From positions 1 to 64,000 of the forward strand of contig NZ_SPQR01000015.1 in NCBI RefSeq assembly GCF_004766055.1: a stretch of 64,000 nt of DNA, written 5' to 3'. Positions 1 through 64,000 of this stretch are shown here, piece by piece. Positions within the stretch are counted from its first letter, which is position 1; the number at the start of each line of letters is the position of its first letter. Position numbers and translations under genes: made by a program. The notes below the pieces were generated by a model. The model was not told the origin of the DNA, did no database searches, and saw nothing but the letters and a program-made list of their open reading frames with translations. The stretch comes from Desulfosporosinus sp. Sb-LF. GTDB lineage: Bacteria > Bacillota > Desulfitobacteriia > Desulfitobacteriales > Desulfitobacteriaceae.

Positions 1-79
1 GATAATTCCTCCCTCAAATAGTCTTGAGGTGATTATCTCAATTCCTAATGTCTATTGGTATGTGCAGAATTTTTGACAA

Positions 80-1204
80 TTACGTAATAAAAAAGACAAA
101 TTTAATGCCTAGATAGGCTGCCACTTGCCCACCTAATACAGAACCTCCAAATACACCCAGATACCCTGCCGACATGATAAAGCCAAAAACTCTGCCGGTT
201 AGAGCATCCGGTGTAATTTTCTTAACAAGGGTATTAACAGAAGGGTTCAACCCAGCTATCGCTAATCCCAATAAAAAGCGCAGCCCTATCAATTGCCATG
301 GATTCTTCACAAAGGCTTGTGGTATATAAATGATTCCGGCAACAATGAGTGCAATTAAAATAACTTTATGCGCACCTATTTTATCAGAAAGTCTGCCAAG
401 CCTTGGAGCTGAAATTATGCTTGCCAGCCCAGAAGCTGAGAACGCTAATCCGGCCAACAGTGCGACATGAGCAGTACCTTTGGTTAATTGGGTGACGTAA
501 ACAGTTACAATGGGTTCTATAGAATACAACCCTAGAGTTAAAATAAAAAAGGTTGCAAGCAGAATAATAGTCAAACTCTTTTCAGGAACATCTTCCCATA
601 TCTTCTTGATACTATTTACCTTTTTATCCTGACGGACAAAAGATTCTTTTACAAATAAAGCGGTCAAAATAAATGCAATCAGCAGCAATGCCCCTGTTAT
701 GAAAAATACAGGTTGAAAACCAAGGTTCTCTTCGATAAAACCGCCAATAATAGGACCTAGCAAAGAACCAGCAATACTTCCTGTTGAAAGTGTGCCTAAA
801 GCATACCCGGCGTGTTCCTTGCCAGTCTGAGTTGCAATCAATGCAGTACAAGCAGTGCTAAAACCTGTGATAACACCCTCCAATAATCTTAACCCGATCA
901 GTACATATACATTCGGCGCAAACCCCATGCAACCTATAACCAATGCCATACCAAGGCTTGCCCGCAAAATCATTGGCTTTCGCCCAACTTTGTCGGCAAA
1001 ATGACCCCAAATTGGTGAGAAAATAGCTGAAATTAAATAGGTAACACCAAAAGCAATGCCGGAAAGTTGGGCAATGGAAGATGGACTATGAACCCCCAAA
1101 TGCTGAATATAAAGCGGCAATACAGGGGCTATCTGACTCATTCCGATAGCTGCTACAAACATTCCGAACCAACAAACGAATAGATTTCTTTTCCAAATTG
1201 GCAT
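80..1204 (-). CDS. MFS multidrug-type efflux permease, C-terminus shortened
   Basis: Twelve-helix major facilitator, probably a proton-driven drug or metabolite exporter in the cytoplasmic membrane. The loop after helix 2 carries motif A (GHFADKVGRKP), and the repeated Gly-rich helices fit the MdtG/Bmr-like drug:H+ antiporter group. The start is set at the ATG at 1204 (MPIWKRNLF), preceded by AGGAGA at 9 nt; an upstream TTG has no good ribosome site. The product is 374 aa, about 15-25 residues shorter than usual: it stops at TAA after KFVFFIT, inside what should be the last helix. It lies 36 nt behind the metal-dependent hydrolase gene, so both probably form one operon under the divergent TetR repressor. 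The substrate cannot be told; the short end may impair it. Confidence 0.85.
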   Translation of the reverse strand: MPIWKRNLFVCWFGMFVAAIGMSQIAPVLPLYIQHLGVHSPSSIAQLSGIAFGVTYLISAIFSPIWGHFADKVGRKPMILRASLGMALVIGCMGFAPNVYVLIGLRLLEGVITGFSTACTALIATQTGKEHAGYALGTLSTGSIAGSLLGPIIGGFIEENLGFQPVFFITGALLLIAFILTALFVKESFVRQDKKVNSIKKIWEDVPEKSLTIILLATFFILTLGLYSIEPIVTVYVTQLTKGTAHVALLAGLAFSASGLASIISAPRLGRLSDKIGAHKVILIALIVAGIIYIPQAFVKNPWQLIGLRFLLGLAIAGLNPSVNTLVKKITPDALTGRVFGFIMSAGYLGVFGGSVLGGQVAAYLGIKFVFFIT

Positions 1205-1240
1205 GGATATAACTCTCCTCATGTTCAAAGCTGTCTGATC

Positions 1241-1894
1241 TCAATCATATTGAAGGACAATAATCTCTTTATCTTCTTTGTATTCTTTTATATTAGCTTT
1301 ATCAATGTCCAGCTCCTTACACTTTTTGGACTTTAACCCCGAAGCGGCGATGAATTTATCAACCTTTTCAAATAAAAAGCCAAGCAGCCCGAACGCCTTT
1401 GTACGGTAATGCATCGGGATCACAATTGCCGGATTCAGCTGCTTCATGACTTGAACAGCATCCAATGCATCAATGGTGGCGCGTCCACCAACGGGAAGCA
1501 GGAGTATGTCTACAGTTCCTATTTCGTTAATATGAGTATCTGTTAGCACATGTCCCAGATCGCCGCAGTGGCAAACATTAATTCCATCAATATTAAAGTT
1601 ATATACCGTGTTTTTTCCTCTCTTGCTCCCCAATTCCTTATCATGAAATGTGGCTACCCCTTTTATAGCAATACCATTTACCTCAAAAGTCCCCAGTTCG
1701 TTGAAATGGGTGAAGCTGCCTTTGACTGCATTAATATTATTATGATCGCTGTGATTGTGACTGGTGGATACGATATTCGCTTCAATTTCAGGTAACTTAT
1801 AACCCAACATATTTTTGAACGGGTCAGTGAGTATTTTTGTGCCATTTTTGGTAGTTATCAGAAAACATGATTGGCCTAACCATTTGATTTTCAA
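1241..1894 (-). CDS. Metallo-beta-lactamase-fold hydrolase (UlaG/UPF0173-like)
   Basis: A 217-aa MBL-fold enzyme resembling the UlaG/UPF0173 metal-dependent hydrolases. Metal ligands are visible as HNHSDH (near residue 47), a later Asp in HCGDLGH (near 110), and the final His in PMHYR (near 162). The start is TTG at 1894, with AAAGGGGTG about 9 nt upstream. It is the first gene of a two-gene operon with the MFS exporter, and its 5' end faces the tetR-type gene across a region with strong inverted repeats. That suggests the hydrolase and exporter act on the same inducer-like compound. The substrate is unknown. Confidence 0.82.
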   Translation of the reverse strand: MKIKWLGQSCFLITTKNGTKILTDPFKNMLGYKLPEIEANIVSTSHNHSDHNNINAVKGSFTHFNELGTFEVNGIAIKGVATFHDKELGSKRGKNTVYNFNIDGINVCHCGDLGHVLTDTHINEIGTVDILLLPVGGRATIDALDAVQVMKQLNPAIVIPMHYRTKAFGLLGFLFEKVDKFIAASGLKSKKCKELDIDKANIKEYKEDKEIIVLQYD

Positions 1895-1992
1895 TTTACG
1901 ACACCCCTTTTTATAGTTCTCAATATAGATTCGATATTACCATTTTGCAGATTTTGCATGTGTTTTACAACTCCTTTACTTTATGATAACAT

Positions 1993-2037
1993 AAGTGGAG
2001 TGTTCTCCACATAGAATATCAGGAGAGCTCTCCACTT
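1993..2037. promoter_or_regulatory. Nested inverted repeats, probable TetR operator
   Basis: Between the divergent TetR and hydrolase genes lie GTGGAG (1995-2000) facing CTCCAC (2005-2010), the perfect palindrome GGAGAGCTCTCC (2022-2033), and AAGTGGAG (1993-2000) facing CTCCACTT (2030-2037). The shared half-site GGAG/CTCC and the position between both starts fit a double operator for the adjacent TetR protein. Regulator assignment is an inference. Confidence 0.65.
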
Positions 2038-2077
2038 GTCAACTGGGTTTATAAAAAATTTAGGATGTGATGATATC

Positions 2078-2683
2078 ATGAGTGGTTCTGAAACAACCCA
2101 AAATCGTTCTGAACGCCGTGATGCTGCTGAGAATCGCCAGCGAATATTGAGCGCGGCTGTTAAGTTATTTGAGCAAAATGGTGTTGAACAAGTTAGTATG
2201 AATCAAATTGCTAGCGAAGCACATGTCGGTCCGGGGACTCTTTATCGCCGGTTCAGAAATAAAGGGGAATTATGTCTTGATTTAATAAAAGAAAATGTTG
2301 ATCAACTGTTTAATGATATTGAAACTTTCTTGGAGCAACACCATTCTGATTTGCCAAACCAACGATTAAAAGGACTTCTCAGCCTATTTATCCGTTTTAG
2401 AGAAAGAAAAGCTCAATTGCTTACAGGAGTGGAGGATTCATCGTCAACCAATCCACTCAGGTCAAGAATGCAGAGTCCACTGTTCAACGAATTGCATCAA
2501 CTTTTAGTGGAACTGTTTGACGAGATAAATGAGACTGAGCATATTCATTTCAATAGCGTTTTTAGGGCAGATATGTTGATAATGGCTTTAAGCAGAGATT
2601 CCTATTCATTTCAAAGAGATGTACGTGGATATTCGTCAGAGATAATTTTGGAGGAACTCTGCGCATTATTTATTTTTGCTTAA
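2078..2683 (+). CDS. TetR/AcrR family transcriptional repressor
   Basis: A 201-aa TetR-family repressor. The N-terminal helix-turn-helix covers about residues 20-65 (AENRQRILSAAVKLFEQNG, then MNQIASEAHVGPGTLYRRF); the ligand-binding half is variable, as usual. The start is taken as ATG 2078 (MSGSETT). A TTG at 2036 would extend the frame but falls inside the operator palindrome. It is divergent from the hydrolase-MFS operon, which it probably represses together with itself through the inverted repeats at 1993-2037. Confidence 0.85.
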   Translation: MSGSETTQNRSERRDAAENRQRILSAAVKLFEQNGVEQVSMNQIASEAHVGPGTLYRRFRNKGELCLDLIKENVDQLFNDIETFLEQHHSDLPNQRLKGLLSLFIRFRERKAQLLTGVEDSSSTNPLRSRMQSPLFNELHQLLVELFDEINETEHIHFNSVFRADMLIMALSRDSYSFQRDVRGYSSEIILEELCALFIFA

Positions 2684-2893
2684 ATAATAAACTCTTGATG
2701 GTTCAACTCAACAAAATTCTTATAATGGTCGGCTCTACTTTTTTATATGAAAATAGCCAGGATTTTAGCGATACATTGCTTGCTAAAATCCTGCGAATTG
2801 CCATGTCAGAAATCTGCTAAAGACCTGCGAATTTTGGTGCGATTTCTGATTTTCCACTTCAAAACTGAACCCCTTATAAAGAAAGAGAAGGGT
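2684..2893. other. Intergenic region with two inverted repeats
   Basis: No gene is seen. AGGATTTTAGC (2759-2769) faces GCTAAAATCCT (2782-2792), and CAGAAATC (2807-2814) faces GATTTCTG (2841-2848). Neither is followed by a T-run, so terminator function is doubtful. They lie just downstream of the serine recombinase gene and might be recombination or binding sites. Confidence 0.4.
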
Positions 2894-3514
2894 TTAATTA
2901 CCCTTCTGAGCTTCGTGTTGGTTAACCAACTTATAAAATGTAGTTGTTTTCAGATTCAGTTCCTGCATTGCTTTTTTCGCCGTGATCTGTTCTTTTTTCC
3001 ATCTTACATATACCTCATTAAATCCTTCTGGAAATGTAGCTTTTGGTCTACCTAAATGCTTACCTTGTAATTTGGCAACTAAAATACCCTCTGCCTGTCT
3101 GGTCCTAATGTTCGCCCGTTCCTGCTCTGCAACATAAGCCAGCACCTGTAATATGAGATCAGAAATAAATGTACCGAGTAAATCCTTGTGTAAAGTTGTA
3201 TCAAGCATGGACATATCTAGCACTTTGATATCCGCTTTAATATCTTGGGTTATATACTGCCATTCCTTAATTATTTCTCTATAATTCCTACCTAAACGAT
3301 CGATCGACTTAATAATAAGCAAATCGCCTTCCCGTAATGCATTTTTTAGAATCTGATACTGAGGTCTGTTAAAATCTTTACCACTTTGCTTATCTAACAA
3401 TATAAACCTTTCGTCAACACCAGCTTCAGTGACTGCTTTAATCTGTCTTGATTCATTTTGGTCTTTATCGCTCACCCTGCAATAGCCATAAATTCTATTT
3501 GTTATAACGAACAC
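2894..3514 (-). CDS. Serine recombinase (resolvase/invertase family)
   Basis: A 206-aa site-specific serine recombinase. The N-terminal catalytic domain begins IYGYCRVSDKDQN, with the nucleophile Ser near residue 15. It continues through KSIDRLGRNYREI (conserved Arg residues) and the long helix around QERANIRTRQAEGI. The C-terminus (KKAMQELNLKTTTFYKLV) is a helix-turn-helix as in Hin/Tn3 resolvases, and the length is normal. The start is uncertain: GTG at 3514 sits right against GGGAG, and no ATG precedes the conserved IYGYCRVS. It could resolve a lost transposon or plasmid, or invert a segment; no transposase is adjacent. The repeats upstream (3552-3660) are candidate binding sites. Confidence 0.88.
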   Translation of the reverse strand: MFVITNRIYGYCRVSDKDQNESRQIKAVTEAGVDERFILLDKQSGKDFNRPQYQILKNALREGDLLIIKSIDRLGRNYREIIKEWQYITQDIKADIKVLDMSMLDTTLHKDLLGTFISDLILQVLAYVAEQERANIRTRQAEGILVAKLQGKHLGRPKATFPEGFNEVYVRWKKEQITAKKAMQELNLKTTTFYKLVNQHEAQKGN

Positions 3515-3551
3515 TCCCTATAATTTCTTAATACCACAATTATAGTAAGAG

Positions 3552-3660
3552 TATTCGCAAACATCAACTTAATTTACGAATATGTGTATAATTACTTATG
3601 TACCTTTACGGATATAAATGGTTGCGTATTTTCATGTGTTTTGTATAAACGCAAAGGTAC
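3552..3660. promoter_or_regulatory. Candidate res subsites upstream of resolvase
   Basis: Upstream of the recombinase gene, TATTCG (3552-3557) faces CGAATA (3577-3582), spanning 31 bp. TTGCGT (3622-3627) faces ACGCAA (3649-3654), spanning 33 bp, and is nested in GTACCTTT (3600-3607) facing AAAGGTAC (3653-3660). The spans resemble resolvase subsites of roughly 28-34 bp. Assignment is by position and size only. Confidence 0.4.
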
Positions 3661-4599
3661 TAATGTAAAGGAAATCGAAGACTCTACGATTATTTTCTCC
3701 GTTTCATTTCTTCATTTCCGTTAAATTAATTTACCCTTTAATGAACCTTAAAGTCCAAAATGTATGTCTATTTCTATCATTGTAATAAGTACCTTCAAGT
3801 ACATTTTGTTCCTTCTTATACGTAAGCGAAGTGAATCCCGAATGGGAATTCATGGTGTTAATCATATTTTTATCTGAAGTGCGCTTACAATTCCGTCAAT
3901 AAGCGGTTTTATCAGGGAAACCACGTTAACCTCGATCATACTTGGTTTATTGATAACAATCTCAAGACCAAAGTGGCCTTGAACCACTGAAGAATGTAAT
4001 GTTGGTGAAATTTATTTTGTAGAGTAAGAACAATTGAAGCAAGTATACTTCGGTGAGTAAATTTCATTCGTGGAGTGTTAGTAAGATGACCGAATGCAGC
4101 TATTTAATCAGCGGCTCTGGGCTACAACAATTGTTTAGAAGTATGGTCAGAGCCCAAAGGAAAGGTACTCGAAATGCGTAATGCAATCCGCAGGCCTGTA
4201 AAACGAGAAAATTTACGCACGATCACTTGTTATGCAAAACCGTCATTCCATCTGATTTTGCCTTCAATAGCACAAGCTTAGAACCTGGACAAACTCACTT
4301 CGAGAATTCTTTAGAGTTAACCTGACCAAACATCCAAATTTTAAGAACTTTATTATCATCCACTATTTAGTGGTGTGTTTTCTTTGCAGGAGAACTACCG
4401 TCTCAACGTGTGTTTGGGCAAGGTGGTGATACTGAAACGCGTAAACGAGGATTTTGCGCAAAGGTTAGACCCCCAAAAAACAAGGGGGTCGTTATCGCCT
4501 AAGAAACCATTAGATTCAAGAACATTTTTAATAAACGGATGCAAATCCTCTAACTTTTTGTGTATTCGTTTAGTCCTGAGTAAAAGTACGGCCCTATAA
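3661..4599. other. Long non-coding stretch, possibly decayed insertion
   Basis: About 0.9 kb without a convincing gene. It holds a GTGCGCTTA...TAAGCG stem near 3878-3907, GGCTCTG facing CAGAGCC near 4114-4155, and GACCCCC (4468-4474) facing GGGGGTC (4484-4490). The start of the first stem resembles the GUGYG 5' end of a group II intron, but no domain V hairpin or reverse transcriptase was found. The short frame at 4375-4599 overlaps a repeat and is not trusted. Confidence 0.4.
4374..4410. repeat. 37-bp direct repeat, copy 1 (left of acyl-CoA synthetase)
   Basis: Begins TGTGTTTTCTTTGCAGGAGA and matches 6374-6410 at 33 of 37 positions, same orientation, exactly 2000 bp apart. The two copies flank the acyl-CoA synthetase gene and its terminator. 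They may be insertion scars or the ends of a lost element. Confidence 0.7.
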
Positions 4600-4633
4600 G
4601 AAAAAATTCCCCCGAACTATCAGTTTGAGGGAA
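4600..4633 (-). terminator. Rho-independent terminator of the acyl-CoA synthetase gene
   Basis: On the minus strand TTCCCTC pairs with GGGGGAA across a loop, followed by TTTTTTC. It lies about 25 nt after the stop codon of the gene at 4656. Confidence 0.75.
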
Positions 4634-4655
4634 CATATTTTATCTTTACTAATCA

Positions 4656-6131
4656 CTACATTTTCAGCATTCTTTTCAAGATTTTACCCGAGCTGTTTTT
4701 GGGAAGCTCAGATACAAATTCAATTTTTCGAGGTATTTTATAACCGGCAAGATGTTCTTTCAAATACCCAAGTACTTCCTTCGAAGTGCATTCTTCATTA
4801 TCTTTAAGAACAATAAATGCTTTCACAGACTCGCCACGCAATTTGTCCGTAATTCCGACGACCGCGGCCTCTTTCACCTTCGAATATTGATATATAACTT
4901 CCTCAACTTCCCTAGGATATACATTCAAGCCACCAGCAATGATCAAATCTTTTTTCCTGTCTACAATATAAATATATCCATCTTCATCTTTCTTCGCAAG
5001 ATCCCCGGTATACAGCCAACCATTCTTCAATGCCTCTTCTGTTTCTTTCTCCTTTTTGAAGTATCCTAACATTACATTGTCACCGAGGGTTATCAGTTCA
5101 CCGACATCACCAGCCGGTAGTTCCATATCGCTATCATCAACAATCTTGCATTCAACACCACTAAGAGGCAGACCTATAGAGCCTGCCTTCTGTATTCCAT
5201 CCAAAGGATTAAAGCTTACTACAGGGGACGCTTCTGTCAAACCGTATCCCTCAACAACTGGGAGCTTCAGAATATCTTTGGCCTGTCTTAGTACTTCTAC
5301 AGGCAGTGCTGCTCCCCCGGAAATTGCTAAGCGAAGTTTAGGGAAAGTAACGGTATTCTTGCAGGCCTCTAACAATAATACATACATAGTTGGAACTCCC
5401 GCAAAAACAGTAACTTCATCATTTAATAAAGATTCTATGACTTCTTTTGGATGAAACTTCTCTAATATCGTAACTGTTGCACCGCTCCATAAAGGGTTAA
5501 GAACACAGACAGTAAATCCAAAAACATGGAACATCGGAAGCACGCAAAAATAGTTATCATTTACTGTTCCACCAAACGCAATCCGTGACTGTTCAGCATT
5601 TGTAACTAGATTTTTATGGGTAAGCATTGCGGCCTTTGGTTTTCCTGTAGTACCGGAGGTATATAAAAACGTGGATACGGCATTCTCATCTGTAAAATCC
5701 TCAACTACTTCAACCGAGATTTCAGAAATAGTTCTCTGAAACTCCTGATTCAGAACAATAATCTTAATATTCAAAAGCTCTTGGAGCGATTCTTTGCTAT
5801 GCTTTATTGTTTGAAGAATTGTAGGGTGCATAATCATAAAGCTAGCTCCGGAATCGTTAACCAAATATGTAATTTCATCCATGGTAAGCTGTAGATTCAC
5901 CGGAACAATAATTGCTCCATTTTTTACCACGCCCAAATAGGAAAAGATAAATTCAGGTGAGTTCGGGCAACTCAGTAGTACTCTTTCTTCACCCTTCACT
6001 CCCAGTTTCAATAATAGACTTGAATACTGACTAACTGTTTTATCAAGCTGTTCATAGGTGATACTATTTCCTTTGAATTTTATTGCGATAGAATCGGGAT
6101 TATATTCTTTCTTATAAATGTTTCCTAACAT
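4656..6131 (-). CDS. AMP-forming acyl-CoA synthetase / long-chain fatty-acid CoA ligase
   Basis: A 491-aa ANL-superfamily enzyme that activates a carboxylic acid to acyl-AMP and then acyl-CoA. Core motifs are in order: the P-loop YTSGTTGKPKA (about residue 160), GYGLTEASP (about 290), YTGDLAKKDEDGY (about 375), DRKKDLIIAGGLNVYPREVE (about 392) and the C-terminal catalytic Lys in PKNSSGKILKR. The overall pattern fits long-chain fatty acyl ligases (FadD/LcfB). The start is ATG 6131 (MLGNIY), because GGGGG lies 6 nt upstream; the ATG at 6143 has no ribosome site. It is monocistronic, with its own terminator, and sits between two 37-bp direct repeats beside phage debris, suggesting it may have arrived as cargo. 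The chain-length preference is unknown. Confidence 0.9.
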   Translation of the reverse strand: MLGNIYKKEYNPDSIAIKFKGNSITYEQLDKTVSQYSSLLLKLGVKGEERVLLSCPNSPEFIFSYLGVVKNGAIIVPVNLQLTMDEITYLVNDSGASFMIMHPTILQTIKHSKESLQELLNIKIIVLNQEFQRTISEISVEVVEDFTDENAVSTFLYTSGTTGKPKAAMLTHKNLVTNAEQSRIAFGGTVNDNYFCVLPMFHVFGFTVCVLNPLWSGATVTILEKFHPKEVIESLLNDEVTVFAGVPTMYVLLLEACKNTVTFPKLRLAISGGAALPVEVLRQAKDILKLPVVEGYGLTEASPVVSFNPLDGIQKAGSIGLPLSGVECKIVDDSDMELPAGDVGELITLGDNVMLGYFKKEKETEEALKNGWLYTGDLAKKDEDGYIYIVDRKKDLIIAGGLNVYPREVEEVIYQYSKVKEAAVVGITDKLRGESVKAFIVLKDNEECTSKEVLGYLKEHLAGYKIPRKIEFVSELPKNSSGKILKRMLKM

Positions 6132-6373
6132 AATGACCCCCATAATATACTAGAATTTAATAAATTTAATAAAAAAAAATACAAATATAGCAAATCGTAT
6201 TATACTATACATCGCTTCGTATTAATACGAAATTGTAAATACTTTGTTTAAATCAAAATTCTGCGACCCACATACAAAATAATGCCCTCGGGCTAGGCAT
6301 ACGACGCACGTAACCTCAATTGGTTGGAAAACATATTACAAAGAATAAATCCCGCATTTCTCAATGCTCTAAC

Positions 6374-6410
6374 TGTGTTTTCTTTACAGGAGAACTACTG
6401 TCTTGACGTG
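6374..6410. repeat. 37-bp direct repeat, copy 2 (right of acyl-CoA synthetase)
   Basis: Same orientation as 4374-4410, with four mismatches. It ends a few bases before the broken 3' end of the endolysin fragment, so the repeat may mark the recombination point that truncated it. Confidence 0.7.
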
Positions 6411-6416
6411 CTGCGT

Positions 6417-6656
6417 TCACGGGTACTGTCCAAAAAAATTGGCCCATGCTACATTTTCGAGTTCAACATATTGATGAATAGCCCCATTTTCTCCGACTCC
6501 AAAATGGGAACTAACCTTACTTTCTGGATTGGTAAACCAAGCATCGGTCCCTGTTAAGGTTCCGCTCATGATATGGTTAACAATAGCAAGGGTTCTGTAG
6601 CCTTTTGAGCTACTAAAGTTCGGCGACCCCTTCCATACAATCGTAGGTTTATCCAT
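6417..6656 (-). pseudogene. N-acetylmuramoyl-L-alanine amidase, N-terminal fragment (phage endolysin)
   Basis: The 79 residues read as the first half of an amidase_2/PGRP-type endolysin. A zinc His lies in IVNHIMSGTL, followed by DAWFTNPESKVSSHFGVG and GAIHQYVEL, a typical phage lysin series. The frame then runs into NFFGQYP and stops, so the second zinc His and the catalytic C-terminal part are missing. The break coincides with the direct repeat at 6374-6410. It probably is the remnant of the lysis module of the same prophage that supplied the VapE genes. Confidence 0.75.
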
Positions 6657-6729
6657 TTCCGTCCTCCTCTTCTACTCATAATAGGACTCAGTTATAAGAA
6701 GGTCATTGCCTAGTCTGCTAGTCTTTTAA

Positions 6730-6942
6730 TCAATCCATTAAATCCGCCCAGCCTACCCCAACAACCCCCACAATCCGTCTAGCCCAAGTCGGGCTCATCG
6801 GGCGTTTTCCCCGCTCCAAGTCACTGATAATGCTAGCTGCAATCCCCGCCTTTTCTGCCAATTCCTTTTGGCTCCCAATGGTGGCTTTCAGACGAGCTTC
6901 TCTCGTTTTTTGCCCAGCATAGGTTACTTCCTTCTCACTCAT
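6730..6942 (-). CDS. Small XRE-family DNA-binding regulator (phage-like)
   Basis: A 70-aa single-domain helix-turn-helix protein. TIGSQKELAEKAGIAASIIS followed by DLERGKRPMSP is a clear Cro/CI-type HTH with the recognition helix in SIISDLERG. The start is ATG 6942 (MSEKEVTY), with GGGGGATGAGG just upstream; the longer TTG start at 6957 overlaps that ribosome site. It lies on the same strand as the VapE gene, about 330 bp after it, and has an 18-bp dyad upstream (7020-7037). Likely a regulator of the phage-like module or of itself. Confidence 0.8.
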   Translation of the reverse strand: MSEKEVTYAGQKTREARLKATIGSQKELAEKAGIAASIISDLERGKRPMSPTWARRIVGVVGVGWADLMD

Positions 6943-7019
6943 ACCCTCATCCCCCAACGTTCCTTTATTTCACATCGGTAACAGAAAACAGATGAACAGA
7001 CTTTCTCTATATTCCTTAC

Positions 7020-7037
7020 GCGTATACACGTATATGC
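7020..7037. promoter_or_regulatory. 18-bp dyad, probable XRE operator
   Basis: GCGTATAC (7020-7027) and GTATATGC (7030-7037) form an inverted repeat with one mismatch and a 2-bp centre, about 80 bp upstream of the XRE start. The size and position suit a Cro/CI-type dimer. The assignment is inferred from proximity. Confidence 0.5.
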
Positions 7038-7086
7038 TCGCGCTATACCTTTCTCTTCAGTTTGTTAACTTTAATAGGATAAACTC

Positions 7087-7217
7087 TGTTCCTTCTGTTC
7101 CTCATTCCCTGGAACCCTTGGTATATCTGGGTTTTCTTTGGTAACACACCTGGGAACAAAGTGGAACAAGTAGGAACAGGAAGGAACAGACGGGAACAGA
7201 GTGCTGCTACATGTTCC
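7087..7217. repeat. Phased GGAACA repeats, candidate replication origin iterons
   Basis: Five direct GGAACA units start at 7153, 7163, 7173, 7183 and 7193, exactly 10 bp apart. They are flanked by TGTTCC in the opposite direction at 7087, 7096 and 7212, and by a degenerate GGAACC at 7111. The array sits directly downstream of the primase-helicase stop codon. Helical phasing suggests cooperative protein binding, as in iteron origins. A 65-codon frame covers the array (7071-7268) but lacks a ribosome site and is probably not a gene. Confidence 0.7.
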
Positions 7218-7271
7218 GTGGATCGTCAAGATAAGTTTTTCCTTCTGCCTAGTCTGAGAGGAGGGCATCGC

Positions 7272-9707
7272 CTAGGAATCCACTACTCTCCTATAGGAAC
7301 GTTGCCGTCCATAAATTTCGAAGCGAATCGCCACCTCATTTCGCTCCCAACCCTCGGCCTTATCTAGAATGCCCCGAATTTCACGTGACTGAGTGTTGGA
7401 TAGCTGTTTAGGATCTCCGCCAAAGCACTCACACCAAACCTCCATGGCACAGACCCTGCTGCGCTTACGCGTACCCTTATCCCCATTAAAATCACTCGCC
7501 AAAAACATCCGCCTGCCACTGAGGTCCAAGCTCTCCCAATTCTTCGGCAGCAGGGTTCCCAGATACTCATACACGATACCCGCTTTGTCGCTTTCCTCGG
7601 TATGCTCCGCCTGGACGGTCTTAGCTAACTCCGCCAGCGTGTCCTTGAGGTATAGTTCCTCTCCAGATTTATACGCCTGCACAGCTTCAGCCCAGATCTG
7701 ATCCACGTTCAAATCCTGCCATAGACTTTGTTGGCCCCGGCCCACGTTCACGGGCCAAAACCGTCGGTTCCCGGTTCGATCGCGCAAACACTCCTTGTCG
7801 TTCGTAGTACCAACGAAAACACACTGGCGAGGAAAGGCCACTGTCCGCCGCCCGTAGGCCTCCCGGAAAATGTCCTCTTGCTTAGAGATAAAGTGCTTTA
7901 ACGCCTCAATGTCCGCCTTCTTAGCCGCTGAAAGCTCGGCCATTTCCACGATCCATGCTCCCTGCAGTTGCTCAAAGGCCTCCTTCCCCACGACGGTCGT
8001 TAAACTATCTGAGTACCATTTACTGCCGAGTCTGTTCAAGAGATAGCTCTTGCCTAGTCCCTGATCTCCCACTAAGAGGAGCATATAGTCAAATTTACAG
8101 CCCGGGTCATAGACTCTTGCCACTGCTGCCGCAAGAGTTTTCCTGATCACCGCTCTGGTATAGGGGGTATCCTCTGCGCCAAAATAGTCGATAAGCAACC
8201 GATCCAGGCGCTCAACACCGTCCCACTGGAGATTTCTTAAATAGTCTTTAACTGGATGATAACGGTTCTGCTCCATCACCACAGCTAAAGCGTCCATTGT
8301 TTTGCCGACATGGCTTAGGCCATAGATATGCTCTAAATAATGTCGGATCGAGGCGTCATCTGTATCCGTCCAGCACACGCCTCGATCTAGACCACGCCAC
8401 GCTAAATCCCTTAAGAGTTCATTGTGATGGGCAAACTCGTTATACCCCACAGCCTTCCGGAGCAGGGGGTCGTTTTCCAAAATCAGCCGAATGTTATCAA
8501 TCGTGGCGGCCAGGGTGCCGTCTTTTCTATAGGTGAGTCCTTCAGCCCAACGACGATCAGACGATGATGAAGCAGTCGCTGCAGAGCTGGTCCAGGAGGT
8601 GGGCGACGTCGGAGAATCTATGGCCGCCGTTGCTTCCGATGCTCCCGGTGCTCCCAATGGAAATTTCCGCGCCGATGCTGCCAAGCGTTCTTCAGCAAGT
8701 TGGCGTTTGACTCGGACATCCTGTACGACTAATTCTTGCATGGCCAGATAGGATGGACGTTGACTCATTGCTTTACGTTCCTCGACATCTTGGTCGAGCT
8801 CACCAAACTTTTGCAGGCGCACGATATCAAAGGCGTTAAACAACCTGCCACAGGCTGGATCCGTGGCATGATGGGAATAGGCATAGAGATCGTCATAAAT
8901 TACCACTCCTGCTGTACTGTCCGCCGGGCTATAGCTGTAGCGATTGGACAGTGAACAAGGGGTGTAAACATCCGCTAGAAACGTCTCGATCGCATCACGG
9001 ATGTTGTAGGCTCTGCAAAAACTGCCGACGAGACCTTCTTTACGGGTGGGATCGACTTGCTTATCCCGAGTTGTTTGAATGATCCTCTGCTGCCTTGAGG
9101 AAATCGGCCATTCCGAGGTGTCCTGCCAAGATTGGTAGCTGGCCAGGACCTCATCCGGATTCAGCAAGGGTCCTGCTTGGCTTTGGAAGATATACTCACC
9201 ATCCGACGAGGTACTCGGCCAGTACATCAGCCGAGAGGCTTCATAGGTGGTGTCATCAAACTGCTCAATTCCAATATCCTCAGCCACTTTGCGAGCGATC
9301 GCTTGATATTCGTCCTCGGACACGCCTCTGACTAACGGAATGATGAGTCTAAGTCTGGGTGCCTCAGGTAGGTGTTTATGCGTGGAATAGAGACAACAGG
9401 TGTAATCGCAAAATAGGGTGATAAAATCCCAAGCATCCACCTGCGCGTAGTCCATATCTAGCGTGAGCATACTGCGATACTCCACTGACCCGCGTCGGCG
9501 TTTGCCCTTCCTTAACTTTCCTCCAACAAATCCCCCAACATCCTTAATCTCGTCTTGCTTTCCTTTCATGAACGTTCTATACTCAGCCACCGTTTCGCTC
9601 GTCCGGTGGGTTGTTTTCACCTTATCCATAAACTTGGTCCAACTCAGCTCAATATTCTTCCACTGTTTCTCTTTTCTGCTCTTACCCATCGCAATCGTGA
9701 ACTTCAT
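7272..9707 (-). CDS. VapE-type phage/plasmid primase-helicase
   Basis: An 811-aa replication protein of the virulence-associated E type. The N-terminal third has a primase-like domain with a metal-binding LDMDYAQ (about residue 80) and HKHLPEAPRLRLIIPL. The C-terminal half is a P4-type superfamily 3 helicase: Walker A VGDQGLGKSYL (about 550), Walker B IVEMAEL (about 590), and sensor VFVGTTNDKECLRDRTGNRR. The start is ATG 9707, with AAGGA upstream; it begins one base after the stop of the DUF2922 gene, so the two are translationally coupled. It primes and unwinds DNA of a phage, satellite or plasmid. The frame is full length, so the enzyme may be active although the lysis gene is broken. The GGAACA array follows it. 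Confidence 0.9.
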   Translation of the reverse strand: MKFTIAMGKSRKEKQWKNIELSWTKFMDKVKTTHRTSETVAEYRTFMKGKQDEIKDVGGFVGGKLRKGKRRRGSVEYRSMLTLDMDYAQVDAWDFITLFCDYTCCLYSTHKHLPEAPRLRLIIPLVRGVSEDEYQAIARKVAEDIGIEQFDDTTYEASRLMYWPSTSSDGEYIFQSQAGPLLNPDEVLASYQSWQDTSEWPISSRQQRIIQTTRDKQVDPTRKEGLVGSFCRAYNIRDAIETFLADVYTPCSLSNRYSYSPADSTAGVVIYDDLYAYSHHATDPACGRLFNAFDIVRLQKFGELDQDVEERKAMSQRPSYLAMQELVVQDVRVKRQLAEERLAASARKFPLGAPGASEATAAIDSPTSPTSWTSSAATASSSSDRRWAEGLTYRKDGTLAATIDNIRLILENDPLLRKAVGYNEFAHHNELLRDLAWRGLDRGVCWTDTDDASIRHYLEHIYGLSHVGKTMDALAVVMEQNRYHPVKDYLRNLQWDGVERLDRLLIDYFGAEDTPYTRAVIRKTLAAAVARVYDPGCKFDYMLLLVGDQGLGKSYLLNRLGSKWYSDSLTTVVGKEAFEQLQGAWIVEMAELSAAKKADIEALKHFISKQEDIFREAYGRRTVAFPRQCVFVGTTNDKECLRDRTGNRRFWPVNVGRGQQSLWQDLNVDQIWAEAVQAYKSGEELYLKDTLAELAKTVQAEHTEESDKAGIVYEYLGTLLPKNWESLDLSGRRMFLASDFNGDKGTRKRSRVCAMEVWCECFGGDPKQLSNTQSREIRGILDKAEGWERNEVAIRFEIYGRQRSYRRVVDS

Positions 9708-9708
9708 C

Positions 9709-9924
9709 TCATCCGTCCTTTCTGTAAAACCCTGCCTCAAATCCTTCCGCGATGAGTGCACCACCGGATGTCAAGAAGATATTCTTGGCGATCATCTGAT
9801 CCATCACGGCTTCGATCTGAACCGTTGTCAGATCCACTTTAGGTTCTGGCAGTGTGAAGCTTACTGCATTTCCAAGGGCATTGTTAAACGTCATGCGTAA
9901 GACTTTTTTACTAATAGTAGGCAT
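9709..9924 (-). CDS. DUF2922 family small protein
   Basis: A 71-aa protein with the DUF2922 pattern (KKVLRMTFNNALGNAVSFTL, then MIAKNIFLTSGGAL). The start is ATG 9924 (MPTISKKV) with AAAGGAGG at a good distance; a longer frame from 9957 would swallow that ribosome site. DUF2922 genes are typically paired with DUF1659 genes in Firmicutes phages, plasmids and chromosomes; the biochemical role is not known to me. Here it is the middle gene of a DUF1659-DUF2922-VapE operon, one base before the primase-helicase. Confidence 0.85.
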   Translation of the reverse strand: MPTISKKVLRMTFNNALGNAVSFTLPEPKVDLTTVQIEAVMDQMIAKNIFLTSGGALIAEGFEAGFYRKDG

Positions 9925-10090
9925 GGTTTTTCCTCCTTTCCCTACGGCCCTCCACAAATGGAGACGTTCATCCGTTCGATGTTCGATTACCTCTCCTTGC
10001 TTCTTGACCCTTTAGTTTTTTGTTTTCGAGTGAAGGTCGACTAGCCTTCAGAAAGGTTTGACTAACCCACAACTTTTCTCTTTCTCTTGA

Positions 10091-10312
10091 TTACTCTGCG
10101 AGGTCAAAACGGTTGTCGCGACGTACTCCGATGAGTGGATAATCTTGAAGTCTATATAGGGCATTGGCCACATCATACAAATCTTGGTCGAGGGCGTCAG
10201 ACTTTACATTTGCAAAGCTGCGCTGACTAAGCTTTGGAGAGCCTTCCGGAGTTAAACCCGTTTGGAAGGTTACCACCATCACGGTGTCTTTGGCACTAGA
10301 AATGACAGCCAT
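10091..10312 (-). CDS. DUF1659 family small protein
   Basis: A 73-aa protein with DUF1659 features (MAVISSAKDTVMVVTF, then SQRSFANVKSDALDQDLYDV). The start is ATG 10312 with GGAGGTG 9 nt upstream; an ATG-like extension at 10321 would overlap this site. It is the first gene of the operon with DUF2922 and the primase-helicase. Its function is unknown. A leader of about 160 nt precedes it, with a LexA-type box at the promoter, two hairpins including a terminator, and a second LexA-type box. Confidence 0.82.
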   Translation of the reverse strand: MAVISSAKDTVMVVTFQTGLTPEGSPKLSQRSFANVKSDALDQDLYDVANALYRLQDYPLIGVRRDNRFDLAE

Positions 10313-10347
10313 CTCGTTCACCTCCTTTCCCTATGTTCGATACTTAT

Positions 10348-10359
10348 GAACCAACGTTC
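10348..10359. promoter_or_regulatory. Second LexA-type box (GAACCAACGTTC)
   Basis: A perfect GAAC-N4-GTTC, the core of the Gram-positive LexA/DinR site. It lies between the leader terminator and the DUF1659 start. A weak promoter TTGTTC-N16-TAAGTA on the minus strand overlaps it. Confidence 0.5.
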
Positions 10360-10362
10360 GCA

Positions 10363-10395
10363 GAACAAAAAGCAGCCGGCTCCTGCCGACTGCTT
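10363..10395 (-). terminator. Terminator hairpin inside the leader of the DUF1659-VapE operon
   Basis: On the minus strand AGCAGTCGGC pairs with GCCGGCTGCT, followed by TTTTTGTT, before the first gene. Its place between promoter and operon suggests attenuation. An upstream hairpin (GGATCTCT 10415-10422 with AGAGATCC 10431-10438) could be part of the switch. Confidence 0.75.
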
Positions 10396-10459
10396 TGGTA
10401 GAGAAGGAATTCATGGATCTCTGGGCAGGTAGAGATCCCACGGACCACCCCCTGCACGA

Positions 10460-10508
10460 GAACGCTTGTTCTGTATTTAGTATACTTGACCCGTAATAAA
10501 TCTGTCAA
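10460..10508 (-). promoter_or_regulatory. Promoter with LexA-type SOS box at the start site
   Basis: Minus strand: -35 TTGACA (10503-10508), an 18-bp spacer and -10 TATACT (10479-10484). Immediately downstream lies GAAC-N4-GTTC (10460-10471), matching the Gram-positive LexA/DinR core. LexA bound here would block initiation, so DNA damage should induce the operon. Confidence 0.75.
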
Positions 10509-10655
10509 TGGATCCGGGAAAGATCAGTCATGAAATCACACCAGTGAAAAAATGACTCGCACCAGAAGATTTCAATTCCACAAAAGCATTACAGCGACTC
10601 GAATTATATGCTACACTTAAAAAATCCTATTTAGATCAAATGAGAGGTGCTATCA

Positions 10656-11936
10656 ATGATACGACCAGATGCAGAACAATTACTAAAAGAATTTTCAGCA
10701 ACGGCATATCCACGTCAAGTGACAGAAATCATTCCCGGCGTCATATATCATGTTATGGGCTATGGCCACAGCAATGCGAGCTTTATCATTGGGGAAACTT
10801 CGGTCATACTGATCGATACCCTTGATACCGACTATCGCGGCGAAGCCCTCAAGGCCATTATCGCCAGGCATACCGACAAGCCAGTCAAGACCATCATCTA
10901 CACCCATGGCCACCCAGATCACCGTGGTGGCGCTGGTGTTTTTATGGACAGTGAGCCGGAAATCATTGCCTTTGCTCCTTGCAAGCCAGTCCTCGGGCGA
11001 ATGAATGCCCTGGAGGACGTGCTCAATCAGCGTGGCGTCAGACAATTTGGCTACGAGCTCAGCAACGAAGAAGCCATTTCCCAAGGCATCGGCATTCGTG
11101 AAGGCATAGTTCAAGGCGAGGGTCAAAGGACTTTTGTGCCACCAACCACTGTTTATAGTGAGGCAAAAATCGCACGCGATATTGATGGCATCACTCTAGA
11201 GATTGCTGCTGCTCCAGGCGAAGCTGAAGATCAGCTACTCATCTGGCTGCCAGCGCAAAAGGCACTTTGCTGTGGTGATAATTACTATGGTTGCTGGCCC
11301 AATCTATATGCCATCCGAGGCGGTCAGTATCGAGATATCAGCACCTGGGTAGACACCTTGGACAAACTGATTGCTTATCAGGCTAATTATCTCCTCCCAG
11401 GTCATACCCACCCCATCATCGGTGAAACCGCTGTTGCAGAAACCTTAACCAATTTTCGTGATGCTATTGATTATGTTTTCACAGAAACCCTTAAAGGCTT
11501 GAATCAGGGCCTGACCATGGATGAGGTGACAGAAGCCGTCAAGCTGCCTGAAAAGTGGGCCAGCCTTCCCTATCTGGGCGAATTTTATGGCACTGTTGCC
11601 TGGTCTGTTCGTGGCATATATGCCGGCTATGTAGGTTGGTTTGATGGTAATCCAACCAACCTCAATCCACTGCCAATTCGAAACCGTGCTGAAAAAACCA
11701 TCGCTCTTATGGGTGGCACAGAGTCTGTCCTTTCTGCCATCAGCCAAGCCCTAGACAACAAAGACGCTCAATGGGCTATTGAGCTTGCAGATATCCTTAT
11801 CGCCGCAGATAGTACCAATAAAGAGGCAAAACAATACAAAGCGCAAGGCCTCATAAGCCTCGGCCACCTGGAAACAAGTGCTAACGGCCGTCACTACTAC
11901 CTCGCCTACGCCAAGGAACTGCTCACTGATTTGTAA
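10656..11936 (+). CDS. Alkylsulfatase-like metallo-beta-lactamase hydrolase
   Basis: A 426-aa protein of the linear alkylsulfatase type (BDS1/SdsA1-like). The MBL domain has THGHPDH (about residue 88), a later Asp in CCGDNYY and His in LPGHTHP; the C-terminal part carries the dimerization-domain signature YVGWFDGNPTNLNPLP. It ends soon after, lacking the SCP2-like domain that gives classical alkylsulfatases about 650 residues. The start is ATG 10656 with GAGAGGTG upstream; a GTG at 10647 is less likely. It may release sulfate from alkyl sulfates or act on a related ester. No sulfonate or sulfate genes are adjacent, so the substrate is open. Confidence 0.85.
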   Translation: MIRPDAEQLLKEFSATAYPRQVTEIIPGVIYHVMGYGHSNASFIIGETSVILIDTLDTDYRGEALKAIIARHTDKPVKTIIYTHGHPDHRGGAGVFMDSEPEIIAFAPCKPVLGRMNALEDVLNQRGVRQFGYELSNEEAISQGIGIREGIVQGEGQRTFVPPTTVYSEAKIARDIDGITLEIAAAPGEAEDQLLIWLPAQKALCCGDNYYGCWPNLYAIRGGQYRDISTWVDTLDKLIAYQANYLLPGHTHPIIGETAVAETLTNFRDAIDYVFTETLKGLNQGLTMDEVTEAVKLPEKWASLPYLGEFYGTVAWSVRGIYAGYVGWFDGNPTNLNPLPIRNRAEKTIALMGGTESVLSAISQALDNKDAQWAIELADILIAADSTNKEAKQYKAQGLISLGHLETSANGRHYYLAYAKELLTDL

Positions 11937-12101
11937 CACTATTGAGTTGTTAGACAATATATTGCGAGTAAAGAACTTCTATATGGGACTTGATGGACGA
12001 ATATTATGCTAAAACCTTAAACCCTTACCCCTAGAACCTGCGACCTCCAAAGTTGATTTTTACAACTTTTGCGAGCCCTTCAAAACTACTCATGATCGTT
12101 G

Positions 12102-12147
12102 AAAAGAAACAGCATGTCATTTTTCCGAATGACATGCTGTTTCTTTC
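12102..12147. terminator. Bidirectional terminator hairpin
   Basis: A 17-bp perfect stem: AAGAAACAGCATGTCAT (12104-12120) faces ATGACATGCTGTTTCTT (12129-12145), with an A/T-rich edge on both sides. It separates the convergent alkylsulfatase-like and EamA genes. The rest of 11937-12307 holds nothing recognisable. Confidence 0.75.
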
Positions 12148-12307
12148 ATCTAGTAAACGAAGATAAGTAATGTAGTTGTTGACGTTTCCTCGAGTGAATA
12201 GCCCTATGGCTCCACAATTTCCAAACCGTCCGTTGTGATAATAAAGAATAAAGTACACTTCCCGGGAACTTGTTGAGAATTATATCGCAAACGCTTGGGT
12301 AATAAAC

Positions 12308-13207
12308 CTAGGCAATCATCTTGATTGAAGGTTTCGACAACTGGACTAATAAAACCCCGCCTAAAATAACGATCGCAGAAATGAACACTTTCGGCGAGAC
12401 TGGCTCGCCTAGAATCACGGCGCCTAAGATCACTCCGACAACAGGATTCACGTAAGCATAGGTACCGGCTTTTGATGCCGACCATTTTTGTAAGATATAG
12501 ATATAGGAACTGTAACCAAGGATCGATCCAAAAAGGATTAAATAAACCAGTGCACCAAGACCTTTACTGGTCAGATGAATATGACCAGCCTCCCCCATCA
12601 AGACCCCAACTAGTGTCAATCCAATTCCTCCAGCAAACATTTGTACACCAATATTGGCCACCATTGTTCCGGATGGCTTAAATGTCTTCGAATAGACGGA
12701 GCCCAGTGACCACGAAAACGCCGCCAGCAATAGTAATAGTCCGCCTGAAACATCCATTGCTTTAGTTTCAGAACCCGTCAATAACAAAAGAGCAACCCCG
12801 AAGAACCCCAAAAGTAAACCAAGCCACCCCTTCAAGCCAATCCTTGGACCATTAGGCAGGAATCGTTCTAGAATCGCATTGAACAGTGGGACAATCGCAA
12901 AAAGAAGTGCCGTGACACCAGAAAAAACCCATTGTTCCGCCCAAACTACAAGCCCGTTGCCACCCAACAGTAAAAACAAACCAACGATTGCCTGTCTCCG
13001 TACATCTGTGAAATTTCCGGGGAACTTGTACCCTTTATAATAAGCGTATGACAACACCAAAGACCCTGCAATCAGGAACCTTATCCCGGCAAATAATATT
13101 GGCGGGAAGTCACTTACTCCAATTCGAATCGCCAGATATGTTGACCCCCATAGGATACAAACCGCTATGTATGCCAGAATTACCTTCGTCTCTTCTCTTT
13201 TTGCCAT
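12308..13207 (-). CDS. EamA-domain (DMT superfamily) exporter
   Basis: A 299-aa ten-helix transporter with two EamA repeats. The first starts YIAVCILWGSTYLAIRIGV; the second covers residues about 160-290 and ends in NPVVGVILGAVILGEPVSP, the usual EamA C-terminal motif. It resembles YedA/RhaT-like metabolite exporters. The start is ATG 13207 behind GGGAGAGAG. Single gene; nothing nearby identifies the substrate. Confidence 0.88.
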   Translation of the reverse strand: MAKREETKVILAYIAVCILWGSTYLAIRIGVSDFPPILFAGIRFLIAGSLVLSYAYYKGYKFPGNFTDVRRQAIVGLFLLLGGNGLVVWAEQWVFSGVTALLFAIVPLFNAILERFLPNGPRIGLKGWLGLLLGFFGVALLLLTGSETKAMDVSGGLLLLLAAFSWSLGSVYSKTFKPSGTMVANIGVQMFAGGIGLTLVGVLMGEAGHIHLTSKGLGALVYLILFGSILGYSSYIYILQKWSASKAGTYAYVNPVVGVILGAVILGEPVSPKVFISAIVILGGVLLVQLSKPSIKMIA

Positions 13208-13320
13208 AACACATCTCTCTCCCTAATTTTACAACGCACACTTGGCCTTCTGATTACGAGCAGAAGCGATGACGTTGCTTGTCTCCCTCTTTCGATTAAC
13301 TTCGTCATAATTATAGCATA

Positions 13321-13346
13321 AACGAGCACTCTGAAGAGTGCTCGTT
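13321..13346. promoter_or_regulatory. 12-bp perfect inverted repeat
   Basis: AACGAGCACTCT and AGAGTGCTCGTT are separated by 2 bp, between the divergent EamA and flavodoxin-fold genes. With so short a centre and no T-run it looks more like an operator than a terminator. Confidence 0.45.
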
Positions 13347-13498
13347 TGTCAAGATGAAATGGCGAGTTCCATCTGCCTGGCGGATAAAAGACCTTTTGCC
13401 ACCTATATGTACGTATTTGTATATTTGTTCCTTACTAGTATAATGTTATTGTCCTTTAAATTAAATTTAAAAATAATTATTAGGAGAATGATATTTCT

Positions 13499-14143
13499 AT
13501 GAAAGTAATTGCTATCAATGGGAGCCCGAGAAAAAATTGGAATACCGATACCCTATTGCAAGAAGCGCTTGATGGAGCTAAATCTGTGGGAGCGCAAACG
13601 GAAGTTATACATTTATATGACTTGAATTTCAAAGGTTGTATCAGCTGCTTTGCCTGCAAGAGGAAGAATTCTAAGCATGCTGGACACTGTGCTATGAAGG
13701 ATGACCTGACAAGTGTCCTTGATAAAATTTTGGAATCTGATGTTCTCCTGCTGGGTTCGCCCATCTATTTTGGCAATATTACCGGTTTAATGCGTTCCTT
13801 TTTAGAACGTTTGCTATTCTCAAATCTTTCCTATAATGAAGGTCATCCCTCCATTTTCCAAGGTAAGCTATCCTCAGGTTTCATCTACACGATGAACGTT
13901 CCTGAGGAGTTTATCCAAAAAGTCAACTACGAAGCCTTATTTGAGCAAAACAAAAATTTGCTGCAAAGACTAAAGGGAACCTCTGAATTTATGATTTCCA
14001 CTGATACCTACCAGTTTGAAGATTACTCTAAGTATGAAGCATCTATGTTCGACGAAAAACACAAGTCCCAAGTAAAAGCTGAACAATTCCCAATCGATCG
14101 TCAGAAAGCCTTTGATATGGGTGTAAGACTGGCAAGCCTCTAA
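13499..14143 (+). CDS. Flavodoxin-fold NAD(P)H-dependent oxidoreductase
   Basis: A 214-aa member of the NADPH-dependent FMN reductase / iron-sulfur flavoprotein group. The N-terminus AINGSPRKNWNTDTLL is the FMN phosphate loop; CISCFACKRKN and a later Cys in GHCAMKDD resemble the compact Cys cluster of iron-sulfur flavoproteins, and GSPIYFGNITG is the second flavin loop. The start is ATG 13499 with AGGAGA 11 nt upstream. It probably shuttles electrons in the cytoplasm. A related enzyme with similar motifs is at 25825. Confidence 0.85.
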   Translation: MKVIAINGSPRKNWNTDTLLQEALDGAKSVGAQTEVIHLYDLNFKGCISCFACKRKNSKHAGHCAMKDDLTSVLDKILESDVLLLGSPIYFGNITGLMRSFLERLLFSNLSYNEGHPSIFQGKLSSGFIYTMNVPEEFIQKVNYEALFEQNKNLLQRLKGTSEFMISTDTYQFEDYSKYEASMFDEKHKSQVKAEQFPIDRQKAFDMGVRLASL

Positions 14144-14267
14144 AGTAAGCAGTATCCTTTGTCAATGAATCTATCCCCTTCACTAGGGTTCCATTATCCT
14201 CACAGGCATAGTATCCTCATTATCATGTCTTTCTTTCGCCCACCCATTTATTTAAATCCTCAGGTCA

Positions 14268-14849
14268 TCATTGTTTCCTGAGCCAACCAACAGGCTTCGA
14301 ACTTGTGCCGATAAAGTAATGATGGTTTTTTACAATAAGCGCAAATACTTGTCGAGAATTCTTTCTATTCTGTTGGATTACTTCAACTGTGTCTGGTGTT
14401 ACTTTGGTCACGATTGCCACGTGTCCATACGGTGGATTTGTGAATACTAAGATATCATCTGGCTTCGGTTTTTCTGTTCCTTCGTTTTTATACTGTACTA
14501 AGCCTCTTTGCTGATTTAAGCCCCCTTGAGGCACGGATGGGTCAAAAAAATCTTTAGCATCACCAAATCCGTTAGGCATTCTATGCTGTTTTGCGACATA
14601 ATAAAATCGCTTTACATATTCTACGCACTGCCATTTGAGTCCGTAATAGTATCCATCGTAGCTGAAGGTTTCCCTTTTTTCGTTGGTATGATCTAGGTTG
14701 TTATAATAAACAGGAACACTTCTATAGCTATCCATTATTTTTCCTGGAGAAGGTTCTATTAAAGGAGTTCGGAAGAAAAAGTGTAACCCTATACCTAAGC
14801 TCAATAAAAAAATGCTAAGCAATAAGAATTTATAAACTTTTTCGTTCAT
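14268..14849 (-). CDS. Membrane-anchored CHAP-domain amidase/peptidase
   Basis: A 193-aa protein with one N-terminal membrane helix (about residues 7-25) and then a CHAP domain on the outside. The catalytic Cys lies in LKWQCVEYVKRFYY, the His in YGHVAIVTKV, and a polar third residue in VIQQNRKNS. CHAP enzymes cut cell-wall peptide bonds or glutathionylspermidine-like amides. The start is ATG 14849 after AGGTGATC. A peptidoglycan role is the simplest reading; the Cys-Val-Glu-Tyr context also fits the amidase half of glutathionylspermidine synthetase. Confidence 0.82.
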   Translation of the reverse strand: MNEKVYKFLLLSIFLLSLGIGLHFFFRTPLIEPSPGKIMDSYRSVPVYYNNLDHTNEKRETFSYDGYYYGLKWQCVEYVKRFYYVAKQHRMPNGFGDAKDFFDPSVPQGGLNQQRGLVQYKNEGTEKPKPDDILVFTNPPYGHVAIVTKVTPDTVEVIQQNRKNSRQVFALIVKNHHYFIGTSSKPVGWLRKQ

Positions 14850-14983
14850 GACAAGATCACCTACCTAGAATATAAGGTCTAAATAATACTACTCACTTAT
14901 GAAGTTTGGCATTCCTGTCCCGACAGTAAATGGCCCCAATTATTCCTAGTTTGTCAGCAAATTGGACTATGCGAGAAAATAAA

Positions 14984-15018
14984 AGAAGCGAATACCCTCT
15001 ACATGAGAATTCGCTTCT
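14984..15018 (-). terminator. Terminator of the 27-codon gene
   Basis: AGAAGCGAAT and ATTCGCTTCT form a 10-bp stem followed on the minus strand by TTTATTTTC, about 30 nt after the stop codon of the small frame at 15049. Confidence 0.7.
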
Positions 15019-15048
15019 AGCGCACTGATGATGGTTTAGTTTTCGCGC

Positions 15049-15132
15049 TTAATCATCGGCTGCGGAGTATAAAGGTTCTAGCCCTACTTCAACCAGAATC
15101 GCGTCAATAATATATTTTTCTTGTGCAGTCAT
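15049..15132 (-). CDS. Small 27-aa protein of unknown function
   Basis: The frame reads MTAQEKYIIDAI then LVEVGLEPLYSAADD. It has AAAGGA 6 nt before the ATG and a good terminator about 30 nt after the stop, which together make it likelier than chance. It is acidic, with no membrane helix. I do not recognise a family. It stands alone between the CHAP protein and the DsrE pair. Confidence 0.5.
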   Translation of the reverse strand: MTAQEKYIIDAILVEVGLEPLYSAADD

Positions 15133-15256
15133 ACTTATCCTTTCTACCTCTTTTTGAGGGTTATATCCACTTCATATTATGATCTACATTATTGTAACCG
15201 AAGATAGGGTTACAGATAAAGCAAAAGGTTTGTCATAATATGGTAATTAATTGTAT

Positions 15257-15295
15257 AAAGGCCGGTCCAGGCGCTCCAAACGCCCGACCGGCCTT
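15257..15295. terminator. Strong hairpin terminator after the DsrE pair
   Basis: AAAGGCCGGTC (15257-15267) pairs with GACCGGCCTTT (15285-15295), with an inner GGCG/CGCC stem. It is downstream of the minus-strand dsrE-like gene and may work in both directions. Confidence 0.75.
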
Positions 15296-15428
15296 TAATC
15301 TTTTCTAAATTCCCTTAACTATGTATCAAATCCAGCATTACCGATACCCTTGTTTGAATGTGCTCCATCTGATATATCCTCTCTACATTCTGGCGATTTG
15401 ACTCTTCCGCCCTGAAATTTAAAGGTTG

Positions 15429-15776
15429 TCAGACAGTTATTACTCTTACGTTTTCGTCTTTCAAAAAATCGGTAAGTACTTTACCCGTATATATTACGGA
15501 GATTCCCATATTCGCCAACACTTCAGAAACTCCGTAACTATCTGCACAGGCTTTGCAGGCTAATAGTTCCACTCCTGCACCTTTCATTGTTTCGATATAT
15601 TCCTGCAACGTCATATCTTCCGCTAGAAGTTTAGCCGAAGGCCCCCAAACGATCAGAGATACTTCATTCCACCATTCCTTAAGTTTTGAATTTAGCGTAT
15701 ACATGAATGCCATACGAATAGCAACTTCCCTGTCTGCGTTAGTCCAAACCACTACCAATTTATTTGGCTGACTCAA
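15429..15776 (-). CDS. DsrE/DsrF-like family protein
   Basis: A 115-aa single-domain DsrE-like fold: VVVWTNADREVAIRMAFMYT at the N-terminus and VELLACKACADSYGV around residue 75, where the Cys of ACKAC could carry persulfide. DsrE-type proteins relay sulfur or bind small ligands. The start is TTG 15776 with GGGGAGGC upstream. It follows a small hypothetical gene on the same strand by about 110 bp. A sulfur-carrier role fits the DsrE/TusA fusion at 35635 but is an inference. Confidence 0.82.
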   Translation of the reverse strand: MSQPNKLVVVWTNADREVAIRMAFMYTLNSKLKEWWNEVSLIVWGPSAKLLAEDMTLQEYIETMKGAGVELLACKACADSYGVSEVLANMGISVIYTGKVLTDFLKDENVRVITV

Positions 15777-15886
15777 ATTACAAGCCTCCCCATTTTTCTT
15801 CTCCTAATATTAACCTGTGCCATTTCTCCTTTTCCGATTATGCATCGTGCTTGACCCGAAGATATGCTCAATGCGAGTGTTTAGTA

Positions 15887-16081
15887 CTACTTGCATGTTA
15901 AACCTCTTTGATTTAGCAATTCCAGCATTTTGTGCTCGCCAAGTTCGTGTTCGAGCAGAAACATATCCCGATCATTGCAAATCTTAGGGATATGACGCAT
16001 TGCATTGATTATAATCGCCTGAGCTTCGATGGCTTCCTCGTGAGTGTCACACGCAACATAATCACTATATACCTTAATCAT
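15887..16081 (-). CDS. Hypothetical 64-aa protein
   Basis: Begins MIKVYSDYVACDTHEEAIEA and has a clear AAGGAG 9 nt before the ATG. It is acidic and His/Cys-containing (two Cys in the N-terminal half, one at the C-terminus), with no membrane segment. The family is unknown to me. It lies upstream of the DsrE gene on the same strand and may be co-transcribed with it, ending at the hairpin at 15257. Confidence 0.65.
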   Translation of the reverse strand: MIKVYSDYVACDTHEEAIEAQAIIINAMRHIPKICNDRDMFLLEHELGEHKMLELLNQRGLTCK

Positions 16082-16370
16082 TTTGTAAACTCCTTCGTGC
16101 TTCGATCCTATTTGAGATCCGCAAGCAATCCCTTGATCTTTCTGTTGTTTATACTCTTCAAGAATTCGATAATTTCCTTATGATTCCTTTCATAAATATA
16201 AGCTTCAGAAAATAATTATCAGAACTTAAAAACATTGAGATTTAGGAAGTTCATAGATTACTGCTTTCTACTCAGTTCCCTCAACATTAATATTAATATG
16301 CTATTGTTTTTCTTCGAAAATAGAGTAGGATAAAAGAGAATGAGCATGATTATTGGGGGATAAAAGAGAA

Positions 16371-17279
16371 ATGGTTGTACATAGGGCAAAAGGTCGTGAA
16401 GATATACCAACTTATTCAATAGGAATAATTTTGCTTATAATGATTTTAACAATAGGCATAACCTTAATCATAGCACAGCGTAAACTAACTTCAGCTGCTG
16501 TTTCATTGCCTTCTTCTCCTTTAGCTCAAAGTCAACCATCTAAACCAACCGTTGATTCTTCAAAAACAGTCATCCGACCAACTTATGATGAAAAGGGTAA
16601 TCCGCCAACAGCCCCTGGTCTTGCAATGAAAGCTAGAGTCTTTGATTCTGAACCAACTAAAATAGTTTATATTACAATTGATGATGGACCTTACCCTCAA
16701 AATACCCCTCATCTTTTAGAAATACTGAAAAAGGAAAATCTTAAGGCTACATTTTTTGATGTAGGGAAACAAATTGAGAAATACCCTTCGTTATTAAAAG
16801 CCGAATATGAACAGGGTCATTCCATTGGCAATCATACTTATTCTCACGATTATAACTCTATCTATAAAAGTCCAGACACTTTCCTAGCAGATATTCAAAA
16901 AAACGATGATTTAATCTTTAAAGTGATTGGAATACATCCTAGAATAATCCGAGCACCTGGTGGAACTTCGTGTTTCGATATTGCTTATTATAATCTTTTA
17001 GATGCTAACGACTATATGGCGTTTGATTGGAATTTAGACTCTAAAGATACTGACGGGAAATTTTCTATTAAACAATTAGTGAGCAATGTTGATAAACAAA
17101 TTGGAACTAAGAATAAAATAATACTTCTTATACATGATTTACCCGATAAATCTTCTTCGGCTAATGCCTTACCTATAATAATTTCACACTTAAAAGATAA
17201 GGGCTATTCTTTCGGTACTTTAAGTAACAAAATTATGCCAATTACTTTCCCTGAAGGATTTCATAAACTTGAAAAATAG
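16371..17279 (+). CDS. Membrane-anchored polysaccharide deacetylase (NodB domain)
   Basis: A 302-aa protein with a signal-anchor helix (about residues 14-34), a Ser/Pro-rich linker, and a carbohydrate esterase 4 domain. Motifs are complete: TIDDGP (catalytic Asp), HTYSH (metal His pair), RAPGG, and LLIHD near the C-terminus. It would remove acetyl groups from peptidoglycan or another extracellular glycan. The start is ATG 16371 with GGGGG 11 nt upstream; a TTG at 16353 adds six residues. A near copy of the block GGATAAAAGAGAA occurs just upstream, suggesting a small tandem duplication at the start. Confidence 0.9.
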   Translation: MVVHRAKGREDIPTYSIGIILLIMILTIGITLIIAQRKLTSAAVSLPSSPLAQSQPSKPTVDSSKTVIRPTYDEKGNPPTAPGLAMKARVFDSEPTKIVYITIDDGPYPQNTPHLLEILKKENLKATFFDVGKQIEKYPSLLKAEYEQGHSIGNHTYSHDYNSIYKSPDTFLADIQKNDDLIFKVIGIHPRIIRAPGGTSCFDIAYYNLLDANDYMAFDWNLDSKDTDGKFSIKQLVSNVDKQIGTKNKIILLIHDLPDKSSSANALPIIISHLKDKGYSFGTLSNKIMPITFPEGFHKLEK

Positions 17280-17371
17280 AGACTCTTTGGCTTATCTTTT
17301 CGCCTGTTTTCATTTTTGTCTCTCCTTTTCGAATTTATGCTTTAATTGTAGCATGTTGCATTAAAGAGACA

Positions 17372-17430
17372 AACGAACTCCGTGTTTCTAAAAGCAGCCT
17401 GAAGTTGCTTTTAGAAACACGGAGTTCGTT
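17372..17430. repeat. 25-bp perfect inverted repeat
   Basis: The arm 17372-17396 (starting AACGAACTCCGTG) is perfectly complementary to 17406-17430, with a 9-base loop. No T-run follows. It lies between convergent genes, so it may stop transcription both ways, or be a mobile hairpin element. Confidence 0.7.
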
Positions 17431-17469
17431 ACGAATGCGAAAAAATAAGAAGATAGCGAAGCAACTTAG

Positions 17470-17700
17470 TTACTTTTTTTCTTCGCAATAAAACCTTTCA
17501 CCAGTTTTGCTATTGTAATAAACCCTTAATCTTCTTCCATCACTAGGGTCTATCGTTATCTCCTCAGTTTTTTCGAACTCTGCTGGAACATCTATTCCAT
17601 GGTTTTGTTGATACCGCTTGTCCCAAATTACAAAAGTTAGTACAGCGAAAGCAACTATACATATCTGAACAAGAATATAGAAACTAGCGATTTTTACCAT
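17470..17700 (-). CDS. Small membrane protein, unknown function
   Basis: A 76-aa protein with one N-terminal helix (SFYILVQICIVAFAVLTFVI) and a charged outer domain with DPSDGRRLRVYYNSKTGERF. The start is ATG 17700, with GAGGAAG about 10 nt upstream, only 4 bases after the YbjQ stop codon; the longer TTG frame overlaps that gene. Clearly in one operon with the YbjQ gene. No family recognised. Confidence 0.7.
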   Translation of the reverse strand: MVKIASFYILVQICIVAFAVLTFVIWDKRYQQNHGIDVPAEFEKTEEITIDPSDGRRLRVYYNSKTGERFYCEEKK

Positions 17701-17704
17701 AACT

Positions 17705-18028
17705 TTAATCTTCCTCAATTACTACAGCAGTACCGTATGCCAAGACCTCGCTCATGTTCTGACCGATTTCACTGGAATCGAATCTCATCATAACTATCGC
17801 ATTAGCACCCATAGCTGTTGCATTCATAACGAGACGGTCGATTGCTTGTTTACGAGCATCTTCAAGCATAGATGTATATTCGTGGATTTCTCCGCCAACG
17901 AGACTTCTTAGGCCTGCCATAATATTTCCGCCAAGGCCCCTACTTCTTACGATTAATCCAAAAGCTTGACCCTTTACTTCGTTTACTTTGTAACCAATAA
18001 TGTTTTCAGTAGTAACAACTATCATCAA
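17705..18028 (-). CDS. YbjQ/UPF0145 family protein
   Basis: A 107-aa protein of the YbjQ family (sometimes called heavy-metal-binding domain). Typical patterns are MIVVTTENIIGYKV, GLIVRSRGLGGNIMAGLRSL, LVMNATAMGANAIVMMRFD and a C-terminal YGTAVVIEE. The start is ATG 18028 behind GGGGAGG. The molecular function of the family is poorly known. It is the first gene of a pair with the small membrane protein. Confidence 0.88.
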   Translation of the reverse strand: MMIVVTTENIIGYKVNEVKGQAFGLIVRSRGLGGNIMAGLRSLVGGEIHEYTSMLEDARKQAIDRLVMNATAMGANAIVMMRFDSSEIGQNMSEVLAYGTAVVIEED

Positions 18029-18183
18029 ATTACCTCCCCAAAAATAGATACATAATATCGAATACGTCACAATATAAGAAGAATGCGAATTAGCTCTGAC
18101 CACATGAACAGTCTACCAATATCGTCGATAAGTTTCTACTAATTATCCCCTACTTTACCTCCATGCCCTGAAGAATACTTGAG

Positions 18184-18636
18184 TTATAAAGGTTTTACAA
18201 AATACACTCGTCTGTAACCGTCTTCTAATTGGCGTTCCACTTCGACAAACCCGAACCCAAGATAGTACCTAATATTTTCAGTCATCAACTCGTTAGTATA
18301 AAGATGGACTTCTTGTAAACTCGCTTTTTTTGCGAAATTTAAAGCAAACTCAATTAATTTACGTCCAATTCCTCTTCCCTGGAAATCTGGGTGAACTGCT
18401 ACATTTTCGATTAGTAGGCAATTTCGTTTTGGAAAAAAAACAATAAGGCCCATAAATTCTTCCGAATTTGTTGCTATATAAACAACATTCTTCTCGATAA
18501 GTTTAGAATAATCCGAAAGCATAGGAGCAGGCTTTTTACCCATTCTTTCAATGTACATGCTATAAGCCATACTTATACATTCAAAAATGGCCTGTTCATG
18601 TTTCTTTTCAGCAAGCTGAATATCTATAATACTCAT
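18184..18636 (-). CDS. GNAT family N-acetyltransferase
   Basis: A 150-aa acetyltransferase. The acetyl-CoA loop is VHPDFQGRGIGRKLIEFA (about residues 84-101), preceded by LLIENVAV, with a C-terminal LGFGFVEVER. The start is ATG 18636 behind AAGGAGAG. The substrate is unknown; single gene. Confidence 0.88.
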   Translation of the reverse strand: MSIIDIQLAEKKHEQAIFECISMAYSMYIERMGKKPAPMLSDYSKLIEKNVVYIATNSEEFMGLIVFFPKRNCLLIENVAVHPDFQGRGIGRKLIEFALNFAKKASLQEVHLYTNELMTENIRYYLGFGFVEVERQLEDGYRRVYFVKPL

Positions 18637-18804
18637 TACACACTCTCCTTAAGAATCATCTGACAAAAGGCAACAATAATCACATTTATATGAATATAAC
18701 TCATGAACATTCGCGTTAGTATCACTGGTCTGCTCCGAAGGGGTTTCTCTTTAATTTTATTATTACAATACCAAGTTTCCTCTCACTATAACCGTTCCAT
18801 TAAA

Positions 18805-18964
18805 TTCCAATTATCCTACTGATGCGTCAGCCTAAGTCTCACCCCCGTTAGTATACTTTTAAATAATGAAATCACTCTCCTCGCTAATTTGTCAACAATA
18901 TTTAGCAAGGAGTGTGATTTATTATGCAATCAAACAAGACTTGTCAATTGGTCGAACAGTATCT
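18805..18964 (+). repeat. Copy A of a 160-bp repeat carrying the 5' end of a tyrosine recombinase gene
   Basis: Nearly identical to 23652-23815. It includes a hairpin (CTCTCCTCGCTAA facing TTAGCAAGGAG) and the first codons MQSNKTCQLVEQYL of the recombinase at 18924. Homology stops at 18964, where the reading passes into an unrelated transporter tail. The 18637-18804 stretch before it holds nothing recognisable. Confidence 0.8.
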
Positions 18965-18965
18965 C

Positions 18966-19057
18966 GATTGTTTCTGCTGAAAGAAAAATTATCTTTTCTT
19001 TCTCAAGTAGGGATGATTCTGGTTATTGCCGGATTGGTTATCCAAAGAAATCATTAA
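18966..19057 (+). pseudogene. C-terminal scrap of an SMR/DMT-type transporter
   Basis: The residues FLLKEKLSFLSQVGMILVIA followed by GLVIQRNH look like the last helix of a small multidrug resistance or EamA transporter (E-x-L-S..G-x-x-L-I-x-x-G). Only about 30 codons remain, joined to the integrase 5' repeat. A terminator (19119-19148) still follows it. Confidence 0.5.
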
Positions 19058-19118
19058 TCTTTTTCAAAGGAATTCTTCTTATGGTCAATTGTTACAGGTG
19101 TTTTGGAATAATACAATA

Positions 19119-19148
19119 AACTCAAGCCCTATCGGACTTGAGTTTTTT
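19119..19148 (+). terminator. Rho-independent terminator
   Basis: AACTCAAG (19119-19126) pairs with CTTGAGTT (19137-19144), followed by TTTT. It would end transcripts from the transporter scrap. Confidence 0.75.
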
Positions 19149-19372
19149 ACATTCTATAAATGGGAGTTTAGCGAACCAGTCAATCCTGAAAATATATAAG
19201 TCTAAAGCTAATGTAGCATCGACTCGTCTGAATTGTATGATCTTTAGAAGGTTTGACAATGCTCTGAAAAGTAACGGCACTTAAATTAGCTGATGGACAA
19301 TTGTAACAAGTTATCGTCTCTGTTTATAGAATAAATAGGGATATGCAAAAAAAAGGAAAGGGGTTGAACTCC

Positions 19373-19543
19373 ATGAATGGTTTAATAAAGCTGACACTTT
19401 GTCAAAATAGCTGTTGTCCAACTGTAGAATTTGATACTGACAGTGTAATCATCAAGGATGATTTTGGCGGAAAAGTATCACTGACTGCTGCTCAGTTTAA
19501 AATCCTTTTAGATCGATGCGTGAATAATGAAGGTGAAGCGTAA
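19373..19543 (+). CDS. Hypothetical 56-aa phage-like protein
   Basis: Begins MNGLIKLTLCQNSCCPTVEF and continues IIKDDFGGKVSLTAAQFKIL. This Cys-Cys-Pro start and the DDFGGKV block resemble small proteins found near phage tail or lysis genes; that is from memory. The start is ATG 19373 with AAAGGGG 10 nt upstream; a frame from 19343 is longer but less well placed. Its stop overlaps the next ATG (TAATG), so the two genes are translationally coupled. Confidence 0.7.
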   Translation: MNGLIKLTLCQNSCCPTVEFDTDSVIIKDDFGGKVSLTAAQFKILLDRCVNNEGEA

Positions 19544-19851
19544 TGCTATTTCAAATACTATTAACATTAAGCATTCGATTCTTTCTATTTGATTTTGTAC
19601 TGTTTAAAAGTTTAAGAAATCACCTTAAAACAAAAGGGTATTTCTTTAGAAAGCTCCTTAGTTGTCCTTTCTGTCAAGGATTTTGGAGCGGTTTGGGAGT
19701 ATTTCTGGCTACTCACTTAATCGCTTATAATTTAAGTTTTTTACTACCCATGCTTAGTTTTGGTTTTGTCACGGCTTATCTGAGCATGATGACTACTGCC
19801 ATATTTTATCCCTTGATTGATAAGTTTGAAAAAAATTATAGCACTCTTTGA
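19543..19851 (+). CDS. DUF1360-like small membrane protein
   Basis: A 102-aa protein with three hydrophobic segments and LLSCPFCQGFWSGLGVFLAT, the hallmark of the DUF1360 group found in Firmicutes and phages. It starts within the stop of the preceding gene (TAATG). A 20-bp hairpin follows at 19882-19930. Function unknown; the pair may be a phage relic or a retained accessory operon. Confidence 0.72.
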   Translation: MLFQILLTLSIRFFLFDFVLFKSLRNHLKTKGYFFRKLLSCPFCQGFWSGLGVFLATHLIAYNLSFLLPMLSFGFVTAYLSMMTTAIFYPLIDKFEKNYSTL

Positions 19852-19881
19852 TAACCGCAAAAATAAATACAATATTAGCTA

Positions 19882-19930
19882 TTAACTATAACAACCTCCA
19901 TTTGAATCAAATGAAGGTTGTTATAGTTAA
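19882..19930. terminator. Long hairpin after the DUF1360-like gene
   Basis: The arm starting TTAACTATAACAACCT pairs with AGGTTGTTATAGTTAA, about 20 bp with one bulge. It is about 30 nt after the stop codon. Confidence 0.65.
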
Positions 19931-19999
19931 CGGGTTTGCACAAATGCAATATACAGTATAAGAATAATTAGAACAAACTTATTCCTTAAATATTAAGTC

Positions 20000-20280
20000 T
20001 TATCGATACTCAAAACCAGAGAGTGTCTCACCCGTGTTAGCATCAACGACCGTATTAAATTCATGCTTCAAAGGCAAAACAATACGACTTCTTGCTGGCC
20101 CACCAGATGGAGCTGACCATCCCTTATTGCTTTTAAAAGAAACCATACACACTTTTCCTTAGAAAGACTATGACCACCCTCCGTGGCAGTCATTAATTGA
20201 TACTCAACATTTATCTTATCAAGGGTGAATACCTGCGTGTGATAAGTTTTAACTGCATCCACAATAGCAATGATAGGGTC
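20000..20280 (-). pseudogene. Frameshifted gene fragment (PepSY-like tail)
   Basis: Two frames are needed. First, IAIVDAVKTYHTQVFTLDKI and TATEGGHSLSKEK; then, after a shift, SNKGWSAPSGGPARSRIVLP and FNTVVDANTGETLSGFEYR with a normal stop at 20000-20002. The VDANTGE ending resembles PepSY or similar propeptide repeats of secreted proteins. The N-terminus is missing, so this is a decayed remnant. Confidence 0.5.
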
Positions 20281-20469
20281 CACCGCGCCAGCGGTTTAGT
20301 GCTATCCTACAAATGCGTAACCCTAAAACCAGGGAGCGGGGAACTTATTATTACAATAATTAGCCGATGCTATGACATCAATCGAACATCGTAAAATCAT
20401 TAGTTTCATTATTCTCGGAGCTTCTCTTCAGAAAATGCTCCTTAATTAAGTGATATACATAAAAATAAA

Positions 20470-20502
20470 AAGCTAATGGTGTTTATTTAAACACATTAGC
20501 TT
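20470..20502 (-). terminator. Terminator of the 50-aa membrane protein gene
   Basis: On the minus strand AAGCTAATG pairs with CATTAGCTT, extended by GTTT/AAAC, then TTTTATTTTT. It is about 45 nt after the stop codon at 20546. Confidence 0.75.
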
Positions 20503-20545
20503 AAGTACATCTAAAAATTTTAGCCATATTCACAGTCTTCACCTC

Positions 20546-20698
20546 TTAGACAGTGTGCTTATTCAACTTAAATACTCTTTTTCTATTTAACATATATTTT
20601 ACATCTCTAGTATTCAATGCGAACTGTTGCCTATAATCTATAAAAACAACTCCATAAATAGCAATCATTACAATAACACTCAAAATCCCTGATAGCAT
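20546..20698 (-). CDS. Small 50-aa membrane protein
   Basis: Reads MLSGILSVIVMIAIYGVVFI, then DYRQQFALNTRDVKYMLN and a basic tail. It has one transmembrane helix with a positively charged C-terminus. GGGGGG lies 8 nt before the ATG, and a strong terminator follows, so it appears to be a genuine single-gene unit. No family recognised. The surrounding 20283-20470 and 20700-21219 stretches show no other gene. Confidence 0.65.
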   Translation of the reverse strand: MLSGILSVIVMIAIYGVVFIDYRQQFALNTRDVKYMLNRKRVFKLNKHTV

Positions 20699-21219
20699 TT
20701 GAAATCCCCCCTTAATTTTATTGATTGTTCTTCAGGTATAGAATATCACAATACCCAGGCTTATGTCATATTTAAATTATATATTTGTCAAATAGTTTTT
20801 TATTATGGTGATTTTTGCCCCTGTGTAAATTTTAAAAGATTCTTTAATCCATAAGGTATAATCTGCTATTGAATTGATTGTTTTTCAGTACAATTATATA
20901 TCTAATTCAAAAAGAGATACATAATACTACTTTCCGTAATTAGCTTATCTAATATTGTGGAAATAAAAAAAGATAATAGCCATTCTGTATCATAAGGCCA
21001 TAGAACAAAACAAAGGAGAGAGTATAGCAGTTTATGGTATGCGTCCCGCTTTAAAAATTAATCTTGAATTATAAAAACATGATGTTTCATCAGCGGAATG
21101 AATAGGTGATGCTTTCAGTTTTTTGAACTAATATCGGACTTATTAACCCCTCTTCACTTGCTAAATGAACTTCACAAAATCCTACTGATGGTAACCAGTA
21201 TAAGAACAATGCGAAGTTA

Positions 21220-21477
21220 CTATTTTTTCTTTTTCCAATCTATCTTTTGATTACTCATTTTTTTGGCTTCGCTTATTGCATCTAAAAAAGACAAAAATTC
21301 TCCACGACTACTGTCGTATCTACCTTTTTCTATTGTAGATTCAAATTCAATGTAAACGCACTCTATTTCCTTATCATCACGAACTTCTTCTGGGTCTTCA
21401 TAAGCGTGACTGCCATACAGTGTGTCCCACCTAACAATTCGGAGATTACATGCTATTTCCCGTGTTGGGAAAACCAC
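21220..21477 (-). CDS. Hypothetical protein, possibly N-terminally incomplete
   Basis: An 85-aa frame with FLSFLDAISEAKKMSNQKID and a Lys-rich end. The first residues (MVFPTREIACN) lack a recognisable ribosome site, and the start could be artificial. It might be the tail of a decayed gene. The gene upstream ends at its own terminator at 21553. Confidence 0.4.
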   Translation of the reverse strand: MVFPTREIACNLRIVRWDTLYGSHAYEDPEEVRDDKEIECVYIEFESTIEKGRYDSSRGEFLSFLDAISEAKKMSNQKIDWKKKK

Positions 21478-21552
21478 GTAATCGTTAAAGGTTTAGGTAA
21501 TTTACATTCCACCGTGGTTAAATTCTGACCACTGGGCGCTAGTAGGGATGGC

Positions 21553-21588
21553 ACAAAAAAAAACGCCCACGAAAATCGCAGGCGTTCA
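21553..21588 (-). terminator. Terminator of the radical SAM gene
   Basis: On the minus strand AACGCCTGCG pairs with CGTGGGCGTT, followed by an uninterrupted T-run, directly after the radical SAM stop codon. Confidence 0.8.
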
Positions 21589-21598
21589 CAATATAATT

Positions 21599-22774
21599 TT
21601 ATTTCTTTCTCATCTTCTCTGGAGTATACACGCAGAATGGCTCTGATGCCATATAGTTTCCAGTTGCGCCGTATGCACGTGCTCTTGATCCACCACAAAC
21701 TTTGTTGTACTCACAAATACCACATTTACCTTCGTACTTATCTGGTGAACGCAAGTCTTTTAAAATAGGGCTTTCGCGGTAGATGTCGCGCAGTCTATTT
21801 TCCTTAACGTTACCAACTACTAATGGTAAAAATCCACTTGGTGTAATGTCACCAGTGTGTGATACGAAGATGAAACCATTTCCATCGTTAACTGCTTTTG
21901 GTGCTCTTGCTAGACCGTCAATGAACTGAGCCATGTCACGTGTCTTAGTACCTTCGAAAGTGATTTCCTCACCTGTAGTACCGTTTTCCTTAGCACGTTG
22001 TTGGAATACAACACGACGATAGTGCTGACCAGCAGTTGTTTTTATATCATAAGGCGCATCTTTACTTAACTCGTAAAGCCACTTGAATACTTCTTCGTGC
22101 TCAGCAGCTGTTATGCAATCATCCATTGAAGCACGTCCAGTTGGAATCATCATTAAAATGTACCAAACCGAAGTCTTCAACTCTTTCATCAATTCCGCCA
22201 TTTGCTCAAGTTGGTGTAAGTTTGCTTTGTTAATGCAAGTATTGATTTGGTGAGAAATACCAATTTCATTTAAATACTTAAGTTTCTCGATTGTTAAATC
22301 AAAAGTTCCATCGATTCCACGGAAAGCATCGTGCGTCTTAGCATCTGCACCGTCAATTGAGAAACTCCAACGAGAAATCCCAACTTCTTTCGCCATGTCC
22401 ATGCGCTCTTTTGTTACTTCAACAGTAGCACTTGGGCTCATCGAAACGCGCATTCCTTTTTTAATAGCATAGTCTGCTAATTCAAAAAGGTCTTTTCGAA
22501 GCATGCAGTCCCCACCAGTGAAAACTAGCATCGGGTTGTCCATTTCGTAGATTTCATCGATTAGCGCGATACCTTGCTCGTGCGTTAACTCCTCTGGATG
22601 CGGATCAGGTTGTGCATCTGCACGACAGTGTTGGCACTTAAGCCCACATGCACGAGTAGTTTCCCAGATTACGATGAACGGGTTCTTATCGTAGTCAACA
22701 TTCATTCCTGGGTGCCCACCTGGATGACCACCTTTACCGTGCGGATGTCCACCCATTTTCATTTTATTTTCCAT
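21599..22774 (-). CDS. Radical SAM/SPASM domain protein with His/Gly-rich N-terminus
   Basis: A 391-aa enzyme. The radical SAM cluster motif is CGLKCQHC (about residues 43-50), followed by the glycine motif VFTGGDCMLRKDL. The SPASM-type C-terminus has CGICEYNKVCGGSRARAYG and a last Cys in SEPFCVYTP, likely binding a further Fe-S cluster. The first 25 residues are GGHPHGKGGHPGGHPGMN, an unusual possible metal-binding tail. The pattern resembles the TIGR04053 group and the heme-synthesis enzymes AhbC/AhbD. No heme or peptide-precursor genes are adjacent, so the substrate is unknown. The ribosome site is weak. It is a single gene with its own terminator. Confidence 0.88.
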   Translation of the reverse strand: MENKMKMGGHPHGKGGHPGGHPGMNVDYDKNPFIVIWETTRACGLKCQHCRADAQPDPHPEELTHEQGIALIDEIYEMDNPMLVFTGGDCMLRKDLFELADYAIKKGMRVSMSPSATVEVTKERMDMAKEVGISRWSFSIDGADAKTHDAFRGIDGTFDLTIEKLKYLNEIGISHQINTCINKANLHQLEQMAELMKELKTSVWYILMMIPTGRASMDDCITAAEHEEVFKWLYELSKDAPYDIKTTAGQHYRRVVFQQRAKENGTTGEEITFEGTKTRDMAQFIDGLARAPKAVNDGNGFIFVSHTGDITPSGFLPLVVGNVKENRLRDIYRESPILKDLRSPDKYEGKCGICEYNKVCGGSRARAYGATGNYMASEPFCVYTPEKMRKK

Positions 22775-23070
22775 CTCAAATCACTCAATCCATTTTAGTT
22801 TTCCAAATAAAGATTTTACACAAAAATCTGGCGAAAGTCCATTGATGGACTTGCCGCTATTGTCCACCAAAACTTTCAGTTGAAATCCATTCCAAAACAG
22901 CCTGTTTCTCTTTTGTGGCCGTCGATGCGATCGGATGAAAGCACTGTATTGAGAGGGGGACGGGTTTGATTACGAAAAGAGCTGCTATGTGGGAAATGAT
23001 AGCCTCCTCATACCAGAATAGTATAAGAATAATGGGAAATTTCGATACTTACCGAGCATATCAATAATAT
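22775..23070. other. Intergenic region, no gene seen
   Basis: Contains a short hairpin (GTCCATTGATGGAC) and probably the radical SAM promoter. Short minus-strand frames exist but carry stops and no ribosome site. Confidence 0.4.
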
Positions 23071-23508
23071 TTATTTGATTTCCTCAGCCAACTCCAAAAT
23101 AATTCCCTCTGGACCACGAACATAACACAACTTATAGCTTTCTTCATATTGCTGTATCTCACTAAAGATTTCTGTGCCCTTCTTTTTCAATTTGGCAACA
23201 ACAGCTTCAATATCTTCAACAGCAAATGCAATATGGCGGATACCCAGAGTATTTGCAAAGGGTTTCTGAATATCTTGTTCATCTGACGGCGTATAAAATT
23301 TGACTAGCTCTATCCATGCCTGACCGTCTGGCGTTCGCAATCCTACACATGCTGTTTTAACGTCAGTAAGCCCAACTACCTGACCCAACCACTCTCCTTC
23401 CATTTCCCATTCCCCATGCACTTCAAGTCCCAAATCGAGAAAAAACGCTTTAGCTGCTGAAAGATCATTTACGTTTACACTCACATGATCTATTCTATTG
23501 ATCTTCAT
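23071..23508 (-). CDS. VOC family (glyoxalase/bleomycin resistance-like) protein
   Basis: A 145-aa two-module vicinal-oxygen-chelate protein. RIDHVSVNVNDLSAAKAFF opens the first module and IRHIAFAVEDIEAVVAKL the second, ending ILELAEE. Metal ligand candidates are His in IDHV, Glu in WIELV, His in RHIAF and Glu in ILEL. The start is ATG 23508 (MKINRI), with GGAG 11 nt upstream; the frame is open 50 codons further but those residues are not VOC-like. It could be a methylmalonyl-CoA-epimerase- or glyoxalase-like enzyme. Confidence 0.85.
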   Translation of the reverse strand: MKINRIDHVSVNVNDLSAAKAFFLDLGLEVHGEWEMEGEWLGQVVGLTDVKTACVGLRTPDGQAWIELVKFYTPSDEQDIQKPFANTLGIRHIAFAVEDIEAVVAKLKKKGTEIFSEIQQYEESYKLCYVRGPEGIILELAEEIK

Positions 23509-23651
23509 ATCCCACATCTCCTGTGTTCCAGTTTTTCTGCAATACCCCGTATTGATTCCATCTGAAATGCCCCCATATACCATTATAAAGTTTAGGTTTA
23601 GTGTATCATACAATATTAGACCAACCACCTGTTTAAATCGACTTGTAATAA

Positions 23652-23815
23652 TTCCCAATTATCCCACTAATGCTTCAGCCCTAAGTCTCAGCCCCTGTTA
23701 GTATAACTTTTAAATAATGAAATCACTCTCCTCTCTAATTTGTCAACAATATTTAGCAAGGAGAGTGATTTATTATGCAATCAAACAAGACTTGTCAATT
23801 GGTCGAACAGTATCT
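23652..23815 (+). repeat. Copy B of the repeat with the tyrosine recombinase 5' end
   Basis: Matches 18805-18964 almost base for base, including the hairpin before the recombinase start. Here the recombinase sequence continues beyond the repeat, so copy B is closer to the parental arrangement. Confidence 0.8.
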
Positions 23816-24043
23816 TGGGTATCTAAACGTTATAAAGGAACGCTCAGAAAATACTATTAAGGAGTATCGGACGGATTTATTGATGTTCTTAAATTTTGTT
23901 ATGAGACGCGTAATACACCTATTTTACATGCTAATTTTTCAATAGTTAACATTGACTTTGTTAGGTCAATATCGCTAAACGATATGTATTCCTTCATTAC
24001 ATATTGCCAAAATGAACTACATGCTTCCGCTGGTACCTCTTAG
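23775..24043 (+). pseudogene. XerC/D-like tyrosine recombinase, N-terminal fragment with frameshift
   Basis: The first frame reads MQSNKTCQLVEQYLGYLNVI and ERSENTIKEYRTDLLMFLNF, a SAM-like integrase core-binding domain. After about 45 codons the frame shifts to TPILHANFSIVNIDFVRSIS and DMYSFITYCQNELHASAGTS, and then stops at TAG 24041. The catalytic domain (Arg, His, Tyr) is absent. It is a decayed remnant; full-length relatives may lie elsewhere in the genome. Confidence 0.8.
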
Positions 24044-24081
24044 GGAGTTTTGGGGTTTCTAATTCTTCGGCAATGTTATTA

Positions 24082-25020
24082 TCAATAAGATGGGCCTTGG
24101 TTTTGAGGTATTTCCAGAGTTGACGGATCGATACAATTTTTCTTGCTCGTGTTTAAGTACAATTTTTCATTAAGATAAGCAAGTATCTCTTTTGGTAATT
24201 GGACGTGGAATTTTTCTCTCTCAAATCCTTCCGGGTCAGTTGATGGTAAGAACTTCGGATTTCTCATTGACTCGGGAAAGGGACTAAGAAAAGAAAAATG
24301 ACCGGCATTTGCAATCTGCCTGAAAGTAACCAGTGATTCATCCGGAATGCTCTTTAGTACGGTTTCGGCATTCCAAGCAGGGGTGATTGGGTCATGTTCC
24401 GCTGTTAACATAAGGATAGGGATTGTTACATTATCCAAACTATTCATGAACCAGCCAGCTCCAGGAGCAAGCAAAACTATTGCTTTAATTCTTGGGTCAG
24501 GAGCAGTTTCTATTTTTTTACCTTCTCTTGTTCTCGGAATGCCACCTGCCAATGCGAGAGCTGTGTACCCACCCATTGAATGCCCTATGACTGCTACCTT
24601 GTCATCCATAATATGTTTGCTATAAAAACTATCTGAAAGAAGTCTGTCAATTGTTAGGCTGAGATGCTTTGGTCGCAGGATAAGATTTTCTTCGGTGTTT
24701 TCCAATTCATTATTATTCCTGTTGTTTCCATAATGCTCTACCATCGCCACAATAAAGCCATTTTTTGCAAGATGTGTACTAAGTGTTCGATAAAGAAGAT
24801 GCGAACCTCCGTTGCCATGAGAAATCATGACAAGTGGAAATCTACCCTCTAAAAAATTGGCATTGATACAAACATCCATGGTATATGGCCCAAATGCTGT
24901 TGGGGTTGAAGACTCGTTTGTTGGATATTGCATAAGAACATTAAAAAGAACATCTTTGCTTTCATCTCTAATTTGAACTTCTTTACACCCCACATATGTA
25001 TTAAATTGTTTGCCATTCAT
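24082..25020 (-). CDS. Alpha/beta hydrolase (PAF-acetylhydrolase/dienelactone hydrolase-like)
   Basis: A 312-aa alpha/beta hydrolase. The oxyanion-hole region is MISHGNGGS; the nucleophile elbow is GHSMGG (about residue 145), the acid is in TAEHDPITP and the base in NAGHFSFL. There is no signal peptide, so it is likely cytoplasmic. The start is ATG 25020 behind AAGGAGAG. It is monocistronic; the ester or lactone substrate cannot be inferred. Confidence 0.87.
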   Translation of the reverse strand: MNGKQFNTYVGCKEVQIRDESKDVLFNVLMQYPTNESSTPTAFGPYTMDVCINANFLEGRFPLVMISHGNGGSHLLYRTLSTHLAKNGFIVAMVEHYGNNRNNNELENTEENLILRPKHLSLTIDRLLSDSFYSKHIMDDKVAVIGHSMGGYTALALAGGIPRTREGKKIETAPDPRIKAIVLLAPGAGWFMNSLDNVTIPILMLTAEHDPITPAWNAETVLKSIPDESLVTFRQIANAGHFSFLSPFPESMRNPKFLPSTDPEGFEREKFHVQLPKEILAYLNEKLYLNTSKKNCIDPSTLEIPQNQGPSY

Positions 25021-25228
25021 AGTATCTCTCCTTAAATGTTATAGTATTTATATTAATTGTTTTCGTAAAGAAATGCCTCACTTTTGTAAAGTTTGGCGGC
25101 TCTATTTTTCCTTATCTGGTAATAGACAATCCATTATTAATATTAATCTCTAAAACGCATAACTCTACGGAGCGTTTATTGAAAAATTCCAGTTCATTCA
25201 GTACTATTCATACAGGGAGGCAGCGACA

Positions 25229-25813
25229 ATGCAAACTATAAATGTCGGCAACATCATTCGTGAATTGCGTACAGAAAGAGGAATGACGCAAAAACAGCTT
25301 GCGGATAAAATGAATATCAGCGATAAAACCGTTTCTAAATGGGAACGGGGTTTAGGCTGTCCCGATGTTTCTCTGCTCTCGGAACTGTCCGACCTACTTG
25401 AAGTTGATATAGGTAAACTATTAAGCGGTGATTTGGCACCCAATGACTTTGTGGGAGGAAATATGAAAAAGACAAAATATTATGTCTGCCCTATGTGTCA
25501 TAACATTTCACTTTGCACAGGTGAAGCTGAAGTATCATGCTGTGGCAGGAAAATTGATCAGCAGAAAATGCAGAAAGCCGAAGAAAATGAGATGCTTTCT
25601 GTTGAAGTAATCGAAGACGACTGGTATATCACAGTGGTTCATCCAATGAACAAAGAACACTATATATCCTTTGTCGCATTTGCAACCGGTGACCGTGTAC
25701 AGATTATCAAGCAGTATCCCGAATGGGATATGCAGCTTAGGATACCCAAAAGAGGTCATGGAATGCTTATTTGGTACTGTACAAGGCATGGTTTATTTTA
25801 TCAGTTAATATAA
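25229..25813 (+). CDS. XRE regulator with C-terminal Cys-rich/desulfoferrodoxin-like domain
   Basis: A 194-aa protein. Residues 1-65 form a helix-turn-helix (MTQKQLADKMNISDKTVSKW). Then comes a Cys-bearing part: YYVCPMCHNIS and VSCCGRKID (two CxxC-like pairs suited to zinc or iron), followed by a beta-rich segment with HPMNKEHYISFVAF that resembles the iron site region of desulfoferrodoxin. It could sense metal or oxidants. It is followed after 11 nt by the flavodoxin-fold gene, so it likely regulates this two-gene operon. Confidence 0.82.
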   Translation: MQTINVGNIIRELRTERGMTQKQLADKMNISDKTVSKWERGLGCPDVSLLSELSDLLEVDIGKLLSGDLAPNDFVGGNMKKTKYYVCPMCHNISLCTGEAEVSCCGRKIDQQKMQKAEENEMLSVEVIEDDWYITVVHPMNKEHYISFVAFATGDRVQIIKQYPEWDMQLRIPKRGHGMLIWYCTRHGLFYQLI

Positions 25814-25824
25814 AGGAGTTAGGT

Positions 25825-26496
25825 ATGAAATTTATTGTTTTTAATGGAAGTCCTGCTGCGGCAGGTAGTAATACCAATGTAATTGCACGGGCTTTTTTAA
25901 ACGGAGCAAAGCGAGCAGGTGCTGAAACCGAAAATATATTTATAATAGAGAAAAATATTGGGCACTGTAAAGGCTGTTTTTCATGCTGGTTCAAAACACC
26001 GGGAAAATGCGTTTTGGAAGATGATATGCAGGAATTACTTGAAAAGTATAACTCTGCCGACGTTGTGTGCTTTGCTTCTCCGGTCTACACTTGGAACATC
26101 ACTGCGGCTTTAAAGAATTTTGTTGACCGTCTTGCCCCTCTGAAAAGCCCCTTGATAGTAAATAGAAATGACAATTTTGACCTCGCTGATTCTGTTTCCA
26201 AAACACAGCAGTTTATGGTTATTTCAAATTGTGGTTTTCCGGGGAACAACAACTTTGAAACGATGAAAGTTGTTGTTGCGTCTTGTAATCCTGTTTTGGA
26301 GATTTATAGAAACTGTGGCAAGTTACTGAAAAGCAAGGACGAAAAAATTAAAAGTGTTGTTGATGATTATTTGAGAGCAGTTGAGCAAGCAGGTTATGAA
26401 ATGGCAACACAAAATAGCATTTCAAAAGAAACAGAAGCGGGGCTCCAAAAAGAGCTTATGTCTATACCTGAATATGTGAAATACATCGGAATGTAG
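25825..26496 (+). CDS. Flavodoxin-fold NAD(P)H-dependent oxidoreductase
   Basis: A 223-aa FMN reductase-like protein. VFNGSPAAAGSNTNV is the FMN loop, GHCKGCFSCWFKTPGKC the Cys cluster typical of iron-sulfur flavoproteins, and ASPVYTWNITAALKNF the second flavin contact. The start is ATG 25825 with AAAGGAG; a frame from 25771 would overlap the preceding gene. It forms an operon with the XRE/desulfoferrodoxin-like regulator, hinting at oxidative or redox stress. Related to the protein at 13499. Confidence 0.85.
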   Translation: MKFIVFNGSPAAAGSNTNVIARAFLNGAKRAGAETENIFIIEKNIGHCKGCFSCWFKTPGKCVLEDDMQELLEKYNSADVVCFASPVYTWNITAALKNFVDRLAPLKSPLIVNRNDNFDLADSVSKTQQFMVISNCGFPGNNNFETMKVVVASCNPVLEIYRNCGKLLKSKDEKIKSVVDDYLRAVEQAGYEMATQNSISKETEAGLQKELMSIPEYVKYIGM

Positions 26497-26937
26497 CATA
26501 AAATGCCCATTTCTAAATTAAACGTACAGGCTTTCCTGATAGAGATGAATTTCAAGTCGTTTCTCTTTGGATTAAGAGAGTAGCACAAAAAATGCACATG
26601 GAATTAATTGGAGAAATTTAACGCTACACAAGGGAAATTGCTACCAATATGAACCTATCAGAGTTAACTGAAAAGCAACTATTAAAAACCTTTATTTAGA
26701 GATAAATATTACGCATCATTCTTGTTAACCTTGGAATTTTCTTATTTGGCGAACACTCAGTTATCTACGAATGCCGCCCAACACCGAGGTTGGGCGGCAT
26801 CATTTATACTGAAGGGTTTAAGAATTAGCAGTTAACGGGATGAAGAAGGCATTATTAGTACCAACTACAAGTGGTGATCATCAGCATCGCCGGGTCCGGT
26901 TTAGTGGACATTTGGAAATCCCTCATTTTCCAATACT
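26497..26937. other. Intergenic region with a strong hairpin
   Basis: No gene is supported. ATGCCGCCCAAC pairs with GTTGGGCGGCAT at 26772-26799. Sequence around it, and a later ACCAACTACAA block, loosely recur at 35157-35300 and, more weakly, near 20296, suggesting decayed copies of one element. Confidence 0.45.
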
Positions 26938-27768
26938 TTATATTTTACTAATACATATAAATCTCATATCATATTTACAGTCAGACTTAAAAGGCCATAA
27001 TAACTTGAACTCCGAACTAAAATTTATCAAACCACTTTCTAATCTTAATTCTACGTCATGTTCAGCTTGAATAGCCCCTTCAATTTGACCGTACTGTCCT
27101 TCTATCCCCATCTCATATCCAAGAAATAATTTATCTTCGGTGCTCTCTATGACTGCAGCATTAAGCTTTTTTGCCACAATATCATTCATCTTTTTTATCT
27201 TGTCGATAACCAGATTATCTCCCTTCCCAGTTATTTGAAGACATATTGACCAAATCTGGTGTAAATAAACATTTATCTGACTATGGACTCCTATTAATAT
27301 ACTATTTTTATATGCATCTTTTCCGAAAACTAATGGATATTTGTCAATTTTGACAGTTAGATCATCGAGAAGACTTAATATTTTATGTCGACTAGACAAA
27401 TTATTCGTGTTAGTAAAAAAATATTTCTTTACTAAATATTCATAATCTCTATATTCGCGATCCTCGATACCCAAAAAGTCACAAGCTATCAATTCGATTT
27501 TGTTGCTATTTACTAATGAATACTGGTTTATGCCCTCTTTCATAGAAGACATATCTATATCAATTAAAATTACTTTTTTAAATTTAGATTCAAGAATATT
27601 CAAATCAATATCATTACATTTACCTGCACCAAATATTGCTATACTTTCAAAGTCTGTAGTATTATTGATAATATATTCTGTCAATTTATATCTATAACTA
27701 CTCCATTTTCTGTAAGCTCCGGCAATTGTTTGCAACTTCTTTAACTCGTCAAAAATGTTAAGGTCCAT
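26938..27768 (-). CDS. Hypothetical protein, possible SAM-dependent methyltransferase fold
   Basis: A 276-aa A+T-rich gene. FESIAIFGAGKCNDIDLNIL followed by KVILIDIDMSSM looks like the nucleotide-binding start of a Rossmann methyltransferase (GxGxxND and an acidic end of strand 2). The rest is unfamiliar. The start is ATG 27768 behind GAGGGGTG. It stands alone with no partners. Its base composition is lower in G+C than the MerR/SDR genes next door, suggesting separate origin. Confidence 0.6.
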   Translation of the reverse strand: MDLNIFDELKKLQTIAGAYRKWSSYRYKLTEYIINNTTDFESIAIFGAGKCNDIDLNILESKFKKVILIDIDMSSMKEGINQYSLVNSNKIELIACDFLGIEDREYRDYEYLVKKYFFTNTNNLSSRHKILSLLDDLTVKIDKYPLVFGKDAYKNSILIGVHSQINVYLHQIWSICLQITGKGDNLVIDKIKKMNDIVAKKLNAAVIESTEDKLFLGYEMGIEGQYGQIEGAIQAEHDVELRLESGLINFSSEFKLLWPFKSDCKYDMRFICISKI

Positions 27769-27981
27769 TAAAGCTCACCCCTCCATTGATTTATCCATTT
27801 CATTTTAAAAAAATTATAACACGGTCAATAATAACTAAACTAATAGAACATAAATTCTCTATTCAACTCCTGGACCCTCAATATATGCTTGAAGGATTAA
27901 TTTACTTCTTTTCAAATATGGGCAGGAGAGTTCAATAGTACCTTTCAGACGAAATGTAATAGTACGAAACCAATGTTCGAC

Positions 27982-28386
27982 TCAATCAGAATGTCGTTGC
28001 TTTAACAAAGCATTGGCCTCTTCTGGGGCATTCATCATTGCAACTCTGTATTCCAACATCCGGTTAAGAGTTCCAAGAATCTGATCCAATTCGTCCTTCT
28101 TATGTTCGATCTCACTGATCTTTTGTCGAATCCATTCAATGACTTGTAGATGGGTACGCGTATTTGTATCATGATCCCGCAAGATTTCTTTCAGTTCGGC
28201 TAGCGAACAACCCACCCCTTGAAACTTCTTTACCAGTTTCAGACGTTCAAGAGCCTCGTCTGAATAGTTACGATAGTCATTTTCCTCTCTTCGGACATGC
28301 CGACTGTCCAACAAGCCTTCCTTTTCATAAAAACGAATCGTGTAAGCTGTTAAACCTGTCTTTTCAGCTAATTCTTTAATTTTCAT
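27982..28386 (-). CDS. MerR family regulator (AdhR/NmlR-like)
   Basis: A 134-aa MerR protein. It has the N-terminal winged HTH (IKELAEKTGLTAYTIRFYEK, then RNYSDEALERLKLVKKFQG) and a coiled-coil dimerization helix. No Cys is seen in the effector end, so metal sensing is unlikely; stress- or aldehyde-responsive AdhR-like proteins are the nearest type. It is divergent from the SDR gene, whose promoter has the 19-bp spacer and central dyad expected of a MerR target. Confidence 0.88.
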   Translation of the reverse strand: MKIKELAEKTGLTAYTIRFYEKEGLLDSRHVRREENDYRNYSDEALERLKLVKKFQGVGCSLAELKEILRDHDTNTRTHLQVIEWIRQKISEIEHKKDELDQILGTLNRMLEYRVAMMNAPEEANALLKQRHSD

Positions 28387-28408
28387 GTATATTTCTCCTC
28401 GGTATGAC

Positions 28409-28439
28409 TTGCCTTAGAGTTAACTCTATAGTTTAAAAT
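28409..28439 (+). promoter_or_regulatory. MerR-type promoter with 19-bp spacer
   Basis: -35 TTGCCT (28409-28414), a 19-bp spacer (28415-28433) and -10 TAAAAT (28434-28439). The spacer contains the perfect dyad TAGAGTTAACTCTA. Over-long spacers with a central dyad are the signature of MerR-activated promoters, here reading into the SDR gene. Confidence 0.78.
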
Positions 28440-28486
28440 GAAATTGTTCAAGGAATAATACAACTCAACGAGTTAAGGAGGATATC

Positions 28487-29320
28487 ATGATGCGTATTTT
28501 CGTAACAGGAGCAACAGGCTACGTCGGTTCTGCCATCGTCCGCGAACTCATCGATGCCGATCATAAAGTCGTCGGACTTACCCGCTCAGACAATGGCGCG
28601 ACAATACTTAAGGAAGCTGGGGTCGAGGTGCATCGTGGTGATCTTGACGACCTCAACAGCCTTCGTAGCGGTGCCGCCACTGCGGACGGCGTTATCCACC
28701 TAGCGTTTAAGCACGACTTCTCGGACTTCGCTGGCTCGCTCGCAACCGATCTACTCGCCGTAGAGACGATAGGTTCGGCGCTTGAAGGCTCCGGCAAGCC
28801 GTTCGTGACCACTGCTCACGCAAACGGGTCGGCATCGGATAACGCGGCGATCGGGCTGGCAAAGCGTGGAGTGCGGACATCGATTGTGTCGCTTGCGCCG
28901 TCCGTGCACGGCGAGAACGACAAAGGCTTTGTGCCAAAATTGATTAACATCGCCCGCGACAAGGGCGTCTCTGCTTACATCGGCGACGGGTCCAATCGCT
29001 GGCCAGCTGTACAACGCCTCGATGCGGCTCGTTTGTTCCGCTTGGCGCTGGAAGCCGCCCCGGCGGGGTCACGACTAGACGGAGTCGGTGACGAAGGAAT
29101 ACCATTCCGTGACATCGCTGGTGTCATCGGCCGCCACCTGAATCTGCCGGTGGTCAGTATTTCACACGAAGAGGCAGAGGCCCACTTCGGCTTTCTTGGC
29201 GCTATTGCGGCGCTCGACATCCCAAGGTCAAGTGTACTGACTCAGGAACTATTGGGGTGGCGGCCTATACACCCCGGGCTAATCGCTGATCTCGAACAGG
29301 GTCACTACTTCAACAATTAA
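28487..29320 (+). CDS. NAD(P)-dependent SDR/epimerase-like oxidoreductase
   Basis: A 277-aa extended short-chain dehydrogenase. The Rossmann motif is FVTGATGYVGSAIV at the N-terminus, followed by HRGDLDD and GVIHLAF; the usual YxxxK is not evident, as in NmrA-like or atypical epimerases. AAGGAGG precedes the ATG. G+C is clearly higher than that of its neighbours, which suggests horizontal transfer. The divergent MerR gene and the 19-bp-spacer promoter imply inducible expression, perhaps by electrophiles. A hairpin terminator follows. Confidence 0.85.
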   Translation: MMRIFVTGATGYVGSAIVRELIDADHKVVGLTRSDNGATILKEAGVEVHRGDLDDLNSLRSGAATADGVIHLAFKHDFSDFAGSLATDLLAVETIGSALEGSGKPFVTTAHANGSASDNAAIGLAKRGVRTSIVSLAPSVHGENDKGFVPKLINIARDKGVSAYIGDGSNRWPAVQRLDAARLFRLALEAAPAGSRLDGVGDEGIPFRDIAGVIGRHLNLPVVSISHEEAEAHFGFLGAIAALDIPRSSVLTQELLGWRPIHPGLIADLEQGHYFNN

Positions 29321-29409
29321 AGTGAGGGTGGGATGATTTAATCTCATGGAGCTAATGGCTCTGGAGCGGACGTTACCCCAGCGGTGTAATTAAATCAATT
29401 CATCAAGAT

Positions 29410-29446
29410 CAGGTCTCGTAAAAATGCGAGACCTGCTATCTTTTTG
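29410..29446 (+). terminator. Terminator of the SDR gene
   Basis: CAGGTCTCG (29410-29418) pairs with CGAGACCTG (29427-29435), followed by CTATCTTTTTG. Confidence 0.75.
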
Positions 29447-29655
29447 TCAGCTATGATGAAAACGTAAGCTCCTAAAGGCAAAAACAGCCTCCTACAGACC
29501 TATCCGGATTGTAACATTGATTAGTTTGGATAAGTAGTTTTACAATTTTAATTGTTAAACTTCCATGAGGTCACGAACAAGAATTAGTGGAACCTGAGTT
29601 GAGACGCTATATCAGAATGAGAGAGTCTTACCATGATTTCTAAATGCTTTATCTA

Positions 29656-29853
29656 TTAAATTATTCCATTCTTCTTAAGACAATACCAAGTGTTAATCAC
29701 AAATGCGACACTTGTTACTAAAATTATTCCTAAAATTAATGGGATAGTTATTGGAGTAGAACGCTTTTTAAGCACGTAAAGTATAATGCCATCATTTATA
29801 GCAATAACTAATACACCTCTGATTATTAGCTCTGTTAAAACCTGCATTAACAT
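29656..29853 (-). CDS. Small two-helix membrane protein
   Basis: A 65-aa protein with helices around LIIRGVLVIAINDGIILYVL and IPLILGIILVTSVAFVINTW and a short basic loop between. AAGGAGG lies 4 nt before the first ATG (29853) and 10 nt before the second (29847); the second spacing is better. No family recognised. Confidence 0.65.
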   Translation of the reverse strand: MLMQVLTELIIRGVLVIAINDGIILYVLKKRSTPITIPLILGIILVTSVAFVINTWYCLKKNGII

Positions 29854-30164
29854 TAAACCTCCTTATGATAAATGGCTACATTTGAAGATAGTATAAATTA
29901 ATCTACGTAACTTCATTCTAGTTATATTGACGAAATTGCTAATTCTTACAATTAGCCCTCTTCTAAGGAAGGACTAATTAAGAATAATGGGAGTTTAAGG
30001 AACAGACAAGAATGTCTATAATGCAACGTTAAAAGTTACAAAAAGGTAGTAGTTCTATTGTCCTGAAAGACTCTAAATTAGTTATAGGGTTCTTTTTAAT
30101 GTATTATGAATATGGATATCAATATCAATCGCATTTAGAGTTCGTCAAGAGGAGGGGAGTTTTA

Positions 30165-30491
30165 CTGGTTAATGCAATTTTCCTATTTATCCTCGCTGGT
30201 TTAGCCGAAATAGGAGGAGGTTATTTAGTATGGCTTTGGCTTAGGGAAGCGCGACCCCTTTGGTATGGATTTATAGGGGGACTAATCCTGGTTCTTTACG
30301 GTATAATACCAACCTTGCAAAATTTTCCAAGTTTTGGTAGGACTTATGCGGCTTATGGAGAAGTTTTCATAATATTAGCCGTTTTGTGGGGGTGGGGAGT
30401 TGATAAGAAAATTCCCGATACATACGATTGGATAGGAGCATCCATTTGTTTGGTTGGTGTCTCCATAATGTTATGGGCCCCACGCCAGTAA
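30165..30491 (+). CDS. YnfA/UPF0060 small membrane protein, non-ATG start likely
   Basis: A four-helix protein of the YnfA family, related in fold to SMR transporters: [20 protein letters not shown], then [38 protein letters not shown] and a final helix. The frame is open from an ATG at 30099, but those 22 residues are not part of the family. Starting at CTG 30165, which has GGAGGGGAG 5-9 nt upstream, gives 108 residues, the family's normal size. Transport function is not established for the family. Confidence 0.78.
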
Positions 30492-30602
30492 TTCTAAATA
30501 GTATACACGTTGTAGTAGTAACTCTCCCGTAGAGCTACTACTTTTCATAACCACAGTTATAAGGCTTAATAGAAATGCCCCGCTCACTCAGGCTATGATT
30601 AT

Positions 30603-30886
30603 TTAGAGAACCCAATGACCAATTTGATAATTGACGGTATCTCCCAAGATTGCTGCGGAGCCAAGAATTATAAAAGTAAGACAATGTTAAAAGAACCACT
30701 AGCAGCAAAGGCACCTACAACAAAAAGCAACGAATCTCCAGGGAGAAATGGTGTAACAACCAACCCCGTTTTAACAAAAACTAGGGCGAAGAGTATCAAA
30801 TACGTCCACAGGCCATACTTTGAATGACCACGCCTAAATTCTTGTCTAAGTGTAAAAAGAGATCGACCAACACTTATGAAATCCAT
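30603..30886 (-). pseudogene. DedA family membrane protein, frameshifted and truncated
   Basis: The intact 5' part reads [20 protein letters not shown] then [15 protein letters not shown], the DedA/SNARE-associated signature. Near 30668 the frame closes. In another frame ILGSAAILGDTVNYQIGHWV continues the family pattern and then stops at 30603. About half of the normal ~200 residues remain. A ribosome site (GGAG) still precedes the ATG at 30886. Confidence 0.8.
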
Positions 30887-31063
30887 GATATTTTCTCCGT
30901 AAACCCTTATGAATAAACTCTCTAATTATAAAGACGACTTCTAAGGGAAAAGTTCATGGAATTAACAACGAAATTTTTTATGGCGTGCACTTTTTTCGGC
31001 ATTCCCTCGTCCTATCAATGTAGACAGTTTTTATTATGACAATGACAGGAGGAAAACAACTCA

Positions 31064-31657
31064 ATGAATTCATTCGATCTTTTTGGCTACCATTTAATCA
31101 ATCAGTGGGCAGGCCATCATCCAGTGTTGGATAAACTGATGGCTTTCTTTGCCCAATATGCTTTAGAGCTTTATGCAGTGTTATTTTTGCTTTCATGGTT
31201 TACTTTGCCTAAGTCAGATTCAAATAAGCGGCACGCCCTAGTTGTCGCAGGTTTTTCCGGCGTATTGGCTTTGGCTTTTAATGCGATTATCGGTCAGTTT
31301 TTCTTTAGACCTCGCCCCTTTGTAACACTACAAAAAGGAACTTTTGCCCAACTAATTCCCCACTCCCTAGATACTTCATTTCCTAGTGATCATACTTCAG
31401 GGAGTTTTGGCTTTGCTGCTGGATCGTGGAGAGAAGCAACCATATGGATAAGATGGACTTTTACGATCTTAGCAATTATTGTTCCTATTGCACGAGTATA
31501 TACAGGAGTGCATTGGCCTACCGATGTCCTTGCGAGTGTTGTGATTGGTATTGTGAGCGCTAAGATCATGTGGCTTATGAATCATTATTTAAGACCAGTA
31601 ACAAACCTTGGACTAAGGATTTTCCATTATGCAAAATATGCTAAAGAGGCAGAATAA
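31064..31657 (+). CDS. PAP2-family phosphatase, undecaprenyl-diphosphatase BcrC-like
   Basis: A 197-aa membrane phosphatase. The three PAP2 signature regions are FFRPRPFV, DTSFPSDHTSGSFGFA (catalytic His) and RVYTGVHWPTDVL. The short size, N-terminus (LINQWAGHHPVLDKLMAFFA) and helix pattern fit BcrC, which recycles undecaprenyl pyrophosphate for wall synthesis and gives bacitracin resistance. AGGAGG precedes the ATG. A strong terminator follows. Confidence 0.85.
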   Translation: MNSFDLFGYHLINQWAGHHPVLDKLMAFFAQYALELYAVLFLLSWFTLPKSDSNKRHALVVAGFSGVLALAFNAIIGQFFFRPRPFVTLQKGTFAQLIPHSLDTSFPSDHTSGSFGFAAGSWREATIWIRWTFTILAIIVPIARVYTGVHWPTDVLASVVIGIVSAKIMWLMNHYLRPVTNLGLRIFHYAKYAKEAE

Positions 31658-31677
31658 CACGCTAACACGGCATCCGG

Positions 31678-31719
31678 AAAGACCCCTGACCAATTCACCG
31701 AATTATCAGGGGTCTTTCT
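31678..31719. terminator. Bidirectional terminator
   Basis: AAAGACCCCTGA pairs with TCAGGGGTCTTT, then CTCTC. It separates the PAP2 gene from the convergent metallophosphoesterase gene. Confidence 0.78.
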
Positions 31720-31740
31720 CTCATTAAGTCGAACTATTAC

Positions 31741-33192
31741 TTATTTATTCCGAACAATTTCTTTGTACTTTAGAATAGAAAGTTTTGCTACCTCATAAAT
31801 CCAGCGACCTAACTTTTTAAGGAACGGCCACCATTTATTGCGCAATACCCAAAGTATCCAGCCTATAATCAAGACTAGAAATAGGCCAATAGCTAATACA
31901 AGCGAAGAATATTCCTTATAGGTTGAACTAAGGAATAACTGTGCCGCAGCCCAATATCTATCGATTATTTGATTAGGCGGAGACGGCAATTCAACTATCT
32001 CTAAATAATTCTCATCATCTGTTATATGAACACGGATATAATGGTATTCACTGCCTTGACTTAGGAGTTCAGCCCCAGCACCTCCAGTAATGATGTACCT
32101 AACGTTTCCTCTTACAAAACTGAAAAAGCTATGAATGTGCGACAAGAAAACAGTATCAACCTTATACCTAGTCATTAAGTCTTCAAACTTTTTGGCTTCG
32201 GCTTTGTCGTTGAATGCATGGTCTATATCACTTGTACCACTTAACTTGTTCATCAATTTTTGCAATACGCCAGTTTTTTGTGATCCGGGATATGTATTCG
32301 GCGTAACATTGGCTCGGGGGTCAGTGGGAGGAATATGGGAAACTACGAAAATGCGTTTACCCTGCGCTTTTTGAAGGTCTGCTTCAAGCCAACGATATTG
32401 TTCTGGAGAGATGGCCGTTTTTTCTGCCCACCCTCTTGAACTGTCCAAAAAGATAAAGTGATTCTTCAAATAGTCAAAGGAATAGTAAGTAGGGCCAAAA
32501 AGCTCTGTATATATTGGCAGACCGTTCTCACGGATATCGTGATTTCCTAAAGTTGTATAGAGTGGAACTTGAAGCTTGGAAACAGTTTCGTAAAAAAGCC
32601 TATACCTATTCGGTTCTCCTCCGTAGACGAGATCGCCGTTGTCTACAACAAAGGCAGGTTTAATTGCGTTTACTTGGTCGATGATGTTAGAGAACGTACC
32701 ATAGCCGTTTCTATTATCCCCTAGCATGATCACTTCAGGATTCTCTTGAGCACTAAGTTCAAATGTGATGGTTTTTGACTGGTTCGCCTGAAGGTCTACC
32801 GTAAATGAAATAGTGTGCGGGTCAATAGTCTTAAGATTTCCGATTTGATCACTGGTCTTTATCATAGCAGGGTTCACGTTTTCTAATCTGATGCCATATG
32901 ACTTTTTCATTCCACTCTTAAATGAAACGATAGGGCTTGGCGAAAGAGACCGAAGCAGTAAACTTTCTTGGTTAGAGTTATCGACGATTTTCCCTTTTAC
33001 AAACCCGCCCTCGATGCTAACCATATTACCATCCCAGTCATATGTGGAAACAGACGTGTAGGGATCGAAGGACAACGGTAAGGGTACGAAACCCTGTTGT
33101 ACTTTGAAATTCTTGTAGCTATGTAAGATAAAAGCACTTGTAATCCCTAACCCTATTACAAGCAATATTAGGACCAACCATTTCTTTCGCAT
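31741..33192 (-). CDS. Membrane-anchored calcineurin-like metallophosphoesterase
   Basis: A 483-aa protein with an N-terminal helix (residues 5-24), an N-terminal beta domain, a catalytic metallophosphatase domain and a C-terminal helix (SSLVLAIGLFLVLIIGWILW). Metal-site motifs: MLGDNRNGYG, VDNGDLVYGG, LGNHD, FVVSHIPP and LSHIHSFF. The enzyme domain should face outside. It lacks the first D-x-H motif in textbook form, with GDNRN in its place. AAGGTGG precedes the ATG. Likely substrate: an extracellular phosphate ester or wall polymer; not certain. Confidence 0.85.
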   Translation of the reverse strand: MRKKWLVLILLVIGLGITSAFILHSYKNFKVQQGFVPLPLSFDPYTSVSTYDWDGNMVSIEGGFVKGKIVDNSNQESLLLRSLSPSPIVSFKSGMKKSYGIRLENVNPAMIKTSDQIGNLKTIDPHTISFTVDLQANQSKTITFELSAQENPEVIMLGDNRNGYGTFSNIIDQVNAIKPAFVVDNGDLVYGGEPNRYRLFYETVSKLQVPLYTTLGNHDIRENGLPIYTELFGPTYYSFDYLKNHFIFLDSSRGWAEKTAISPEQYRWLEADLQKAQGKRIFVVSHIPPTDPRANVTPNTYPGSQKTGVLQKLMNKLSGTSDIDHAFNDKAEAKKFEDLMTRYKVDTVFLSHIHSFFSFVRGNVRYIITGGAGAELLSQGSEYHYIRVHITDDENYLEIVELPSPPNQIIDRYWAAAQLFLSSTYKEYSSLVLAIGLFLVLIIGWILWVLRNKWWPFLKKLGRWIYEVAKLSILKYKEIVRNK

Positions 33193-33621
33193 TTATCCAC
33201 CTTCCACGGCTTTACATCTAGGTAATTATAACCACTTTGTGTAACGATTACCCTGAAATTGGGAATGCACCCTTGAACACTAGCGTTTTTCAATCAACAA
33301 AAATAGATTAATATCTTTAAATATTAAATTGTTTCTCGGTAACTCAAAACGTTGGCAGGCGTTAAGCGTTTTCTATTAACCGTGCTAGCCCAGCATAACT
33401 TATAAAACGTTCTGAGAATAGTTGTTCTATTCTGGAAGTATTTGGGGTTATAGTTCGCATCAGTATTATATTTTTCCTTCATCTCTCGCTATCATCAATG
33501 GACTTTAGAGTATGAAAATACGCTTCCTTATAAGTTGGAAGAATGAAATTCAAACGAGAAATAAACGTCCTACCTTTTTGGTTTTGGGCAATTAATTAAT
33601 TTTAAGTTGTACAGTATTTTG
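33193..33621. other. Intergenic region, nothing recognised
   Basis: A+T-rich with no frame carrying a ribosome site. No riboswitch pattern I recognise; in particular no clear cobalamin box, although a nickel/cobalt permease remnant follows. Confidence 0.4.
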
Positions 33622-34455
33622 TTAAACATTGTCAAGACGTAACACTTTCCAGAATGCCAGAGATAACCCCCAAGTCAAAACGAAAAGCATCACTAGAATA
33701 TAACCCATATTTCCAAAGTTTAGGCTTTGAACCCAGTGCCAAAATTCACTGTTCAGACCTAATTTAGCACTGAGTATTTGGGCCAATTCAATAAATCCGA
33801 TAAATAGTGCAGCTACCACCGATAAACCTGTAACCGATAAATTATAATAAATCTTTCTTAAAGGCGTGGTAAATGCCCAATTATACGCTGTGGTCATAAA
33901 TATTCTATCGGCGGTATCCATTAGGCTCATACCAGCCGCAAACAGAATAGGTAAACAAAGGATTACAGTAAAAGGTATTGATTGCGTTACGGCGTTAGCC
34001 GCGATTGCTAATAAAGCCACCTCCGAAGCGGTATCAAACCCTAAACCAAATAGAAAACCGAGAGGATATACATGCCAACTCTTATTAATAAGGCGATAGA
34101 TCGGACCAAAAAAGCGAGATAAAAAACCACCGTTTATCAGGTATTTATCTAAGTCTTCAGCCCCACATTCACCTCGCCTTAACTTAGAAAACACCTGGTA
34201 AATCTCAAACCAAATATAAAGATTAAATAATCCTATAAGAACAAGAAAGCCACCTGATACACTTGTTCCAATTACACTCCCGATTTCTTTCAACTGCGGT
34301 ATATTTTTTTCAGCCCATCCCATTGATAAAGCAGTTAGTAACGCCATCACGAAAACGACTGTCGAGTGTCCAAGCGAGAAGAAAAATCCTACCCCTAAAG
34401 GATTTTCTTTCTGTTGAACCATTTTGCGAACTGTATTATCAATGGCGAATCACTA
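33622..34455 (-). pseudogene. NiCoT-type nickel/cobalt permease, N-terminus lost
   Basis: The 266-aa open frame and a few codons upstream match the nickel/cobalt transporter family: AIDNTVRKMVQQKENPLGVG then FFFSLGHSTVVFVM and, later, LGFLFGLGFDTASEVALLAI. The segment before AIDNT, which should hold the HAxxADH metal signature of helix 2 and helix 1, is replaced by stops (TAG TGA) and unrelated sequence. About 60-80 residues are missing and no ribosome site fits, so uptake activity is unlikely. Confidence 0.8.
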
Positions 34456-34540
34456 CCTAATTCTGATGACAATTTTAGATATGCTACATTCGCACGATTT
34501 TTAAAATCTCGCTTTTGCTCTATTGTCCAAGGGGATGGAG

Positions 34541-35008
34541 TTAACCTTTTATATTATGAGAAAAATAGCTAGCCAATACTTGAAGACTTTCATCCCGCAA
34601 TATTCCCGCTGTCACCTCTGGCTTAAATGACGAGTTTTCAAATACAATTTGGCAGCAATGACTGCCATTTTCTCCTAATAAATTACATAAGTCAATATCA
34701 CTGACCCCATAAACAAGTCTGCCAAGCTTTGTCCAAACCATTGCACCACAGCACATGAAACATGGCTCACAGCTTGAATACAACGTATATTCATGCAAAT
34801 CCACAATATGTGTTTCATTGCAAAAATTCCGAATTAATCCAGCTTCAGCGTGAAATGTCGGGTCAGTTGCAGTATATATCTGATTTTCATTTGTATAAAC
34901 TATTTCGTTATCTTTTACAAGAACCGCCCCAAAAGGTTCATTGCCATGTTCTACCGCTGATACAGCCAATTCTATTGCTTTCTTCATGAAAAATTCATCT
35001 GTTCTCAT
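34541..35008 (-). CDS. Nucleoside/guanine deaminase (cytidine deaminase superfamily)
   Basis: A 155-aa zinc-dependent deaminase. The zinc site is HAEAGLI (His and catalytic Glu) and SSCEPCFMCCGAM (two Cys), with EPFGAVLV typical of GuaD or cytosine/guanine deaminases. A ribosome site AGGAGG precedes the ATG. It probably deaminates guanine or a related base in purine salvage. tRNA adenosine deaminase (TadA) is less likely because the C-terminal pattern differs. Confidence 0.85.
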   Translation of the reverse strand: MRTDEFFMKKAIELAVSAVEHGNEPFGAVLVKDNEIVYTNENQIYTATDPTFHAEAGLIRNFCNETHIVDLHEYTLYSSCEPCFMCCGAMVWTKLGRLVYGVSDIDLCNLLGENGSHCCQIVFENSSFKPEVTAGILRDESLQVLASYFSHNIKG

Positions 35009-35634
35009 ATATATCCTCCTAAAAACCCCCGATTTATCGGGTATTTTATAAATGATTCATAAGCCACATTTTTCTACCAATGCGTCACAATGGCAACATG
35101 TATAAACGAAATCTGCATTGTTTAATAACCTCTTGAAAAATATGGGCAATCCTACAAATGCCGTCCAACCTCTGATTGAGGGGGGCTTTACCCTCATTAT
35201 TTTCGCCACTGTTGTTTGTCAAAGATATTCATTTTGATTTTGTCTCAAAGCAGAAATTACAATTACTAATAATGGAATAATTGTACCAACCACAATGGAG
35301 GGAATATCAAAAGGCAGTTATAAAATACATTGAGAGCATTTACGTTAGGGCGGCCTTGAAAACCTATCCAGTAATAGTTCGTATCCTACAATGAAATCGC
35401 CCATAGACGTTATCTTATTATATCATTAAATTACAAAAATTGGTTCATATACATCCTGCTTCTTGGCCCTAGTCCATAAAAATGTTCCACTGTTCAGCAA
35501 AATTTTAGCATTTTTTCAGCATAGGAAATAGCAAAATTTTAGCACATTATCAGAGATAATATACAATTATTTATTTTGCTAAGGAAGTGCTAAAAAAATG
35601 CTGTTTTAACGGCAAACCATTTTCCCCGAGAAAT
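35009..35634. other. Intergenic region with paired AGCAAAATTTTAGCA repeats
   Basis: No gene supported. AGCAAAATTTTAGCA occurs at 35496-35510 and again at 35530-35544, 34 bp apart and each nearly palindromic, with further TGCTAA blocks near 35575. A TGCCGTCCAACCTC block at 35164 loosely resembles the hairpin region at 26772. Confidence 0.5.
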
Positions 35635-38070
35635 CTAAATGAACAAATTAACATTGGAATCCTCGGCTTCTCCCAAGTAATAGCCAACTCCTCCAATTTT
35701 AATGCCGTCAAGTAACTCCTCCTGTTTTAGACCCATTACATCCATTGACATTTGGCAGGCCACTACCTCTACTCCATTGCTCATGGCAGCATGAATTAGC
35801 TCTTCGAGAGAAGAAACATTCTTGTCCTTCATGACTTTTCTAATCAGTTTCCCTCCCATACCCAACATATTCATGTTAGACATTTTAAGCCGCCTGCTTC
35901 CCCTTGGCATCATCATGCCAAACATTTTATCGATAAAACCTTTTTTAACGCTGAGTTTTTCGTGCTTACGCAAAATATTTAATCCCCAGAAGGTGAAAAA
36001 CATGGTAACTTTCCTGCCCATTGACGCAGCTCCATTTGCGATTATGAAAGAGGCAATGGCTTTGTCTAAATCTCCGCTAAAGACAACAATTGTCTTATTA
36101 TCTTTTAATGTAGCTTCTCCCGACTCTTGCTTCACTGAATCCTTTTTAGCATCTTTTCTAATGAAAGCTGTGATAATACCTCCGTCCTTCGAAACGTCTA
36201 TGAGTTGATTATTGGTTCTTTTACACCAAGCTTTAATATCCTCATAAAAGCCCGGATCCGATGCCGAAATTTTGAGTATTTGGCCCTGCTCCAAATCGTC
36301 GATAGCAGCCTTAACTTGCATTAATGGCCCCGGACAGCACAGCCCGCAGGCATCAATGTTTTTATCAAAATCCCCCACCCCACCTGGTCCTAAATTGAAT
36401 TGCAGATTCACGTCGCTAGACTTTCGAGGATCGAATCCTAGAATCGAGGCAGTTTTATAGCCTCCAGTAACATTGAGTACGCTGTAGCCATTTTGACTCA
36501 GTATCCTATCCGCTATATATCCCCTTAAGCCTACTTGGCAGTACTCTACTATTTTTTTATTCCTATCTAACTCGCCCATTCTATCCCTTAAGCTATCCAA
36601 AGGAATGTTGATTGAACCCTGTAAGTGTCCATTGTTAAATTCCTCCTCAGTTCGTACATCCAGAAGAATTGAATCCTCAACTTTGGTCCACTCGATGTCT
36701 TTCCACGCCACCACATGAGTTCTTCCTGCTAGTACGTTTTGAGCCGAAAAACCGGCCATATTAACAGGGTCTTTTGCTGATGAGAAAGGAGGAGCATAGG
36801 CTAGTTCTAATTCAGCTAAGTCGTCCACAGTGCCTTTTAGTCTAATCACTGTAGCAATAACATCAATTCGTTTGTCGACGCCATCGTAACCTATTCCCTG
36901 GGCTCCTAGCACTCGGCCTCCATCATCAAAAATTAGTTTTAATGACATCTGTAAGGCTGCAGGGTAATAGGACGCATGAGCCACAGGGTGAACGTATACT
37001 ATCTGATAAGGGATATTTGCTTTTTGCAGGGTTCTTTCATTTGCCCCTGTACTTGCCGCCGTTAAACTGAAGACTTTAATGATTGATGTTCCTTGAGTGC
37101 CCTTATAAATCGAATTCAAGCCTGCAATGTTATCAGCAGCTATTCTTCCTTGCTTATTTGCTGGTCCCGCCAGAGGGATAGCGGTTTTTTGTTGAGTAAT
37201 AAAGTCGACTACTTCTATTGCATCTCCTACAGCATAAATACCTTTTGCATTGGTCTGCATTCGTTCGTCAACGACTATATGACCTTTAGTCCCTAACACT
37301 AATCCCGAGTCTTTTAGGAAGGAGGTTTCAGGCGCTACCCCGATTGCAAGGATGACTAGATCGGCGGCAACCGTCTTTCCACTACTCAACGCGACTTCGA
37401 TTTGGCTTCCGACCTCATTAAAAGCTTTTACACCATCTCCTAATATGATATCTACGCCATTTTCCACTAATTCCTTTTCGGCTATAACCACCATGTCTGA
37501 ATCAAAAGGAGCTAGGACATGAGGCGCAGCTTCGACTAAAGTTACTTTCAGACCTCTTTCTATAAGGTTCTCTGCCATTTCGACCCCTACGAAACCTCCA
37601 CCAATAACTATGGCGCTATTGATGCCCTTTTGATCAATGTAGGATTTTACACTATCTGTGTCCGGAATACTTCTCAATGTAAATATCTTAGAATTGCCTA
37701 TCCCCGGGATATTTGGGCGAAGTGCTTTGGCTCCTGGTGCCAAAATTAATGAATCATAGGTTTCATCATAAACGCCTTTATCTCTACTTCTGACAGTAAC
37801 CTTTTTCTTTTCTATGTCGATACCAACAACTTCACTATTAACCCTCACATCGATGTTAAACCTTTCTTTCATTGCCTCAGGAGTCTGTACGAGAAGTTTG
37901 TCTCTGTCTTTTATGGTTTCACCAATGTAATACGGAAGGCCGCAGTTGGCAAAAGAAATATATTCATCTCTTTCAAACATTATTATCTGAGCTTTTTCAT
38001 CAAGTCTTCTGAGTCGTGTAGCAGCGGAGGCGCCCCCTGCTACTCCACCAACAATGAGTACCTTTTTCAT
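35635..38070 (-). CDS. Four-domain CoA-disulfide reductase–rhodanese–TusA–DsrE fusion
   Basis: An 811-aa flavoprotein. Residues 1-445 are a CoA-disulfide/persulfide reductase: FAD loop VGGVAGGASAATRLRR, catalytic Cys43 in SFANCGLPYYIG, NAD loop VIGGGFVGVEMAENL and a second FAD motif IYAVGDAIEV. Residues about 460-550 form a rhodanese with Cys in VEYCQVGLRGY. Residues about 575-640 are TusA/SirA-like (DACGLCCPGPLMQVK). The end is a DsrE-like domain with VVACQMSMDVMG. All four reactive Cys sites are present, so persulfide sulfur can pass along one chain. GGAGG precedes the ATG. It is monocistronic. Proposed role: cytoplasmic persulfide/polysulfide reduction or sulfur delivery. Confidence 0.92.
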   Translation of the reverse strand: MKKVLIVGGVAGGASAATRLRRLDEKAQIIMFERDEYISFANCGLPYYIGETIKDRDKLLVQTPEAMKERFNIDVRVNSEVVGIDIEKKKVTVRSRDKGVYDETYDSLILAPGAKALRPNIPGIGNSKIFTLRSIPDTDSVKSYIDQKGINSAIVIGGGFVGVEMAENLIERGLKVTLVEAAPHVLAPFDSDMVVIAEKELVENGVDIILGDGVKAFNEVGSQIEVALSSGKTVAADLVILAIGVAPETSFLKDSGLVLGTKGHIVVDERMQTNAKGIYAVGDAIEVVDFITQQKTAIPLAGPANKQGRIAADNIAGLNSIYKGTQGTSIIKVFSLTAASTGANERTLQKANIPYQIVYVHPVAHASYYPAALQMSLKLIFDDGGRVLGAQGIGYDGVDKRIDVIATVIRLKGTVDDLAELELAYAPPFSSAKDPVNMAGFSAQNVLAGRTHVVAWKDIEWTKVEDSILLDVRTEEEFNNGHLQGSINIPLDSLRDRMGELDRNKKIVEYCQVGLRGYIADRILSQNGYSVLNVTGGYKTASILGFDPRKSSDVNLQFNLGPGGVGDFDKNIDACGLCCPGPLMQVKAAIDDLEQGQILKISASDPGFYEDIKAWCKRTNNQLIDVSKDGGIITAFIRKDAKKDSVKQESGEATLKDNKTIVVFSGDLDKAIASFIIANGAASMGRKVTMFFTFWGLNILRKHEKLSVKKGFIDKMFGMMMPRGSRRLKMSNMNMLGMGGKLIRKVMKDKNVSSLEELIHAAMSNGVEVVACQMSMDVMGLKQEELLDGIKIGGVGYYLGEAEDSNVNLFI

Positions 38071-38457
38071 CGTAAATATTCCTCCAAAAATGCTAAAATA
38101 GTATTAGTGTATAATTTTAAGCTAGTGTGATTTCCGGTCGCCACAAGCCTTTCTACATAACACACACTATTATACCCCCCCAAGGTAATAGGGTCAATGG
38201 GAATTGAAACCACACTACAAGGACAAAGTGTTAGGGCCCTCGAATTCCTTCATAATGCTTAAAAATCAAAAACTGTCAGAACTCAACGAGTTTAACAGTC
38301 CAATGTTTCAGAAATGACAGCTGGAATCTCCACTGAATACTAGTCCTACCTATGGTTGTATGTTAAAAGTTGCCATGATATAGTTTTAAATGAAAGATGG
38401 CTTCATATTATTGCCTACTTCTCTTTTAGGAGAGGATAAAAATAATGGGGTGTTCAT
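38071..38457. other. Divergent intergenic region
   Basis: Holds the promoters of the CoA-disulfide reductase and patatin genes. No gene or RNA was recognised. Confidence 0.4.
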
Positions 38458-39300
38458 GTGGAAAATGTAGGGCTTGTACTCGAAGGCGGAGGTATGAGGG
38501 GGCTATATACCTGCGGTGTCTTGGAGTACTTTATGGAAAAAGATTTATATTTCAATTATGTAATAGGAGTATCTGCCGGAGCATGTAATGCTGCTTCGTA
38601 TATTTCGAGGCAACAGAGGCGAAATGAAAAGGTCATTATCGGGTTCGTTAAGGACTGGCGGTATATGAGTTTAAGAAATTTAATCTTGGGCAAATCATAC
38701 TTTGGTATGGATTTCATTTTTGATGAAATTCCCAACAAGCATGTTTCATTTGATTTTGAGACCTTTTATAAGTCTCCCGGTGTTTTTTTGGTCGGAGCAA
38801 CTGATTGTCGATCGGGTAAGCCGATTTATCTGAATAAGGACGATTTAGGTGAGCAGTTCCAAGCTTTAAGGGCGTCCGCTTCTCTGCCAATGATCTCGCC
38901 AATTGTGAATTATAGAGGTTATGAACTATTAGATGGTGGACTTTCCGATTCCATACCCATTAGAAAATCCATTCAAGATGGAAATACCAAGAATGTAATT
39001 GTTTTAACGAGAAACAAAGGCTATAGAAAGCGTCCCGGGAAATTTAATGTTTTACTAAAACTAAACTATAGAAATTACCCCCTATTAATTGAAACCATGC
39101 TAAACCGCTATAAGAATTATAATAAAACCCTGGATTATATTGAAGAACTTGAAAGCGAAGGTAAGGCGATTGTCATAAGACCTACAAAAGAATTGGAGGT
39201 CGGTCGATTGGAAAAAGATCCTCAAAAGCTTCGCAAACTGCTTGACCAAGGATATGAGGATACTAAAAGTTCTTATGAAAGAATTATGGAATTTGTCTAA
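38458..39300 (+). CDS. Patatin-like phospholipase
   Basis: A 280-aa patatin-family lipid acyl hydrolase (YjjU-like). The oxyanion loop is LEGGGMRGLYTCGVL, the catalytic Ser lies in GVSAGACN (about residue 41), and the dyad Asp in DGGLSDSIPI (about residue 161). No signal peptide. The start is GTG 38458 with GGGGTG 7 nt upstream. A strong terminator follows. Likely role in membrane lipid turnover. Confidence 0.9.
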   Translation: MENVGLVLEGGGMRGLYTCGVLEYFMEKDLYFNYVIGVSAGACNAASYISRQQRRNEKVIIGFVKDWRYMSLRNLILGKSYFGMDFIFDEIPNKHVSFDFETFYKSPGVFLVGATDCRSGKPIYLNKDDLGEQFQALRASASLPMISPIVNYRGYELLDGGLSDSIPIRKSIQDGNTKNVIVLTRNKGYRKRPGKFNVLLKLNYRNYPLLIETMLNRYKNYNKTLDYIEELESEGKAIVIRPTKELEVGRLEKDPQKLRKLLDQGYEDTKSSYERIMEFV

Positions 39301-39328
39301 TGAAGGAGACTATGATTGTTCAATTAAA

Positions 39329-39384
39329 GGATAGTCTAAAAAGGGGAACGGGTAAATTTTACCCCGTTCCCCTTTAGGCTATCC
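39329..39384. terminator. Extended hairpin after the patatin gene
   Basis: Arms AGGATAG...AAAGGGGAACGGG and CCCGTTCCCCTTT...CTATCCT form a long stem with a TTTTA centre. Suited to stop transcription from both sides. Confidence 0.75.
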
Positions 39385-39399
39385 TCTTTGAGCGGCCAA

Positions 39400-39561
39400 T
39401 TACTTATTTTGGTAAACCAGTTTCTCATTAAACTACTCGATCAGTTTATCTAGTTCTGGTCCCATCTGATGCAACCTACCCTAGTATTCGTCATAATCGT
39501 ACCATTGGGCATTCGGATCATCCAGCTTATACTCTTTGTTCAATCCAAGTGTAGTTACATG
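39400..39561 (-). pseudogene. C-terminal fragment of unknown gene with two in-frame TAG codons
   Basis: One frame reads TLGLNKEYKLDDPNAQWYDY, then DEY, TAG (39481-39483), GRLHQMGPELDKLIE, TAG (39433-39435) and FNEKLVYQNK with a TAA end. The residues are protein-like on both sides of each TAG. Both could be Trp codons mutated from TGG. I cannot name the family. No start or ribosome site is present. Confidence 0.45.
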
Positions 39562-39612
39562 AGGTTATGATCAATGATACATTTCTGCAGAGTCCGGTTC
39601 ATTGCAAAGTCG

Positions 39613-39667
39613 TAAAATACCCAAGCTGTCATTGTCATCCTATGGCAATGACAGCTTGGGTATTTTT
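39613..39667. terminator. Strong bidirectional hairpin
   Basis: AAAATACCCAAGCTGTCATTG pairs over 21 bp with its complement, with TTTTT on the plus side. It follows the fragment at 39400 and precedes the GntR operon promoter. Confidence 0.75.
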
Positions 39668-39829
39668 AACATTATGAACCCAGGTATATGTTTATCTCCA
39701 ATACTTTCAATTCTAGGTCACCAAAGCCATTATTCAGTAAGGTTGGGCATTGTAATTTGATCATTAGCTTCCTTACCTCGTCCAGCTACCTTTGTGCGAT
39801 AATTTCGCGTTAGATTACTGTTAATGTAC

Positions 39830-39885
39830 TTGACAATGACTATGAACGATGTATTATTGTGTTAAGTTGTTAATACAATAATACA
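39830..39885 (+). promoter_or_regulatory. Promoter and operator of the GntR-ABC operon
   Basis: -35 TTGACA (39830-39835), 16-bp spacer, -10 TATTAT (39852-39857). The inverted repeat TGTATTATTGT (39850-39860) and ACAATAATACA (39875-39885) covers the -10 and start site, fitting autorepression by the GntR protein. Confidence 0.75.
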
Positions 39886-39898
39886 AGAGGTGAATCAA

Positions 39899-40270
39899 AT
39901 GCCATGGAAATTAAAATCTGACAGACCTATTTACACTCAGCTGATTGAACAAATTGAGCTGATGATAGTCTCCGGTGTCTATCCCCCGGGGTCCAAACTG
40001 CCTTCGGTACGGGATATGGCTCAAGAGGCCGCAGTAAATCCCAATACCATGCAGAAGGCTCTGGTGAAATTGGAGGAAGATGGTCTCATCATTACACACC
40101 GCACAAGCGGTCGATCGATTACGGAGGATACACGTATGATTGAAGGGGCAAAAACCAAATTGGCTCAGGAGCAAATCTCGGAATTCCTGGAAAAAATGCA
40201 AATGCTAGGCTTTGAGCAAAAGGATATCTTAACCATTATTAATAACATGGTAAAGGAGATGAAGGAATGA
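39899..40270 (+). CDS. GntR family regulator, YtrA subfamily
   Basis: A 123-aa short GntR regulator. The winged HTH covers residues 10-75 (PSVRDMAQEAAVNPNTMQKA, then LEEDGLIITHRTSGRSI), and only a small dimerization tail follows, as in YtrA. The start is ATG 39899 with AAGAGGTG; a GTG at 39890 overlaps the ribosome site. It overlaps the ABC ATPase gene by 4 bases and probably represses the operon through the dyad at 39850-39885. YtrA-type operons respond to wall-active antibiotics in Bacillus. Confidence 0.88.
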   Translation: MPWKLKSDRPIYTQLIEQIELMIVSGVYPPGSKLPSVRDMAQEAAVNPNTMQKALVKLEEDGLIITHRTSGRSITEDTRMIEGAKTKLAQEQISEFLEKMQMLGFEQKDILTIINNMVKEMKE

Positions 40271-40965
40271 GCACTATTTTAGAATGCAACGGCCTTACAA
40301 AAAAGTTTGGAAGCAAAGTAGCCGTATCTTCCGTTGATCTAAAGATAGCGCGCGGGCAAATCGTAGGGCTTCTGGGGCCTAATGGCAGCGGAAAAAGCAC
40401 CCTCATCAAGCTTGCGAACAAACTCTTGACTCCCACCTGTGGAACTATTCTCATTGGAGGTAAGAAACCCGGCATCGAGACGAAGAGTATTGTATCCTAC
40501 CTCCCAGAAAGAACTTATTTGAATGATTGGATGCGCGTACACCAAATTATTGATTTCTTCTCCGATTTCTATGATGATTTTAAACCAGAGAAGGCCTTCG
40601 ACATGCTTAAAAGCCTCAATATCAATGCTAATGACCGACTGAAAACCATGTCCAAGGGAACGAAGGAAAAGGTGCAGTTAATTCTTGTCATGAGCCGTGA
40701 AGCAGAACTTTATCTCTTGGATGAGCCTATAGGCGGAGTAGATCCGGCAGCAAGAGATTATATTTTGAAAACTATTCTTAATAATTACAATGAAAATGCA
40801 ACTGTGATTATCTCGACCCACCTCATTTCAGATATAGAAAATATTTTGGATTATGTGATTTTTATCAATCAAGGCCAAGTAGTTTTGACCTCTTCTGTGG
40901 ATGATATCCGAGGCGAAAAGGGAAAATCTGTCGATGCTTTATTCAGGGAGGTGTTTAAATGTTAA
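40267..40965 (+). CDS. ABC transporter ATP-binding protein
   Basis: A 232-aa ATPase. Walker A GPNGSGKST (about residue 37), Walker B LYLLDEPIGGVDP, and the switch His in ISTHL. The signature is MSKGTKEK, a variant of LSGGQ seen in YtrB/YhcH-like ATPases. It overlaps both neighbours (ATGA with the regulator, 7 bases with the permease). Powers the adjacent permease. Confidence 0.9.
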   Translation: MSTILECNGLTKKFGSKVAVSSVDLKIARGQIVGLLGPNGSGKSTLIKLANKLLTPTCGTILIGGKKPGIETKSIVSYLPERTYLNDWMRVHQIIDFFSDFYDDFKPEKAFDMLKSLNINANDRLKTMSKGTKEKVQLILVMSREAELYLLDEPIGGVDPAARDYILKTILNNYNENATVIISTHLISDIENILDYVIFINQGQVVLTSSVDDIRGEKGKSVDALFREVFKC

Positions 40966-41759
40966 ACAAGCTTTTAAAGTATGAACTAAAAGCTACCGGA
41001 CGAATCTTTCTACCGTTATTCCTCGCTTTGCTGTTGTTCGCAGGAATCACAAGATTAATTTCTCCTTTAGGTCCAGAGAAATTTGATACTATCGCAATGA
41101 TTAGCAAGGCCATCTATACCGTTATTATGGTGGGAATGTTCGTTATGACCTTTATTATGATGATTCAACGCTTTCATAAGAATCTGCTTTCCGATGAGGG
41201 CTATTTAATGCATACACTACCCGTAAAGCCCTGGAAACACATTGTTAGTAAACTTCTAGTGTCCATGCTCTGGATGGTTACCAGTGTCATCATCGCCATG
41301 ATTTCCATTCTGATAATCGCTTACAAAAAAGGGGCAGTCACTGAGATCGTCAAAGGATTGGCAACTGCTCATAATAAAGTTATTGAACAATTGGGCGCTT
41401 GGGCATACCCTTTGACGTTTGAGATGATTCTGGTAGTTCTTTTATTTCTGGCTTCAGGCATTTTGATCATTTATGCTTCGGTTGCCCTCGGACATCTCTT
41501 CAACCGGCATAAAATGTTGGCATCTTTCGGTGCCTTTGTTGGCCTCAATGCTCTTTCCCAAATCTATTTTGGACTGATAAGCTCAAGCTTTAGATCGGCT
41601 CATTTTGCCAATATCCATCTCTCTACCATGGGTTTCGTTAGTAGTCAATCAGTAATTCAGCTGGCGATTGGTTTAGGAATCCTTTTTGTCGGACTTCTAT
41701 GTGCAGCTTACTTCGCCATAACGAATTTCATTTTGAGTAAACGGCTTAATTTGGAATAA
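40959..41759 (+). CDS. ABC-2-type permease subunit
   Basis: A 266-aa six-helix membrane protein encoded in one operon with the GntR regulator and ATPase. Helices lie around FLPLFLALLLFAGITRL, TVIMVGMFVMTFIMMI, MLWMVTSVIIAMISILII and three more. The sequence EGYLMHTLPVKPWKHIVSKL in the first loop is typical of permeases in YtrA-type operons. Likely exports or defends against an envelope-active compound. Confidence 0.85.
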   Translation: MLNKLLKYELKATGRIFLPLFLALLLFAGITRLISPLGPEKFDTIAMISKAIYTVIMVGMFVMTFIMMIQRFHKNLLSDEGYLMHTLPVKPWKHIVSKLLVSMLWMVTSVIIAMISILIIAYKKGAVTEIVKGLATAHNKVIEQLGAWAYPLTFEMILVVLLFLASGILIIYASVALGHLFNRHKMLASFGAFVGLNALSQIYFGLISSSFRSAHFANIHLSTMGFVSSQSVIQLAIGLGILFVGLLCAAYFAITNFILSKRLNLE

Positions 41760-41789
41760 AGCAATAATAACCCACGCCATTAACAAGGT

Positions 41790-41838
41790 AAATAGCCAAT
41801 GACTCCCGATGCTTCGGGAGTCATTGGCTATTTCTTTT
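41790..41838. terminator. Terminator between convergent ABC operons
   Basis: AATAGCCAATGACTCCCGA pairs with TCGGGAGTCATTGGCTATT over 19 bp with a short loop, followed by TCTTTTT. Confidence 0.82.
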
Positions 41839-41867
41839 TATATCACCTACTGTGCTCTACGCATTCC

Positions 41868-44606
41868 TTAAGCTCCAAGTTGCGGTTGCGGATGCAAATC
41901 CTTAATCCCTAGCCATTTCGGAGTTAACAGAATCGCGATAAGCAAGGCTCCAACACCAAAGCCGATCAACATCAGCACCGATGTATGAAGCGGGATCTCC
42001 GCGCTGCCAGAAATGATCTGACGCAGTGCTGCAATACCATAGGTCATCGGAAGATAGGGGTGAATTGCTTGGAAGAACTTCGGAACTAAAAAGACAGGAT
42101 ACGTTCCCCCACCAGAGGTCAATTGGAGCATCAATAGTACAATCGCTACGAACCGACCGGCCATGTCAAACAGCTCGACCAGCATGAAGATAATGGCTGA
42201 GTATGCGAGCGACTGCAAGATGTTAAATCCGTAAAACGCGAGAATGTTTTGTGGCTGAAGTCCTAAGATCGTAATGAGAACAAAGGAAGAAATGATCGCT
42301 TGGGCGGAGCCGAACAGGGCTACAGTAAGATACTTCCCAAACAGAATTCTAATCTTCGAGACACCGGATGCTCGCAGGCTATTTTCCTTAAGACCTACGA
42401 GGAAAAAGAGCATCAAGGCGCCTACCCAAAGGGATAGCGGTACAAAGTAGGGGGCAAAACCCGTGCCATAATTTTTTACAGGATGGATTTGCGTCTCATC
42501 TACCTGAACCGGTTGCCCCATGGCCTTTGATACCGTGTCAGGGTGGTTTGGCAAGTCCTTCTGAAGTTGAGCGACGCCATCCTGAAGCCCGTTGTGGAGG
42601 TCGAGGCTTCCCGTCCGTGCTTGACTAAGGCCGTCTGTTAGGGATGCACTTCCGTCATGCAAAGCGACAATCCCCTGGAGTAAGGACTCGGAACCAACAG
42701 CTGTCTGGTTCATCCCATCTTCTAAGGACTTCGAACCATCAGCCAAGGTTTTCGCACCGCTCACCAAGTCACCGAGTTTACCGACAAAAGTATTCATGCC
42801 ATCGCTTAAGTCCTTAAACCCCGACTTCAACTGGTTAAGCCCCTTTTGGAGGGATTGACCACCCTCTACAAGGCCTGGGAAAGCGGACGCTCCATTGACA
42901 AGTCCAGAGGAAAGTTCCGAACCTCCAGTCGTCAAATCATGAAGTCCCTCCGTTAAGGTGGAGGAACCTGAATATGCCGCTGCAAGTCCACTTGTCAGAT
43001 CCGTTGACCCCGATTTCAAGCGAGCCGATCCTGGGACGAGCTGATCCAGCGCATCGTTGCTGCCTTTTAGCAGTTGCTGTAACCCTTGGTCCAGAGTCGT
43101 TAACCCAACATTAAGGGCCTTAACTCCACCCCAGATCGTTTGAGGTTTTTGAAGATCATCCTGGGGATTATAGAGACCAGCGTCCACGGCCGCGATGCCA
43201 CCGGATACCAGGGCTAAACCTGAATCAACCTGACTGGTGATTTGCGCGATCATACCACTCTGCGGAGCGACATTGGCTTGAGCCTTTTGGATCTGATCGA
43301 TCGCCTCCAAAACAGCTGGATCTGTACTGTTCAACGCTTCCAAACTGGCTAAAGCCGTGGACAGATTACCCTGTGTCGCTTGAAGCACTGGATTAATTTG
43401 AGCTAATCCACCACGGGCACTTTGCACCCCCGGCGTCAGTTGCTGACTCAAAGTCGCGTGAAGCTTGAGCACGCCTAGGAGCAAGGAACCCTGTTCACCC
43501 GTTGCCTTCACCGCTTGGTCAGTCCCAGCGATCAAGGCAGGAACCCCTTGAGTCGGATGATTGAGCTGACTTTGCATTTGCACTAAACCACCGTTAATTT
43601 GTGTGCTTCCGTCTTCTACTTGCAATGATCCATTATAGGCCTTGCTAAGCCCTGCCTTAAGGTCAATTGATCCCTCGTAACCTGACTTTAGGCCATCGTA
43701 GAGTTTAGCAGATCCCACGGCTGCATCCTGCAAGGAAGTATTCGCTTGATTGAGGCCTTTGACCAATTCATCTGAGCCGTCAGCTAATTTCACAGAGCCA
43801 TTATAGGCCTGATTGACCCCATCCTGGACCGTGACGGACCCAGCATGAAGTTGAACGGATCCTTCCTCGAGGTCAGCGTTGCCTTGAGCGACTTTCTGGC
43901 TCCCATCTTTCAAGGCCTTCACTCCATCATTGAGCGTTTGACTACCAGAAGCCGCCTCCTGAAGATGCTGAGTAATTTGGCCGCTCCCACCATAGGCTTT
44001 GTCAATCCCTTGAGATAACTCCTTCGACCCATCCGTTGCTACTTGCAAATTAATCTTCATGTCATCGAGGTTACCGAACACATTCTCTAAAAAGTTACCA
44101 GCGATTTGTCCATTAAGATCCTCTTGTAACTTAGCGATGACTTTGTTACCAATCTGTTCGGCCAAATAATTCTTACTCGGATTAGAATAGTATAAGAGTT
44201 TAGCTTTCGGTGCCGCTTGACCCGTTGCGGAATCTTTAGTCGTGTTAAGAATCGATTGCGAAAAATCTTTGGGAATAACGACAGCTAGATCGTACTTGGA
44301 GGTGTTTAACCCTGCAAAAGCATCCTCCTGAGTCGTAAATTTCCAGCCGACTGACGAATCGTCCTTAAGTTTAGCGACGAGTTCCTGTCCAGCCTTCACC
44401 GTTTGCTCCTGGCGGGCAGCAGGAACATCCTGATTGACAATCGCCACGTGCATACGTTCTAGATGTTCATAAGGATCCCAAAAAGCGTAAAGATAGAGCG
44501 AACTATACAGCAGCGGAATCAGCATAATGACAACGGCAGCTAAGGCCGCAAAGCGATTACGCGAGAGCCGTTTCAGCTCCAGACCAACGAGTTGGCTCGG
44601 TCGCAT
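41868..44606 (-). CDS. YhgE/Pip-family large membrane protein with long repeat domain
   Basis: A 912-aa protein: one N-terminal helix (about residues 20-40), a long extracellular part, and five or six C-terminal helices forming an ABC-2-like permease core (from about residue 710). The middle 500 residues consist of repeats about 7-14 residues apart built on L-x-x-G-x-x-x-L and D-G-S, which should form coiled coil or helical hairpins like YhgE and phage infection protein. A ribosome site AAAGGAGGTGG precedes the ATG. It overlaps the upstream ATPase gene by about 50 bases, so the two are made together. A large-molecule exporter or surface protein is likely; the substrate is unknown. Confidence 0.88.
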   Translation of the reverse strand: MRPSQLVGLELKRLSRNRFAALAAVVIMLIPLLYSSLYLYAFWDPYEHLERMHVAIVNQDVPAARQEQTVKAGQELVAKLKDDSSVGWKFTTQEDAFAGLNTSKYDLAVVIPKDFSQSILNTTKDSATGQAAPKAKLLYYSNPSKNYLAEQIGNKVIAKLQEDLNGQIAGNFLENVFGNLDDMKINLQVATDGSKELSQGIDKAYGGSGQITQHLQEAASGSQTLNDGVKALKDGSQKVAQGNADLEEGSVQLHAGSVTVQDGVNQAYNGSVKLADGSDELVKGLNQANTSLQDAAVGSAKLYDGLKSGYEGSIDLKAGLSKAYNGSLQVEDGSTQINGGLVQMQSQLNHPTQGVPALIAGTDQAVKATGEQGSLLLGVLKLHATLSQQLTPGVQSARGGLAQINPVLQATQGNLSTALASLEALNSTDPAVLEAIDQIQKAQANVAPQSGMIAQITSQVDSGLALVSGGIAAVDAGLYNPQDDLQKPQTIWGGVKALNVGLTTLDQGLQQLLKGSNDALDQLVPGSARLKSGSTDLTSGLAAAYSGSSTLTEGLHDLTTGGSELSSGLVNGASAFPGLVEGGQSLQKGLNQLKSGFKDLSDGMNTFVGKLGDLVSGAKTLADGSKSLEDGMNQTAVGSESLLQGIVALHDGSASLTDGLSQARTGSLDLHNGLQDGVAQLQKDLPNHPDTVSKAMGQPVQVDETQIHPVKNYGTGFAPYFVPLSLWVGALMLFFLVGLKENSLRASGVSKIRILFGKYLTVALFGSAQAIISSFVLITILGLQPQNILAFYGFNILQSLAYSAIIFMLVELFDMAGRFVAIVLLMLQLTSGGGTYPVFLVPKFFQAIHPYLPMTYGIAALRQIISGSAEIPLHTSVLMLIGFGVGALLIAILLTPKWLGIKDLHPQPQLGA

Positions 44607-45246
44607 GCTGCTCCACCTCCTTTCCCTGAGGAATTAGAATGACCTGATCACATTTGGCTGCAACCTCTTGAGAGCGGGTTGATATTATGATGGTTTTGTC
44701 TTGGTTTCTGAGGTCCAGAAAATGGCTCCAGAGAGTCTCTGTCTCTTCGGTTGTCAACCGGTATTCCGGCTCATCGAGTAGAAGAGTCGGCGATTCATTC
44801 AGTAGGGCCAGTGCCAGGCTCGCTTGGGCACTGACCAAAGCTGGGAGGTCGTCTGTCAGAACCCTTGCATAACGCTCCAGTCCCAACTCATGGAGTACAT
44901 CCTTAACCCGGTCTTTCGGCTTACTAACCTTTAATGTCTTGGCCTGCAAGAGAAGATTCTCTTCCAGATTCAGTTTCGATAATAGTGGGCTAAACTGGGG
45001 AATGACACCGAGCCCCACCGATTGACGTGCTTTGCGCGGACTTTTAGTCACATGGATCCCATCGACGATGATCTCTCCAGAAGTTGGTTTCATCAGCCCT
45101 GCTAGCATAAGCAATAAGGCGGTTTTGCCGCTTCCAGTCGGACCATAGAACGCGGTAAGCTTTCCACCCTTCAGCTCAAGCGTAAAGTTTTCAATCATGG
45201 TCTGTTTTTTGTGCTTCAACGTGACATTCTGACAAGTAACCGACAT
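44557..45246 (-). CDS. ABC ATPase partner of the YhgE-like protein, degenerate signature
   Basis: A 229-aa ATPase. Walker A is GPTGSGKTA, Q-loop around VIPQFSPLL, Walker B TLLLDEPEY. Where LSGGQ is expected the sequence is ALVSAQASLAL, a strong departure, and the usual H-loop is replaced by ISTRSQE. The start is ATG 45246 with GGAGGATC upstream. Gene overlap with the YhgE-like gene suggests a fixed complex. ATP hydrolysis may be weak, so a regulatory role is possible. Confidence 0.85.
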   Translation of the reverse strand: MSVTCQNVTLKHKKQTMIENFTLELKGGKLTAFYGPTGSGKTALLLMLAGLMKPTSGEIIVDGIHVTKSPRKARQSVGLGVIPQFSPLLSKLNLEENLLLQAKTLKVSKPKDRVKDVLHELGLERYARVLTDDLPALVSAQASLALALLNESPTLLLDEPEYRLTTEETETLWSHFLDLRNQDKTIIISTRSQEVAAKCDQVILIPQGKEVEQHATEPTRWSGAETALA

Positions 45247-45308
45247 CTCGTGATCCTCCATTTCTTACTTAGTATCTGACACTTTATAATAGGTCACTAC
45301 ATTTAGTT

Positions 45309-45322
45309 TGACCGGTCAGTCA
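45309..45322. promoter_or_regulatory. TetR operator before the ABC-YhgE operon
   Basis: TGACCGGTCAGTCA lies about 60 bp upstream of the ATPase start. The core TGAC-N2-GTCA also occurs upstream of the tetR-type gene at 46004, so one repressor can control both. Confidence 0.7.
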
Positions 45323-45405
45323 AATTGATTTTGAAAAAATAACTGCTTCTCTTTAAGCAGTCGACGAGACTATTCATTTAAATAAGAACCCAATTAAAAC
45401 ACAGG

Positions 45406-45978
45406 TTATGGCATGGAGATTCCCTTCAGCCAATAGTCCTGTATTTCAGCGACCGTCTGTGTGAGATCAACGGGTTTTTCAGAAAGCAAGATATGCAAAC
45501 TTGCTGCCGCCGTCATTCCAAAAATTGAGCTGGCAAGTAACGTCGGATCCGTCGGCCTGATTTCACCCGCGTCGATTCCCGTATGGATAATCTCCTCCAG
45601 AAAGGTTAGGTATGTTTGCAAAACAGCCCGAAATTCTCGCTGGCGATCCTGTTTTCCCCAGACTTCGCTCAGTAAAAGCTTAGCAAATTCCGGATATTCG
45701 AAGGACAGTTGCGTCTGAATTTCGATCGTTTTCTTGAGTCTGGCAATCGGTTCCTTAATTTCTGTGATCGCTGCTCGTGCGGTATCAAGAAATTGGTTAA
45801 CGGCACTTTGAATCATACTTACAAACAGGTCCTCTTTACTTTTATAGCGGTAAAACAGTGTGCCCTTTGCAACCTTAGCCTGTTGGGCAATGTGATCCAT
45901 TGTCGCACGTTCAAAGCCTTCCGCAGCAAAAATTTGCATGGCAGCCTGAAATATCGCCTTTTCTTTATCAGCCAACAT
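45406..45978 (-). CDS. TetR/AcrR family repressor of the YhgE locus
   Basis: A 190-aa TetR regulator. The HTH is at residues 5-50 (IFQAAMQIFAAEGFERATMD, then QQAKVAKGTLFYRYKSKEDL). The start is ATG 45978 with AAGGGTCGAG upstream; a frame from 46053 would translate through the operator and is rejected. It lies upstream of, and in the same direction as, the ABC-YhgE operon, with operators before both transcription units. Confidence 0.88.
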   Translation of the reverse strand: MLADKEKAIFQAAMQIFAAEGFERATMDHIAQQAKVAKGTLFYRYKSKEDLFVSMIQSAVNQFLDTARAAITEIKEPIARLKKTIEIQTQLSFEYPEFAKLLLSEVWGKQDRQREFRAVLQTYLTFLEEIIHTGIDAGEIRPTDPTLLASSIFGMTAAASLHILLSEKPVDLTQTVAEIQDYWLKGISMP

Positions 45979-46003
45979 CTCTCGACCCTTCTTACGATTA
46001 ATC

Positions 46004-46018
46004 TGACCAGTCAGTACA
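46004..46018. promoter_or_regulatory. TetR operator before the tetR-type gene
   Basis: TGACCAGTCAGT matches the site at 45309 in the core TGAC-N2-GTCAGT. It is about 25 bp upstream of the start codon, suited to autorepression. Confidence 0.65.
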
Positions 46019-46112
46019 AAATTAAGTGTATGCCGAATGATGGGTTTCGTCAAGAGGTTCGTAAAAATATTGGGATCCGTGCCCCCCCCTTGAACCCAAT
46101 GTAACCGCCCCG

Positions 46113-48254
46113 TTAAGGATTGGCGTTGGCTAATCTCTCACTCAAACGGGTATTCCTCTTCGACGTCTTATTATTGCGGACTGACATACTAACTGCCTTC
46201 TTGGTACCTACTAGAACAAAAACCTTCTTCGCCCTAGTGACACAAGTGTAGAGAAGATTTCTCTGTAGCATCACATAGTGCTGCATCGTTAAAGGTGCAA
46301 CGACGATCTTATATTCACTGCCCTGGCTCTTATGAATTGTGGTGGCATAAGCCAAAACGACTTCGTCAAGCTCTGTAGCATCGTAATCGACGAAAGTTCC
46401 ATCAAAATTCAAGACAAGAGTACGTTCTTCAGTGTCGATGTTGGTGATGCTGCCAATATCTCCGTTAAAAACGTTCTTATCGTAATTGTTTTTAATCTGC
46501 ATGATCTTGTCGCCTAGTCTGTAGACCATGCCACCATATTTTATAGAAATGCTGGAGGAATTGAGGGCCGCCTGTAAAACCACATTGAGGTTCACCGCTC
46601 CTGTTTCTCCCCGTTGCATTGGGCAAAGCACATGGATGTCGTTGATTGGATCCACTTTGTAAAAGGAAGGAAGCCTCCTTGTACAAAGCTCCTTAATCGT
46701 TTGGACTACTTTGGTTGGCTCATCTTCTTCAATGAAAAAGAAATCACTCGTCCGTGGACCCTTCAAGTCTGGAAAGTCCCCGTGATTAATTTTATGGGCG
46801 TTGGTGATAATGGCACTGCCCTGGGCCTGCCGAAAGATTCTTGTGAGCTTAACGACGTTGACGACACCTGAGTCGATAATATCGTTTAGCACATTGCCAG
46901 CGCCTACCGAGGGCAGCTGATCAACATCACCCACTAGGATGACCACGGTTTCATTGGCTACTGCTTTTAAAAGGTTGTACATCAGGATGGTATCGACCAT
47001 CGACGTCTCATCGATAATCAGCACATCACATTCCAGGGGATATTCGGCATTCTTTTTGTAACCCTCTGGTGGCTTGTACTCTAGTAAACGGTGAATGGTT
47101 TTTGCCTCTAGCCCCGTAGTCTCTGACATTCTTTTTGCGGCTCTGCCCGTGGGGGCAGCCAGTAATACTCGAGCACCCAGTAATTCAAACACCTTGATAA
47201 TCGCAAGAGTAGTTGTTGTTTTACCTGTTCCTGGACCACCCGTAAGCACCATGAATTTTGAAGCCGCTGCAGTCTTTACCGCATCCTTTTGCACCTCGTC
47301 GTACCTAATGTCATACTGCTTTTGGATCCGCTCAACTATATCCTCCACATTTGCAGAGGGGTAGAGAGTGTCAACCGAAAGTATAGCCTTCATTCTGTTC
47401 GCGATTCCCAGTTCGCTGTGATAAAAGGGCAGTAAAAAGATAGCCTCCCCTTCATCGAGCATGACGGCCTTTTCCTCGATCATCCGATCAAGCATTAAAT
47501 TAACCCGTGATTTCTCAATCTCGAGGATTTTCTCCGCCTCTTCCAGCAGCTGTTCCCTTGTACCATAGCAGTGTCCGTCATTGGAAAGTTCGTTCAGGAC
47601 ATACACAATCCCTGAACGGCAACGTTCGAAGGAGTTTTTCTCAAATCCCATCTGCAAAGCAATTTTATCCGCCGTTTTAAAGCCGATGCCCCAGATGTCA
47701 TCCGCCAGTCTATAGGGGTTGGTTTTGACAATTTCGATGCTCTCATTTCCGTAGGTCTTATATATTTTTACGGCAAAGGCCGTGGAGACACCCTTGCTTT
47801 GAAAAAAAAGCATGACATTTTTGATTTCCTTTTGCTCTTGCCAGGCTTTTTTGATCATCTCCACTCGCTTTTGTCCGATGCCCTCAACTTTAACTAAATA
47901 GTCCGCTTCCTCCTCCAAGACCCTCAAGGTGTCTTCTTGGAAATGTTGAACAATTCTCTTGGCGTAAGCCGGCCCGATACCCTTGACAAGTCCGCTTCCC
48001 AAGTATTTTTGAATACCTGCAACCGTTGCTGGAAGGGTTTCACGATAATCCTGCGCCGTAAACTACTTCCCGAACTTGCTGTCCATCTTCCATTCACCTT
48101 TAAGTCGAATGATGGAGCCAACATTCACTGCCGCCAGACTTCCCACGACCGTTACGAGGTCTGTAAAACCCTTGGCCTTTATTTTAATGACACTAAAGCC
48201 ATTCTCTTCATTTTCGTAGGTAATTCTCTCGACAACCCCGCTTATGTATTCCAT
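46113..48254 (-). pseudogene. recD2: RecD2-type helicase interrupted by a single in-frame TAG
   Basis: The frame runs 713 codons, the usual RecD2 length, but codon 64 is TAG at 48063-48065. Before it lies an OB-fold start (MEYISGVVERITYENEENGF, GEWKMDSKFGK); after it the family continues at once (FTAQDYRETLPATVAGIQKYL). Later: helix-hairpin-helix repeats, Walker A GGPGTGKTTTT, Walker B DVLIIDETSMVD, GDVDQLPSVG and the UvrD-like C-terminus YATTIHKSQGSEY. Relatives usually have Gln here (KFGKQF), so CAG to TAG is the simplest change. It could be a true nonsense mutation, a sequencing error, or read-through. The start is ATG 48254, 15 bases after the exonuclease stop. Confidence 0.85.
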
Positions 48255-48269
48255 ATTGAGCCCCGCCAA

Positions 48270-48908
48270 TCATCCAGCGATCGTAGTATCCTTTGATATA
48301 AGGCCTTTTACTTTTTTCTTCGATATACTACAGGGTTTATATCCCCCAGCGTATAATTTCCCAAGCCGCATTCCTACAAGCGAAGCGAGCTCCTTTATAG
48401 ATGACACTCCCCCTTCAGATAAAGCTGACAATAAAACATTGCCACAAGCAGTAGCATCTTCTAAGGCGTTATGATGCACAAACTCGTGCTTAATAAATTT
48501 ACAAACTGTATCAAGTTTATAGTTGTCTAAACCGCTCCACGTCTTGAGCGCCGTTTTATAGGTACATAAATATTCTACTTCAGGATAAGGGATGTCGTAC
48601 AAATCCAAAACGTGACGCAATACCGACATGTCAAAGGAGGCATTGTGAGCAATAACATAAGCATTTTCAAAGAACGGCTTAAGTTCGGCGTAAATCACAT
48701 CAAATTCTGGAGCATCTTTGACGTCCTTCTCTTTGATTCCATGGATCATAACATTAAAAGGATCAAAATAACTATACTCGATATGTGGTTTTATAAGCCA
48801 ATACTTGGTATCGATTATCTTTCCCTCATCGATCACTGCAATTCCCACTGAGCATGCACTTCCAATAAAACCGTTCGCTGTTTCGAAATCTATACACACG
48901 GCCCTCAT
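48270..48908 (-). CDS. DEDD-family 3'-5' exonuclease (DnaQ-like)
   Basis: A 212-aa exonuclease of the DNA polymerase III epsilon type. Exo I is CIDFETAN, Exo II IAHNASFDMSVL, and Exo III HHNALEDATACG with the His-x4-Asp arrangement (DEDDh). The C-terminal 40 residues are extra and basic (KLYAGGYKPCSISKKKV). It is upstream of recD2 by 15 bases, so the two form a DNA-repair operon. It is divergent from sigK. Confidence 0.88.
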   Translation of the reverse strand: MRAVCIDFETANGFIGSACSVGIAVIDEGKIIDTKYWLIKPHIEYSYFDPFNVMIHGIKEKDVKDAPEFDVIYAELKPFFENAYVIAHNASFDMSVLRHVLDLYDIPYPEVEYLCTYKTALKTWSGLDNYKLDTVCKFIKHEFVHHNALEDATACGNVLLSALSEGGVSSIKELASLVGMRLGKLYAGGYKPCSISKKKVKGLISKDTTIAG

Positions 48909-49027
48909 TGAACGTCCCCCCCTTTATTCATTCGTTTCTATTATTTCGATTAAGAACCGTTCAATTGGACAAACACCAACCTCTTTCCTTTCGCATACTA
49001 TACCACAATGCGAAAGGAGTGAAACTG

Positions 49028-49792
49028 ATGTTAATGGAAGTTTTCCTGACTAGTTTTGCCCTCTCAGTCCTCAAAGGGATGACCCTACTCGTTTCATATA
49101 TTAACAATAACTCATTTCCACACCCTCTGAGTAAAGAAGATGAAACACGCTACTTTCAAATCTTACAGCGCGGTCATACTGACTCAGATTCAGATTCAGA
49201 CTCAAATCTAGACGTGATAGACGAAATCATTAACGTCGAACAGGCCCGAACCATGCTGATCGAACACAACATGCGTCTAGTGGCCTATATTGTTAAAAAA
49301 TTTGGAGATACGGAAGAAAAAAACGAGGATCTGTTCTCGATAGGAATGATTGGCCTAATCAAAGCGATCGATACCTTCAAACCTGCTATAGGAGTCAAAC
49401 TAAGTTCTTATGCGACACGCTGCATCACGAACGAGATTTTTATGAACTATCGTAAAGATAGAGGGAAATCTGAAACGTCCCTTTATAAGCCCCTCGGGGA
49501 AGATGATAGTGGGAACGAACTAACTATTATTGACAGCCTGGAAGCCGATCTCAAACCAATTCCTGATCAGATCATAAATGAGGAAGATCACCGAATTTTG
49601 CTAGAAAGCGTTGATAAACTCCCGCCCCTTTGCCGCCAAGTCCTTCAAATGAGATATGGTTTGACGAACAGCCCGGAGCGTTCACAACAAGAAGTAGCCG
49701 ATACACTTAGAATATCACGTTCGTATGTTTCAAGGATAGAAAAAAAAGCGATCCAGAAACTAATCCAAGAAATGAAGGAGAGCAGGCCATAA
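49028..49792 (+). CDS. sigK: Sporulation sigma factor SigK
   Basis: A 254-aa sigma-70 family factor matching the mother-cell factor sigma K. The hydrophobic pro-segment (MLMEVFLTSFALSVLKG) is the target of membrane protease processing. Region 2 is IEHNMRLVAYIVKKF and DLFSIGMIGLIKAIDTF; region 4 is LPPLCRQVLQMRYGL and SQQEVADTLRISRSYVSRIE. A run of alternating Asp-Ser (DSDSDSDSNLD) after HPLSKEDE inserts about 17 residues not usual in SigK. The start is ATG 49028 with AAAGGAG. Upstream CATACTAT (48994-49001) resembles a sigma E -10 box. The gene is not split by a skin element. Confidence 0.9.
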   Translation: MLMEVFLTSFALSVLKGMTLLVSYINNNSFPHPLSKEDETRYFQILQRGHTDSDSDSDSNLDVIDEIINVEQARTMLIEHNMRLVAYIVKKFGDTEEKNEDLFSIGMIGLIKAIDTFKPAIGVKLSSYATRCITNEIFMNYRKDRGKSETSLYKPLGEDDSGNELTIIDSLEADLKPIPDQIINEEDHRILLESVDKLPPLCRQVLQMRYGLTNSPERSQQEVADTLRISRSYVSRIEKKAIQKLIQEMKESRP

Positions 49793-49834
49793 AAAAGCCG
49801 ATCGAAGCCATTAAGATTGGTTTCAACTACCATC

Positions 49835-49892
49835 CATTTTAATAAGGTCTAGCGGTTAAGAAAAGTTCTAACCGCTAGACCTTATTAAAATG
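49835..49892. terminator. 24-bp perfect hairpin after sigK
   Basis: Arms 49835-49858 and 49869-49892 (CATTTTAATAAGGTCTAGCG and complement) are perfect, with a 10-base loop, between convergent sigK and DUF89 genes. Confidence 0.72.
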
Positions 49893-49956
49893 ATAAAAGA
49901 TCCAATTGTTTGTTCACTTCTCCTGTTTGTTTTCGTCAACTGAAAAATGAAGCCTG

Positions 49957-50814
49957 TTAACTGCAGCAAAACACCATTTCGCCAAGTTCAACCCCTAAAT
50001 TTCCCGCTACAATCTCACACTTAGCTCGCAGCAAGAAATACAGCCTTCTATCCTCCTTGCCAAGCGCTTCTAAAGATTCATAATTAGCCTGTCCTTTACT
50101 GATCACTATGTCAGCCTTTTTATAGGCCTGTTTAAATTCTTCCGAACAGTCTTTGAGAATTGTCCCTAAAAAGCCGCTGCCATTAGAAATTACGCGTATA
50201 TGCTCTGTCATACCTACATACGTCGCATCTTCCATCGTGGCATCATTCAAAATCGGTCGGTCCTTAACTGCATATGTTACCTCGATCCCGAATTCGGATA
50301 GTTGCTCTGCTAATAGCCTATCGAAAGCAATTTCCCCGCTGTTATCTCCGAGAATTAATATCTCCCGGGCTTCTTTTAGTCTTTGCAGGAAAGATGCGTA
50401 GTCATCCCGGGCAAAACTCTTCTCCATGGCCTCCTGAATACTCCCCTCAACATCAAACTCTTTCAGAATGCCCATATCGATAATATTCCCGGCAACGGCG
50501 ATTTGCAAAGACATAAAGAGTGGATCCGTACTTTGGTGAATCCTCTCTTTTAACTGGGGCAGGAGTTTAAGAGCCAATTCATTGGACTCCTTCTTAGCCC
50601 TATGAAATGGATCCTCGATTCCCAACAGCTCATTGACCTTTCTGAGAATAATGGTCGAGTTCTCAGCGGGAGTTCCTTGCGGGTCTAATCGAGGAAGGAG
50701 GGGCAGCGTTTGATGGATGATTTCTCTCGCTTTCTCCTCATGGATTTCAGTTTGTGCTAAAGTATTGATCGTTTGCTTTATATAGCAAGGAATACACTCC
50801 AGGGTAACGTTCAC
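49957..50814 (-). CDS. DUF89/ARMT1-like damage-control phosphatase
   Basis: A 285-aa member of the DUF89 family, metal-dependent phosphatases proposed to remove damaged phosphometabolites. It has the N-terminal CIPCYIKQT (CxxC typical of the bacterial subgroup), the metal motif LGDNSGEIAFD, LNDATMEDA, and SKGQANYESL near the end. The start is GTG 50814 with AGGAGG upstream. Single gene; the substrate is unknown. Confidence 0.87.
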   Translation of the reverse strand: MNVTLECIPCYIKQTINTLAQTEIHEEKAREIIHQTLPLLPRLDPQGTPAENSTIILRKVNELLGIEDPFHRAKKESNELALKLLPQLKERIHQSTDPLFMSLQIAVAGNIIDMGILKEFDVEGSIQEAMEKSFARDDYASFLQRLKEAREILILGDNSGEIAFDRLLAEQLSEFGIEVTYAVKDRPILNDATMEDATYVGMTEHIRVISNGSGFLGTILKDCSEEFKQAYKKADIVISKGQANYESLEALGKEDRRLYFLLRAKCEIVAGNLGVELGEMVFCCS

Positions 50815-50997
50815 AATTAGAAGGCCTCCTCGTCGTTATTCTCAATATAAGCAATATATTTGGCAATTTTATTGATCCAATTTCCTGTAAAACGCTAAAA
50901 AACCGTCCGACAAATTTTATAATAAACCCTATTCATCAGATCATCGTAGAATCTAATATATGCCTGAGCATTTTTTCTTTAAGTGCTATTCAATAAA

Positions 50998-51021
50998 GCC
51001 GCCTGACTTTGAACAGGCGGC
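50998..51021 (-). terminator. Terminator of tatA
   Basis: GCCGCCTG pairs with CAGGCGGC across an 8-base loop, then TTTATT on the minus strand, about 20 nt after the tatA stop. Confidence 0.75.
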
Positions 51022-51041
51022 CTTGTTATTGTTTGTCACGA

Positions 51042-51227
51042 TTACTTTTCGATCCGTTCGTCTTTCGTTTCAGAAGATTTTCCGTCAGTAGCCTTTTTGA
51101 ACTCTGCGATCCCTTTGCCTAAAGACTTTCCGATGTCTGGAAGCTTACCTGGGCCAAAAATGATTAAAGCAATAACCAAAATGATACTCAGTTCAGGAAC
51201 ATCAAGAAAACCGAAAGTAGTTAACAT
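51042..51227 (-). CDS. tatA: Twin-arginine translocase subunit TatA/E
   Basis: A 61-aa protein with an N-terminal helix ([20 protein letters not shown]), the FGPGKLP hinge and amphipathic helix [15 protein letters not shown], then a charged tail. Forms the export channel for folded proteins with a TatC encoded elsewhere. AAGGAGG precedes the ATG. It is adjacent to a lipoprotein PPIase. Confidence 0.92.
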
Positions 51228-51305
51228 TAATTTATCCTCCTTGGCCGGTAATACGTTATTAGCGTCAGTAAGGTGGACAAAGCGATCATCGATTTACAAT
51301 TAACA

Positions 51306-52010
51306 CTACTTTTCTAATATCTCTACTGTCTTCATAGTAACTGGTTCAAGAGGCGTACTTACTTCGCCTGAGGTGCTGGGGCCAACTCTGACGCTAGCAA
51401 TCTTCTCAACTACATCCATACCACCGTCTACCTGACCGAAAATAGTATAGTCAGGGTTTTGGTTTAAACTTGCAACGTCTGATCCCGAACCGATAAAGAA
51501 TTGACTGCCATTCGTATTTGCGCCGGCATTAGCCATTGCTACTACTCCAGGCGCGTAAGTATGTTTAGACGATAACTCATCAGCAAATTTATAACCTGGG
51601 CCACCCGTGCCGTTCCCGTTTGGATCACCCGTTTGAATCATAAAGGTTTTCATCACTCGGTGAAATTTTAATCCGTCGTAAAAGTGATTGCGAGCCAAGA
51701 ATACAAAGTTATTAACTGTATTAGGTGTATCCCCTGAAAATAATTTAATACTAATATCGCCGAGGTTGGTGTGGATCACAGCATGATAAGGTTTTTTCTG
51801 GTCAATTTGCATAGGTGGCGGCGAACTCCAGGTCTTGGGCTGAACTGCTGGTTGTGCCGGTTGATTTGGCTGGGTTGGTTGAACCGACTGGTTCTGCTGG
51901 CCTTGTGTTTGGCTAGATTCAGAGGGTTGGGATGCTATAGGTGCCTTTGATGCACAACCCGCAATTGATACCATTAGCAGCGTAATTAACACTAAAAGTA
52001 CTTTTTTCAT
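51306..52010 (-). CDS. Cyclophilin-type peptidyl-prolyl isomerase lipoprotein
   Basis: A 234-aa protein. The lipobox SIAGC gives a lipid-anchored Cys19 on the outer face of the membrane. A Gln/Pro/Ser linker (residues 20-65) is followed by a compact cyclophilin domain with FHRVMKTFMIQTGDPNGNGT and GSQFFIGSG (catalytic Arg and substrate-binding Gln). It probably helps extracellular protein folding. The ribosome site is GGGAGG. Confidence 0.9.
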   Translation of the reverse strand: MKKVLLVLITLLMVSIAGCASKAPIASQPSESSQTQGQQNQSVQPTQPNQPAQPAVQPKTWSSPPPMQIDQKKPYHAVIHTNLGDISIKLFSGDTPNTVNNFVFLARNHFYDGLKFHRVMKTFMIQTGDPNGNGTGGPGYKFADELSSKHTYAPGVVAMANAGANTNGSQFFIGSGSDVASLNQNPDYTIFGQVDGGMDVVEKIASVRVGPSTSGEVSTPLEPVTMKTVEILEK

Positions 52011-52077
52011 TTAATACCTCCCATAGTTGACACGTCCTAATATAATATTTCTTCTTCAATCCACAATTATCCTGCCA

Positions 52078-52215
52078 TTACAAAGATATTTGTAACCATT
52101 TCAGTTGATACAAAGCATTCCTCGACTTTTTTTGAATAAGCCATATATTTGCCATTAGCCTGTGATTCTCGGCAAATACTTCCATTAAATTCTCCAAGGA
52201 TTGTTGGTTATTCAT
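52078..52215 (-). CDS. Small 45-aa hypothetical protein
   Basis: Reads MNNQQSLENLMEVFAENHRL, then MANIWLIQKKSRNALYQLKW and LQISL. GGAGGAAAC lies just before the ATG. It is basic and mostly helical by appearance, with no obvious membrane segment. The family is unknown. It sits alone between the ferredoxin-type gene and the PPIase. Confidence 0.5.
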   Translation of the reverse strand: MNNQQSLENLMEVFAENHRLMANIWLIQKKSRNALYQLKWLQISL

Positions 52216-52367
52216 AAAAGTTTCCTCCTTCGAAGTTCCAACCATCACGTATGATAACCACTATAAGAACAAAGTATAAGAGTATGAAAATAAGGGCTTA
52301 ACTACTTTTCATCGATAACCCGTTGATTGTGATTTCTTATAGCTGTAAGAAATCGAAGCTTTATTTA

Positions 52368-53645
52368 TCACTTATAATTTCTAACTAAAGCCGCAAGATA
52401 CTTTGACTTCATCTGTTCACTAGCCATGATTTGTTTGATAGGAGGCATTTTCAATATAGCCCCCAGTATCGCGGCCATAGCCCTGTGACTATAAAGAGCC
52501 TGGTTATCAAAAATGAGATTTTGGAGTTTCCCTCTTTCGATACTCAATAACACGATTCGATGAACGGAATTTACCGGAGTAATCACCCGTTTTTCCCTGT
52601 GCTTAAGTTTTATCGTTCCACAGTTACAGGCTCTGACGCAAACACCGCAGCCTAAGCAAACCTCCTCATCCAGCCTTGCTTTCTTTAGGACTTTGGCATT
52701 CGTGGCGTTTTCTGATACTACCTTTAAAGCTCCTACTGGACAGGCCAAAACACACCTTCCACAGCCGTTACAATTAGCTTCCTTGATCTCAGGCAGAAAA
52801 TTTGTGGTATTAATTGCATTTAAAGTTCCAAATTTCTTGATGGCCTGAAGAGCTTCGCAGCAGCAGCCACAACAATTACAAATAAAGGGTAACCCCTCTT
52901 GTTCGTTCTCCCCAATTTGAACCAGGTTATGGTCGTAAGCCTTTTCAAGTAAGCTCATGCACTCCGAAACGCGAACTTCCCTGGCATGGCCATATTTTAT
53001 AAGGCTTGAAGCGGTAGTCCCAAAGGTCATGCATATCTCTAAGGGGGCATCACAAGCTTTACCAAGATGGTTCATTTTGTGCCTACAATAGCACATACCG
53101 ATTCCAATGTTAGAGGCTTTCTTGATGATTTCGCTCGTTCGTTCGTAATCTAGGATATGTAAATCATTCACGGTGCTTAAAGTTTGTTCATTCACAAAAA
53201 TTCTTCCAAGCTTTGTTTCTGACACAAATAAATCTCGGACGAAATCCTCTTCAACATTTAAGTATTGGTAAAAAAGTTCAGAAAGTAACTTCTGATCAAT
53301 GTCGCTTCTTAGACGCATCAGGGAAAATTCAAAGAAACCTGCCATAGGCGGTGGTAAAACAAAGGTTCTGCTACCATCAGGACTCTCAATATCCATCAAT
53401 AAGGCTCGGGAAGCAAGTTCGATAAGGATCTTTTCAGTATCTTCTTCACTCATTCTTAAAGCTGCACTGGCTGTCTGAATTGAGAAGGGTTTTATTGGTA
53501 ACGCCGACATAACCCTCGCTTCCTTTTCATTCATTAAGACACTAAGTATCTTAAATAGATATTCAGAAGGCGGAGCCCCTTGAGGAAATTGATTAAGTCG
53601 TTCGCTCAATTGATGGAATCCAGATTTTATACTACTGTGTGCCAT
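52368..53645 (-). CDS. 4Fe-4S ferredoxin-domain redox protein
   Basis: A 425-aa protein. An N-terminal winged-helix-like region (to about 180) is followed by GMCYCRHKMNHLGKACDAPL and FICNCCGCCCEAL, which look like extra cluster or metal ligands. Then come two 4Fe-4S motifs: CNGCGRCVLACPVGAL and CLGCGVCVRACNCGTI. It is cytoplasmic. The family is common in sulfate-reducing and dehalogenating Peptococcaceae, role unclear; a redox-linked regulator or electron carrier is possible. AAGGAG precedes the ATG. Confidence 0.87.
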   Translation of the reverse strand: MAHSSIKSGFHQLSERLNQFPQGAPPSEYLFKILSVLMNEKEARVMSALPIKPFSIQTASAALRMSEEDTEKILIELASRALLMDIESPDGSRTFVLPPPMAGFFEFSLMRLRSDIDQKLLSELFYQYLNVEEDFVRDLFVSETKLGRIFVNEQTLSTVNDLHILDYERTSEIIKKASNIGIGMCYCRHKMNHLGKACDAPLEICMTFGTTASSLIKYGHAREVRVSECMSLLEKAYDHNLVQIGENEQEGLPFICNCCGCCCEALQAIKKFGTLNAINTTNFLPEIKEANCNGCGRCVLACPVGALKVVSENATNAKVLKKARLDEEVCLGCGVCVRACNCGTIKLKHREKRVITPVNSVHRIVLLSIERGKLQNLIFDNQALYSHRAMAAILGAILKMPPIKQIMASEQMKSKYLAALVRNYK

Positions 53646-53921
53646 AGATCTCCTTATACTGAACGTTTTAAGATGATTATATTACAACATGTATAATTGT
53701 TCCATATCAGTTTCATTTGCAAACAAATCCACCAACTACTGCCCTCTCCTCGCTTTTCTACGATGATAGAGCGCTAAAAGCTCTGTGTATTGAAAAATAA
53801 GTGGTTATGAGATAGACTTTTTTTAATCGAATTTTAATTTTAGTCAAATTCTCCTTGAAGTTTTTTGAGTTAGAATACAAACATACTCAGTTGCGGGCAC
53901 AAAAACAAGGAGGAATTTTTA

Positions 53922-54470
53922 ATGACAACCTTAGAACAAGTGGAAAAACTATGTGTAATGGCAAATATAAGCTTCGAAGAGGCCAAGGCTGCCCTAGATG
54001 CGGCAAACGGGGATTTGCTGGAAGCCATTATCTATCTGGAGAAACAGGGAAAGGTAAAAGCACCGACCGGAGGCGGTTATTACAGCAGCGAAAAAACCAT
54101 CGATTCAAGCGCAGGGGCCTACAAAGAAACTTGCTGGGAAAAGCAGCATTATAACCACCACAAAGGGAAAAGCTTTATTTCTGTCCTAAAGAAAATAGGA
54201 GAATTTTGCTTGAAAATGATTCGCAAGGGCAATACAAATTCCTTTGAAGTGCTGAAGGGCGAGGAGCGCAAAGCCTCTTTTCCTGTCACTGTCCTTGCAT
54301 TACTGCTTATATTCGCATTCTGGGTTACCATTCCACTGATCATAATCGGGGTATTCTTTGGTTTGCGCTATCGCTTCAACGGACCTGATGTTAGCTGCAC
54401 AACTGTCAATGACGCTATGAATAGCGCAGCGGACGCCGCCGAAAATCTCAAGAAGTCTATAAATATCTAA
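53922..54470 (+). CDS. DUF4342 membrane protein with UBA-like start
   Basis: A 182-aa protein. Residues 1-45 are a UBA/TS-N-like fold (EQVEKLCVMANISFEEAKAA, then GDLLEAIIYLEKQGK). The middle holds the DUF4342 segment (SFEVLKGEERKASFPVTVLA) with a helix pair (LLLIFAFWVTIPLIIIGVFF). Function unknown. The next gene, a response regulator, begins 30 bases later on the same strand, so the protein may belong to that signalling operon. AAGGAGG precedes the ATG. Confidence 0.82.
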   Translation: MTTLEQVEKLCVMANISFEEAKAALDAANGDLLEAIIYLEKQGKVKAPTGGGYYSSEKTIDSSAGAYKETCWEKQHYNHHKGKSFISVLKKIGEFCLKMIRKGNTNSFEVLKGEERKASFPVTVLALLLIFAFWVTIPLIIIGVFFGLRYRFNGPDVSCTTVNDAMNSAADAAENLKKSINI

Positions 54471-54500
54471 GAAAATCTATTTGAAACGGCAGGGTTTTCA

Positions 54501-55175
54501 ATGAGTTCGAAAATATTAATTATTGAGGATGAGGAAAAGATTGCCCGATTTGTCGAGCTTGAGCTTGGCTATGAGGGTTATACTACAACAAAGGCCTTTG
54601 ATGGTAGAACAGGGCTTGAACTCGCCGAAACCGGCGAGTTCGACCTCGTTTTGCTGGATGTTATGCTGCCTCAGTTGAGCGGCATGGAAGTGCTGCGCAG
54701 ACTTCGCCGAACCTCCTCCGTTCCCATTATTATGCTGACGGCGAGGGACAGCGTCATGGATAAGGTTTCGGGACTTGACAGCGGGGCGAGCGACTACATA
54801 ACCAAACCCTTTGCCATTGATGAGCTTCTGGCCCGGATCCGCACCGCCCTTAGAAAAACCACGCATGAAGATGTGGTGTTGTCCTCCTCCGGTCTACTTT
54901 TGGACACGAACCGCCATACGGTTACCGTGAGGGGTAAGCCTATAGAACTGACAAAACGCGAATTTGACCTTCTACACTATTTGCTCAAAAATAAAGGTTT
55001 GGTCGTTTCCCGGGAATCACTGCTCGAAAATGTATGGGGCTTTGATTTTGCGGGTGAATCCAACGCCGTCGATGTCTATGTGCGTTTTCTGCGTGGAAAA
55101 ATCGACGAGGTGTTCGATATTAAACTGATTCATACCGTAAGAGGAGTGGGGTATGTGATTAAGGATGAAACGTGA
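54501..55175 (+). CDS. OmpR/PhoB-family response regulator
   Basis: A 224-aa two-component regulator: receiver with acidic pocket EDE (9-11), phospho-acceptor Asp53 in LLDVMLPQ, and Lys in ITKPFAIDEL; the C-terminal winged helix has LTKREFDLLHYLLKNKG and VDVYVRFLRGKID. It overlaps the sensor kinase gene by 11 bases. It probably controls the neighbouring DUF4342 gene or itself; no target site was identified. Confidence 0.92.
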   Translation: MSSKILIIEDEEKIARFVELELGYEGYTTTKAFDGRTGLELAETGEFDLVLLDVMLPQLSGMEVLRRLRRTSSVPIIMLTARDSVMDKVSGLDSGASDYITKPFAIDELLARIRTALRKTTHEDVVLSSSGLLLDTNRHTVTVRGKPIELTKREFDLLHYLLKNKGLVVSRESLLENVWGFDFAGESNAVDVYVRFLRGKIDEVFDIKLIHTVRGVGYVIKDET

Positions 55176-56628
55176 GCCGTTAAACAATTCAACTAACCGT
55201 ATCGGCCATAAAATACGGTTTTCTCTTGTATTGAGGCTCAACATCAAACTGTTTTTTCGTTTGCTAGGGATTTTTTTGACCCTTAATGTGATTCTGTGTC
55301 TGGTGTCCGCGGCAGGACTGATAGCACGCGCTGAACAGACCGTGGCGGCGACGGCCCACATGCTGAATCAAACGGGACTACCTACCTCTGAAGTAGAAAA
55401 CTGGCTTGAGCTTACTGGATGCCGTGTTTCGCTGCAAACAGGAGAACCAAAAGGGTTTCAAATTCCCAAAGTCCTACAGACCCACCTTGCCAGACAGACT
55501 GCATCTGGTGTAAGGAGTATCAACCTGCCGAATTCCAAAGGCTTGAATTTATGGGGACAATTAGAGGGTGTTACCTACAATGTGACGCTCGATGATAGCG
55601 GACGTTCTTATCTTATATCCATCCGTCTTCAGGAGACCCTACGGATATTTGTAGGGATGTTTACCATAGTTTTGATTCTGGAATTTTCAATGCTGCTCGG
55701 GAGCATTCCCTCAGGTGCGAGAACGATACGGAAAACCCTCCGACCCATTGAAGAATTGGCTAAAACGGCGCAAAACCTGAATATCGGCGGCGTTTTTACA
55801 CCGGAGCAGCTGGAAGTTCTGGCAGGTAAATTGGACGACATCAACGCCACAAGGCTGGATACGAGAATTCCAGTGGACGATACGCAGAGCGAATTGAAAA
55901 CCCTCGCCTCGGCTATTAACGGGATGTTGGACCGAATCAACGAATCTTATCGTTCCCAGGCGCGCTTTGTATCGGATGCGTCCCATGAGCTAAGGACGCC
56001 GATTTCCGTCATTCAGGGGTATGCCAATCTGCTGGATCGGTGGGGGAAAAAGGATGAAAAGACGTTGCAGGAATCCATCGATGCCATCAAGGATGAGACA
56101 GCGAATATGAAGGGCTTGGTGGAACAGCTTTTATTTCTGGCACGGGGCGACAACAACACCATGGCTCTGCAGATAGAGCGTTTTGAACTGTCCGTCCTTG
56201 CCGTAGAAGTGCTCCGGGAAACCCAGATGATAGACGGTGGGCACGAATACGATTCGAATGTTACGCCCGTTTTCATTAACGCGGATAAAAACCTTATCAA
56301 ACAGGCGACACGGATACTGATTGACAATGCCATGAAATACACGCCCCCTGGTAAAGGGATCACCATTTCTGTTTCCGGTGTAGACGGCTATGCCCGGCTG
56401 ATCGTACAAGATGAAGGCATTGGTATCGCGCCCGATGCGGTTCCTCGGATTTTTGACCGGTTTTTCCGCGCCGACGAATCCCGCGCCCGAGCCACGGGCG
56501 GAACGGGGCTGGGCTTATCCATTGCCAAGTGGATCACGGAGCGACACGGCGGACATATGGAGGTTTTGAGCAGGCAGGATATCGGCACAAGAATTTCTAT
56601 CGTGCTCCCCACCGTGCCCGAAGCATAA
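55165..56628 (+). CDS. Sensor histidine kinase
   Basis: A 487-aa membrane kinase: helix 1 (LFFRLLGIFLTLNVILCLVS), an extracytoplasmic sensor of about 110 residues, helix 2 (IFVGMFTIVLILEFSMLLGS), a HAMP-like linker, the H-box SDASHELRTPISVI, N-box DNAMKYTPPG, and G-boxes DEGIGIAPD and GGTGLGLSIAKWI. Partner of the overlapping response regulator. The signal is unknown. Confidence 0.92.
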   Translation: MKREPLNNSTNRIGHKIRFSLVLRLNIKLFFRLLGIFLTLNVILCLVSAAGLIARAEQTVAATAHMLNQTGLPTSEVENWLELTGCRVSLQTGEPKGFQIPKVLQTHLARQTASGVRSINLPNSKGLNLWGQLEGVTYNVTLDDSGRSYLISIRLQETLRIFVGMFTIVLILEFSMLLGSIPSGARTIRKTLRPIEELAKTAQNLNIGGVFTPEQLEVLAGKLDDINATRLDTRIPVDDTQSELKTLASAINGMLDRINESYRSQARFVSDASHELRTPISVIQGYANLLDRWGKKDEKTLQESIDAIKDETANMKGLVEQLLFLARGDNNTMALQIERFELSVLAVEVLRETQMIDGGHEYDSNVTPVFINADKNLIKQATRILIDNAMKYTPPGKGITISVSGVDGYARLIVQDEGIGIAPDAVPRIFDRFFRADESRARATGGTGLGLSIAKWITERHGGHMEVLSRQDIGTRISIVLPTVPEA

Positions 56629-56652
56629 GTATTAATCAATGTTCTCCATAAG

Positions 56653-56698
56653 GAACTGTCTCAAATAGAAATTGCATTTCTATTTGAGACAGTTTTTC
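56653..56698 (+). terminator. Terminator of the two-component operon
   Basis: AACTGTCTCAAATAGAAA pairs with TTTCTATTTGAGACAGTT, then TTTC. A second hairpin (AAAGGAACTATA / TATAGTTCCTTT) follows near 56720-56752. Confidence 0.85.
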
Positions 56699-56809
56699 TT
56701 TTGTATATTATTTTGATATTAAAGGAACTATATATTTGTTTATAGTTCCTTTGATATTTAATTGGCCTTTAATCCACAACATGGATAACACAAGCATCTA
56801 GGAGGTTTT

Positions 56810-57658
56810 ATGGCAAACATATACTGGTATTGTCTTATAGCTATTATTGGATTGGGAATCGCGGCGTTTACTATATATAAGAAAAGAGACATTGCTAAAC
56901 TCTCGACTTTTTTTGTATTTTTTCTATTTTCTACATGTGTTACATGGATAGGCGAATTTACTGTACTTGGTTTATTTAATAGTTATGCTTATAAAACTGG
57001 TATATTTACAAGCCCTTGGGCCCAAAACCTATTAGGTCATCTTATACTTAACTCGACTTTTTATCCTGGCACAGCGATCTTGGTTGCAGCGTACTCATTA
57101 GGATATGGATGGATTTCCTTAATTACCGTAATCTATTTACTAGTTGAATATTTGTTTATGAAATTAGGAATATACGAACATCATTGGTGGAAATATTATA
57201 TGACAGGCCTTTGTATTCTTATTTATCAAGTTTTCTCCAAAATATGGTTTAAGAAAATGAATGAATTACAGCCTAGATCATGGCTGCGCATTAGTACATT
57301 CTACTTCGTTGGGTTTGTCATTCTTCACTATCCCATTCCAATAATTCTTCTTTTAGGGAAACAATACTATAATGTGAATTGGGTTCAAGATATGTACTTA
57401 TCTAGCACCATGTTTATTTTTGCTTATCAGTTAGTTGAAGCTTTGTTTTTGGTATTTTTCGTATGCTACCTGAAGAAATGGTTTTGGAAGCTAGTGCCAT
57501 TCATTATTGCTTTTGTTGGCCAAAGCATACTTGTGAAGTTGAACATCCTGGTTTTTCAAGATGGGTGGAATCTGTTCTACACAATCCTAGTTTATTTTAT
57601 AGGTATAGCAACTTTTATTCTGATCGAAAAATACACCTTGATTCCTAAGAAAACATAA
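56810..57658 (+). CDS. CBO0543-like multi-helix membrane protein
   Basis: A 282-aa protein with about eight membrane helices and conserved-looking FTSPWAQNLLGHLILNSTFY and YEHHWWKYYMTG, as in the CBO0543 group of clostridial membrane proteins. Function unknown. AGGAGG precedes the ATG. Its 3' end overlaps the convergent ABC permease gene by 14 bases. Confidence 0.75.
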   Translation: MANIYWYCLIAIIGLGIAAFTIYKKRDIAKLSTFFVFFLFSTCVTWIGEFTVLGLFNSYAYKTGIFTSPWAQNLLGHLILNSTFYPGTAILVAAYSLGYGWISLITVIYLLVEYLFMKLGIYEHHWWKYYMTGLCILIYQVFSKIWFKKMNELQPRSWLRISTFYFVGFVILHYPIPIILLLGKQYYNVNWVQDMYLSSTMFIFAYQLVEALFLVFFVCYLKKWFWKLVPFIIAFVGQSILVKLNILVFQDGWNLFYTILVYFIGIATFILIEKYTLIPKKT

Positions 57659-58907
57659 TGTTTATCATATTTCGCCAGGATACCTTTCCATACATAAGAA
57701 CACCCGCTCGATACATCTTGCCTGCAATCCAAATCAAGAGTAATGTGGTCAGCAGCAAATCAAGAATGCCTAACAACACACCTAAAATCGAGACATCGGT
57801 TAAAACAATGCGGGCAAATAAGACCATTGGCGTAAAGAATGGCACATAGGAAAGACCTACAATCCAGGGATTATCTGGACTGTACAGCGAAAACATGGCT
57901 AACATAAAAGCAGCAACAATCAAAAACGTCATCGGGCTTACAGCCTGATTCGTATCTTCAGGTCGACTGACCATAGCCCCAATGCCGGCATACATGGAAG
58001 CATACAGTAAGAATCCTAGAATAAAAAAGACGCCGAAATAGAACAAATACAAAGGCTCTATTGTTGCAAGTTGAAACGTCATCCCAGGAATGAGGGAGAT
58101 CCCTTTCCCTTTAAGGGCTAGAAGCCCTAAACCAGTGCCAATCCATAGAAAGTACTGGGTTAATCCGACTGCTCCAATACCCAAGATTTTAGCAGTCATC
58201 ATGGAAGAAGGTTTAACCATTCCTATCATCATTTCCATCACGCGACTACTTTTCTCTTCAACCACCCCATTAGCCACATACATGCCATAGACGATCAACG
58301 AGAAATAAAGCATAAAAAGCAAGAAATAAACAAGCGTCATGTTTTGAGTTTGCTGTTCCTGAGAGCTTGCTTTGAGACCCTCAGATTGCACAGTGAAATT
58401 TATGGGCGCAAAAATTTCAGTCAGTTGAGTTTGTGTAAGTCCACTTGCCTGAATACGATGTTGAGTCGTCATCTGCTGTAAAGTAGCACTTACCTTGGTT
58501 GAAGCGCCACCTAGCTCTATCCTTTTTGTATGCCAAATAACACTATCAGGTGCTCCTGGTGGTGCTATTTCTAGAACTGCCGAAGTTTGACCCGCTACGA
58601 GTTTCTTTAGCAAGACCTCTTTCCGATCAGCCCAATCGAAGGAATTGGCAACAACTGCTTGGAATGAAAATACACGTTCACCGTTTGGAAGTTTACTCTG
58701 AAGTTGATCATTCAAATAGTTTGTGATCTGTCCCGTCTGTTCAAGGATTGTAATTTGAGATTTGTCTGCCGATTTAATCTTATCCATAATCGACGGAGCA
58801 AAGGAAAGTCCTAAAATCATAACTAAACCAAGGATCGTTGAAATAATAAAGGTCTTATTGCGCACTCTCTCTACATATTCTCGCTGAATTAATACCAGAA
58901 GTCTCAT
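57645..58907 (-). CDS. ABC-2 permease, NatB-like
   Basis: A 420-aa permease. One N-terminal helix (TFIISTILGLVMILGLSFAP), an extracellular domain (to about 200), then five or six helices including EEKSSRVMEMMIGMVKPSSM, a motif typical of NatB/YhaP-type ABC-2 exporters. Encoded directly after the ATPase, with a TAATG overlap. Likely exports sodium or an envelope-active compound. Confidence 0.88.
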   Translation of the reverse strand: MRLLVLIQREYVERVRNKTFIISTILGLVMILGLSFAPSIMDKIKSADKSQITILEQTGQITNYLNDQLQSKLPNGERVFSFQAVVANSFDWADRKEVLLKKLVAGQTSAVLEIAPPGAPDSVIWHTKRIELGGASTKVSATLQQMTTQHRIQASGLTQTQLTEIFAPINFTVQSEGLKASSQEQQTQNMTLVYFLLFMLYFSLIVYGMYVANGVVEEKSSRVMEMMIGMVKPSSMMTAKILGIGAVGLTQYFLWIGTGLGLLALKGKGISLIPGMTFQLATIEPLYLFYFGVFFILGFLLYASMYAGIGAMVSRPEDTNQAVSPMTFLIVAAFMLAMFSLYSPDNPWIVGLSYVPFFTPMVLFARIVLTDVSILGVLLGILDLLLTTLLLIWIAGKMYRAGVLMYGKVSWRNMINIMFS

Positions 58908-59863
58908 TAGACATTCCCTCCAACTAAAGTAATAAAGACTTCATTCAACGTAGGATCTCCAATTTCAAAGCGTTTGACCTCTCCGTGTTCTATTGCACGT
59001 TGCAAAATGGCTTGAGGGTCTATACCCTTGGGAATATCAAATTCCACCTCTTTGGTCGTTTGAGTTAGGCCTTCGGACTGTTTATTAATGTTTGACCCCA
59101 ATGTTGATAACTCGAGTTGGAAGTCTTCGAGGAAATCTAACGAACCAACGATACTTAAACGTATAATTTGCCGACCGGTTAAACCTTTTATATGTCCCAC
59201 TGAACCTTTAGCGATGAGCCTTCCCTCCTTGATTATACAAAGAGAGTCACAAAGCTCTTCAATATGTTCCATGCGATGGCTAGAAAAAAGAATGGTCCGC
59301 CCTTCTTTAGCAAGATCGCGAAATGCTGTTTTTAGCAACTCTACATTCACCGGGTCTAAACCGGAAAAGGGTTCATCTAAAATCAAGAGATCGGGTTGAT
59401 GTAAGATAGCAATAATAAATTGAATCTTTTGCTGGTTCCCCTTTGATAGTTCATTGGCCTTTTTCTTCACAAGTTCCCCCAACTGAAACCGCTCTGACCA
59501 ATAGTCAATTCGTTTTTCAGCCTCCACCTTTGATAGTCCCCGCAGACGAGCAAAGAAATTCATCTGATCAGCAACGATCATTTTCGGATATAAGCCTCGT
59601 TCCTCCGGAAGATATCCAAAAGAACGTGCTGTTTCCAAACCAACTGGTTTATCTTGCCAGGTAATTTGTCCGCTATCTGGTCTAATAATATCTAGGATCA
59701 TCCGCATTGTCGTAGTTTTTCCTGCACCATTTGAACCAAGAAAACCAAAAACCTCTCCTTTAGGTATAGAAAGGTTTAGATTTTCGACCACATGCTTAAT
59801 CCCAAAGGATTTGTTTACTGAGATCAAATTCAAGGACATATTTTTACTAAACAGGGGTTTCAC
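58907..59863 (-). CDS. ABC ATP-binding protein, NatA-like
   Basis: A 318-aa ATPase with Walker A GSNGAGKTT, signature LSKGNQQK, Walker B LLILDEPFSGLDP and H-loop LFSSHRMEH, plus a C-terminal regulatory extension (about 90 residues). Two starts are possible: GTG 59863, close to GGAAGGGA, or ATG 59839 (MSLNLISV), where the family homology begins but no ribosome site lies at normal distance. Works with the adjacent permease. Confidence 0.9.
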   Translation of the reverse strand: MKPLFSKNMSLNLISVNKSFGIKHVVENLNLSIPKGEVFGFLGSNGAGKTTTMRMILDIIRPDSGQITWQDKPVGLETARSFGYLPEERGLYPKMIVADQMNFFARLRGLSKVEAEKRIDYWSERFQLGELVKKKANELSKGNQQKIQFIIAILHQPDLLILDEPFSGLDPVNVELLKTAFRDLAKEGRTILFSSHRMEHIEELCDSLCIIKEGRLIAKGSVGHIKGLTGRQIIRLSIVGSLDFLEDFQLELSTLGSNINKQSEGLTQTTKEVEFDIPKGIDPQAILQRAIEHGEVKRFEIGDPTLNEVFITLVGGNV

Positions 59864-60339
59864 TCCCTTCCGATAAAAAAATTCTGCTTCAGATAGGGTT
59901 TACTCTATCATTGTTAGTTTCTATTCGTTTAATTATGCAGTCAGGTTAGACTGTCGCTGACCAAACTTCAGATAGTTCTCAATCCGTATTTAAAGACCTA
60001 TCCTCAATTACCAACTATATAGAAAAAACGATTTCGAATACTACCAAGACGATTGAAACTAGGGACATTATCATCCTCTTCACAAGATAATTGCCTGTCA
60101 CCCTACATATATACAAACGCCCCAGTTTGCGGGACGCACTCCAGTGGGTTGAATCACTTCTTACGCCTAAGGTATGCCTTCGTAGTATACTGTGGCGGCT
60201 TATTGAGAAAAGAGCCGAAGATCTTTGCGGATAATAGACTCATTGTCGGGAAAAATAAGGAAGAAGTTTGTATAGACACAATGGTGGGTGTTAAAGCGTT
60301 TAAACGTTGAGGAACCCCATTCAAGTGGGAAAGGGTACC
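59864..60339. other. Intergenic region, possibly holding a decayed ger gene
   Basis: No convincing gene. A short plus-strand stretch (SSQSVFKDLSSITNYIEKTI) before about 60090 faintly resembles the N-terminus of GerA-type proteins, which would suit the gerAB-type gene that follows, but it is full of stops. Confidence 0.3.
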
Positions 60340-61431
60340 ATGGAAAGGATCTCAACACATCAATTCATGACCTTAGGGGCATCTGTACTCATGGGCGGAA
60401 CTTTCCTCCTCCTAGCAACGTTTGTTACCGAGGCTGGTGGACGGGATGGTTGGATGGCTATCTTACCAGCATTTGCTCTGACAATTCCTTACGGCCTGAT
60501 GGTACTCTCACTTTCTGCACAGTATCCACACGAAAACTTGTTGCAAATTTCGGGAAAAATCTTTGGGAAATGGATAGGCAAAATTATAGGATTTATATAT
60601 ATTTTAATCTCGTGTTACTATGGCGGATTAGTCTTAGGCCTCATCGATGTCATCTATGAGCAAACGATTATGCCGTTAACGCCTCTTTGGGTGTTCTATC
60701 TAGGTGGTCTTCTGCTCGTCTTCTATCTGGTAAACTCTGGGATAGAAGTGTTTGCTCGTTTTTCCGAAGTCATCTTTCCCGTGATTGTGATCGCGATGGT
60801 TCTGAATGTAAGTCTATCCATACCGCGGATTGAACAAGGAGAACTTATGCCTATTTTAAGCGAGGGATTAAAACCTCTTTTTTTCGGGACGCTTAAAGTG
60901 ATACCATTTCCGATGGCATATATCCTGTTCTTAGCGGGAATCCTTACTTTTCTACCTACTGGTAAGCAAGAGCTTGGCCAATTGAGGACTGGGATTTGGC
61001 GAGCTGCTTTTTTGGTAGGAATTCTAGACGCTTTGATTGTCTTAATTCAAATTCTTGTCTTTGGACCTGCAGAAACTACTCGTATGGAATTTGGTATACT
61101 TCAATTAGGAAAAATGGTGGAAATAGGGCAGACGGTTGCTGGAGTTGAGTCCTTATTTGTAGGGGTCTGGCTTGGGGTCCTGGTTATAAAATGTTGTGCC
61201 TTTCTTTTTACGACGACTTGGGGCATAGAAACTGTATTTAATTTAAAGGGGTTAAAATGGAGACTTGCTGTGAGTACCGTATTTTTAGGAACCGCCTTAA
61301 GGGTTACGAGAGGACCTGCTTTAAATTTAGAACTTTCATTCGTGGAAAGTTATCTGATTTTGCCTTTTGTGTTCGTTTGGGTGCTTACCCTTTGGGGATT
61401 CGCGCGATGGAAGGCGAGATCCAAGGTTTAA
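60340..61431 (+). CDS. GerAB-family spore germination permease
   Basis: A 363-aa ten-helix protein of the GerAB/YndE type (APC superfamily), which senses germinants with GerAA and GerAC in the spore inner membrane. Typical features: the N-terminal ISTHQFMTLGASVLMGGTFL, EVFARFSEVIFPVIVIA and FPMAYILFLAGILTFLPTGK. The start is ATG 60340 with AAAGGG 5 nt upstream. No gerAA or gerAC gene is recognisable around it, so it may be an orphan. Confidence 0.85.
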   Translation: MERISTHQFMTLGASVLMGGTFLLLATFVTEAGGRDGWMAILPAFALTIPYGLMVLSLSAQYPHENLLQISGKIFGKWIGKIIGFIYILISCYYGGLVLGLIDVIYEQTIMPLTPLWVFYLGGLLLVFYLVNSGIEVFARFSEVIFPVIVIAMVLNVSLSIPRIEQGELMPILSEGLKPLFFGTLKVIPFPMAYILFLAGILTFLPTGKQELGQLRTGIWRAAFLVGILDALIVLIQILVFGPAETTRMEFGILQLGKMVEIGQTVAGVESLFVGVWLGVLVIKCCAFLFTTTWGIETVFNLKGLKWRLAVSTVFLGTALRVTRGPALNLELSFVESYLILPFVFVWVLTLWGFARWKARSKV

Positions 61432-61544
61432 AACGCACTAAATGGAGAAATGGATACGCCTCTTCCAGTCCGTTATCGCATTAACGACAATTAAAAGAGA
61501 TTCTTTGCGCAATGCAAAAAAACCTTTTCCATACTTCGGGAGTT

Positions 61545-61952
61545 TCAGACTGTCTCCAAAATCCTTACGGAACTATTGACCAGTTGAGATTGCCAGTCTG
61601 AAACTGTTCCTAATCTTCCGAAGAAAAATCGTAAGATCTTCGGCTCGTCTACAAACTTTAGCCCCCCAATAAGCTTGTGGTTTTCATAAAGCCACCCAAT
61701 ACGGTCAACCGCATACTTCACTTGGGAAAGAGTAAATACTCGACGGGGCATGGCTAAACGTAATAGCTCCATATTTGAAAACGTTTCATTACCGTTTTCT
61801 TCCCTCTGTTCAGACATTGTGCCTCGCTCCATACCAAGAACTCCACATACGATATACAGAGCTGCGGCTAATGCACCAGCGGGATATTGATTCTGGGAAA
61901 TGTGATCGACAAACTTCATAGCATTGAGATGACACCCTAAACCAAGCTTACT
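61545..61952 (-). pseudogene. C-terminal fragment of tryptophanase/tyrosine phenol-lyase family enzyme
   Basis: The residues SKLGLGCHLNAMKFVDHISQ, AGALAAALYIVCGVLGMERG, LLRLAMPRRVFTLSQVKYAV and DEPKILRFFFGRLG match the last quarter of PLP-dependent beta-eliminating lyases. The N-terminal three quarters with the PLP Lys are absent. It directly follows the YczE-like permease gene on the same strand (stop codons about 10 bases apart), so it may be the relic of a lyase/transporter operon. Confidence 0.75.
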
Positions 61953-61960
61953 GCCACATT

Positions 61961-62644
61961 TTAAGAAGAATGCGCATTACCTACTTCATTAATAACAGAT
62001 ACCTCAGAATCATCATTCAAAAATTTATCAAGCTTTTCCCTAAACAATTTCATAATGAAGCTCAAAACAGTTCCAACCAGAACGGCTGAAATTATTGTTC
62101 CAGCCCCCACGCTTCCAAGGCCGCGAAGAACAAACAAGCAGGTTATTCCTGAAATTAGTACCATAGAAGTATCAAATACTACCTTTACCCTTGGAAATGC
62201 AATTCCAGTTTTTTGGGATACCGCCTGCATTGCACCTTCTCCAGCAAGTGGCACGATATCAGGTGGCAGATAAAGAAAAATCCCGACTGCAACGAATATT
62301 ATGCTCATCAGCAGAAGTAGAAAACGTATTGCGTAATTTTCAGGTGTGGGTAAAAATGTCATTAAATAATTTGAAAAGGTAGTGAAATATCCGAAAACAA
62401 CTGCCACAACGAGTTGAGACAAGTTTTTTATTTCGAAATCTTTTCGTAAAATTACGATTTGCATCAGTATCAGTATAATATGGAATAAAATTGTGGCTTT
62501 TCCCATTTCAATACCTGCTATCAGCGTAATCGTATAGGGAATTGAGCTGACGGGTGATACTCCTAGATTTGATTTTAGCGAAAAACCTATTCCTATTGTC
62601 ATCATAAAAAGTCCTAAAACGTACGCAAGTAATCTTTTTATCAT
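61961..62644 (-). CDS. YczE/YitT-like membrane protein
   Basis: A 227-aa protein with five helices; LLAYVLGLFMMTIGIGFSLK, LGVSPVSSIPYTI and VPLAGEGAMQAVSQKTGI are typical of the YczE family. The start is ATG 62644 (MIKRLLAY) with AGGATATGG upstream; an ATG at 62668 is possible. The MarR gene lies upstream on the same strand and the lyase fragment downstream. Probably a transporter; substrate unknown. Confidence 0.82.
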   Translation of the reverse strand: MIKRLLAYVLGLFMMTIGIGFSLKSNLGVSPVSSIPYTITLIAGIEMGKATILFHIILILMQIVILRKDFEIKNLSQLVVAVVFGYFTTFSNYLMTFLPTPENYAIRFLLLLMSIIFVAVGIFLYLPPDIVPLAGEGAMQAVSQKTGIAFPRVKVVFDTSMVLISGITCLFVLRGLGSVGAGTIISAVLVGTVLSFIMKLFREKLDKFLNDDSEVSVINEVGNAHSS

Positions 62645-62750
62645 ATTAAATTTCCATATCCTATCCATTTATTCTATAATTTAAATATTCTTATTTTTAT
62701 AGAATTGTCGTTTTCATCAACATATGCATTGTATAACATAAGCCTCTTAC

Positions 62751-63173
62751 CTATTTGCAGTTATTAATACTATTCTCCATGACTTTTACCATTAGCTTTT
62801 CAAAAACATCACGTTCTATATCACTAAAATTTTCCGTCATTTTATTATGCCATTCATCTTTTATCTCTAATATTTTGGGATAAATTGCAACAGCCTTATC
62901 CGTAGGAAAAATACTACATGCACGCCTATCATTTGAATTGATGGTTTTAGTGATGTATCCATCTGTTTCAAGTTGGGATAATATCTTTGCTACAGTACTC
63001 TTGTCAATAATCAGCCGTTGAGATAATTCATCCTGTGTTTGAGCCACGTTCTCACAGATACAAACGATAAACATAAACTGTCCACTACTAACTCCTAATT
63101 CTTTAAGCTGCTCTGTATAAAACATTTGTGTACGGCGATAAGCCACTGAAACATACTTTGATAAATCCTTCAT
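62751..63173 (-). CDS. MarR family transcriptional regulator
   Basis: A 140-aa MarR protein. The winged HTH is TQDELSQRLIIDKSTVAKIL followed by LETDGYITKTINSNDRRACS, with the DxR wing. The start is ATG 63173 (MKDLSKYV) with GAGGATG upstream. It probably controls the downstream YczE-like gene. Confidence 0.88.
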   Translation of the reverse strand: MKDLSKYVSVAYRRTQMFYTEQLKELGVSSGQFMFIVCICENVAQTQDELSQRLIIDKSTVAKILSQLETDGYITKTINSNDRRACSIFPTDKAVAIYPKILEIKDEWHNKMTENFSDIERDVFEKLMVKVMENSINNCK

Positions 63174-63326
63174 GGTTATCATCCTCATTATTGTTTCCTA
63201 CGCAACTTTAATTCTAAAATAATAATCTTCTTGTGTCAATAATTTTGCAGAATAACGAAGTTTTAGTACTTCATATTAATGACTTTATTAATAATGCAAG
63301 TACTAAAATAGTTGCATATGCCTCTA

Positions 63327-63482
63327 TTAACGTTTACATGGGTATCCGAACTGTCCCATTCCAAAGGTTAAGAAATCTGATTCTCCGCCAATTATATTAA
63401 GATACTCTATTAAGGCTTTAGCATCTAATTTGACAGCCTTACTAATTACAACTTTTCTATTATTATTGCTTATCTCTTTCAT
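63327..63482 (-). pseudogene. GNAT acetyltransferase, N-terminal fragment
   Basis: A 51-codon frame with AAGGAG before the ATG: VVISKAVKLDAKALIEYLNI and GGESDFLTFGMGQFGYPCKR. The ESDFLTFG block is typical of the start of one GNAT subgroup. The acetyl-CoA-binding half is missing, so this is a truncated remnant. Confidence 0.6.
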
Positions 63483-63921
63483 TAAAGACAACTCCTTAAC
63501 TTTCTCGCAGTTTCATTCATGTGCGTATCATCTGCACCACAGCAACCTCCATCAAAATAATAGGAGAACTGTTATGACAACTTTCAAAATCCATTTACAT
63601 TTCATAGTCTACCACTTAGCTAAACTTATGACGTTGACAATAGCACCGCATTATTCGTGAAATGACTAAGACCCTTGGCTCCCCTCATTACGAATGTAGG
63701 TATAAGACTTTCTAGCTGTTGGCCTCGGATAAATGGTAACCATTAGATTATCGGATGGTTAGACAATCGAAAATTGTCGAAACTAAGGTGAAAGTTACTA
63801 TTGATTTATAATTGATCTAATTATAGAATATGAGCTAGGCAAAGTCTATTTTACACTGTCCCGGGTTCTTGTGAATGTCATGATGAGCCACGAAGAAATT
63901 ATTTTAAAAGGAGGAAATAAA
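63483..63921. other. Upstream region of rubredoxin
   Basis: No supported gene. A 28-codon frame at 63574-63660 has AGGAG before its ATG but is otherwise unremarkable. The A+T-rich stretch near 63800-63830 probably holds the rubredoxin promoter. Confidence 0.4.
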
Positions 63922-64000
63922 ATGAAGAATTATCAGTGTTCAGTATGTGGATATGTTTATGATCCGGCCCTTGGGGATCCCGATTCAGGGATTGCACCCG
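63922..64000 (+). CDS. Rubredoxin, 5' part (runs off the window)
   Basis: Starts [20 protein letters not shown] with the first CxxCG iron-binding pair. AAAGGAGGAAAT precedes the ATG. Rubredoxins are about 53 aa; the second Cys pair lies beyond the window. It is a small one-electron carrier, common in anaerobes for oxygen or superoxide defence. Confidence 0.92.

Follow-up and report, generated by a model that had tools for sequence, protein, structure and literature searches.

In riboswitches, T-boxes and ribosomal-protein leaders, the first gene is preceded by a structured domain and then an intrinsic terminator. Bacillus mRNAs can be stabilized by 5′-terminal stem-loops, for example in the aprE leader. 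Firmicutes LexA/SOS promoters carry GAAC-N4-GTTC at the start of a sigma-A-type promoter, and PMC4234289 gives GAACN4GTTC as the SOS box of B. subtilis. A literature search found no paper joining LexA/SOS with leader-RNA attenuation, a terminator and read-through.

The leader described here lies in a 64,000-nt stretch of Desulfosporosinus sp. Sb-LF (contig NZ_SPQR01000015.1, positions 1 to 64,000; the window) and shares something with each of these systems. It has the GAAC-N4-GTTC box at the start of a sigma-A-type promoter, but the transcribed operator is a strand of a conserved RNA stem, and six of 15 copies keep the stem without an exact box. As in attenuating leaders, a structured domain and an intrinsic terminator precede the first gene; unlike in those leaders, no conserved antiterminator or ligand core was found, no Rfam family matches, and the closing stem is able to form only after read-through. 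As in the aprE leader, a stem begins at the first transcribed nucleotides, but here a terminator and a possible pseudoknot lie within the stem, and stabilization is a proposal. We read the leader as a structured transcription attenuator of an SOS-type operon, combining control of initiation by LexA, a terminator hairpin (P3), a gate made of a second hairpin and a pseudoknot (P2/pseudoknot) and a cap made by the closing stem (P0). Taken as a whole, this reading is an even call; its established part is the conserved structure, the strand, the place at the predicted start and the terminator-type hairpin. The features are as follows.

10526..10542, minus strand: upstream motif GGTGTGATTTCATGACT (consensus GGTGTGATTTCATTACC), 68-72 nt ahead of the RNA start in 15 copies
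10503..10508, minus strand: -35 element TTGACA, from a promoter scan of the window
10479..10484, minus strand: -10 element TATACT, its final base 7 nt ahead of the RNA start
10460..10471, minus strand: putative LexA operator GAACAAGCGTTC at the predicted transcription start
10458..10471, minus strand: 5′ strand of the closing stem P0, partner of 10361-10348
10451..10457, minus strand: GTGCAGG, candidate pseudoknot partner of the P2 loop (the other 14 copies read GGGCAGG; the window has a U-C mismatch)
10431..10444, minus strand: 5′ strand of P2, with changes on both sides in 7 of 14 pairs
10423..10429, minus strand: P2 loop CCTGCCC, from the alignment of copies
10410..10422, minus strand: 3′ strand of P2, from alignment and covariation
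10369..10396, minus strand: P3, intrinsic-terminator hairpin AAAGCAGTCGGCAGGAGCCGGCTGCTTT, with 12 pairs in the window and followed by U-rich 10368-10363 (TTGTTC)
10348..10361, minus strand: 3′ strand of P0, from comparison of 15 copies, including the apparent second LexA box GAACGTTGGTTC (10359-10348)
10321..10330, minus strand: Shine-Dalgarno region GGAAAGGAGG, from the sequence

Occurrence of the leader

The leader was first recognized in the upstream regions of 31 DUF1659 loci, and 11 copies were aligned. With a covariance model, 13 of the 73 genomes of the order yield 15 strong copies, which score 71 to 135 bits. These copies fall in four of 22 genera, all within the family of the window, and two of them are in the window's own genome. 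The order holds 25 covariance hits, ten of which are weak and are left out of all counts; including the weak hits raises the number of matching genomes to 20 of 73 (E up to 0.01). By eye, several of the weak hits (among them L045/L156, L049/L154 and L051/L155) look like decayed leaders and others like ordinary terminators. L154 lacks P2 and the pseudoknot, and L155 and L156 lack the 5′ part, while P3 and the 3′ side of P0 are kept. Across the phylum, 3 of 398 genomes match, two of them already known and one weak (L104, left out). With strict filters, 48 candidates per genome were scored in the order and 8 in the phylum, so that weak copies may be missed.

A leader-like DNA pattern has 27 matches, 11 of which hold DUF1659 (nine Desulfosporosinus, one Peptococcaceae, one Bacillota). 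The other 16, from other phyla and lacking DUF1659, were treated as chance, and viral contigs gave no match to the pattern. Two leaders of another family, L014 and L143, have by eye P0, a P2-like hairpin whose loop contains CTTGCCCG or CCTGCCCG, and a terminator hairpin that differs in sequence.

Rfam gave no hit at the gathering threshold in the window and, with the cutoff relaxed to E 5, a single hit in 9000-12000 that looks like chance and lies outside the leader. Six relatives gave five sub-threshold hits, one of which (a microRNA precursor family, E 5) lies partly over the L053 leader. A known Rfam leader was therefore rejected, as no curated covariance model matches, in agreement with the first-pass annotation, which knew of no named leader RNA for this gene set.

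Promoter, start site and the first box

The promoter that the first-pass annotation had reported is present on the minus strand at 10508-10479 and is near-consensus. TTGACA (10508-10503), 18 nt and TATACT (10484-10479) give 11 of 12 promoter matches, the top score among 16 promoter-like sites in 9000-16000. All 15 copies have TATACT or TAAACT ending 7 nt upstream of P0, 11 of them scored by script and four (L035, L036, L044 and L053) read manually because the script had chosen another hexamer there. Transcripts should therefore begin at P0.

The first base of GAACAAGCGTTC is 7 nt past the -10 hexamer, and the claim of a GAAC-N4-GTTC box at the predicted start (10471-10460) holds. The box is exact in nine of 15 copies, and the identical nine have TTGACA at -35; in the six copies without an exact box, -35 is GTGACA in five and GTGTCA in one (L042, by eye), an association counted over 15 copies regardless of relatedness. 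In these six, the upstream strand is GGACAAACATTC or GGACAAGGGTTC. Two exact GAAC-N4-GTTC sites occur in the 64 kb, against 0.80 ± 0.85 expected, and 19 of 100 shuffles have at least two. The pair is thus unremarkable by number; position and conservation make the boxes meaningful. All nine genomes searched have lexA, and GAACATTTGTTT is present in five of the eight lexA regions read, which are all five of the window's genus, its own genome included. The lexA region of G046 has GAACAAACGTTC besides GAACATTTGTTT. The lexA promoters of relatives therefore bear GAAC-N4-GTTT/C sites of the same type as the first box of the leader, which looks like a true, if putative, LexA operator.

The 17-nt motif GGTGTGATTTCATTACC has a best match of 10 to 17 of 17 positions per copy over the 15 copies. 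It is possibly the site of a regulator, perhaps the neighboring XRE protein. The motif is present in copies with and without the LexA box.

Conserved structure and the second box

The leader (10472-10322) is more stable than shuffled sequence, with a z of -2.7 and 2 of 200 shuffles equal. The copies share an architecture of P0 (14 pairs), the GGGCAGG segment, P2 (14 pairs) and P3 (11 pairs). Over 15 copies, 94.4% of cells are paired versus 90.5 ± 0.4 in shuffles (0 of 500 equal). Changes on both sides affect 14 pairs and 31 cells versus 5.8 and 7.7 in shuffles (0 of 500 equal). The covariation score is reached by 0 of 500 shuffles and the number of pair types by 1 of 500, while slid controls are 37-49% paired. 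Pairs with double changes number seven in P2, five in P0, two in P3 and none in the pseudoknot helix. These counts come from alignment A2, which was fitted to the covariance model and so leans the pair counts; MAFFT alignment A1 gave the same picture. G-U accounts for 58 cells and A-C for 14 in P0, P2 and P3, as expected if the minus-strand transcript is the strand that folds. Comparative sequence analysis thus supports a conserved leader structure well. The first-pass annotation had named the lack of such a structure in related loci as grounds for abandoning its reading; the covariance search found 15 strong copies. Both hairpins that it had placed before the first gene are real, and the second is of terminator type, but both belong to a larger fold, which also has a closing stem and possibly a pseudoknot.

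The pseudoknot helix is paired in 99% of cells in alignment A2, yet it is nearly invariant, so covariation within the family gives no proof of a pseudoknot; complementarity indicates that the two segments can pair. RNAalifold, which is unable to draw pseudoknots, picked the GGGCAGG-CCTGCCC helix in place of P2, and the two helices may therefore be alternatives.

A second GAAC-N4-GTTC about 100 bp downstream had also been reported, and an exact site does exist at 10359-10348. Its interpretation as a second LexA operator was rejected. The exact sequence GAACGTTGGTTC occurs in one of 15 copies, that of the window. In the other copies the segment is the complement of the 5′ strand of P0, and in the six with GGACAAACATTC or GGACAAGGGTTC upstream the downstream strand co-varies and retains most pairs. 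The second box is therefore best read, from the alignment, as an RNA strand, the 3′ side of the 14-bp P0, in which the window copy has one mismatch.

These data bear on two readings in which DNA rather than RNA is the functional form. The first, that of the original annotation, assumes a pair of LexA operators followed by an ordinary terminator, without any specific RNA fold. It accounts for the two exact boxes in the window and is in keeping with the sites at relatives' lexA promoters, but it does not explain why the downstream segment complements the upstream strand even in the copies that have no exact box. We consider it most improbable, and its second operator is largely refuted. The second reading holds that palindromes at +1 (GGACA..TGTCC or GAAC..GTTC) are DNA operators and that RNA pairing is a by-product. 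Compact start palindromes in short leaders such as L134 and L124 are what it predicts; strands about 50 to 100 nt apart that still pair, in L138, L016, L023 and the 15 full leaders, are not, and neither is an excess of G-U over A-C confined to one strand. We consider this second reading very unlikely.

Terminator and read-through

The second hairpin, described by the first-pass annotation as a full terminator, is of the intrinsic type (10396-10369, then TTGTTC). A GC-rich hairpin with a U-tract thus lies ahead of the first gene, which is the arrangement of an intrinsic-terminator attenuator. The tail CTGCTTTT follows P3 in 13 of 15 copies, and the U-tract is poor in L039 and L042. The P3 segment GGCAG is present in all 15, so that P3 is conserved beyond pairing. 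By eye, two relatives (L046 and L048) have a hairpin of almost identical sequence after the stop codon of a rubredoxin-like gene.

No conserved antiterminator was found in the leader, and inspection by eye revealed no helix that overlaps P3. An alternative nested helix of GGGCAGGG with CCCUUCCC, which does not overlap P3, is strong in six of 15 copies (at most 19 of 500 shuffles equal) and at chance level in the window (373 of 500 shuffles) and in L039, L040 and L042. It is not supported as a conserved alternative; Fisher's combined value is 76 on 30 degrees of freedom, but the copies are related and the window fails. Kissing between the P2 loop and P3 is not supported as a general feature, as P3 of L143 lacks GGCAG.

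In the attenuator reading, LexA at +1 would repress the strong promoter in the nine copies with an intact box, and the operator, once transcribed, would be the 5′ strand of P0. RNA polymerase would next make P2, and the P2 loop could pair with GGGCAGG further upstream. P3 would then end some transcripts at about 107 nt, and P2 and the pseudoknot may gate it. Read-through RNA would gain the 3′ strand of P0, which would pair with the very 5′ end and close the domain ahead of the ribosome-binding site. P0 may in this way shield the 5′ end of the read-through mRNA from decay. Because P0 forms after the terminator, it cannot itself decide termination. Induction by DNA damage and a second signal that overcomes the terminator, both proposed in the first-pass annotation, would be candidate parts of this control.

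Predicted pairing of the first 12 nt, with nested folding only, is 0.57-0.99 in full-length RNA with the 3′ strand of P0 and 0.39-0.75 in terminated RNA. In the terminated RNA of LexA-type copies the 5′ end is predicted mainly in a 4-bp hairpin, and predicted pairing in L053 is higher when terminated. Since 5′-end pairing persists in terminated RNA, these predictions leave protection of the 5′ end by P0 only modestly supported.

The same figures suit a different idea, in which the functional product is the terminated RNA itself (about 107 nt), acting as an SOS-induced small RNA, and DUF1659 expression is read-through. The 5′ end of such an RNA, predicted to be less paired when the 3′ strand of P0 is missing, could pair in trans with that strand in its own or paralogous mRNAs. 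A terminator-type hairpin, a conserved body and the two copies in the window's genome would fit as well. Against a small RNA, 14 of 15 copies precede DUF1659 and one an amidase gene, as for a cis element, and the 3′ strand of P0 is conserved though absent from the terminated RNA. We consider a small RNA unlikely.

Associated genes

The genes downstream of the leader in the window are listed below.

10091..10312, minus strand: DUF1659 gene (PF07872, Pfam 6.8e-23)
9709..9924, minus strand: DUF2922 gene with its C-terminal end replaced (PF11148 positions 1-53 of 69, 1.1e-17)
7272..9707, minus strand: VapE-like phage primase/helicase gene behind the truncated DUF2922 gene (PF05272, 2.4e-83; phrog_256)

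Pfam confirms all three genes of the DUF1659-DUF2922-VapE operon named in the first-pass annotation, but VapE is peculiar to the window among the loci read, and the three genes were rejected as a conserved unit. BLASTP found no relative of VapE in 20 other loci, of which 4 of the 19 with DUF1659 extend less than 1.6 kb beyond that gene. In the DUF2922 protein of the window, the last 22 residues (present in L057, the other copy in the same genome) are replaced by 14 unrelated ones. Judged from these sequences, the VapE linkage is a local rearrangement. Because the window copy combines a rearranged operon with mismatches in the pseudoknot and P0, it may be decaying. VapE-like, XRE and truncated Amidase_2/endolysin-like genes at 9707-6417 (minus strand) resemble a prophage remnant joined to the cassette.

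DUF1659 is present in 72 of 100 genomes searched (the window's own included), in up to nine copies each; the 4.27-Mb genome of the window has two. Of the window and the 20 other loci, 20 contain DUF1659, and 19 of these contain DUF2922. L060 is the DUF1659 locus without DUF2922, and its contig stops 23 bases past DUF1659. The leader is next to DUF1659 in 14 of 15 copies, and the L053/L070 copy lies directly before an amidase gene, without DUF1659. Pfam places Amidase_2 behind the leader in L057, L062, L066 and L070 and YvrJ in L062 and L068. An order of XRE-leader-DUF1659-DUF2922-YvrJ (short, probably membrane)-Amidase_2 recurs in L057, L062, L066 and L068, and in L062 YvrJ and the amidase are fused in one frame. 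This could be a lysis-like unit.

Tblastn against phage records gave no match for DUF2922 and one weak match for DUF1659 (MT838210, 37% identity), with no viral contig. PHROGs does contain families with weak matches to them (phrog_20302, 4.9e-05, and phrog_21372, 2.8e-11, for DUF1659/DUF2922). A phage home for these genes is conceivable but not supported. As BLASTP shows no similarity between DUF1659 and DUF2922, a common origin is not claimed. A literature search found one paper that names DUF1659 (PMC2955703) and none that names DUF2922.

The gene neighborhood raises the possibility of feedback, in which the leader would bind DUF1659, DUF2922 or the neighboring XRE protein, as ribosomal-protein leaders do. 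The leader is found together with the small genes, an XRE gene is present in 10 of 15 leader-bearing stretches (downstream in the window), and binding would give P3 a cause for conservation that exceeds pairing, with GGCAG in every copy. The predicted DUF1659 model, of low confidence (pLDDT 64), has insignificant PDB matches only, the best (E 0.08) among ribosomal proteins, and L053/L070 retains the RNA in the absence of DUF1659. With both facts against it, feedback is doubtful.

Other DUF1659 leaders and implications

Part of the architecture may extend beyond the family. Predicted pairing of the first ten nucleotides averages 0.65 over 38 other DUF1659 leaders versus 0.40 in shuffles, in a test biased by the choice of starts by eye at GGACA/GAAC. 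At most 3 of 60 shuffles are as high in 19 of the 38, and L121, L123, L147 and L148 do no better than their own shuffles. The 38 comprise 32 of 40 fetched stretches and 6 of the 31 earlier loci; the eight stretches dropped were one duplicate, one near-duplicate and others without a start nameable by eye or a DUF1659 hit. Given this excess of predicted pairing, a 5′-terminal stem seems widespread; in some lineages its loop would carry the pseudoknot-terminator domain as an insertion.

AC-N16/17-CATAnnnTA, which we take to resemble a sporulation sigma-K promoter, occurs within 50 nt upstream in 12 of the 38 leaders (L152, L121, L150, L122, L120, L130, L153, L145, L127, L137, L128 and L142) versus 0.09 expected from shuffles. 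Copies of one cassette under SOS-type and under mother-cell-type promoters would agree with PMC2955703, which clusters DUF1659 with sporulation domains.

A more ambitious reading, which is tentative and in our judgment rather unlikely, is that the LexA operator, once transcribed, joins the RNA that regulates the operon. The P2 loop CCUGCCC would be contested by two copies of GGCAG: pairing with the 5′-side copy would form the pseudoknot and leave the terminator intact, and pairing with the copy in P3 would open it. As P0 would cap read-through transcripts only, escape from the terminator and mRNA stability would be coupled. If this is true, the 5′-terminal stem, which has a very different sequence in many other DUF1659 leaders, would be the ancestral core of a leader class that is placed under SOS-type or sporulation-type promoters.

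The leader is a defined RNA element, open to testing, for a gene set of unknown function. It suggests how one operator could serve both in the DNA and in the transcript, and it warns that an apparent second ‘operator’ downstream of a palindromic first one may belong to an RNA stem. The YvrJ and amidase genes that accompany the leader are a hint of some regulated function at the cell wall, under SOS-type control in some copies.
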